31,336 nt of DNA from a virus. Below are positions 1-31,336 of this stretch, piece after piece. A model generated the notes under the pieces. That model was not told the DNA's origin and ran no database searches. It saw only the letters and a program-made list of their open reading frames with translations. Both the position numbers and the translations under genes were made by a program. Location of the stretch: positions 1 through 31,336 of IMG/VR virus record IMGVR_UViG_3300032954_000054, one strand, 5' to 3'. Positions within the stretch are counted from its first letter, which is position 1; each line of letters starts with the position of its first letter.

Positions 1-102
1 GTTAAGGTGAGGGAACAGGATGAGTATTACTTCGCGGGCAGAGAAGACGGCCACAACGCCTACCGAGAAGCCGCACTCCGCGTAATAGACGAAATGCCAT
101 GA
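1..102 (+). CDS. 3' end of an unidentified phage protein (partial)
   Basis: The first frame is open from the window edge to a TGA at 100-102 and encodes about 33 residues rich in charged amino acids, ending in DEMP. The start lies outside the window. Its stop overlaps the next gene's start as ATGA, the same junction used through the rest of this block, which supports it being real. The fragment is too short to assign a function. Confidence 0.6.
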   Translation, partial: VKVREQDEYYFAGREDGHNAYREAALRVIDEMP

Positions 103-452
103 AGATACAGACATTCATCGAGAAGGCGATAGAGGGAGGGTGGCGAAAAGACCTTACTGAGAAGCCGTTGTGTACGCCGGAGATTTCGTACCTCGTTCCC
201 GAAAAAGAGAAAGTCTACGGAGTATGGTTTCGCTGGGGTAAAAAGAATGAGCGGGGCGAACTGCATTCGGAGAGCCGCGAAATCCTCATGTACGAAATCC
301 TCCTAGACCCCGAAGCATGGAAAGCCGTGGGGAAGGTGGAGGGGTGGCCCGAAGCACTTGAACGGCAGGAAGCATGGAAAACCTACATGCACCGCATGAT
401 AGACGCGCTCGCCGAAGGTGGTACAATAAGTTCTTACTTAGAAACTCTATGA
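99..452 (+). CDS. Hypothetical phage protein, 117 aa
   Basis: This 117-residue protein begins MKIQTFIEKAIEGGW and is rich in Trp, Glu and Lys. It has no signal peptide, membrane segment or catalytic motif that I recognise. The FIEKAIEGGW opening resembles short early-region phage proteins that are often seen but not characterised. The start is fixed by an ATGA overlap with the upstream fragment, and the stop forms another ATGA overlap with the HNH-like gene. It probably belongs to an early or accessory operon. Coding status is confident; function is unknown. Confidence 0.75.
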   Translation: MKIQTFIEKAIEGGWRKDLTEKPLCTPEISYLVPEKEKVYGVWFRWGKKNERGELHSESREILMYEILLDPEAWKAVGKVEGWPEALERQEAWKTYMHRMIDALAEGGTISSYLETL

Positions 453-904
453 GAAACGACGTAAGCAACTACGACTATCAGTCAATTCACAAATGGATGC
501 GTGATACGCACGGAAAGGCAAGTATCTGCGAAAACGTGGACTGTGAGCGAAAGTCTACCCATTACGAGTGGGCGCTCAAAAGGGGGTTGAAGTACGGGAA
601 GGATAAACGGCTCTTTCTGCAACTCTGTAAGCCTTGTCATGTGCGGTACGACATGACCGACGAATGGCGTAAGAAAATCACGGAAGCAGGCCTCAAACGT
701 AAACGGCCTGATGTGGCCAAATATATGCGCGGCAATCAGTATGCACGAAAGATACCAGCACTAATTTCGTGCGGGTGGTGTTCGCTTCCAATGAAGCCGA
801 AGAACCGGGCCACTCGTTTCTGTTCAAAGAGTTGCGTGATGAAAGCCCGAAATGACGCCGCGCGTAAGTATCTAGACGCTATGAGCCTAACTAAAACAAA
901 CTGA
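449..904 (+). CDS. HNH-like zinc-binding endonuclease family protein, 151 aa
   Basis: I place the start at the ATG overlapping the previous stop (ATGA at 449-452). A longer frame from 374 exists, but it runs inside the upstream gene. The N-terminal half carries the pattern of small phage HNH proteins: an IHKWM segment, Cys27 and Cys32, a basic YEWALKRG segment, then LCKPCH at 59-64 giving Cys60, Cys63 and His64. The C-terminal part has a second Cys set, CGWC (108-111) followed by Cys125 and Cys129, likely a separate zinc ribbon. HNH proteins of this type nick or cut DNA and often sit beside packaging genes or act as free-standing homing enzymes. Here it is far from the terminase. The specific activity is inferred. 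Confidence 0.75.
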   Translation: MRNDVSNYDYQSIHKWMRDTHGKASICENVDCERKSTHYEWALKRGLKYGKDKRLFLQLCKPCHVRYDMTDEWRKKITEAGLKRKRPDVAKYMRGNQYARKIPALISCGWCSLPMKPKNRATRFCSKSCVMKARNDAARKYLDAMSLTKTN

Positions 905-907
905 AGT

Positions 908-1231
908 ATGGAGCTTAAATCACTTATCAAAGTATTGGAGAAACTGCCACAGGATTTGGTCGTGCCGAAGGGGTTCAGCAATCCTCATTCATGGCGTGGC
1001 ATCTATGCCGAACTCGCATTTGAGCCGACAGAGAATACTAAGGTCGCGGATATGCTGGCGGACGCGAAGTCTGCAATCGGCGCGACTTACGAAGGCTACA
1101 AGGGCGGCGACTTCACTATGGACGAAGATACTCGTGTTCATTTCGCTTACTACGGAAGCGCGGACGATGAGAGCGGAGAAATATTCGTCTCAATTATTGA
1201 AGCCCTCACCCCACAAGGGTCAATAAGATAA
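908..1231 (+). CDS. Conserved phage hypothetical protein, 107 aa
   Basis: This acidic 107-residue protein begins MELKSLIKVLEKLPQD. The opening, the SWRGIYAELAFEP segment and the EGYKGGDFTM segment match a widespread uncharacterised phage family that I recognise by sequence only; no function is established to my knowledge. It starts 3 nt after the HNH-like gene's stop, so it is translationally coupled. No membrane segment or enzyme motif is visible. Confidence 0.8.
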   Translation: MELKSLIKVLEKLPQDLVVPKGFSNPHSWRGIYAELAFEPTENTKVADMLADAKSAIGATYEGYKGGDFTMDEDTRVHFAYYGSADDESGEIFVSIIEALTPQGSIR

Positions 1232-1232
1232 T
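1227..1232 (+). promoter_or_regulatory. Possible -10 box for a leaderless start
   Basis: GATAAT (5 of 6 matches to TATAAT) lies 6 nt upstream of the ATG at 1239, so a transcript from it would begin at or very near the start codon. The stretch TAATCGGCGTATG recurs almost exactly at 5898-5910 before another small plus-strand gene. No good -35 hexamer is present at 16-18 nt spacing, and the box falls at the stop of the upstream gene, so it could be coincidental. Confidence 0.3.
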
Positions 1233-1238
1233 CGGCGT

Positions 1239-1436
1239 ATGCAAACTATCAAAAAGTGGTGGATGAAAATGAAGGCGCAAGGCGCGCTTGACCGAGTAGA
1301 GTCTCTTGAAAGAAACAGACGCTTTATTGACCCATTTTTCTTGGGCCAAACTAAATATGAAATAGAACGAGAGAAAAACAATGAGCGCCTACAAGAGGCC
1401 CGTGCGGAATTTGAGCGACTGAAACAATATCTCTAA
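1239..1436 (+). CDS. Hypothetical small basic phage protein, 65 aa
   Basis: This is a 65-residue, highly charged and probably largely helical protein (YEIEREKNNERLQEARAEFERL near the C terminus suggests a short coiled coil). It starts 7 nt after the upstream stop. No family is recognised. Its place in the small-gene chain and its normal codon structure support coding. Confidence 0.6.
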   Translation: MQTIKKWWMKMKAQGALDRVESLERNRRFIDPFFLGQTKYEIEREKNNERLQEARAEFERLKQYL

Positions 1437-1448
1437 CCCACCAATACC

Positions 1449-1661
1449 ATGACCAAAACATCTAGGGGGAAGGTAGATATAGGGCGAATGCTGTTCGGTC
1501 CATCCAAAAAAGAACGTGTCCTGAAAGTTATATACGCTCGCGCAGGCAAGTGGATGGATGTGTATATGAACAAAGGATACGGCCGGATTAACTCTCACCC
1601 AGGTCTAGGAGTACATGATGAACTCCTTGCCACTGCTCGCGAAATAGAGAAAATCCTATGA
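1449..1661 (+). CDS. Hypothetical phage protein, 70 aa
   Basis: This is a 70-residue basic protein (MTKTSRGKVDIGRMLFGPSKKER...). It has no membrane segment or known motif. It lies 12 nt after the previous gene, and its TGA stop overlaps the next start as ATGA at 1658-1661. Function is unknown. Confidence 0.6.
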   Translation: MTKTSRGKVDIGRMLFGPSKKERVLKVIYARAGKWMDVYMNKGYGRINSHPGLGVHDELLATAREIEKIL

Positions 1662-1822
1662 CCACCAACAAACCCAAGGGGAAGAAGACGGTGCGGGCGT
1701 GGGCGCATGTCGGTTTGACGAACGGCGCGATATATGAAGTTTCTCTCGAAAAAGAACACATATCATGCCTGCTCGGTAGAACCGATTGCATCGTTCCCGT
1801 TGAAATAATCTACGAAGTATGA
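1658..1822 (+). CDS. Hypothetical phage protein, 54 aa
   Basis: A short gene of 54 codons plus stop is linked by ATGA overlaps at both ends (1658-1661 and 1819-1822), which is the main evidence for it. The product starts MTTNKPKGKKTVRAW with a very basic first ten residues. The rest (GAIYEVSLEKEHISCLLG) looks like one small beta-rich domain with two cysteines. No function can be assigned. Confidence 0.6.
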   Translation: MTTNKPKGKKTVRAWAHVGLTNGAIYEVSLEKEHISCLLGRTDCIVPVEIIYEV

Positions 1823-2166
1823 ACCTCACCACCTTTCAGGAAGAAGTGCGGGCGCGTTTGCTGGAAAAAGAAACAGCATTGTTTGAGGTCGCTGTGAGTG
1901 GCAGTGGCGAGGGATGGAAGGAAAACTGGTTGGATATTTTTGACCTCCTCACCTCCTCCACCACAGAAGCGCACTCAATCGGCAAAGACGAGGGCATTGT
2001 GCTGGGGTTGAAGCGGGCGTTGGAGTTGTTGCCGGAAGCGAAGGGTAAAGCGCACCCACGCCCCACGGAACGGCCACAAGACTTGAACGATGAGTGGGAT
2101 GCCTGCCGCGCCGAAATAGAAACTGCACTCACCGCAGAACTTACCAGCCTAGAAAGGGGGATATGA
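1819..2166 (+). CDS. Hypothetical phage protein, 115 aa
   Basis: This is a 115-residue, acidic, mainly helical protein (MNLTTFQEEVRARLLEKE...) with no membrane span or metal site. It is joined to both neighbours by ATGA overlaps (1819-1822 and 2163-2166). The opposite-strand frame of similar length has poor composition and is rejected. Function is unknown. Confidence 0.7.
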   Translation: MNLTTFQEEVRARLLEKETALFEVAVSGSGEGWKENWLDIFDLLTSSTTEAHSIGKDEGIVLGLKRALELLPEAKGKAHPRPTERPQDLNDEWDACRAEIETALTAELTSLERGI

Positions 2167-2429
2167 GCAAAAAACAAAGCGACATGATGATGGGGAATGA
2201 GCGGGCACGGAAGCGCGAGCCATTGATGACTACACGCGAACGTTTTCTCGGAGCATTAGTGAACGCCCTTAATTGTTCGCACACGAACGATGAAATCCTT
2301 GAGGTGATGGAAGCGCTTAATGCTGACCACGCCGCGCAACGGATGCGGGAGGTGTACTTCAAGGACAAGCGAAAGGGCACGAGAGAAAGTGCCTTAGAAG
2401 ACGTTCGGGCGTATAGGAATTTCCACTAA
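2163..2429 (+). CDS. Hypothetical phage protein, 88 aa
   Basis: The start is set at the ATG overlapping the preceding stop (ATGA), giving 88 residues (MSKKQSDMMMGNERARKREP...). A longer in-frame extension to 2094 would lie inside the upstream gene and is unlikely. The protein is basic and helical with no recognisable domain. Confidence 0.6.
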   Translation: MSKKQSDMMMGNERARKREPLMTTRERFLGALVNALNCSHTNDEILEVMEALNADHAAQRMREVYFKDKRKGTRESALEDVRAYRNFH

Positions 2430-2444
2430 CCACTCACTAAGCGT

Positions 2445-2675
2445 ATGAATGAAGAACTATTGGCGCGGTTTAGGCATCTCTGCGATGAAAAGAAATGGGT
2501 CATTCCGCGAGAACATCAGGAAACTATAGTGCAATTTCTCACGGCGGACACCCTCCCCAAGAAAGAAGTTGCGAGGGTGATTGAGGAGACAATTCAAAAG
2601 GAGCGTTATTCGGGCGCGCCGCATGCTTTGAATGTGCTCTCCAAAGCACTCGGGCTGGGGGAAGAAAGTGTATGA
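2445..2675 (+). CDS. Hypothetical phage protein, 76 aa
   Basis: This 76-residue helical protein starts MNEELLARFRHLCDEKKW and contains amphipathic segments (VARVIEETIQKER). It starts 15 nt after the upstream stop, and its own stop overlaps the next gene as ATGA (2672-2675). No family is recognised. Confidence 0.65.
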   Translation: MNEELLARFRHLCDEKKWVIPREHQETIVQFLTADTLPKKEVARVIEETIQKERYSGAPHALNVLSKALGLGEESV

Positions 2676-2803
2676 GCGAAAATCACAAACACACATGGGT
2701 TGCGCCAAGTCGGGGGAGCTACAACCGCATTCACTCAAATTTGGAGTGTTCGCAGTGTCACGCGACCAAGAAATATAGTATTTACCAAAAGAACTATAAC
2801 TGA
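2672..2803 (+). CDS. Very small Cys/His protein, 43 aa
   Basis: This is a 43-codon frame beginning with an ATGA overlap. The product is MSENHKHTWVAPSRGSYNRI and onward, with a CSQC pair near residues 26-29 plus several histidines, so it could be a minimal zinc-binding knuckle. An alternative 80-aa frame from 2700 to 2942 reads across this gene and the next. I prefer the two short genes because of the ATGA coupling here and the clean membrane segment in the next. Confidence 0.5.
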   Translation: MSENHKHTWVAPSRGSYNRIHSNLECSQCHATKKYSIYQKNYN

Positions 2804-2811
2804 CGGAGGGT

Positions 2812-2958
2812 ATGGAGAAACTTATCGGGCAAGCCTTCTTGGGATTCGCAATCGCCTACGCGCTATTTCTGCCTATCGGTCTGATAGAGTGGGCGCGGGA
2901 TTCTCTGATAAAAAGTCCGTGCGTTTATTCAGCTTCAACTAGCGTCTGTACCCTATGA
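2812..2958 (+). CDS. Single-span small membrane protein, 48 aa
   Basis: This 48-residue product has one hydrophobic segment (AFLGFAIAYALFLPIGLIEW, about residues 8-27) followed by a charged tail. A GGAGGG sits just upstream of the ATG, closer than ideal for a ribosome binding site. The stop forms an ATGA overlap with the gene at 2955. A tiny membrane protein in an early phage block could act in superinfection exclusion or regulation, but no sequence family supports that. Confidence 0.55.
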   Translation: MEKLIGQAFLGFAIAYALFLPIGLIEWARDSLIKSPCVYSASTSVCTL

Positions 2959-3179
2959 ACCCCAACAAAAACACTCCGAAATCAGGATATGGAAATCTAA
3001 CGAACTTTATTCGGTTTTCCCGAGTGATTATGATTGAACACCAGGAGGGCGACGGGACGGAGGAAAATCCTCTCCGAGCTATCCGGACATTTTTTACTCC
3101 CGAAGGAGAGTTGTTGAATCGTATAGACCCGTTCAAAAAAGAACAGTTCGATGAAGATACTGGCCATTTTCTCGGCTAA
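2955..3179 (+). CDS. Hypothetical phage protein, 74 aa; last gene of the plus-strand block
   Basis: This 74-residue soluble protein starts MNPNKNTPKSGYGNLTNF and has a C-terminal half rich in Glu and Asp. It starts with an ATGA overlap and ends 6 nt before the hairpin at 3186. It closes the plus-strand block; beyond it the main coding direction changes to minus. No function is recognised. Confidence 0.6.
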   Translation: MNPNKNTPKSGYGNLTNFIRFSRVIMIEHQEGDGTEENPLRAIRTFFTPEGELLNRIDPFKKEQFDEDTGHFLG

Positions 3180-3185
3180 AAAGAA

Positions 3186-3201
3186 GGAGCCAGAAGGCTC
3201 C
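3186..3201 (-). terminator. Rho-independent terminator for the 3201-3401 gene
   Basis: A perfect 6-bp stem GGAGCC/GGCTCC with a 4-nt loop is followed, reading the minus strand, by TTCTTTTT. It overlaps the stop codon of the minus-strand gene. Reading plus, the stem is followed by TAAGCTCG, so it would be a poor terminator for the plus-strand operon. Confidence 0.65.
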
Positions 3202-3401
3202 TAAGCTCGATATCGCTGAAGTTTATCCAGTTCACGAAGGTAGCGGGTGACATAGAGAGGAAGTTCATTCCACCGGAGATACCAGGCATAGTCGCTTTTG
3301 TGGTTTCCCGGAGAAAGAGCCAGTCCGTGCCGTTCCCGGGCTTCTCTGAATATCCCTTCCGCATCTGTGTGACGTAGTTTTGCGGCTTCTTCAAGCGTCA
3401 T
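3201..3401 (-). CDS. Hypothetical small helical protein, 66 aa
   Basis: This 66-residue product begins MTLEEAAKLRHTDAEGIF and contains WYLRWNELPLYVTRYLREL. It looks like a small helical, possibly DNA-binding or regulatory protein, but I recognise no family. It has one of the best ribosome binding sites in the window (GGAGGT, 5 nt before the ATG) and its own -10-like box, and it ends in an intrinsic terminator, so it is probably a single-gene transcript. An overlapping frame at 3176-3394 lacks these signals and is rejected. Confidence 0.65.
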   Translation of the reverse strand: MTLEEAAKLRHTDAEGIFREARERHGLALSPGNHKSDYAWYLRWNELPLYVTRYLRELDKLQRYRA

Positions 3402-3418
3402 AGTACACCTCCGATTTC

Positions 3419-3424
3419 ACTATA
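3419..3424 (-). promoter_or_regulatory. Putative -10 box for the 3201-3401 gene
   Basis: TATAGT on the minus strand lies about 18 nt upstream of the ATG, and the GGAGGT ribosome binding site lies between them. No strong -35 is seen at the usual spacing. It sits back to back with a plus-strand promoter candidate at 3438-3466. Confidence 0.35.
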
Positions 3425-3437
3425 CACTCACTGTCTC

Positions 3438-3466
3438 TTGACGGAGGTAAATTATCCCCTAATTAT
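3438..3466 (+). promoter_or_regulatory. Putative sigma70-type promoter for the candidate RNA at 3473-3595
   Basis: TTGACG (5 of 6 matches to the -35 consensus) is separated by 17 nt from AATTAT (4 of 6 matches to the -10). A transcript would start near 3473 and run into a region with no convincing plus-strand gene but clear RNA secondary structure and a terminator. Confidence 0.45.
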
Positions 3467-3472
3467 GAAAAT

Positions 3473-3595
3473 GGCCGCTCTGAATCGAGAAACGAGAGAC
3501 ACCAAGGATAAGGCGTGCCGCCTCCAATAGTCTCGGACGTCTCGTGAAGGCTCCTTACACAGCTAGGGAGCCTCGGCCTATTTCCAGCCGTTTTT
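3473..3595 (+). ncRNA. Candidate structured small RNA, about 120 nt
   Basis: Between the putative promoter and a U-run, the plus strand can form nested helices: CGAGA (3486-3490) with TCTCG (3540-3544), GAGAC (3496-3500) with GTCTC (3530-3534), and inside them GGCG/CGCC (3512-3522). Two 3' hairpins follow: AGGCTCC/GGAGCCT (3548-3573) and CGGC/GCCG (3574-3590), then five T. No known RNA family is recognised. The only plus-strand frame here is about 21 codons from 3465 and lacks a well-spaced ribosome binding site. The RNA would be antisense to the last codons of the lytic enzyme gene at 3578. Structure was assessed by eye only. Confidence 0.4.
3548..3595 (+). terminator. Double-hairpin terminator of the candidate RNA
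   Basis: A 7-bp hairpin (3548-3573) is followed by a 4-bp GC hairpin (3574-3590) and TTTTT (3591-3595) on the plus strand. On the minus strand there is no U-run after the stems, so the element fits plus-strand termination better. Confidence 0.45.
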
Positions 3596-3991
3596 GACTT
3601 CAATATCGTAGCAATGGAAAGTGTGGGGATTCTTCGCATATTCTTTCGCGGCCCAAGGAATGGCGAATGTCGGGTCCTGTGCTTGTTCCCGCGTTATTTC
3701 GGGATGAGAGGGGATGTTGATTTGTGCCGCGCCCCAACTATCTTCCTTCCCGTTGGGCCCTGTCGGGTCAGGAACCTGACTTTGTATGGCAACATCTTGG
3801 AAATTTCCCGATTCGCAGCTAAGAGTTTTATAAAAGGTTCCATAGTTTATATGTTCATTCTGCGCTGCTGTTTTTATGAGTTCATCAACATCTACAACCT
3901 GCGTAACCTCCTGCGCATGAGCGATTTCAGGAGAAAGAGTGCTACTTACCGGCGCTGTCACTAACGCCAGGAATAGAGCGAAGGGTATTAT
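3578..3991 (-). CDS. Exported lysozyme-fold lytic transglycosylase-like protein; probable AUA start
   Basis: This is a peptidoglycan-cleaving enzyme of the SLT/lysozyme fold. The catalytic Glu lies in TLSCESGNF, followed by a DSWGAAQINI motif and a C-terminal helix WAAKEYAKN. The only standard start is GTG at 3961 (127 aa), but the in-frame codons just upstream encode a hydrophobic run, IIPFALFLALVTAPVSS, leading to AHA-QE, a good signal peptidase site. No ATG, GTG or TTG can include it. An AUA at 3991 overlaps the holin stop as ATAA, mimicking the ATGA junctions used elsewhere. I therefore extend the gene to 3991 (137 aa). The holin lies directly upstream, making a lysis pair. Enzyme class is fairly sure; the start is inferred. 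Confidence 0.7.
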   Translation of the reverse strand: MIPFALFLALVTAPVSSTLSPEIAHAQEVTQVVDVDELIKTAAQNEHINYGTFYKTLSCESGNFQDVAIQSQVPDPTGPNGKEDSWGAAQINIPSHPEITREQAQDPTFAIPWAAKEYAKNPHTFHCYDIEVKNGWK

Positions 3992-4206
3992 ACCTTTCTA
4001 ACCTTGACGGCCCCGAACAGGGCCGCCCCGGTGCTAGCCTTTATGCTTGATTCGACAGCCGAAGCAACCGCCACCACGAGTGAAACCACAAGCGGAGGAA
4101 AGACGCCGGTAAGGTGCGTTGCATCGCTGAAATACGCTGCAATCGCTCCGAACACAACAAGCATAAGACCCTTTAGAAATCCTGATAGTGCTGGACTTAT
4201 TTCCAT
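3988..4206 (-). CDS. Holin-like protein, 72 aa, two membrane spans
   Basis: This 72-residue protein has two hydrophobic segments (about residues 11-27 and 37-55) joined by a short loop, and ends in the basic tail KVRKV. Size, topology and position between two lysozyme-fold genes fit a class II holin, which would permeabilise the inner membrane to time lysis. Sequence alone does not place it in a named holin family. Its TAA stop overlaps the putative AUA start of the downstream enzyme. Confidence 0.65.
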   Translation of the reverse strand: MEISPALSGFLKGLMLVVFGAIAAYFSDATHLTGVFPPLVVSLVVAVASAVESSIKASTGAALFGAVKVRKV

Positions 4207-4236
4207 AGGGTAAGTATGTATGCTAGGAGTTGGTAG

Positions 4237-4767
4237 TCAAGACGTTTTCCCCAGGAGCCACATTGAGCTAGAAGGGTCAAGCCATGTCCGGTACGCGCCA
4301 GAACTGTACGAAACCCACTGTTTAAGCTGGCCTTTTTTGTACATATCTATCATCCATTCTACGGCTTTATCTGGATTGTTTACGATGTAGTTTGTAGATG
4401 GGAACTCCTTGTGCGGCCCAACGTGAAACCAATCGTTTATCTGGCAAATTCCCCAATCAGTGCTCCATATTTTTCCACCCTTATCACGATTAAAACATTT
4501 AGCATTATTGTCAAACCGGCTTTCCTGAAATATACATGCACAGATGAGATTCTTTTCGGCCACAGAAAGCCCTAGATTGTCACAGGTGACCCGTGTGGCA
4601 TGATATGCGTGCTGTGGGGTATCCCATAGCAAAGTCTCGTCCTGGGTGGCATTTTGAGGCGCTGGTGACGTTATAGGGACCTCGGTGACAGTATTATCAG
4701 TGCTGGGCATATTCCACTTAAAAAGTTTCCCTATAAAGCTCATTATACCAAGAATTATCGTATCCAT
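4237..4767 (-). CDS. Lysozyme-fold endolysin with N-terminal membrane anchor, 176 aa
   Basis: The catalytic domain shows Glu82 in CIFQESRFDNNA, then STDWGICQIND near 102-111 and a C-terminal SSGAYRTWL, the layout of lysozyme/transglycosylase SLT-like proteins. Three cysteines (at about 76, 78 and 91) could form a disulfide in an exported protein. The N terminus (MDTIILGIMSFIGKLF) is a short hydrophobic segment that could act as a signal-arrest or membrane anchor. The start overlaps the peptidase stop by 13 nt. It probably degrades host peptidoglycan at lysis together with the gene at 3578. Confidence 0.75.
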   Translation of the reverse strand: MDTIILGIMSFIGKLFKWNMPSTDNTVTEVPITSPAPQNATQDETLLWDTPQHAYHATRVTCDNLGLSVAEKNLICACIFQESRFDNNAKCFNRDKGGKIWSTDWGICQINDWFHVGPHKEFPSTNYIVNNPDKAVEWMIDMYKKGQLKQWVSYSSGAYRTWLDPSSSMWLLGKTS

Positions 4768-5633
4768 GCGCCTGTTTTTATGAGGTCAATCATCTGTTGA
4801 AGGAGTCCTATGAGCTTCTGATAGAGGCCAATGAGCGTGTTTTCACGGGAAACCTCTTCATCAGTCTTACGGCTCATGGTATAGAGAATGGCCGACTGGA
4901 AGTCTTGAAAGACATCTTTGTAATAAGGGGCGTAGGTATCGAATATCTTAGAGACACCATCCTGGTCGTACATGAGAGTCCAGTGACAGTCAGATTGTCC
5001 TAAAGACTTCTCGTACAGGCCATTTACTGGGTCATTCCAGGCATATACAGATACGCAGACTACCCCGCGTTCCAACGCCGCCTGTATTTTCTCAAGCTTC
5101 TCACTCATGGTAATTTGGCCGGAAACGTCATTAAAAACCCATTCTCGCTGTAGATTTATATACTTTGTGCAATCCTCGGCCAGTTTCTTGAAATCATCCG
5201 TCATCGGCTTCGGGTGATAGAACTCGTCCCAGGTGCGTATTTTGTCGTCAAAAGGAAGGACGTTTTCAGGAATGACACCATTAGATGCTATAGAATTTGC
5301 GGAAGTGAAGGGCGAGCCTCCTTCTGGGCCTATATTTGCACAAATAGCATTGAATCGTTCAGAACAGTTCTTGGGGAAATCGGTATCTTTTAGTACGCCA
5401 TCCGCCTTTAGTTTGTTCGCTACCGTCTCCCAGGCCTTTAAGGCATTTGCGATAGTGCAGTCCTCGGGTTCTATGTATCTATTGCTCTGGTCCTCTGGTG
5501 CTGGGAGATATTGTTTCCATCCGTGACCCCCCGGCATGAGAATGACAGCGCCATAGCGTTCGGTGAGCTTTTTTGACCCGAGAAAATAATGGTCTGGGGC
5601 GGTTGGTTCAGGTTTGTATCCAGTGTGTTTCAT
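4755..5633 (-). CDS. Papain-like cysteine peptidase family protein, 292 aa
   Basis: I start it at the ATG overlapping the upstream stop as ATGA (5630-5633) rather than at the in-frame codon at 5660. Candidate catalytic residues are Cys59 in EPEDCTIANA, His217 in SDCHWTLMYD and Asp232 in KIFDTYAPY, the order of a papain-like (Cys-His-Asp/Asn) fold. A GVVCVSVYAWND segment matches a family I have seen mainly in Patescibacteria and their phages. The C-terminal 40 residues are amphipathic (LYQKLIGLLQQMIDLI). Beside lysozymes and a holin, it may cleave peptide cross-links or a host surface protein; maturation of virion proteins is an alternative. Substrate unknown. Confidence 0.6.
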   Translation of the reverse strand: MKHTGYKPEPTAPDHYFLGSKKLTERYGAVILMPGGHGWKQYLPAPEDQSNRYIEPEDCTIANALKAWETVANKLKADGVLKDTDFPKNCSERFNAICANIGPEGGSPFTSANSIASNGVIPENVLPFDDKIRTWDEFYHPKPMTDDFKKLAEDCTKYINLQREWVFNDVSGQITMSEKLEKIQAALERGVVCVSVYAWNDPVNGLYEKSLGQSDCHWTLMYDQDGVSKIFDTYAPYYKDVFQDFQSAILYTMSRKTDEEVSRENTLIGLYQKLIGLLQQMIDLIKTGAWIR

Positions 5634-5893
5634 CGTTGTATTGAATGATTTATCACCCACATGACTGCTCCCCCTATCGCAGCGATTGCAATGACAAACG
5701 CCGAAACCCCTACCAAAAACTTCTTTGAAAAGAGGATTCCGTTATAGGCGTCGGTGAGTGGGGCGAGAGCCATAGCGAGGGCATCGACTTTCTTTTCTAC
5801 TCGTTCAATGCTCTCTCGGATTTCAGCGAAGTGCCGTTCATCGTCCTTTGCGTGCTCTTTAAACTGTTCCTGTAGCGTTTCGAGTTCATTCAT
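5630..5893 (-). CDS. Coiled-coil protein with C-terminal membrane span, 87 aa
   Basis: Residues 1-45 are a charged helical coiled coil (ETLQEQFKEHAKDDERHFAEI), followed by a hydrophobic span (FLVGVSAFVIAIAAIGGAVMW) and a short tail. This layout is typical of phage lysis-region membrane proteins, often called holin- or spanin-like, though no specific family is certain. The stop overlaps the peptidase start as ATGA. It is the first minus-strand gene of the lysis module. Confidence 0.65.
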   Translation of the reverse strand: MNELETLQEQFKEHAKDDERHFAEIRESIERVEKKVDALAMALAPLTDAYNGILFSKKFLVGVSAFVIAIAAIGGAVMWVINHSIQR

Positions 5894-5895
5894 GG

Positions 5896-5901
5896 TATAA
5901 T
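5896..5901 (+). promoter_or_regulatory. -10 box giving a probable leaderless transcript
   Basis: A perfect TATAAT ends 6 nt before the ATG at 5908, so transcription from it would start at or next to the A of the ATG. There is no Shine-Dalgarno sequence in between. The -35 region is poor. It lies in the short gap behind the divergent gene at 5893. Confidence 0.5.
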
Positions 5902-5907
5902 TGGCGT

Positions 5908-6045
5908 ATGAATACTCTCACTCGCATAGGAGACTTCATTACCGGCACCCTTAGACATTCTTGTGGAGGAAAGATGAGTTTGTGGTCCACTAATAAAGCG
6001 ATTTGTAGCGCTTGCGGAGAGGCCGAATATGTGTCGGGTTTGTAG
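5908..6045 (+). CDS. Small zinc-ribbon-like protein on the opposite strand, 45 aa
   Basis: A 45-codon plus-strand gene stands in the middle of the minus-strand late region. It encodes HSCGG and CSACGEA motifs (a Cys near residue 19, then Cys33 and Cys36), suggesting a tiny zinc knuckle. It has its own perfect -10 box and no ribosome binding site, so it is probably translated from a leaderless message. Its placement resembles a moron: an independently transcribed accessory gene. It stops just before the converging gene end at 6050. Confidence 0.5.
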   Translation: MNTLTRIGDFITGTLRHSCGGKMSLWSTNKAICSACGEAEYVSGL

Positions 6046-6049
6046 CATA

Positions 6050-6754
6050 TTAAAACTCCCACAATAGGATTTTGAATGAGTTTGAGACAGCGGCCGCAGG
6101 AGTGAGAGAGAACACCACTCCGCTTATTTCCTGATTTGTCTGAGTCACGACGAGGCTCTGGCTTCCAGTGCTTACTGTCCCGTTTGAGTCATACACTCCG
6201 TAGCCTCCGAGTGTTCCGTTCGTTTGAGTGGTTCTCTGGGTGGTGCCAGCCCCTGCGCTTCCTCCCGATGACTGGTTCCCTATTACTCCCACAAGCCATG
6301 CATTCGTTGCCACGACAGTCGTGCTCATGGTGTATGAGGTTGTCGTGGTCTTTGCGGGAGCATTTGAACTGTCTATAGGATTCGTCTGGTCAACGCCTGA
6401 ATAGGCAGACCAGACGAATCCGGTATCTGCGGAGGTTCCTGTGACTGCGATGGTAACTGAACCCGAAGCAGGGGATTTGTAGTACCACGCTCCGCAGGGA
6501 CCGAAGTTAGCGCTTACAACGCAGTCGGCTATGTGGCTTGCTGCAATTCCTCCCACCGTAACCGCTGAAGGCGCAGAACCGCCTCCGGTAACTGGTTCAA
6601 TAACAAGTAGGTCCGTACCCGCAGGAACAGTAATCGAATTTGAGTAGCTTGTTCCAGCAGAATGCCCTCCATCTCCCGCTCCTTTGAAAGCTATCGCAGC
6701 GTGAGCCTGGGGCGCGATGAGAAAGAACAATAGAGCGAGAAGCAGCGTTTTCAT
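6050..6754 (-). CDS. Secreted beta-rich protein with signal peptide, 234 aa
   Basis: The N terminus MKTLLLALLFFLIAPQAHA followed by AIAF is a textbook Sec signal peptide with an AHA cleavage site. The mature part is Ser/Thr/Gly/Val rich and beta-strand-like (LLVIEPVTGGGSAPSAVTVGG, FVWSAYSGVDQTNPIDSS), like beta-sandwich surface domains common in bacterial and phage metagenomic proteins. The C terminus SFKILLWEF is hydrophobic. It starts directly after the stop of the fibre-like gene (TAAATG), so the two are co-expressed. It may decorate the host surface or a fibre. Confidence 0.65.
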   Translation of the reverse strand: MKTLLLALLFFLIAPQAHAAIAFKGAGDGGHSAGTSYSNSITVPAGTDLLVIEPVTGGGSAPSAVTVGGIAASHIADCVVSANFGPCGAWYYKSPASGSVTIAVTGTSADTGFVWSAYSGVDQTNPIDSSNAPAKTTTTSYTMSTTVVATNAWLVGVIGNQSSGGSAGAGTTQRTTQTNGTLGGYGVYDSNGTVSTGSQSLVVTQTNQEISGVVFSLTPAAAVSNSFKILLWEF

Positions 6755-8665
6755 TTAGTTGATGTTCACATTAGCTCCGCCAAAGACTTTGAATGTCGGG
6801 GAAGCAGAGGTACTCGTGGCCGCAGTCACCCAAAACTGATAGGTATCACACACATTAGCCGTAGTCGTTTGCGTGGGCGCGGCGCTTCCTACCCACTCCA
6901 CACCGCCCCAGGTGATGGCTCCTGCGGTATTCCCTGGGTTACATACTGTCACCATCTTTCGACTTCCTGCCTGAAGGGAAGTCGTGGCGTTGATGATGTT
7001 TATTGTAGTTGCCGCAGTTCCGGTCTGATAGAGAACGGATGGGCCTGTGGTGGTCCAGTCAATCTGTGCAGCGGTAGAGGTCGCAAAGCGCTGTTCTGTA
7101 AGCTGGATGGCTCCTGAAGCATTTATGCTGAATATATTTCCAGTAGAACTGCCTATCGCAAACGGCCACACTCCCCGTGCGCTATTTATCGAGAACTGAG
7201 CGAGCGGGGTGGAGGACGCAATGCCTACAAGCCCTGAAATAGCTCCGTCAATAACAGAGAGGACTGGATTCGTTGAAGTGGCGAACGTGAGTGGACTAGA
7301 GGTTGAAAGATAGAACGCTTTATTTATCGCGCGAAAATTGAAAGGAGCAGACGTGAGAGAAGCGTCAGTCAAGGTGAGTTGCGGACGTGTTGAGGATGCA
7401 AGCGTCAGCATCCATTTAGGAGTAGTGGTTCCGAAACCCATAATTGAGGTCGTCGCGGAATAACCGAGAGTATTAGGATGCGTCCATGCGTCATAGCTCC
7501 CAAGTTTCCCGTTAAAGGTATTCCAGTCGGTTCCTGTGAGGCATCCAGTGACACCGCTTGAAGCGTTAGTACACCCAAAGCTTCCCCCTGCGCCACCAAT
7601 TTGCGCTCCAAGAGTTCCTGAGAAGGTTATAGGAGCACTCACGCCAAGCGATGTAGTAGCGACACCGCCGATGGTTGTCTTTCCTCCGGTCTTCGTGAAG
7701 TAGCTAAGCTGAGAGACTGCGATATTTGAAGTTGTGGCTACAGCAAACGGGTTATATATCGTGAAGTTTGGATAGGAACTGCTCACGCTTATCCCGTCCC
7801 CTGCGTTTATGACCACTGTTTGGTCTGGGGCGGTGTTGGTGATGGTAAGATTCGAGCCGCCGATAAGGGCTCCAGCATTTGCGGAGAGAGATATACCGGT
7901 GCCGCCGCTTACTGAAGTAGTAGCTATGGGGACTAGCCCATTCGTTCCATCGGAGTAAAAGATATTTCCTGCTGTGGGATTTGATGTCGTTGCAAGTCCT
8001 CCCCAAATAAGAGTGCCTGTTGTTGTTATCGGTCCTCCGGTTATAGGCCAGGTAGTTGCAATGTTAGTAACTGTTCCACCTCCTCCGGTAGAAGTTGCAT
8101 ACCACCCAGCCGCGCCGTTCTGATAGCTCCACACGTATCCAGGAGTTGCCGAACCGAAAAGTGTAGACGATGCTGTACCAACAACTGTATTTCCCGCATG
8201 ATTCGTATAGAGGATTTTATCTGCTCCAAGCGAAGAAGAGTTCGTACCGCCATTTGCTACGATAAGAGTACCGGAAAGAGAGGATGCTGATGCTCCAATA
8301 ATTGCCGGAGAATTTGAAAACGAAAGACCAGTTGTACCACCTCCGAGTGTTGAAGTTGCCGCACTTGAAACATGACTATTATCTACAACGTATGCCACTT
8401 GTCCTTGTATCCACGGTGAAGTAGTGGCAAGTCCTGTGTTACTACTTCCACAGGTTCCTAGTTGAAATTTTCCATTAGAATCCGTACCAAGACAAGCAAG
8501 GTTTGCCAAAGATGGAATTTGAAGCCCCCAAGAGGCGATATTTGGATTTATATAATTGCTGACCAGTTTCCAGTAGTTGGTACTGACTTGACTGTGTGCG
8601 GGTATTGCAACAGCAAATACTGCCACTATTGCGATGCTTGCGATGAAATAGGAGATTTTTTTCAT
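6755..8665 (-). CDS. Exported fibre-like surface protein with ATTS repeats, 636 aa
   Basis: It begins with a signal peptide (MKKISYFIASIAIVAVFAVA, then IPAHSQ). The body is low in charge and rich in Ser, Thr, Gly and Ala, with recurring ATTS/ASST units and GTTTP-KWMLTLASS-type repeats that I associate with Patescibacteria surface proteins. Segments such as TGTDWNTFNGKLGS and the C-terminal TWGGVEW...TTTANVCDTY block resemble phage tail-fibre repeats and tips. It could be a receptor-binding fibre or an adhesin displayed on the infected cell; the signal peptide favours export by the host. It has a TATAAT box 7 nt upstream of the ATG and is followed by the secreted protein at 6050. Confidence 0.65.
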   Translation of the reverse strand: MKKISYFIASIAIVAVFAVAIPAHSQVSTNYWKLVSNYINPNIASWGLQIPSLANLACLGTDSNGKFQLGTCGSSNTGLATTSPWIQGQVAYVVDNSHVSSAATSTLGGGTTGLSFSNSPAIIGASASSLSGTLIVANGGTNSSSLGADKILYTNHAGNTVVGTASSTLFGSATPGYVWSYQNGAAGWYATSTGGGGTVTNIATTWPITGGPITTTGTLIWGGLATTSNPTAGNIFYSDGTNGLVPIATTSVSGGTGISLSANAGALIGGSNLTITNTAPDQTVVINAGDGISVSSSYPNFTIYNPFAVATTSNIAVSQLSYFTKTGGKTTIGGVATTSLGVSAPITFSGTLGAQIGGAGGSFGCTNASSGVTGCLTGTDWNTFNGKLGSYDAWTHPNTLGYSATTSIMGFGTTTPKWMLTLASSTRPQLTLTDASLTSAPFNFRAINKAFYLSTSSPLTFATSTNPVLSVIDGAISGLVGIASSTPLAQFSINSARGVWPFAIGSSTGNIFSINASGAIQLTEQRFATSTAAQIDWTTTGPSVLYQTGTAATTINIINATTSLQAGSRKMVTVCNPGNTAGAITWGGVEWVGSAAPTQTTTANVCDTYQFWVTAATSTSASPTFKVFGGANVNIN

Positions 8666-8672
8666 AAGGGAA

Positions 8673-8678
8673 ATTATA
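8673..8678 (-). promoter_or_regulatory. -10 box giving a probable leaderless transcript of the fibre-like gene
   Basis: A perfect TATAAT on the minus strand is separated by 7 nt (TTCCCTT) from the ATG at 8665, with no ribosome binding site. No good -35 is visible. It overlaps the end of the upstream phosphatase gene. Confidence 0.45.
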
Positions 8679-9291
8679 CTAGGTAATTTGACTTTATCTT
8701 GAACATATGGGCGGTAGCCGGTGGAAAACTCTCATAGGAGAGGTCATCATACAACTCGAAGTCGTCTGGACATCCTGCCTCGCACCATGCATTCATAACC
8801 GCAAGATTCCTTCCGTGAACGACGAAGGCTACGGTTTTATCGCTGTATTCGTTCATAAAAGCGATGATTTGAAGGAGATAGCGGTACTTGAAGTTATTAA
8901 AAGATTCCCCATCCTCTATCTCTTTTTCTGGCTGTTCCACAGCTAACTTCTCAAGAATGGGGTCGGCAGTCTTCGTGGGCTTACCTGTATATTTCCCTAC
9001 GTTCCATGTGTGGAGGTTGGAGGATAGGGCGAGAATAGGAATGCCCGATTCCTCAGATACCAGACAGGCCGTTTGCATGGTTCTGAGCAAGTCCGAGGCG
9101 ATAATCCCATCTATATAGGCCTCTTTAAGTTCCCTACCGAGTTCTCGGGCATTTTCTTGCCCTCCCTCGTCAAGGGAGGTCTCTGTCCAGCCCCTAACTA
9201 CATCCTCCTGGTTCATTTCTGTCTCCCCGTGGCGAATGAGGACGCAATTGCGTTCCTTTGCTTTTGAGAGTTGCTTGATGAGGCCAGGCAT
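8674..9291 (-). CDS. Histidine phosphatase superfamily protein, 205 aa
   Basis: This is a phosphoglycerate mutase-like histidine phosphatase. The signature LIRHGETEMN places the phosphorylated His at residue 21, with Arg20; the second catalytic His is in FVVHGRN (about residue 159), and the acidic residue typical of the family precedes it in YIDGIIASDLLRTMQTA. Length is normal for single-domain members. Such enzymes dephosphorylate small molecules or proteins; the substrate here is not predictable. It has no signal peptide, so it is cytoplasmic. It sits between a divergent plus-strand gene and the fibre-like gene, in an accessory position unusual for a virion operon. Confidence 0.85.
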   Translation of the reverse strand: MPGLIKQLSKAKERNCVLIRHGETEMNQEDVVRGWTETSLDEGGQENARELGRELKEAYIDGIIASDLLRTMQTACLVSEESGIPILALSSNLHTWNVGKYTGKPTKTADPILEKLAVEQPEKEIEDGESFNNFKYRYLLQIIAFMNEYSDKTVAFVVHGRNLAVMNAWCEAGCPDDFELYDDLSYESFPPATAHMFKIKSNYLV

Positions 9292-9292
9292 A

Positions 9293-9320
9293 TTGACTTT
9301 TATATCCTATATGGTAGGAT
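9293..9320 (+). promoter_or_regulatory. Promoter for the small membrane protein at 9327
   Basis: TTGACT (5 of 6 matches) lies 16 nt from TAGGAT (4 of 6), and only 6 nt separate the -10 from the ATG at 9327. This predicts a leaderless message. It occupies the gap between two divergent genes. Confidence 0.5.
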
Positions 9321-9326
9321 ACCCAT

Positions 9327-9512
9327 ATGAACAAGGTTGCAATAGGGTTGCTGCTAGTCGCTGTCTGTGGCGGGATTTGGGCATTTTCTCAGAGCAAACC
9401 TGCTCCTGAGCCGGTCGTTGAAAAACAGAAAATGGGCGGTACTGGCTGCCTTGTCGTCTCAAAGAATGCTGATGGTTCAGACCATTGGGAGTGTGTGGAT
9501 GCGACGCCATGA
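9327..9512 (+). CDS. Small membrane-anchored protein, 61 aa
   Basis: This is a 61-residue plus-strand product with an N-terminal hydrophobic segment (VAIGLLLVAVCGGIWAF, about residues 4-20) and a short exposed domain with two cysteines (TGCLV and HWECVD). The residue before the membrane Cys is Val, so it is not a good lipobox. A dedicated promoter immediately upstream suggests independent, perhaps constitutive, expression, as for a moron gene acting on the envelope. Function is unknown. Confidence 0.6.
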   Translation: MNKVAIGLLLVAVCGGIWAFSQSKPAPEPVVEKQKMGGTGCLVVSKNADGSDHWECVDATP

Positions 9513-9577
9513 TGTGGTTACTCATACTCTTTGCGATATGGGTACTTGGTAAGTGGGTCGAGGTATCATGGGATTAG
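9509..9577 (+). CDS. Tiny membrane peptide, 22 aa
   Basis: The upstream stop and this start overlap as ATGA (9509-9512). The product is MMWLLILFAIWVLGKWVEVS plus two residues, almost entirely a hydrophobic helix with an amphipathic tail. It overlaps the 3' end of the converging gene at 9566. The size is near the limit of credibility; the ATGA coupling and membrane character are the only support. Confidence 0.35.
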   Translation: MMWLLILFAIWVLGKWVEVSWD

Positions 9578-11278
9578 AGATTCTGCACCCTTAACACCAA
9601 TTCCTGTTTCTATTGCCCGTGCCGCTCCCTTTAGACCGGCACGAATGAGAGGATGCTTACCGAGGAATCGACTAGGGATGGTAGAACCTATCTCTTTCGT
9701 CGCTCCAATAGCCGCCTTAGACGCCATGTTTTCAATCGCATTGAGAAGATTGTGCTGGGTCAGAAGCTTCTCCTGAAGGCCAAACCCTTCGGGAAGATTC
9801 TGTGCTGTGAACTTGGTCAGACCATTTCGTATATTCTTAACCGCAACACGCATCGGGGTAAGCACATCGCTGTTATAAAGATTAGGGAACTCGTCCCCTA
9901 TGAACGAGTCAAATGCCTTCCTGGTATCTAGGAGACTAGATACCTTCCCTCCGTTCTCCTTAGCTATTTCAACGGCCTTGTTTATTACCTTGTCGTAGAC
10001 TTTCTCCATATCGCCAACAAGCAAGGTCGGTTTCGGTAGTGCATGGAGATAGGAGTTTAGTTCCTGGAAAGAGTAGATGCGCCCCGACGCGGCCTGGTCT
10101 ATTTCTGACTTTAGATTACTTGCAAGTTTATTAACTGCGTTCTTTGTCGCAGCAATGTTGTACGTTAGAGGCTTTTCGGGGTTGAACTTCGGCACGTTCT
10201 CTTTAACGGCATTTGCCGCGTTTATAGAAGCCCTATCGGGATTTAGGACAGTCTTTCCAAGGAAACCCTTATTGGTAGTGCCCTGGGTCTCTATCGCTTG
10301 CTGAAGTGCCTTTCCAGTCAATCGAGGAGAAACAGCATCAAAAACTGCATCTTCACTTCCATGAAGAGCCGCGCCGATTCCGCTTCCCACAACATCTTTT
10401 ATTGCCCCAACGCCACGAAGAATGGGAACTGCGGTCGCTATGTTTGCAGCCGCCCCTATGTCATTAGCAAGTTCCGGGTGTTTATTTGCGAAAGATTCAT
10501 ACGCCTGAACGACAGACTGACCGGTAGGAGTTTGGGCAAGATTCTCTACTCCCTGCCCGATTCCTTTCTCTACTTCCTTAACACCAGGAATAAGACCGAG
10601 CGCAGCATTGGTCACGTCTCCAACGCCACCAGCTAACGAACCAGCAATCTGCAATGGTGCAGAAATAATCGGTGCTCCCATTTTCCCGCTCGTCGCTTTG
10701 TTTATAGTCTCTGCTATATCGGTTCCCCGCTTTGAAAGTTGTCCTACAAGACCGCCGTCACCTTCCTGGGTTGAAGGGGTATCGCTCGGTGCGCCATAGT
10801 TCACCAACCCGGGAACAGCTCCGGTAGAGTAAGGCTTTGGGTTATAGGAAGGAGTCTGGGAGGCAGTTAGTTGCTGATAGTATTTCTTCACTCCATTAAC
10901 ATACGCGGGCGTGTCATAGTGTATCTCCTTACCATTTATGGTCGTAGTGCCTGAGTGGTCTTTCCAGTTATCAGGAGAACCGGAGTTCCAAATAGAGGCT
11001 ATCTGGCCGGGGTCGAGTCCCTGGTCTTTGTACTTTTTGACCTGATAATAAGCCACTTTGTCCTGAGTCGCAGGGCTGAAGTCAGTTGGGTCAAGACCCG
11101 CTTCCTTAGCGGCCGCTTCGTAGTTTCCTGGCTGCCATTGGTACGCTCCGTGCGAAGTACCGTTATCGCCAACGGCATTGTAGTTAGGCTTTCCGTTCTG
11201 GCCGCTCTCCTGGAGAGCTATGGCGTGCGCTAATGCCAGAGCCTGCTTGTCCGGGTTTGCGAAGGCGTCATTTTCCAT
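9566..11278 (-). CDS. Internal virion (ejection) protein with N-terminal lysozyme fold, 570 aa
   Basis: The start is the ATG 1 nt after the upstream stop (11278). Residues 15-110 are a lysozyme/transglycosylase-like domain: Glu24 in IALQESGQNG, then GTSHGAYQWQPGNYEAA and a QGLDPGQIASIWNSG helix. The middle holds Gly/Ala-rich hydrophobic stretches (LQIAGSLAGGVGDVTNAALG; VPILRGVGAIKDVVGSGIGA) that could insert into membranes, and the C-terminal third is helical. This layout matches podoviral ejection proteins that open the peptidoglycan and form a channel during DNA entry. It lies at the end of the virion operon, next to another Ala/Gln-rich ejection candidate. Confidence 0.7.
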   Translation of the reverse strand: MENDAFANPDKQALALAHAIALQESGQNGKPNYNAVGDNGTSHGAYQWQPGNYEAAAKEAGLDPTDFSPATQDKVAYYQVKKYKDQGLDPGQIASIWNSGSPDNWKDHSGTTTINGKEIHYDTPAYVNGVKKYYQQLTASQTPSYNPKPYSTGAVPGLVNYGAPSDTPSTQEGDGGLVGQLSKRGTDIAETINKATSGKMGAPIISAPLQIAGSLAGGVGDVTNAALGLIPGVKEVEKGIGQGVENLAQTPTGQSVVQAYESFANKHPELANDIGAAANIATAVPILRGVGAIKDVVGSGIGAALHGSEDAVFDAVSPRLTGKALQQAIETQGTTNKGFLGKTVLNPDRASINAANAVKENVPKFNPEKPLTYNIAATKNAVNKLASNLKSEIDQAASGRIYSFQELNSYLHALPKPTLLVGDMEKVYDKVINKAVEIAKENGGKVSSLLDTRKAFDSFIGDEFPNLYNSDVLTPMRVAVKNIRNGLTKFTAQNLPEGFGLQEKLLTQHNLLNAIENMASKAAIGATKEIGSTIPSRFLGKHPLIRAGLKGAARAIETGIGVKGAESLIP

Positions 11279-11279
11279 G

Positions 11280-12590
11280 TTAACCGTTCCATCCGAACCC
11301 GCTTGCTGAAGCACCGCTTGTAGACGCTCCTCCCCCCGCTTGAGGGGTTATGACATTTGCCACGACCGCCTGCGCCTGCTGGTCAAGCGACTGAAGGACG
11401 GTTTGTATGCTATTCCCGCTTGCAAGAGCGTTAATCATGGAAGCCGCAGTCGCGCGGGTGGTGTCCGTTGCAGAACCGCCCGGAGGGGTAAGCACCTGCG
11501 AGTATCGTGCAGCCACGTCGCTCAGGTAGTTGTTCAGTATCTGATAGCGCGGGTCGCTCGTATGCTGCGCGATGGTCTGAATGCCTGCATTTACCGCCGT
11601 CAGGTCGCTCGGATTGAGACCGAATGAACTTATAAGGTCGCTTAACTGCGAAGTAAGAGCCGATGCCTGCTGATGAGCAGACTGATATGCGGCCTGCTGA
11701 CCTACCTGAGTGCCGTAGATAGTTGCCTGCGTCTGCCCAGGAGCCGCAGCAGCCGCCTGTGCGCCCTGGAACTGGCCTGCAACACGAGCAGCGTCCGCTG
11801 CCGTCCCGCCTGGAGCACCGAGCGGAGAGCCCTGACTAAGGTCAGTAGGAGAGAAAGGAACCTGGCCGATAGAGCCAAGATTAGGCTGTGCGAGGCCCGC
11901 TGCACTCGTAAGACCAGACTGGGTGAGTCCCTGACCTGTATATGCCTGTCCTGCGGCCTGATTTGCGGCATTTGCGGCCTGTTGCTGGGCGGTAAGACCC
12001 TGGGCAGTGCCCGCAAGAGCCGCATTTTCAGCCTGAGAAAGTCCGGCCAGCCGATTGGTTGCCGCATTGTATTCCAGGTTCCCAAGGCCAAGTGCTATTG
12101 GGGTTGGCGCACCGCTTGATTCAAGACCTGAAGCGAATTTAAGCATCGGTAAGGTCGCTTGGGCCTGTTTCTGGTAAAAGTCAGCTATATCTTGTGCCCG
12201 TTTACCAACATCTACACTCCCCGCCCCGTAATCAGCAGTCTGCTGGGTATACTTCTGCGCGGCCGGAGAACCCTGTTGTGCAGCACCCGCGAGACTTCCT
12301 ATAAGGCCTCCGAAAGTAGGGGCTGGGTTGCTCGGAGAGACTGGGGCCGCAGACGGAGCTGTAGCCGGAGACGAAGGAATGGACGGAGCGTGGAACGTTG
12401 TAGTCTGCGTTCCGTCCGGGTTCGTAGAGACGCTCTTAACTGGAGTCGTCGGCTTCGGTGGTGTAAATGCTGCAACAGCCGGTTGTGCAGCAACTTGTTG
12501 GGGCAGATATGCCGGAGTAGAGGTCTGGGTCTTGAACGAACCAAGAAGTCCTGCCGGAGAGAACGAAGTGAGTGCGGGTGCGGAAGCCAT
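11280..12590 (-). CDS. Ala/Gln-rich internal virion or ejection protein candidate, 436 aa
   Basis: Residues 1-100 are Pro/Ser/Thr/Ala rich and probably disordered. Residues about 110-330 are very rich in Ala, Gln and Gly with helical heptad-like runs (AQGLTAQQQAANAANQAAGQ). The C-terminal part is a more ordered helical region, ending Gly/Ser-rich. Composition and position beside the lysozyme-containing ejection protein are like the internal core proteins of podoviruses, but I cannot match a named family. Confidence 0.55.
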   Translation of the reverse strand: MASAPALTSFSPAGLLGSFKTQTSTPAYLPQQVAAQPAVAAFTPPKPTTPVKSVSTNPDGTQTTTFHAPSIPSSPATAPSAAPVSPSNPAPTFGGLIGSLAGAAQQGSPAAQKYTQQTADYGAGSVDVGKRAQDIADFYQKQAQATLPMLKFASGLESSGAPTPIALGLGNLEYNAATNRLAGLSQAENAALAGTAQGLTAQQQAANAANQAAGQAYTGQGLTQSGLTSAAGLAQPNLGSIGQVPFSPTDLSQGSPLGAPGGTAADAARVAGQFQGAQAAAAAPGQTQATIYGTQVGQQAAYQSAHQQASALTSQLSDLISSFGLNPSDLTAVNAGIQTIAQHTSDPRYQILNNYLSDVAARYSQVLTPPGGSATDTTRATAASMINALASGNSIQTVLQSLDQQAQAVVANVITPQAGGGASTSGASASGFGWNG

Positions 12591-12594
12591 ACTA

Positions 12595-13833
12595 TTAAGG
12601 GTTATTTACCGAACCTGGATAAAAAGGATATGCGTTGGGATTAAGGAGCGCTGGGCTAGAACCTAAATTATAGTTCACACTCTTCGTCCCTACATATTCA
12701 GCCATCTTCTGCTCGCGTTTCTGGTATTCAGCCTCGAACTGCTTGTACTTATTCGGGTCGGGGACGATAGCAGAGAAGTAGAGTAAAAGCGACCCATACA
12801 CAAGCATCTCGTGGAAGTCCTCGGACTTATACATGAGGGGAACCTGACCTATTGAATAGGTAGCCCCGGTGAGGCTAAAACTATTCTGTATAGGCGTTGC
12901 AAGGACGAGATGAGTGTCATCGGTGAACTGCTGGATGGGATACCAGAGTCCGTCTCCCTGCGGCGGGTCAATCCTTAGAGCAAGGGTCTGCTGGCTCATA
13001 TCCACGTTTGCGGGCATACCAAGTCCTCCAGTGGCCCCCTGTGCTGTGACCCATTTAGTTCCTGTACCAGTAATCGTCACCGCGTCATCCGCTGCGCTCG
13101 TTATCGTTCCCTGCTGGTAATCGAAGCAGATAACGCCGTTTACGGGGCTTTGCGTGCTTGGGCTGTATTGAGTTCCGGTAGCATTGTTGAAGACGTAGGC
13201 GGTTGAGAGGTCGGGAACGCGAGTCTTATAGTTGAAGGTTATTTGATTCCCTGTCGTTGACGGAACGGGCCAGAAGTACACATATGGGCCATAGATGAAA
13301 TAGTAGTTTGGAATGTCCGAGGAATACGGAAGGAAGTTCAGATTATCCCATTGCTGACGGGTAGCGACACGGGCCGGGACGAACTTCAACTGACCGACCG
13401 TTATGGTGCTGTCGGTAATTTTTGAGATTCCGGCAGGGAGGCGGTATGCTTGAAAACCCGTTGTAGATATATCTGCACTCGTGCAAGCTCCTGTAAGCGG
13501 TTCCTGCCAGGTTATCGTCGCGCTTCCCGTCGTGAACTGCACATCGAAATAATCGCTATTAGCGTTGTCGAAGGTGACTTTCTGTACCCCGGAGGAATAC
13601 GTCCAGGCTGAGGTGAGAGTAGCGGAAGTATCTCCTGCCGCAGGAGAGGCTGTAAGTGTCAAGTCCATGGAACCTATCGTCTCCGTAGAGAACGACTGTT
13701 CGTTGTCGAAGTAGTTTTCAAGCAACAGCCGGTACTGCTCGTTCAGAAGTTCGAGCATGACGGTCTGATTCTGCGGACTCGTGTTCTGCGAGAGATTCAG
13801 AGCCGTGTTCAGGAGTTGTGCGACAGTTTTCAT
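12595..13833 (-). CDS. Head-tail adaptor / tail tubular A-like protein, 412 aa
   Basis: The N-terminal 60 residues are helical (LLNTALNLSQNTSPQNQTVMLELLNEQY), as in connector adaptors that bind under the portal. The middle has the NYYFIYGPYVYFWPVPSTTG...ITFNYKTRVPDLS pattern, which I recognise from podoviral adaptor proteins (the T7 gp11 / P22 gp4 functional class). The C-terminal part is helical again (HEMLVYGSLLLYF, YQKREQKMAEYV). Strand-rich insertions lie between these parts. It follows the large nozzle-like gene, consistent with a short non-contractile tail. Confidence 0.6.
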   Translation of the reverse strand: MKTVAQLLNTALNLSQNTSPQNQTVMLELLNEQYRLLLENYFDNEQSFSTETIGSMDLTLTASPAAGDTSATLTSAWTYSSGVQKVTFDNANSDYFDVQFTTGSATITWQEPLTGACTSADISTTGFQAYRLPAGISKITDSTITVGQLKFVPARVATRQQWDNLNFLPYSSDIPNYYFIYGPYVYFWPVPSTTGNQITFNYKTRVPDLSTAYVFNNATGTQYSPSTQSPVNGVICFDYQQGTITSAADDAVTITGTGTKWVTAQGATGGLGMPANVDMSQQTLALRIDPPQGDGLWYPIQQFTDDTHLVLATPIQNSFSLTGATYSIGQVPLMYKSEDFHEMLVYGSLLLYFSAIVPDPNKYKQFEAEYQKREQKMAEYVGTKSVNYNLGSSPALLNPNAYPFYPGSVNNP

Positions 13834-13839
13834 ACTTAG

Positions 13840-14652
13840 TTATGTTATCACCCAGTTGCCTATAATTTCCCACCCATATTGCAAGGAGACGAGGATATCT
13901 ATTGAGTTGGGAGAGTAATTCACGATTGTTGCCCTCGCATAGATTGTGTTTGAGGGGTATTCGACAGAAAGTATATGCTCTTCTGTCGTAAGAACATGGG
14001 ACGCAGGTGTTGCGCCAGATTCGTCTGTGGCGAAATACACCCCAGATTGAATGAACTTTTGAACCGGGCCTCCTGTTGCGACAGAACTAGTAGTCTCTGG
14101 TTGGAAATAATAACTTGGGCCAAGTTGGGCATTTCCCATGCAGATTGCCCGCGAAAGAAGGGTCCCCGAATAGTTGGAAAAATTGATGGTATCGTCCCCA
14201 GAGCCAGATACTTTGTGAAGAGTCCCAGAAGAACCTGGATTTGCTAAGCCGCCACTATTCCCCGGCCCCCATGTCACCATTGTAGTAGTAGTAGGAGCTA
14301 TATTTGTCCTAACCTGGTAAATAAATCCATTTGAGGACTGGTAAACCGCTCCAGCGGATGCAGTAGTCGTATCGTCAACAGTAAAATCAGTTTCCCATTT
14401 TATTGCTTCTCCCATAAGCTGAACCGCAATAGCGTTGAACGTAATTCCTAGTGTATAGGTCTGTCCATCCGTAGCCATTTCTATATTTCCCATAGCCCGA
14501 ACCTGGGGAATGATGTTCTGTTGAGATATCTTTGGACTATCTATATCGTTATGTATGTGTCTTTGAGTAGGATTCTGACTAAAACGCCCAGCAGAGCCAG
14601 CTCTACGTATTTCCTCCCGCACTATTTGCCTAATTTGTGCTTCGTTATTCAT
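13840..14652 (-). CDS. Virion-associated protein, possible tail or decoration component, 270 aa
   Basis: This 270-residue protein starts with a basic helix (AQIRQIVREEIRRAGSAGRF), then a HIHNDIDSPKI motif (H-x-H-N-x-x-D-S-P) found in small phage virion proteins I associate with Patescibacteria viruses. The rest is beta-rich and Thr/Ser/Gly rich. The design, a short helical attachment region plus a beta domain, suggests a tail-attached or decoration protein. It starts 3 nt after the nozzle-like gene's stop. No enzyme motif. Confidence 0.55.
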   Translation of the reverse strand: MNNEAQIRQIVREEIRRAGSAGRFSQNPTQRHIHNDIDSPKISQQNIIPQVRAMGNIEMATDGQTYTLGITFNAIAVQLMGEAIKWETDFTVDDTTTASAGAVYQSSNGFIYQVRTNIAPTTTTMVTWGPGNSGGLANPGSSGTLHKVSGSGDDTINFSNYSGTLLSRAICMGNAQLGPSYYFQPETTSSVATGGPVQKFIQSGVYFATDESGATPASHVLTTEEHILSVEYPSNTIYARATIVNYSPNSIDILVSLQYGWEIIGNWVIT

Positions 14653-14655
14653 AGC

Positions 14656-17600
14656 CTACCTAAGCCGTATCTCACGGAGTCTAATAAACGTATTGGTCGT
14701 CGCACTTGATGTTATCGGCGTACAGGTGAACTGGAACTGGAGCCACTGTACCTGTTGGAAGTTCGCAGGAGCATAGCCTGAGAGACGATTTGTCTCAGTC
14801 ACGAATGGATTACAAGCAGTCCACGTATCTGTAAGATTCGTGCGGTATTTTGCTGTTATCGTAGCCCCAGAGTCGAGCGGAGAGCCGAGTTTGTATTCGA
14901 GTTGCTGTGAAGTCTTTTTTCCAAGCATCGTTCCATACGGGATAGCGTCGGTTTCTATAACGAATGGCGAGGACGCGCTGCTACCCCCTGTTGAGTAGTC
15001 AATACCATAGGTAGGGGCGGACACGCTTGAGTACCATGCGCTCCAATAGAGGGGCTGCTGGGCGTTCTGTACAGCATTCGGAATAAGAAGGGCTGCGGCT
15101 CCGTTGTAAGTTCCATAGGAGTTCTGGCTTTCAAGGCGGAGCGCGAGGCCGGTTTCTTGGTCGCTTGCGAGATTCTGGGTGGGGACGAATGACCAGACAC
15201 CACCGCAGTTCCCAGTCTTAGTGGAAGTTTGGTCTTTAACGGAGAAATAGACTCTTCCGCGTAGGTACATAGAATCGCTCCAGGTGTAGGTGGATTCTAT
15301 ATAGGTTCCAGGACTTCCCGGCACGCCCGCAAGGTAGTCGCTGAGGTTTAAGACGAGCGAGGCAAGAGAGCCGTCCGTGATGTAGATGTTCCCCTGATTT
15401 CCTGCGAACATATAAGCAACCTGGTTTACCGTCAACATATACTGAACATTGCTCTCTGGTAGAGAGATTATAGAACTCGGCCCCTGGTCAACTCCATTCC
15501 AGGGATAAACTATATTCCCTTTACAGCCTATTAGAATCTGAGAGCCGACCTGAGTTATGACTTGTGCAGTCTCAAATACAGGAAGTGCAAGCATTTGTGG
15601 AATGAACGCTACTGTGGCGTTAGTACCGAATATACCCGCATCGCTCCCAACGGGATAGAACGTGTTGAAATATTGATTCCCTGCTGCACCAGTCTCTATG
15701 TTTATTGCTGAACCGCCCGTTGCCGCTGCGTACACCGAGAAGGTTCCTGTTGCGGGAGTAGCTTGACCGATATAGTAAATCGTCTCCACAGTAAGATTTG
15801 TTGGTTGTGTCCCATACTCGTCTGTGAAGAATACAGCTGGCACCCTAACTTCTGCTCCCGTTGAATCTGTTAGATATGGGAAAGCACCAGACAATATTGC
15901 ACTGACTGTTCCTATCGTTGAGGAAGCAGAATAGGAGCAGTACGACTGGAGGTTTACCGATGCGGTTGCACCAGTCACTAATGTTATATCGGGATGCATC
16001 CCTCCTATATAGTTCCCATCACACCAGTACATGAATGAGGTAGTCCCAACGTATGCATTATTCTTATGCGTCGGGAACTTATTATTCATATACGCATTGT
16101 CGAGAAGCTCGAACTGTTCCCCGAGGTTGCAAGTGGGTTTCCCGTAAATCTGTATCGTATTCAGCCACATAAGCCAGCCGTTCAATACAGCGATGCTGTT
16201 TGCCGGGTTTGAATACGTTGTCGGGTCAGGAAGTATCCAGTTAATCCCTATGCCTGCATTCGCCAAGGAATCGTCATATACGGCGGTGTCACGCACCCAG
16301 ACGTACCCCGCGTCATCCAGGATGTAGTACCGATACTGGTTCTGCGTATCGTCAGCATAGCGTTCAGTCGCCTTAGAGATAGGGTTCCCGAACACCTTAG
16401 TGAGGTTGAACGTAAGCGTTCCTGAAGACACGAATGTAATTGCATTATCGCAGAACGGGTCGTAGTGTTCTGAAATCTTCACCTGAGGCGTGCTGTCTTT
16501 GTATGAAACATAATAACTTCCGGTCGGAAGGGCGATTTCACGGGTTACGGAGGTAACCGTAAACGTGCCGCTTGTGGTGAACGTATGGACCTTATACGAA
16601 CCATCGGTCGTTATCGTCCCGCCCGTCGCGGTCATATCGGTTGATAGATAGCGTATAACGACGATACCGGAGCCTCCATCTGCTCCGTTATGATTCGTGT
16701 CGCCACCTCCGTTTCGACTCGAACCGCCTCCGCCACCTCCTGTATTCGCAGTTCCTGCCGTGCCAACACCGCCCAAAGCACCTGCGCCGCCGCCTCCTGC
16801 GCCTCCTGAACCAGGAGTAAGACCTGCACCACCGCCTCCACCTCCGTAAGTAACCGAAGAGCCAGTTATAGAACTAGCAGTGCCGTCACCTCCCTTACCG
16901 CCATTTGCGTTTCCTCCTCCAACGTCAGCAGCATTTGCGCCATTAGCAGATGCACCTCCGCCGCCGCCACCCGCTGGCATTGACGACTCTACCTGTCCAG
17001 AACCTCCCTGATGGGCTACGGTTCCAGTAGCTCCGGTTCCTGCTGTACCCGATGACTTGGGTGCTCCGCCACCGCCGCCGTATGCGTTAGTTCCACCATT
17101 TCCTGCACTGGCTCCAGTGGTGGCTCCGGCACCTCCGCCGCCGCCGCCCGCCGCCGTAACTACCGTACCAAGTACGGAATCAGAACCCGTACCCCCATCA
17201 GTTGCGCCACCTGTTCCACCACCTCCTACGGTTATGGAATATGCGCCCAGGCCACTGGTATGGGTTCCTGTTGCTACTTCTCCGGCAGAACCGCCACCGC
17301 CCGAAGCAGTTGTACTTGCGCCTGCGTTGCTGCCGCCTCCCGCGCCGCCGCCTGCTACAGCGAGATAGGAGAAATCTGCGGTGGTCGCATAAATAGTTGC
17401 GGTTGCAGCAGTTACATCTATCCAGTTACCTGCATAGAGGTCTGCGGGGGCATCGAGCTTTGTGGTATTCCCTCCCGACGAATCAAAAGTCAGTGTTCCA
17501 CCTGAAATGGTTTCTTGTACGACCTGATTTTCTCGAACAAAAGACGCCGTTACTTCCCCGAGTTCCGTAGAGATGTTCGCGTTCTGTATATTGGCGATGC

Positions 17601-17688
17601 CGAAATGCGGCGAAGAGGCAATACCCTTCTCGAACCCGTCAATGACGATATCCGTTCCAGTCTCAGTTTTTTCGGTTCGTACCGCCAT
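14656..17688 (-). CDS. Large tail nozzle/hub-like protein with glycine-rich insertion, 1010 aa
   Basis: Residues 1-100 and about 385-1010 are beta-rich and Trp/Tyr-rich (WILPDPTTYSNPANSIAVL, VLNGWLMWLN), suggesting a propeller-like tail hub as in the podoviral nozzle (T7 gp12 functional class), matched by position next to the adaptor. Between them, residues 109-348 are a glycine-rich module with many GGGGG runs, ending GGSGIVVIRY, followed by a YKVHTFTTSGTFTV unit. This module is found inserted in diverse phage and bacterial surface proteins, and may form a polyglycine II-like bundle. The region around LPTGSYYVSYKDS resumes the core fold. The start ATG overlaps the upstream TAA (TAATG). Confidence 0.6.
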   Translation of the reverse strand: MAVRTEKTETGTDIVIDGFEKGIASSPHFGIANIQNANISTELGEVTASFVRENQVVQETISGGTLTFDSSGGNTTKLDAPADLYAGNWIDVTAATATIYATTADFSYLAVAGGGAGGGSNAGASTTASGGGGSAGEVATGTHTSGLGAYSITVGGGGTGGATDGGTGSDSVLGTVVTAAGGGGGGAGATTGASAGNGGTNAYGGGGGAPKSSGTAGTGATGTVAHQGGSGQVESSMPAGGGGGGASANGANAADVGGGNANGGKGGDGTASSITGSSVTYGGGGGGAGLTPGSGGAGGGGAGALGGVGTAGTANTGGGGGGSSRNGGGDTNHNGADGGSGIVVIRYLSTDMTATGGTITTDGSYKVHTFTTSGTFTVTSVTREIALPTGSYYVSYKDSTPQVKISEHYDPFCDNAITFVSSGTLTFNLTKVFGNPISKATERYADDTQNQYRYYILDDAGYVWVRDTAVYDDSLANAGIGINWILPDPTTYSNPANSIAVLNGWLMWLNTIQIYGKPTCNLGEQFELLDNAYMNNKFPTHKNNAYVGTTSFMYWCDGNYIGGMHPDITLVTGATASVNLQSYCSYSASSTIGTVSAILSGAFPYLTDSTGAEVRVPAVFFTDEYGTQPTNLTVETIYYIGQATPATGTFSVYAAATGGSAINIETGAAGNQYFNTFYPVGSDAGIFGTNATVAFIPQMLALPVFETAQVITQVGSQILIGCKGNIVYPWNGVDQGPSSIISLPESNVQYMLTVNQVAYMFAGNQGNIYITDGSLASLVLNLSDYLAGVPGSPGTYIESTYTWSDSMYLRGRVYFSVKDQTSTKTGNCGGVWSFVPTQNLASDQETGLALRLESQNSYGTYNGAAALLIPNAVQNAQQPLYWSAWYSSVSAPTYGIDYSTGGSSASSPFVIETDAIPYGTMLGKKTSQQLEYKLGSPLDSGATITAKYRTNLTDTWTACNPFVTETNRLSGYAPANFQQVQWLQFQFTCTPITSSATTNTFIRLREIRLR
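16645..17364 (-). repeat. Glycine-codon-rich low-complexity tract inside the nozzle-like gene
   Basis: About 720 bp encode a domain dominated by runs of three to six glycines separated by Ala, Ser, Thr and Asn. On the plus strand it reads as CCGCC/ACCTCC repeats and produces a spurious proline-rich frame at 17057-17368. It is internal to a gene and not a tandem DNA repeat of fixed unit. Confidence 0.8.
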
Positions 17689-18041
17689 TAATAGAAGACG
17701 TTGTACGTCGCCTTTTGCCCATCTACGGCCGCATCAACCCATACCAAAGCAAGGTCGGTAATGTAGAAAGTGTAGGTATTCCCTGGGGCGAGAGGAACGC
17801 CTTTCCTGCCCATAGCTGGCCCAACCACGCCAGAACCGCCAATAACTATCATGTCACTGTTGCTGTAGTCGGCAGTTATATCAAGCCGTTTCGCCTGAGA
17901 TGACATTGCTGAAAGCTGCACAGGAACTCCAGCTGTCGTGACGGTAACAGAATCAGAGGTGAGGGTACGATATCCCTCATCTACTGGTGCACCATTCTGG
18001 TCCCGCATTAATGGACTTGTCTGTTCGGCGTAGATAGCCAT
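17688..18041 (-). CDS. Small virion protein candidate, 117 aa
   Basis: This 117-residue beta-rich protein (MAIYAEQTSPLMRDQNGAP...) resembles small head or tail accessory proteins: VTVTTAGVPVQLSA and GNTYTFYITDLALVWVDAA strands, ending in an aromatic residue. It is coupled to both neighbours (2 nt gap upstream, TAATG overlap downstream). No firm family. Confidence 0.6.
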   Translation of the reverse strand: MAIYAEQTSPLMRDQNGAPVDEGYRTLTSDSVTVTTAGVPVQLSAMSSQAKRLDITADYSNSDMIVIGGSGVVGPAMGRKGVPLAPGNTYTFYITDLALVWVDAAVDGQKATYNVFY

Positions 18042-18043
18042 GG

Positions 18044-18334
18044 CTAGGCGAACGAAATGGTAATGTCTTCGTCTGCGACTCCCGTAACTATCGTGAGTCC
18101 TTTCTGGAAGTTCACGTCGTATGCGAGTGTTACCGGTTGCGGCGAGGCTGGGACGGTAATCGTACCGATTTTAGTACCGCTTGCCGCGCTCGGATGGTCA
18201 TAGATAGTTACCGTTGCCGTCGCCACTGGCTTGTTGAAGGTAATCGTATGGAGTACCCCTGGCGCAGCTTTCACGACCGTAGTTGCCTGCCCGGTGATAT
18301 TGAGCGGCTGCCACGACATGTTTGTTGCAATCAT
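18044..18334 (-). CDS. Small beta-sandwich virion protein candidate, 96 aa
   Basis: This 96-residue protein has a strand-turn pattern (TTVVKAAPGVLHTITFNKP; ATVTIYDHPSAASGTKIGTI), a layout typical of small phage head decoration or tail accessory proteins. Its start overlaps the upstream stop as ATGA (18331-18334). Function is inferred from position in the virion operon. Confidence 0.6.
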   Translation of the reverse strand: MIATNMSWQPLNITGQATTVVKAAPGVLHTITFNKPVATATVTIYDHPSAASGTKIGTITVPASPQPVTLAYDVNFQKGLTIVTGVADEDITISFA

Positions 18335-19056
18335 TGTTGTTTATTATCTGATAAAGGTTTTTTAACGGGGGAATACCACTCAAGTTCTTTGACGATGACT
18401 GCAAGTTCTCGGTCATCAAGTTCTTTTTCACGAAGGTCAAGGGCATTTTTCTTTAATTCAGCGTCTCGGAGAACGATTTGTGCTTTTTGAAGGGCGTCGG
18501 TGGCCTCTTTCTTAGCACTTTTTGCTACAGAGACGAGATTTTGTGCCTCTTTTGTGGCTGAAGCGAGAATCTGGATGGCATTTTCCTTATCTTTTTCTAC
18601 GGAAGTGCGAAGGGCGGCGAGATGAGAAACTTCCTGCGCTAATTCAACCTCTTTTTTTGCTTGTTGCTCTGATTTTAGCACTTGTTCGGCCTCTCGCTTG
18701 TCCAATTTCGCGGAGAAGGTGGATTGCCGAACCTGTTCTGCCTCTATTTTCTCCCGTTCAGTCTTCACATAGAGAGCAAACTGTTTATCCAGAGGTTCAA
18801 GGAGCTTCGTCCATTCTTTCTGCTTCCTTTCGATGTCGGCATCGAGCTTTGCGAGGGTTGCTTTTCGCTCCTCCTGCTCATCTTGGAACTTGGCGAATGC
18901 CTTTTCCTGGAAGTCTTGGAGGCGTTTTTTGCTCGACTGCTCAAGTTCTCGAAGCTCATCAACCTTGGTGCCGAGGATGGTAGCTTCTTTCGCAAGCCTC
19001 TCCTGTGCTTTTTGGCGTTCTGCTTCCCGCTCGCGGGGAGTGAGAAGAAGAGCCAT
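18331..19056 (-). CDS. Long coiled-coil protein, 241 aa
   Basis: Almost the whole protein is a charged helical coiled coil with heptad-like spacing (ERLAKEATILGTKVDELREL; REKELDDRELAVIVKELEW), ending in a short tail. No globular domain or membrane segment is visible. Such rods in the head/tail operon may be an assembly chaperone, a spacer or an internal virion component. It starts 2 nt after the upstream stop. No homologous family recognised. Confidence 0.65.
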   Translation of the reverse strand: MALLLTPREREAERQKAQERLAKEATILGTKVDELRELEQSSKKRLQDFQEKAFAKFQDEQEERKATLAKLDADIERKQKEWTKLLEPLDKQFALYVKTEREKIEAEQVRQSTFSAKLDKREAEQVLKSEQQAKKEVELAQEVSHLAALRTSVEKDKENAIQILASATKEAQNLVSVAKSAKKEATDALQKAQIVLRDAELKKNALDLREKELDDRELAVIVKELEWYSPVKKPLSDNKQQ

Positions 19057-19058
19057 AG

Positions 19059-19559
19059 CTAGATTTCTCCTGCGTTCTCAGCCTCTCCCACGAGAGACGT
19101 GCTGCCCTGGTCGTCCTCGCCGTACACGCGCACAGCAGGCTTCTTCGTCTTAGGGTCAATCTTCAATTCAGGACGCTTCTGGGTCGTACGCTTAATGACC
19201 GGCTCTGCCTTCGGCAACGGCTTCAAGCACTGGTCTACGAACGGCTGAATCTCCTTCGCATAGTCATAGAAGCGGGGAACCGGCTTGCCTTCACTGTCCT
19301 TTTCGAGCTTCTCGTATACCTTGGTCTTGCCAAACATACGCTCTCCGAGCTTGCGAGCAAACTGCTTCCTGATTTCCTGCGTCTCGATAGGGTTGGCGTC
19401 GAGGATGTAGAAGGGGCTCGTGCTCATAGCTTTGAAGCTATAGGCAGTCCCATTCCACATACCCGTGAAGTCTTCCGTATCGGGATTGCTGAAGACGAAC
19501 TGACCGTTAAATTCACGCGATACCTGAGGCACAGCACCTTGTTTGTTGAGTAGTTCCAT
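19059..19559 (-). CDS. Conserved virion-operon hypothetical protein, 166 aa
   Basis: This is a 166-residue soluble protein. The N-terminal half (GQFVFSNPDTEDFTGMWNG, SFKAMSTSPFYILDANPIE) looks like a small beta domain, and the C-terminal half is helical and basic (KPLPKAEPVIKRTTQKRPEL). The type is seen in phage structural operons without a known role. It follows an intergenic hairpin region (19560-19636) and has no clear ribosome binding site. Confidence 0.65.
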   Translation of the reverse strand: MELLNKQGAVPQVSREFNGQFVFSNPDTEDFTGMWNGTAYSFKAMSTSPFYILDANPIETQEIRKQFARKLGERMFGKTKVYEKLEKDSEGKPVPRFYDYAKEIQPFVDQCLKPLPKAEPVIKRTTQKRPELKIDPKTKKPAVRVYGEDDQGSTSLVGEAENAGEI

Positions 19560-19577
19560 AACCTGTTTTTAACCTTA

Positions 19578-19627
19578 TAACCTGGGGCTAACGTCCCCAT
19601 TCCTGCCCGCCCATGACAACGGGCAGG
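19578..19627 (-). terminator. Tandem hairpins in the gap between two virion genes; weak terminator or processing site
   Basis: CCTGCCCG/CGGGCAGG (19602-19627, 8-bp stem) is followed on the minus strand by TGGGG/CCCCA (about 19581-19597). No long U-run follows on either strand, so termination would be partial at best. This may set the ratio of the abundant protein at 19637 to downstream genes. Confidence 0.4.
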
Positions 19628-19636
19628 ATGGAGAAA

Positions 19637-20488
19637 CTAGAGCTGGAGGAAGCAGAGCGAATACTGCGTACTCGTTCCAGTTTCTATTGCACGACCGACA
19701 CGGGTGCCCGAAGCAACCGCATAGGTCATTACCGCGCCATCCGTGTTCGTGGACGGCATGATATCAAGACCAGCGGTCGTATTTGCATCGTTGAGGATGG
19801 TTACCGGACCATAGGTCTGAATAAGGCCGAACGAGGCGAACGTAGAGGTAGAAGCCGCGATTGCATAGGTTGAGACACCAATCGCATTAGCATTACCTGC
19901 CGTGTGCGGATTGAGAATCACACCACCAGTTGCAAGCGACTGCGCCGTACCACTGTTGTTGTACATCTGCTGGCCCGAGCCGTAGCGCGGAGCATACAGA
20001 GACACCGTCGAAGTGGTATCGAGTGCGGTCATATTCTGACCATCCGGGTTCTCAAGGGTGACCGAGACAGTACCAGAAGCAGCGACTGCCGTGTTGGAGG
20101 CAATCTTGAGCGTCTGGCCCGCGCCCGTGTTGGTCTCCACGATGAGAAGCCCACCAGCATACTGGTTTGAGTACACTGCCGTAGCGCCCACCGTGAAGGT
20201 AACCGTCGCAGGCTGATTGCCGTTTGCACTGTAGGCCGTGAAGGACGCAACCGTGCGACCAACATGGTCGGCAATAGCAGTCGGAGCAGCAACCATTTTC
20301 CCTGCCGCAAGAGCAGAGCTGCCGTTCGCTACAATCGCCCACTGGCGACCTTCCTGCGAGGAGAAGCGCATACCCGCCATCGTCGAGAACTGGCCATCCT
20401 GGTAGTTGTATACCGTCGAGCCCGGATTCGAGTTGGTCGTGTAGACCTCAATCGGGGAACCTTGTCCGGGATTAGTAAGTCGAGACAT
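19637..20488 (-). CDS. Probable virion surface or decoration protein, 283 aa
   Basis: This 283-residue protein is low in charge and rich in Ser, Thr, Ala and Gly with regular beta-strand patterns (ATVTFTVGATAVYSNQYAGG; TLKIASNTAVAASGTVSVTL). It starts MSRLTNPGQGSPIEVYTTNS, without a signal peptide. Its composition, place just downstream of the capsid gene and the partial terminator after it suggest an abundant capsid accessory or decoration protein. No named family is recognised. Confidence 0.6.
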   Translation of the reverse strand: MSRLTNPGQGSPIEVYTTNSNPGSTVYNYQDGQFSTMAGMRFSSQEGRQWAIVANGSSALAAGKMVAAPTAIADHVGRTVASFTAYSANGNQPATVTFTVGATAVYSNQYAGGLLIVETNTGAGQTLKIASNTAVAASGTVSVTLENPDGQNMTALDTTSTVSLYAPRYGSGQQMYNNSGTAQSLATGGVILNPHTAGNANAIGVSTYAIAASTSTFASFGLIQTYGPVTILNDANTTAGLDIMPSTNTDGAVMTYAVASGTRVGRAIETGTSTQYSLCFLQL

Positions 20489-20511
20489 TTTTTAAGTTAT
20501 TAGGTTGGTAA

Positions 20512-21039
20512 TTAGAGCGCGAGGTAATGGACACCCGCCTGACACGTTGCCGCAGAACTCGTGCCGTTGGTCTGGAAAATCATGTAGGTTCCAGAGTTCC
20601 AGCGACGAGCGAAGGCGTTGGTGTAGGTAGTGGTTGCCGTATACCCGTTGTCCGATGAGGTCGCTACCGTGGTGTTCATTGCAGCGAGCGGAACGTTTGC
20701 TACCGAGGCGGTAGGGGCGGGAACCGACGAAGTAGCCGCATACCACTGATAGGTAGAAAGTCCTGCTGAAGTTGCGCCGAACATGTTGGTAAGGCCGGAG
20801 CACGTAACGAAGGCATCGGTCACAATACGGTCGCTTGCATCGCTGTTATAAAGCGACGTAGAGGTGGACGTAATGCTACGCGGGTTGATGTTTATAGCAG
20901 CAACTTTTGCGCTATTGAACGAGCTTCCCGCTGCCGAGCCGAACGATACGAACGATTTAAGCGCATCTGCGTGAAGGTACGCTGCAACGCCTATTGCCGC
21001 CGCAAGCACGATACCCACTACCGTGAGAGTAGTTTTCAT
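20512..21039 (-). CDS. Head-operon protein with N-terminal hydrophobic anchor, 175 aa
   Basis: I choose the ATG at 21039, 1 nt after the upstream stop; an in-frame upstream ATG at 21084 would run inside that gene. Residues 2-20 (TTLTVVGIVLAAAIGVAAYL) form a membrane span or signal anchor. The rest is Ser/Thr-rich with ATSS units and two cysteines (VTCSG, ATCQAG) and ends HYLAL. A membrane-anchored or exported product among head genes is odd; it may be a minor virion component cleaved on assembly or a host-envelope protein. Confidence 0.6.
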   Translation of the reverse strand: MKTTLTVVGIVLAAAIGVAAYLHADALKSFVSFGSAAGSSFNSAKVAAININPRSITSTSTSLYNSDASDRIVTDAFVTCSGLTNMFGATSAGLSTYQWYAATSSVPAPTASVANVPLAAMNTTVATSSDNGYTATTTYTNAFARRWNSGTYMIFQTNGTSSAATCQAGVHYLAL

Positions 21040-21040
21040 A

Positions 21041-21307
21041 CTAGAGGACGATATAAGCGATAGGAAGCGTAGAGCTTTCCGCATCCGAGCTGGTAATGAC
21101 GCACTGGCCTTCCGTCACTGTATACGACCAGTTGCCTGCGGCCTGAGCCGAGGAGCCGGTGACGTATGCGAGGACGGTTGAATTAGCGAAGATATAAGGG
21201 TCAGAGATGGTAACCGAGTTACCGCCCGAACCCCACGTCGTCGTGTTCAACTGCTTCTGTCGGAATGACGGAAGCGAATAGCCCGGAGACTGATGTGGTG
21301 CTGACAT
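21041..21307 (-). CDS. Small virion protein candidate, 88 aa
   Basis: This 88-residue protein (MSAPHQSPGYSLPSFRQKQL...) has a beta-rich middle (VTISDPYIFANSTVLAYVTG) and ends PIAYIVL. It lies directly downstream of the capsid gene after a 72-nt gap and is coupled to the next gene (1 nt gap). Probably a small head protein; no firm homologue. Confidence 0.55.
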   Translation of the reverse strand: MSAPHQSPGYSLPSFRQKQLNTTTWGSGGNSVTISDPYIFANSTVLAYVTGSSAQAAGNWSYTVTEGQCVITSSDAESSTLPIAYIVL

Positions 21308-21379
21308 GTTGTTTAGGTGCCGTGTCCTCGAATCTCGTTAGAGGAGGATTTGACGGTCAACATTAGTTAGTAATCAGTC

Positions 21380-22037
21380 CTACGAGCCAGAGATGCCCGT
21401 GATGACCGCGTTACGAAGCGGAGCCGTACAGACCGCCTGGCCGCCAAGGATGATGAATCCGTTGACCGTCGCAGCGTTGTACGCCTTAATCCAGTCCGTC
21501 CACACGAATGCCCCCTTCGGGTCGTAGTGGTCGGCTTCGTAGACGTTGCCTTCGATGTCAACTGCCTTCGGGCTGATGGCCTCACCCTCCCACCACTTGA
21601 GGCTATCCCAATGGAGATAGTTCATGTTGAGGAGGTAGAGGTAGCCAGAGGTAATCTTCTTGTCGCGGAAGATTTCGATACCATCCCACATAAGGGAGCG
21701 GTAGCCTGCGCCTGCGCGAAGGGACTTCTGGTCGCCCTGATTGTAGTTGTTGCGCTGGAACGAGTTGAGGAGGTTTTCCAAGTAACCCCAGGTGGTGTAG
21801 TCCGTAATGGATACATCCGGGGCAACCGGGCCGTCTGCAATCTGGTTCCAAGCAGAACGAATCTGCAAGAGCGTGATGATGCTGTTCGTAGCAGTCGTCA
21901 CATAGCCGTTAAGACCAGCGTACGTCGCGCGAGACAAACCTGCGTAAGTCGCAAGGTTGGTTCCGTCGTCAACGATACCCGTGAGGCCCATAGGCTCCTT
22001 GCCGCCGAAGAGCTGGCCGGTGCCCTGAAGCATGTTG
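21380..22037 (-). CDS. Major capsid protein, exon 2 (C-terminal two thirds)
   Basis: This exon encodes MLQGTGQLFGGKEPMGLTG through the C-terminal ITGISGS. The GTG...GLTGIVDDGT segment followed by ATYAGLSRATY is a characteristic central region of a HK97-fold capsid family common in phage metagenomes. A free-standing frame could start at a GTG at 22063, but it would begin in the middle of the capsid fold. Joined to exon 1 at about 22855 / 22037 it gives one continuous 343-residue protein, a normal size for this family. It forms the icosahedral shell. The 3' splice site is inferred from frame and from the G preceding the exon. Confidence 0.85.
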
Positions 22038-22854
22038 CCGATATCCAATTTGTTACTCCGCACTTCTGCGGGGGAACACCGCTTCGGATGTTCCTCTTAC
22101 GATTTATGTTCTCGTAAGTTCAGACTGTAGCATCGCTCTTTTTGAGCGTCCCCTCACTCAGTCGTTCAGGCTGCGATAAATGCTTTTTACTTTGCAAGTT
22201 AGTATGAAAAGAAAGACGTATATCCTTTTTCAAGTCCATGATTTTCTGCATCATTTCTTCGCGGAGAGCGATTTCGTGGTCGCTTACCATGAGTGGATTG
22301 AGTTGACCAAGTGCGTTTCTATTTCCCGTAAGACGTTCCTTATTTCCATTTGTCAGACGTTCTTGGAAACGAATTGCTATCTGTGCTTGTTCGCGTTTGT
22401 ACACAAGAAACGGCTCTATCTTTTTCAAGAGGTCGCCAGCTTTCTTTGCTCGTAGAGTCCATTCATGGATGAAGTTTCCTTGCCTCCGATGATGGTCAAA
22501 ATGAGCATGTACACTTCCACCGAAGTTCCCAAAGAGCCAATCCATTATCCTCCCATCCTTTTGAGTGATGATGATGGATACGTTATGGCCTTTGTAACGA
22601 GGGTTACGTTCTTTTCCGGTATTGTGCCGTATGGAAATACAGCCATCACCATCAAGAAGTCCTGCAAGATATGCGTACTTGGCCTGATTATCTTTCTTCA
22701 TGCAACCAATGTTATCAGTTGCATACTAACCTGTCAAAGAGCTTTTAGCTTGCCGGGAGTTCCCAATTTCAGGGTTCTCCGTATCAGAGGGGATTTTTCG
22801 ATTTACGCCAGTATCAAGTCTTTTACTTGAATGGGCGATAGCTGAGCCGACAAT
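22038..22854 (-). mobile_element. Group I intron with homing endonuclease inside the major capsid gene
   Basis: Core helices can be traced on the minus strand. P1: exon GAGU (22858-22855) with GCUC (22847-22844), ending in a U-G pair. P3: UCCCCUC (22793-22787) with GAGGGGA (22155-22149), 7 bp. P4: CGGAG (22781-22777) with CUCCCG (22759-22754). P5: CCC/GGG (22774-22762). P7: GACU (22163-22160) with AGUC (22126-22123). P8: CGCUC/GAGCG (22148-22134). P9-type hairpins lie at 22118-22096, 22094-22073 and 22071-22058. The last base is G. The 5' site could instead follow 22852 or 22840. Splicing restores one capsid frame of 344 codons including stop. Confidence 0.85.
22120..22701 (-). CDS. LAGLIDADG homing endonuclease encoded in the intron, 193 aa
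   Basis: It carries one LAGLIDADG motif, LAGLLDGDG at residues 12-20, preceded by the usual KYAY helix and followed by CISI. Single-motif members of about 160-200 residues act as homodimers that cut an intronless allele and drive intron spread; some also help splicing. The two conserved acidic residues (Asp17 and Asp19) are present. The gene starts inside the P6-side loop. Its last dozen codons overlap the P7, P3 and P8 strands, ending in a TGA just after the P7 AGUC. It is intact, so the element may still be mobile. Confidence 0.9.
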   Translation of the reverse strand: MKKDNQAKYAYLAGLLDGDGCISIRHNTGKERNPRYKGHNVSIIITQKDGRIMDWLFGNFGGSVHAHFDHHRRQGNFIHEWTLRAKKAGDLLKKIEPFLVYKREQAQIAIRFQERLTNGNKERLTGNRNALGQLNPLMVSDHEIALREEMMQKIMDLKKDIRLSFHTNLQSKKHLSQPERLSEGTLKKSDATV

Positions 22855-23228
22855 ACTCTATCGGCTGCATCCTGAGCGCGGTCTTCCATCATCGCCTTCA
22901 TGAGGTCAAGCACCTTCTCCTGGGTCTTGTTGACCGAGAGGTCGGAGCCTGCGAGGGCAATGTTGGTCGCTACAAACGACGGGTAATAGACACCGTTTAC
23001 GAACTGCGGGAGCTGCGTAATCGGGAGCACGTCAAAACCAGAGAATGCGACCGAAGCCACGCCCTTCTGGTACTTGAACGGCTGGAGCACCTGGGAACCC
23101 TTGAAGGTACGAGAGTTCCGCAGGAGTTCCCCGAAGAAGAAGTTGTCACGGAGGACGATATCCATGAAGCTCGGAGTGAGGTACTGGTTAGTCGTCGCCG
23201 TTACAAAACTATTGGGTTGATTTCCCAT
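22855..23228 (-). CDS. Major capsid protein, exon 1 (N-terminal third)
   Basis: The exon starts MGNQPNSFVTATTNQYLTPS and covers the N-arm and first part of the HK97 fold (DIVLRDNFFFGELLRNSRTF; FSGFDVLPITQLPQFVNGVY). Unspliced, the frame would continue about 17 codons (SAQLSPIQVKDLILA) to a TAA at 22803; those codons belong to the intron. The truncated product would lack most of the capsid core, so splicing is needed for infectivity. It follows the scaffold gene after a 28-nt gap with no Shine-Dalgarno sequence. Confidence 0.85.
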
Positions 23229-23256
23229 GCTAGTAATTTACTAAGCTGATAAGTTT

Positions 23257-24057
23257 TTAATTTGAGCCGCGAATCTTATCCCACCACTTACCGCGATTAA
23301 GGTTATCGAAGGTCATAGGTTTGAGGTTGGTTCCTTCAGGAATGGGCTTCACTGAGCGCGTCATGCCGCGAGAGGAAATTGCCGCCTTGCGTTCCACTTG
23401 AGCAGGCGGGGCTTTTTGTGTCTGTTGGAACAGACGCCACGCCGTGTTCATGTTGGGAAGCTCGTCGGAGTCCTCAGGGGCGATGGATTCAACGAAGTCG
23501 AGGAATTTGTTGCGAGTGGCGGTATCTTCGGTCAGGTCTACGCCGTATCGGTCTTCGATGGCTTCAAGCCGGTCCTGGATGTTATCGGCCATTGCATTGA
23601 CTTCGCCTTCTCCTTCCGCCTGGGCGTTTTTCCATTCTTCTCTGGCTTCCTGTCGGGCGCGTTCTGCGGCCTTATTCAGGAGGCTGTTGAATATCTGGGT
23701 TGCCTCTTCAGGGTCTTTTGTTTCGGTGAGCAGTCTCTTGATGTCGGGGTCTACTTCTACTTTATTTTGCGTAGCAAGTGCTTTGACCTGTTCTTCGAGC
23801 CTGATTCTCGCCTCACGTTCCTCCTGAAGTTGCTGTAGGGCATATTGCGTCTGCTTTTCAGCGCGACGTTCGCTCCTAAGAGGTTTTTTGCGTTCACTCT
23901 CAATAGGCTCTTCTTTTGGTTCCTCTTTCACCTCTTCAACTGGCTCAGGAGTCTTGTCCTTTTCAGGCGCGGCCTCCTTGAACATATCGAAGTTCTCACC
24001 TTCTGCTTCCTTCTCGCTCGGTAGATTGGCGAAGAAGTCTTCTGCTGCTTTGTTCAT
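23257..24057 (-). CDS. Capsid scaffolding protein, 266 aa
   Basis: The protein is highly charged and mostly helical, with a Glu/Lys/Pro-rich N-terminal third (PEPVEEVKEEPKEEPIE), a coiled-coil middle (LQQLQEEREARIRLEEQVKAL) and a basic C terminus (RGKWWDKIRGSN), which in scaffolds usually contacts the capsid protein. Position directly upstream of the capsid gene and after the portal is the standard scaffold location. It would shape the procapsid and leave before DNA packaging. Assignment rests on composition and synteny, not on a specific motif. Confidence 0.75.
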   Translation of the reverse strand: MNKAAEDFFANLPSEKEAEGENFDMFKEAAPEKDKTPEPVEEVKEEPKEEPIESERKKPLRSERRAEKQTQYALQQLQEEREARIRLEEQVKALATQNKVEVDPDIKRLLTETKDPEEATQIFNSLLNKAAERARQEAREEWKNAQAEGEGEVNAMADNIQDRLEAIEDRYGVDLTEDTATRNKFLDFVESIAPEDSDELPNMNTAWRLFQQTQKAPPAQVERKAAISSRGMTRSVKPIPEGTNLKPMTFDNLNRGKWWDKIRGSN

Positions 24058-24161
24058 AACCTTTGTGTGTTAACCGTATTTCAGGTGCTTGGAGCTGGAT
24101 TGGATACCGCCCCTTAATAATTGCTTCGTGTTTACCCACTGAAGCGTCTCACAACAAGTGG

Positions 24162-24191
24162 AGTCTCCTTCTTCGACCCGTACTGGAGACT
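24162..24191. other. Inverted repeat in the 143-nt gap before the scaffold gene
   Basis: AGTCTCC (24162-24168) and GGAGACT (24185-24191) form a 7-bp stem with a 16-nt loop. No U-run follows on either strand. The rest of the gap (24058-24200) has no credible gene. It could be a partial terminator or an RNA-stabilising element between the small-gene cluster and the scaffold/capsid genes. Confidence 0.35.
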
Positions 24192-24200
24192 TAAACGGGG

Positions 24201-24362
24201 TTATTTCTTAGGTTTTACACGAATATCATCTCCGGCCTTGTAATCGGGATGATGAGAATATCCGCTGTATTTTCCTTCAGTCCCACGGATGAGAGAACGA
24301 TAAACATTTGGTTTCTTCCCCATCTTTTTACTCTTCTCTATCGCTTTGTGTCTCTTTTCCAT
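24201..24362 (-). CDS. Small Lys-rich protein, 53 aa
   Basis: The frame encodes MEKRHKAIEKSKKMGKKPNV and a tail (YKAGDDIRVKPKK). The product is strongly basic and probably nucleic-acid binding or capsid-associated. It lies in a run of five small genes between portal and scaffold. No family recognised. Confidence 0.5.
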   Translation of the reverse strand: MEKRHKAIEKSKKMGKKPNVYRSLIRGTEGKYSGYSHHPDYKAGDDIRVKPKK

Positions 24363-24386
24363 GGTTATTTCTTTGATTTGCTTCGT

Positions 24387-24605
24387 TTATTCATATTTAT
24401 TTCTTGCTTTTAACATCGCGTTATGCCTAAGTTCTCCTCTACGGAATGATTTTCCTTCTTCACGAGTTGCTTTCCTAAAGCCTCCGCCTTCCTTTGGCTT
24501 GAATAGGTGAATCTTATCTTCTTTCTTACTATGGCGATGAATTGATTTATCCTTCGCAGATTTTATGAACCTTGTAGGTTCTACATTTGAGGGTAAATGT
24601 GGCAT
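24387..24605 (-). CDS. Small basic protein, 72 aa
   Basis: This 72-residue, very basic and largely hydrophilic protein (MPHLPSNVEPTRFIKSAKDK..., GGGFRKATREEGKSFRRGEL) has no membrane span or metal site. It starts 2 nt after the preceding gene's stop without a ribosome binding site, so translation probably depends on re-initiation. Function unknown. Confidence 0.5.
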   Translation of the reverse strand: MPHLPSNVEPTRFIKSAKDKSIHRHSKKEDKIHLFKPKEGGGFRKATREEGKSFRRGELRHNAMLKARNKYE

Positions 24606-24607
24606 AA

Positions 24608-24760
24608 CTATTTCTTTGCTTTGCTAATGGCCGCCTTCCGTTTCTCCGATAAAGCGATGGCGATGGCCTGCTTGCGGTTCTTGACGGTCGGGCCGGACTT
24701 TGAGCCAGAGTGAAGTTCCCCTTCCTTGAACTCGTGCATGACCTTTTTGACCTTGTCCAT
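24608..24760 (-). CDS. DUF6496-like small phage protein, 50 aa
   Basis: The product (MDKVKKVMHEFKEGELHSGS, then GPTVKNRKQAIAIALSEKRKAA) carries the LHSGS...KNRKQAIAIALSE signature that I recognise as the small phage protein family DUF6496. Its role is unknown, but it is common between packaging and head genes. It starts 1 nt after the upstream stop. Confidence 0.7.
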   Translation of the reverse strand: MDKVKKVMHEFKEGELHSGSKSGPTVKNRKQAIAIALSEKRKAAISKAKK

Positions 24761-24761
24761 A

Positions 24762-24923
24762 CTATTTCTTCTTAGCCTTCTTAATCGCGCCGGAGCGGAT
24801 ATCGCCCTTAATCTGCTTCATATTCGCGTGGTGCGCCCTAGATTCCTCTCGACCTTTCAGGGTATGGGTGTACTTCTTGGCGAACTCATTGGTCTTCCAC
24901 TTGGAGGGTTTGATGTCGTTCAT
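24762..24923 (-). CDS. Small Lys-rich protein, 53 aa
   Basis: The start at 24923 is 2 nt after the upstream TAA; an in-frame extension to 24956 would overlap that gene and is less likely. The product MNDIKPSKWKTNEFAKKYTH and onward ends KGDIRSGAIKKAKKK, basic and helical, perhaps DNA or capsid binding. No family recognised. Confidence 0.5.
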   Translation of the reverse strand: MNDIKPSKWKTNEFAKKYTHTLKGREESRAHHANMKQIKGDIRSGAIKKAKKK

Positions 24924-24925
24924 AC

Positions 24926-25048
24926 TTAGTGTTTTACGCCGTGCATCTTGCGGCACTTCTCAATGGCCTTGGAACGCTTCTTGGCGTCTTTGACCTTCTC
25001 TTTCATGCCGTGTTCTTCTTCAAAAGACATATTATTTCTTCTAGTCAT
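24926..25048 (-). CDS. Small basic protein, 40 aa
   Basis: A 40-codon frame starts 3 nt after the portal stop. The product MTRRNNMSFEEEHGMKEKVK and onward contains KDAKKRSKAIEKCRKMHG. An internal ATG at 25030 would give 34 aa. Tight spacing on both sides supports it. Confidence 0.45.
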   Translation of the reverse strand: MTRRNNMSFEEEHGMKEKVKDAKKRSKAIEKCRKMHGVKH

Positions 25049-25051
25049 AAG

Positions 25052-26896
25052 TTATTTAGGTAATGAAGGAGTGTTAATGGGAACCTGACTGAGGGATGCA
25101 CTTGCCGGAGGCGCACCCGTCGTCGCTATGTCAGGCGAGGGGACGGCCACGTTCGGCCCTGGCTCACCAGGAGGCGCACCACCTGGCTGAGGGGCACCCT
25201 GGAGCATCTGGGAAAGTTCAGGGAAGTTTGACTGTATGTACTGCGGAAGTGCGTTCTTAAAGAGGATACCGCCTTCAATCGTGCTTTCTACGTCAGGAAT
25301 ATCCATGAGGGTGAGAACGGTCTTTGGGTCTATCGGTAGTCCTGCTTCGTAGAGGGCAAGAGCTTGATTTGCCTCGGTAATCGGGTCTTTCGGCTGAGTA
25401 GAATCTGGGGCCGCCATGACCACGAGACGGCGAGTAAAGGCTTCTGCGGAGAGTGCTGCCTGCTCAACAGACTGCAATTTACCCATAACTGCTGCCATAT
25501 GGTTCTCGGTGTAGTAGACGTGCATGAGCTGTACCCACCAGTTGAAGGTTGCGGAAGCGACTTGGTTCAGGGAATCGCCAATCGTCCCGCCGATGCGGTC
25601 TGCGGAACGTTGCTGGTTCAATATCATCCCGCGAGCCGTGGTCTCTTCATTCTGCTGAATTGCTGTAGTGCCGAGAGTGCCGTAGATAGAGCGGAGGCGT
25701 TCAATACGGCCGTCCTGTTCTTTGAAAAAGGCTTCGGGAATCGAAGGGGCTTCCATACGACGGACGGAATTTGCAACGGGTTCAAGTACGCCTGTTCCAT
25801 CCTCAATACCCTGCATTGCTTGGGTAGCCTTCTGTTCGTCATACCCGGCTCCGAGGTTAAATACGAGGCCATTATTGGCCTTCCTCAGGTTCGAGGCCAT
25901 CTGCTTACTGCGCTCGGTAATGTAGTCCTGGTTCCTTTGATTCTGCTCTATAAGCGTCGTTTCATCGTCCGGCTGTTCCTGGAATGAATAGACCGAGAGG
26001 AAGGTATAGGGCTTCTTTGGGCGCGCAAAATGGTTCTTCCCTTCCTTCAGCACCATCTCCACCATATCTCCGCTATCCTCGGGGATTTTTCTCGGATAAT
26101 TAAAGTGCGGGTTCCTAGACTTATCGAGGACATTCTTTTTGTACGTGGTGAACGTGTAGTCATCCGTCCACCATTCAGTCCAAGTGATAGAGGTTCCCAT
26201 CTTGTACTCCACGCTTTCGCTGATAAATTGCTCGTGGTCAGGGCACATTTCGGCCAAAACAGAGGCCGGGGCAGTAATCTTTTCCCCTATCCAGCCCACG
26301 AAGTCTCCGTATTCATCTACATACCCCGCTGGGTCAAGAAGGAAATTCTGGCGATTCCGCACTTCTGTTGAAATCTCATGGATGGAGTTGTCGTACCCGT
26401 GCTTCAGGATGCCGAGGAAGTAGATATTCCAGTGGCGCACCATCATCTTCATCTTCTGCCGAAGCACGAGAGAATCGGCCAAATGAACGAGCATCGTGCG
26501 GACTGAGGTTGCCTCTTCATTCCCGGCATCCGTGTTGTCCGCATACACCACAGGGTCCGGGTTTCGGGCGAGAGCTTGCGCCAAGAAGGTCTCGGTGGCC
26601 TCAAAGATTATGTTGTCGGGGACGCTTGCCCCATCGAGGGCATTTTCCTGTTGTCCCTGGCGGCCGAGATAATAGAGCTTATTGGTCTTACGGCGTTTCT
26701 GTAGCTTGCCGTCGTATGCCTTAAATTGTCGTTCCCAGAGGTCAGCGAGCGCAATAAGCTCGCTGTTAGTCATATTCAACTCCAGCTCATCCTCTGGTTC
26801 GGTGCGGTCGTTGTCTGTTCCTTCTACACGATTAGTACGCCCAGAAACTAACTGGGCGGGGCCGAGGACATTGAGCTGGTCGCCGCGTAGAGCCAT
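25052..26896 (-). CDS. Portal protein, 614 aa
   Basis: This is the dodecameric portal through which DNA is packaged and ejected. Size, location just downstream of the large terminase (with one small gene between) and sequence character fit: an acidic N terminus (EPEDELELNMTNSELIALAD), the early LYYLGRQGQQENALDG...PDNIIFEATETFLAQAL segment typical of portals, a beta/helix central region (WWTDDYTFTTYKK), a long helical stem with GMILNQQRSADRIGG, and a Pro/Gly-rich flexible C terminus. The start is ATG at 26896 after a strong hairpin. A P22/T7-like class would agree with the short tail, though I cannot be specific. Confidence 0.85.
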   Translation of the reverse strand: MALRGDQLNVLGPAQLVSGRTNRVEGTDNDRTEPEDELELNMTNSELIALADLWERQFKAYDGKLQKRRKTNKLYYLGRQGQQENALDGASVPDNIIFEATETFLAQALARNPDPVVYADNTDAGNEEATSVRTMLVHLADSLVLRQKMKMMVRHWNIYFLGILKHGYDNSIHEISTEVRNRQNFLLDPAGYVDEYGDFVGWIGEKITAPASVLAEMCPDHEQFISESVEYKMGTSITWTEWWTDDYTFTTYKKNVLDKSRNPHFNYPRKIPEDSGDMVEMVLKEGKNHFARPKKPYTFLSVYSFQEQPDDETTLIEQNQRNQDYITERSKQMASNLRKANNGLVFNLGAGYDEQKATQAMQGIEDGTGVLEPVANSVRRMEAPSIPEAFFKEQDGRIERLRSIYGTLGTTAIQQNEETTARGMILNQQRSADRIGGTIGDSLNQVASATFNWWVQLMHVYYTENHMAAVMGKLQSVEQAALSAEAFTRRLVVMAAPDSTQPKDPITEANQALALYEAGLPIDPKTVLTLMDIPDVESTIEGGILFKNALPQYIQSNFPELSQMLQGAPQPGGAPPGEPGPNVAVPSPDIATTGAPPASASLSQVPINTPSLPK

Positions 26897-26912
26897 TTGT
26901 ATAAAAGTAAAT

Positions 26913-26942
26913 GGCGGTCTTCCCGTGGTTGGGAAGACCGCC
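26913..26942. terminator. Perfect 12-bp hairpin in front of the portal gene
   Basis: GGCGGTCTTCCC (26913-26924) pairs with GGGAAGACCGCC (26931-26942) around a 6-nt loop. Reading minus (toward portal), the stem is followed by ATTTACTTTTATACAA, a weak tail. Reading plus, it is followed by CTTGTTTTGTTG, but no plus-strand gene lies upstream. It probably acts on the late mRNA as a partial terminator, a processing site or a 5' stabiliser of the portal message. Confidence 0.5.
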
Positions 26943-26974
26943 CTTGTTTTGTTGTTAGGCGGAGAACAGAGTAT

Positions 26975-27187
26975 TTATATCACAATAGTCAAGTCATTAC
27001 CTCCTTTCGGGGTGTGCATAACTTCTCCGTAAGTGAATGAACGAACCTCTACGGTCGTCGGTTCTCCTTGTGCATCGAAGTGGATGGTCGCGCTTCCTTT
27101 GCGTAAGTGCCATGCTCTGGCCATCGTAAGGAGCTTGAACGCCTTTGCTTGCCTGGCAAGAATTACCTCCTTAGGTTCAATTACCAT
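26975..27187 (-). CDS. Small protein between terminase and portal, 70 aa
   Basis: This 70-residue protein has a basic helical first half (VILARQAKAFKLLTMARAWH) and a beta-strand second half (ATIHFDAQGEPTTVEVRSFT). Its ATG overlaps the terminase stop by 11 nt. No known family; the position suggests a packaging or connector accessory role. Confidence 0.6.
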   Translation of the reverse strand: MVIEPKEVILARQAKAFKLLTMARAWHLRKGSATIHFDAQGEPTTVEVRSFTYGEVMHTPKGGNDLTIVI

Positions 27188-28805
27188 ATTTCTTATATCG
27201 TAGCAGGTCTGCGCCGGTAATTCGGTTTATATCAAGGCCTTGTGGGATACCGAGGTTGAAGGTGTTTGAGCCTATGACTTCAGGTAAGCCTCCGAATCGG
27301 TCATACCCAGCAAGGGCGAATACCATAGCGTGAGCTAGGTGGTCTGGTGCCCCTTGGTTCTTCTCCCACTTGTACTCTATGCCGTAGGGAGTTTCTTCCT
27401 TCTTTCTAATCATGTTGGCGAAGTGCCGGGCAAGGATTTTAGCCTCTTCTCGCGTCCCATTGAGCTTGTATCTATCACCCTCTTTCAACTGTTCCACGAC
27501 CATGGTAATCATGCGGTTGCGGTCGATGATGACCGAACCTAGTTCCTCATTCTCGCCCCACTTAATCATCTGCTGGGTCTTGCGGTCTTTGCGATAGAAG
27601 GCCATATATACCCGACCTGGATACTTCGCTTGAAGTTGTCTCGGCCCTGTATTATCTCCGTGCCCATCCATAACCATGATGCTCTTAGGCCAACGCTGTA
27701 GGAACCCTTCAAGGGCCTTATAGGGGTCGTAGTCTGCTCGTGGGAGGTCGCATTTGTTCCAATGGAATACCCCGTCTTTATTCATCATCACATACCAGAT
27801 AGGGAGGCCAGTATCTACTCCGATGATTACCCTGTCCTCCTGAGAGTTGAAGTCGCTGGATACGTTTTGGAGGACTTGAGCTTCAGTGATGATGTCCTCG
27901 GAATCCGCGTAAGGAAGCCCTAGGACATAGTTCGTGAAGTATTGCTTGGTCTTATTCTGGTCTTCGTAGGCTTCTATGATTTTGGAGGCAGGAATCCAAG
28001 GGCACATTAACTGGCTGATGTGGTAGCCCGAGAATTGCCCGTCGCTAGTAGATTTCCACTCACCTTGAATCCTATCCTGTTCACTAATTTCTCCGCGACA
28101 ATATCGGCAAACATAAATTCCACGTCCTGTATCCACACTATCTGGCCAAACAAGTTCTTGCTGTTTGCCACATTCTCCGCAGGTGACGAACCACTCCTTC
28201 TTGTCGCTTTGCTGCCAGTAGATGTCAACCCCGTGTCCTGCGACTGAGGGGTGGCTGAAGTACCATCGCATTCCGTCTGCTTTTGCTTGGAGGCGTGTTT
28301 CATATTGTGTGATTATAGCTCCATCGGAGGCATCTACCTCGTCATGGATGTTTAAGTCCGAAGGCACCATCATCGCTTGTTTCGCAGAGAAAGTGCCTCG
28401 GAATCGGATAAGTCCCCCGCCCACCTGCTTGTGGTCCATCGTGTCGTTCTCGCTTACTAACTGCCGTAGTTCAGGGTTCTGGGCGATGATTCTATTGAAT
28501 CCAGAACCCACCATCTCATACATGTCTGAGGCAGTAGGGAGGGTATAGATTATCTGCTTGTTGAGGTGGGAGGCTACCCAAAGAGCCTTTAGAACATTCA
28601 TTACCGTTGCCCCGACTTGCGGGGGCTTGAGGATTATTTGAAGTGGGGAAAGGTCATTATAGATATCCAGCATGAACCTGTGGTTCTTGAATTCAAGCGG
28701 AGCGCCGGATTCATTTACCATTCCCTCTACCCAAAGAGAGGGCTTTAGTTCTATTGCGGCCCGGATATCATCCAGACTTGGCTTTTTGTAGTTTTTCAAG
28801 GTCAT
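27177..28805 (-). CDS. terL: Terminase large subunit, lambda gpA-like, 542 aa
   Basis: This is the DNA-packaging motor ATPase and nuclease. The Walker A-like motif is KPPQVGATV (60-68), with the lysine first, as in lambda gpA's KSARVGYSK; Walker B is IHDEVD (153-158). A zinc finger follows (Cys209, Cys212, Cys233, Cys236), then GEWKSTSDGQFSGYHISQLM, typical of the gpA family. Nuclease acidic residues are likely Asp331 (IIGVDTG), Asp380 (MVMDGHGD) and Asp488 (GAPDHLAHAM). I choose ATG 28805; an in-frame TTG at 28835 is possible. It overlaps the small-subunit gene. The gpA type usually cuts at cos-like sites, but cohesive ends are not visible here. Confidence 0.9.
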   Translation of the reverse strand: MTLKNYKKPSLDDIRAAIELKPSLWVEGMVNESGAPLEFKNHRFMLDIYNDLSPLQIILKPPQVGATVMNVLKALWVASHLNKQIIYTLPTASDMYEMVGSGFNRIIAQNPELRQLVSENDTMDHKQVGGGLIRFRGTFSAKQAMMVPSDLNIHDEVDASDGAIITQYETRLQAKADGMRWYFSHPSVAGHGVDIYWQQSDKKEWFVTCGECGKQQELVWPDSVDTGRGIYVCRYCRGEISEQDRIQGEWKSTSDGQFSGYHISQLMCPWIPASKIIEAYEDQNKTKQYFTNYVLGLPYADSEDIITEAQVLQNVSSDFNSQEDRVIIGVDTGLPIWYVMMNKDGVFHWNKCDLPRADYDPYKALEGFLQRWPKSIMVMDGHGDNTGPRQLQAKYPGRVYMAFYRKDRKTQQMIKWGENEELGSVIIDRNRMITMVVEQLKEGDRYKLNGTREEAKILARHFANMIRKKEETPYGIEYKWEKNQGAPDHLAHAMVFALAGYDRFGGLPEVIGSNTFNLGIPQGLDINRITGADLLRYKKYGN

Positions 28806-29085
28806 CAGCGAGTTTCTGCGCCTCAGGGTCGTCAAGACGATACTTCTTCACCTGAGTGGTTTCAGTCTTAGAGTCAGGATTCCCCTCGGCCATCTTCCAT
28901 ATTTCGAGCTTTGGAAGGCCGTCAAGAAAATCCTGGCGTTCCTCATCCGTCATTGCCGCCAGATATTCTCGTGAATATTCTTTGAGGGTCTTCCCCTTAG
29001 GTCGGCCTGCAGGATTACCACTCTGGCCTTTCTTCCATAGCCAAGGTCTGTTATTTGACTGATTATCAGTTTCCTTTTCCTCCAT
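28768..29085 (-). CDS. terS: Terminase small subunit candidate (DUF5681-type), 105 aa
   Basis: The N terminus has KKGQSGNPAGRPKGK, the signature of DUF5681 proteins often found at the terminase small-subunit position; the following helices (EYSREYLAAMTDEERQDFLD) and a charged C-terminal coiled coil (LADDLEKLQKA) fit a DNA-recognition and oligomerisation layout. It overlaps the large subunit start by 38 nt and the upstream zinc-ribbon gene by 20 nt. It would recognise the phage DNA and regulate the motor. Assignment rests on synteny and motif. Confidence 0.75.
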   Translation of the reverse strand: MEEKETDNQSNNRPWLWKKGQSGNPAGRPKGKTLKEYSREYLAAMTDEERQDFLDGLPKLEIWKMAEGNPDSKTETTQVKKYRLDDPEAQKLADDLEKLQKAKSG

Positions 29086-29245
29086 CTTTCATTGAGACGA
29101 ATAGTCGCTTTAGTATATTCCCGCACTTCCCGCAAATCGCAAGCTCGCTCTTCACCTTTCCTCCTATAGGATGGGTGTACCATCTCTTTTTTATAAGGAA
29201 CCAGAGTCTTTTTCTATCGCATTTTTCGCAGGGTTTTATAAGCAT
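29066..29245 (-). CDS. Small zinc-ribbon protein, 59 aa
   Basis: Two CxxC knuckles (PCEKCD at residues 5-10 and ICGKCG at 37-42) flank a basic segment (RKRLWFLIKKRWYTHPIGGK), giving a four-cysteine zinc ribbon of the nucleic-acid-binding kind. It starts 3 nt after the GroEL stop and overlaps the small terminase start. It might assist DNA recognition in packaging or act as a late regulator; no family match. Confidence 0.6.
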   Translation of the reverse strand: MLIKPCEKCDRKRLWFLIKKRWYTHPIGGKVKSELAICGKCGNILKRLFVSMKDGGKGN

Positions 29246-29248
29246 GGG

Positions 29249-30814
29249 TTAGCGGTATTTCTGCTCGTGTTCGAGAGGTACGATGGTGCTGCAATTAAGA
29301 ACCGTTCCGGCGACTGATATTGCTGCTTTTATGGCGTTTTTTGGCACGTCTGCGGCATCGTAGATTCCTTGTTTTTCTAGTTCTTCCCAATCTATATCAC
29401 AGCCGTTTTGGATGATTTGGGTGGTTGGGGCTTGGAGCGCGACTCTAAGGATAGGATTATCTATCGCTTCTGCCGCCTTGGTGAGGACGTAGCCACCGCC
29501 GAGGACAACTCCGCCCTTGAGAGCCATCTTTGCGGCGTTCTTTGCGTCCTCGAACTTAAGACGCTTGTACGTGAGTTCTACTTCGCTTCTTGCTCCCATT
29601 TTTACTACCGCTGCCTTTGAGTTAAGCCATTCCACCCGCTTTTCGTACTCCTGATGGTCGAAGGCTGCTTCTTTGAGGGTTGCTATGTAATCTGTGAGGT
29701 CTTTGGTGCCGATTACGTCGGTTGAGCCGCGTTTGATGATAAGTTTCTCTGCGAAACCGAGCCATGAGAGGGACGCGCCGCCCTTGAACTGTGCCTGAAG
29801 TCCCGCTCCGAAGATAGTTGCTCCAGTCATATACGCGAAGTCCTCGTATATCCAGTCTTTCCATAGGGTTGGTGCACGAAGGACAATAACCCGGAACTGT
29901 TTAGCGGGCTGACCGAACTTGTCTATGCCGAGACCCGTGAGTTCTATCTCCGCAAGAGCTATGGGGTCTATGTCGTCGCAGAACAAGACCATCTCCTTTA
30001 TTCCATTTCTAAGAAGTCCTGAGACATATGGCTCAAGCTGGGAGGAATTGCTTATCTTCTCTGCACTAATGAGGATGTGGGCGTCGTTGACGATGATTCT
30101 ATCTCCCTTCCGTGGGTCGTTTACTGGTCCTTGACCATTTGCGTTTATGAAAGTGGGATGGATGAAGCCAACGCCTCGAAGCTCCACGCCATCCTTAATT
30201 TCATAAGTAGTACCGTCGTGCGGTGCCGGTTCCCAGGAAATAACTCCCTCCTTGCCTATCTTCTGGTATATTTCTCCGATTAATTTGCCCATTTCCTTAT
30301 CCTGTGCAGAGGTCGCGGCAACTTTCCATACATCTTCCGGTTTCACTTCCTGAGTAAGTTTGTCTATGGATTCAAGAACCATAGGGAGACAGGCATTCAA
30401 TTCTGCCTTAAAGTCGGTAGTGGTTTCCGCATACTTCATGCCCTCCTTGAGGATTGCTGCCGTGAGGATGCATGTAGTGGTGGAGCCATCGCCGGATTCC
30501 TTGTTTGCCCGGCCGATAGATTCTTTAAGGATATTTGCACCCATATTCTCATAGGGGTCAGCACACTTCACTTTTTCCGCTATGGAAGCACCATCATTCG
30601 TACTGATGGAATAAGGCCATTCAAATGCGCCAAGTAGGGCATCACGACCCTTTGCGCCTATGGTAGGGGCTATCGCCGCATTGACCGCGTTCACGCCCCG
30701 TATAAGGGCTTCGCGGGCCTCAGAACCCTTTAGGTAGTTCACGCTTGGTACGATGTTCAAATCGGAACCGGGGATGGAATTGTTGGATTGTTTCACGCTG
30801 GTGGTGGAGTCCAT
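29249..30814 (-). CDS. groEL: Phage-encoded GroEL-type group I chaperonin, about 521 aa
   Basis: The full chaperonin layout is present. The N-terminal equatorial part has TIGAKGR (51-57; TLGPKGR in E. coli) and GDGSTTT (108-114; ATP-binding GDGTTT). The apical domain includes FINANGQ and KISNSSQLEPYVSGL, and the C-terminal equatorial part has FEDAKNAAKMALKGGVVLGGG, keeping the catalytic Asp (about 423). The usual GGM-rich tail is absent; it ends EHEQKYR. It would form an ATP-driven folding ring with the adjacent GroES, likely serving capsid or tail proteins. The start is uncertain: ATG at 30814 (38 nt after GroES) or 30886 (545 aa, overlapping GroES). Confidence 0.9.
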   Translation of the reverse strand: MDSTTSVKQSNNSIPGSDLNIVPSVNYLKGSEAREALIRGVNAVNAAIAPTIGAKGRDALLGAFEWPYSISTNDGASIAEKVKCADPYENMGANILKESIGRANKESGDGSTTTCILTAAILKEGMKYAETTTDFKAELNACLPMVLESIDKLTQEVKPEDVWKVAATSAQDKEMGKLIGEIYQKIGKEGVISWEPAPHDGTTYEIKDGVELRGVGFIHPTFINANGQGPVNDPRKGDRIIVNDAHILISAEKISNSSQLEPYVSGLLRNGIKEMVLFCDDIDPIALAEIELTGLGIDKFGQPAKQFRVIVLRAPTLWKDWIYEDFAYMTGATIFGAGLQAQFKGGASLSWLGFAEKLIIKRGSTDVIGTKDLTDYIATLKEAAFDHQEYEKRVEWLNSKAAVVKMGARSEVELTYKRLKFEDAKNAAKMALKGGVVLGGGYVLTKAAEAIDNPILRVALQAPTTQIIQNGCDIDWEELEKQGIYDAADVPKNAIKAAISVAGTVLNCSTIVPLEHEQKYR

Positions 30815-30852
30815 AGATATCTGCGGGGGTTGAATTGTGGGTAAATAGCTTC

Positions 30853-31230
30853 TTATTGCACCGGAGGCACCTCTCCAAGATTCCATTGTCCGTTTGCAGT
30901 ACCAGTCTGTACTGATGTAGGTAGCCTTTCCTTTTGCAGAGGCTCTGGGGTGATATGTTCATCATCTTGTGTTTTACCTATAAACCAAATACCATCGCCC
31001 CGGGTATCTACCGCGAAAATCTCCTTTCCTTCGTGCTCGAAGCGTCGGTAGGCGTATTCGTCATAGAATACAATGTCTCCTTCTTTCCAGCCCATTTCTC
31101 GAAGAAAGTCCTTTTCCCGTATATAGACTATCTTTGCCGCGTTTGTATAGTCCCTACCCGTCGTCTGCATTACAGAGTCGTCCTTGATGGGTTCTACCAG
31201 CACTACACCCGGCATTGGAATAAATCGCAT
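30853..31230 (-). CDS. groES: GroES-like co-chaperonin, 125 aa
   Basis: The N terminus RFIPMPGVVLVEPIKDD corresponds to the first strands of GroES, and GDIVFYDEYAYRRFEHEGKE followed by FAVDTRGDGIWFI to its C-terminal strands. The middle (TTGRDYTNAAKIVYIREKDF) would contain the mobile loop but is not a close match to bacterial ones. A tail of about 35 extra residues after the fold is unusual; GroES is normally about 95 residues. It would cap the GroEL ring encoded next, and probably co-evolved with it. The start is 2 nt after the upstream stop. Confidence 0.8.
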   Translation of the reverse strand: MRFIPMPGVVLVEPIKDDSVMQTTGRDYTNAAKIVYIREKDFLREMGWKEGDIVFYDEYAYRRFEHEGKEIFAVDTRGDGIWFIGKTQDDEHITPEPLQKERLPTSVQTGTANGQWNLGEVPPVQ

Positions 31231-31232
31231 AC

Positions 31233-31336
31233 CTACGACTTCTTTTCTACATGCTTCACGAGCATGTTATACGCCTTCGTCTCATCGTCATCAAAACCCT
31301 GAGTGTCGTTGAGTTCTATTGCCTTTACTTCTCCAT
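31233..31336 (-). CDS. 3' end of an unidentified gene (partial)
   Basis: An open frame enters from the right edge and stops at TAG (31233-31235). It encodes about 33 residues (GEVKAIELNDTQGFDDDETK, then ending KHVEKKS). It is tightly coupled to GroES (2 nt gap), so it belongs to the same operon. Too short to identify. Confidence 0.55.
   Translation of the reverse strand, partial: GEVKAIELNDTQGFDDDETKAYNMLVKHVEKKS

Follow-up and report, generated by a model that had tools for sequence, protein, structure and literature searches.

The major capsid gene in the DNA analysed here, a 31,336-base IMG/VR virus record referred to as the window, is almost certainly interrupted at codon 123/124 by a mobile group I intron that carries a homing endonuclease gene and would fold and splice to give a 344-residue protein. 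The intron lies on the minus strand at 22859-22046, is 814 nt long, inserts in phase 0 and ends with its terminal G (omega-G) at 22046, as placed by junction ranking, covariation, a covariance model and tests of P1 and P2. A first-pass annotation of the same DNA had proposed a group I intron in this gene, and the proposal is now strongly backed by intronless relatives, covariation within the core and a covariance-model match.

In the proposed mechanism, the intron RNA would fold and a guanosine would attack after U22860, whereupon the exons would be ligated and a normal 344-residue capsid protein made. The endonuclease is probably transcribed from its own promoter within the intron and, acting as an I-CreI-like homodimer, would cut an intronless capsid gene so that the intron is copied into it. 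The simplest view of the element is as a selfish hitchhiker in a gene that is both essential and conserved. The first-pass annotation had also regarded splicing as a step at which capsid production is controlled; a retained intron would then act as a switch for capsid amount. In favour, unspliced RNA would yield only a 141-residue fragment, but most relatives lack the intron and the closely similar capsid intron of mycobacteriophage LittleE is described as efficiently spliced (PMC3706429). A role in capsid control is speculation, and an unlikely one.

The evidence for an interrupted gene begins with the coding sequence. On the minus strand of the window, two open frames flank an ORF of 193 residues. 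The upstream frame (23228-22803) matches the major head protein phrog_9953 over profile positions 12-130 (E=5e-12), while the downstream frame (22063-21380) matches the same family over positions 130-328 (E=2e-23). Since the halves cover adjoining positions of the profile, the capsid gene is split and not duplicated; the earlier description of two capsid blocks, neither of them complete, was correct. In groundwater phage MW202566, the homologous capsid protein is encoded by one unbroken gene in which the halves join at 14414-14416, and at least 65 relatives have the same capsid gene unbroken. Viral contigs queried with capsid exon 2 alone or with the endonuclease alone gave no matches; relatives were obtained instead via a terminase search and capsid alignment, which supplied many contigs with an intact capsid at 51-63% identity to the spliced protein. 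It could be argued that each ORF encodes a capsid protein of its own, translated independently, as both frames are open on the same strand and ORF finders assign a GTG start to the second. However, that GTG (22063) falls inside the P9 region of the intron, the halves span adjoining parts of what is a single HK97-type profile, and the 65 relatives have one continuous gene. Independent translation of two proteins is thus very improbable.

Between the exons, the pairings of a group I core can be traced on the minus strand. P3 is formed by the 5' strand UCCCCUC (22793-22787) and GAGGGGA (22155-22149). P4 and P5 occupy 22780-22754, with GGAG (22780-22777) paired to CUCC and CCC (22774-22772) paired to GGG (22764-22762), respectively. 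The 3' side of P6, GCAGCC (22174-22169), pairs with GGCAAGC around 22754-22748, and the P6 motif GGCAAGC...GCAGCCUGAACGACU is common to the window intron and compact members of its family. P7 spans 22163-22123, pairing GACUG (22163-22159) with CAGUC (22127-22123), and encloses both the 3' strand of P3 and P8, in which CGCUC (22148-22144) pairs with GAGCG (22138-22134). P3 and P7, knotted around P8, are both found in the window and covary across the family. P8, P9 and P9.1 are placed by the covariance model, and P4-P6 solely by sequence alignment to the compact members. The entire 3' domain (P7-P9) runs from 22176 to 22047 and ends one base before the 3' end of the intron. P3, P7 and P8 agree with the pairings originally described, which are borne out by sequence, family covariation and the covariance model alike.

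The covariation figures depend slightly on how the introns were gathered, with a pattern that fixes P7 GACT and AGTC and contains neither P3 nor the fifth P7 pair; all seven pairs of P3 considered, 90% are standard pairs across 111 introns versus 65% with partners shuffled (the maximum of 1000 shuffles being 69%), and the fifth P7 pair is A-U in 98, G-C in 26 and U-A in 14 of 141 introns (138/141). For the 3' domain, a covariance model, R1, was built from 34 other introns with the window left out. It matches the window with 99.5 bits (E=2.8e-26), ending one base short of the predicted terminal G, and also matches ten further known or suspected introns, eight of which lie in capsid genes of the window's phage group. 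No match to R1 was found in the intronless relatives included in the scan. No usable group I match came from Rfam scans of the window, a narrow region and the related loci L010 and L044, or from a gathering scan that covered 13 loci; this negative is uninformative because the same search misses the T4 td and nrdB introns that served as a positive control. The covariance search suggested at the outset was silent with the Rfam model RF00028 and positive with R1. The predicted group I core is regarded as real.

The exact insertion in the window has been seen in one copy only, as might be the case for a dead or degenerate intron or for an assembly error that breaks the capsid gene. Against both, the core pairings, the wobble pair of P1, the terminal G and the endonuclease frame are all intact, and homologous introns are present in the capsid genes of many unrelated contigs. 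Neither decay nor misassembly is at all likely.

The intron ends were located by taking all 4002 pairs of positions that keep one open frame and scoring the products with an HMM built from 61 different relatives that lack the intron. U22860/G22046 ranks first of the 4002 at 538.3 bits, and the runner-up among pairs with U before the intron and G at its end reaches 531.5 bits. With the phrog_9953 matches, this ranking defines exon 1 as 23228-22860 (minus strand; 123 codons, the last being GCA GCC GAT) and exon 2 as 22045-21380 (minus strand; first codons GAT ATC GGC AAC, 221 codons plus stop), with a predicted spliced junction of ...GCAGCCGAT/GATATCGGC.... At the junction, close relatives align as (A/S)DD-x-G, which the product ...AADDIGNML matches. 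The first-pass annotation had placed the 5' splice site after U22855 (5 nt off) and the last intron base at G22038 (8 nt off), giving an intron of 22854-22038. A real group I intron with those ends would keep one frame too, but next to no weight can be given to it: the pair ranks 206th of 4002 at 524.8 bits, its product ...AADRVNML is one residue short of the relatives at a conserved motif, and the 3' end motif GAGTAACAAANTTG, conserved in relatives, places the terminal G at 22046. Splicing does restore one reading frame as had been claimed; its length is 344 amino acids plus stop (345 codons), not 344 codons including the stop. The alignment of intronless capsid relatives, which had been recommended as a means of fixing the junction, has done so at U22860/G22046. 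At the level of sequence, the insertion at codon 123/124 and its exact predicted ends can be considered shown.

The junction was derived first, and independently, from the protein relatives, and P1 was located afterwards. Spanning 22866-22845, P1 comprises 7 bp between exon nucleotides AGCCGAU (22866-22860) and an internal guide, GUCGGCU (22851-22845), ending at the splice site in a U22860.G22851 wobble. Among shuffled introns, 0.4% of trials give a P1 this long (p about 0.004), and the fold of the P1-P2 region has z=-3.8 relative to shuffles. The P2 hairpin (22837-22806), identified in the same fold test, is followed by an in-frame stop UAA (22805-22803) ahead of P3. From the sequence, a possible P10 would join GUAUU (22856-22852) to the start of exon 2, GAUAU (22045-22041), through five pairs of which two are G.U.

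Turning to the endonuclease, the ORF of 193 amino acids (22701-22120, minus strand; motif LAGLLDGDG) sits in the P6 loop, and P3', P8 and P7' overlap its 3' end. It had been called a LAGLIDADG gene, and its match to PF00961 (25.9 bits) is above the curated cut-off with a single LAGLIDADG motif. Residues 5-119 match I-CreI chains with E about 2e-5. The ORF resembles the I-CreI family in its single motif but differs by an extra C-terminal part that overlaps the intron core. Enzymes of the I-CreI type work as homodimers on near-palindromic sites. When the flanks are joined (GATGCAGCCGATGATATCGGCAACATG), the empty site GATGCAGCCGAT-GAT-ATCGGCAACATG is a near palindrome in which 9/12 arm positions agree, a score that just two of the 1000 positions tested attain. 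Such a site is compatible with homodimer action, though no proof of it.

A sigma-70-like candidate promoter for the endonuclease is found at 22735-22702 on the minus strand and consists of TTGACA, 17 nt, TAACAT, 7 nt and the ATG, which is a leaderless layout. A -10-like hexamer stands 6-8 nt ahead of the ATG in all nine intron endonuclease genes examined in the phage group, the starts including 22702-22735 of the window and those of L010, L209, L210, L231, L238, L241 and L245. These boxes suggest transcripts that begin at the start codon from leaderless promoters inside the introns. Across the wider family, a scan for such promoters was obscured by noise, host exons being mixed in. As a separate observation, a Shine-Dalgarno-like motif was seen in only one of 24 other window genes examined, a scarcity that suggests a host that starts translation without them.

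The window intron has relatives both in its own phage group and beyond. L010 bears a homologous intron at a different site of the same capsid gene (codon 51) and shares with the window intron the end motif ATCCGAAGCGG...GAGTAACAAANTTG and the P1 guide GUCG; a pattern built from the end motif of these two introns led to an ORF-less copy in L044. The core pattern is present in at least 120 viral contigs. In L209 and L210, the endonuclease gene is near the 5' end of the intron, and no P1 was found near the 5' splice site. Besides codon 123, the capsid family of the window is split near codons 20-22, 28 and 50, and L241/L242 have two introns within one capsid gene. When the same test was applied to three genes, splits were found in 10 of 95 capsid loci, 0 of 104 terminase loci and 0 of 107 portal loci, counts that are non-independent since overlapping copies of one contig are included among the loci.

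In the wider intron family, 30 downstream exons were sampled at even spacing from viral contigs (exons of at least 60 residues, with related phages kept in). Of these, 18 are major head proteins, which fall into three PHROGs (1357, 283, 2522); the others are two tape measures, one each of terminase, portal, ribonucleotide reductase and endonuclease VII, and six that are unassigned, so that major capsids make up 18 of the 24 assignable host genes. The balance tips slightly towards a large, poorly catalogued family of phage group I introns specialised on major capsid genes. Such a family may have invaded unrelated capsid families repeatedly and at several codons in each, in some cases placing two or more introns in one gene, and its endonucleases would vary in type (LAGLIDADG, HNH or none). 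No report of such a capsid preference was found in the open-licence literature.

Several loci deserve separate mention. In L231, L239, L232 and the first intron of L241, the same capsid gene is interrupted by introns with another core (e.g. GATGATATGACCTGA) and HNH/NUMOD-like endonucleases; given the different cores, more than one intron lineage uses the capsid gene. L118, L133, L081, L068 and L089 each have three to four family introns within a few kb of one contig, several of them in capsid-like exons. In L239, at about 5680-5760, the capsid frame ...TTTNQYL meets an in-frame TAG and resumes some 43 nt later with GCACCAGCGTGGGTAGAC (APAWVD). This gap is far too short to be an intron, and an intron of normal size lies a few codons downstream; an assembly error might explain the gap, as might a bypassed stretch of the T4 gene 60 type.

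Among the known systems, the T4 td intron has its endonuclease ORF in the P6 region, as does the window intron, and R1 gives a weak match to the 3' domain of T4 nrdB (17.2 bits, E=0.085). The two T4 introns, which belong to group IA, differ from that of the window in interrupting other host genes and in having endonucleases annotated as GIY-YIG and HNH. Group IA introns have P7.1/P7.2; in the window intron, only 4 nt separate P7 from P3', and therefore there is no room for these elements. Another parallel is mycobacteriophage LittleE, in which an 819-bp group I intron with a LAGLIDADG-like frame occupies the major capsid gene and splicing has been demonstrated by RT-PCR and virion protein (PMC3706429). 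The two have in common a capsid insertion of about 819 bp, an exon 1 ending in U, an intron ending in G and intronless relatives; LittleE differs in having the endonuclease frame on the opposite strand, in its unrelated phage and capsid, and in that splicing was shown there. In lactococcal phage Tuc2009, as cited in PMC3706429, a capsid subunit gene contains a group I intron, a likeness to the window by citation and not by sequence. In Jug phages, short group I introns are numerous in phage genes, and some of these introns are spliced in metatranscriptomes; compared by description only, these are unlike the window intron in residing mainly in terL, nrdD and DNA polymerase (PMC12363816). With the capsid introns of LittleE and Tuc2009 and intron-rich phages already known, the window intron belongs to a known kind.

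As host, candidate phyla radiation (CPR) bacteria had been put forward, an assignment without direct support: the capsid family matches just two MAG contigs in 84,980 genomes, one of them labelled Hydrogenedentes. With 29% identity over exon 2, the capsid of a TM7 phage is only distantly related, and a search for literature on introns in CPR or Saccharibacteria phages returned nothing relevant.

The window thus offers a well-defined mobile intron that occupies the most abundant virion gene of a phage not yet cultivated. More weight attaches to the wider pattern: capsid introns occur at no fewer than four positions in the phage group versus none in terminase or portal, and most of the homologous introns from elsewhere likewise interrupt capsid genes. 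It raises the question of why selfish introns would favour the capsid gene. Gene callers report a capsid split in this way as a pair of 'coat proteins' or 'hypothetical proteins', and capsid-based phage surveys will therefore miscount these phages. One example is L247 (MW202674.1), where the exons of an intron-split gene at 2629-4144 are annotated as two 'P22 coat proteins' and R1 matches the gap between them with 122 bits. Elsewhere in the window, a small ORF that appears GroES-like by eye, without a family match, lies directly upstream of a phage-encoded GroEL (29249-31230; phrog_5725, PF00118).
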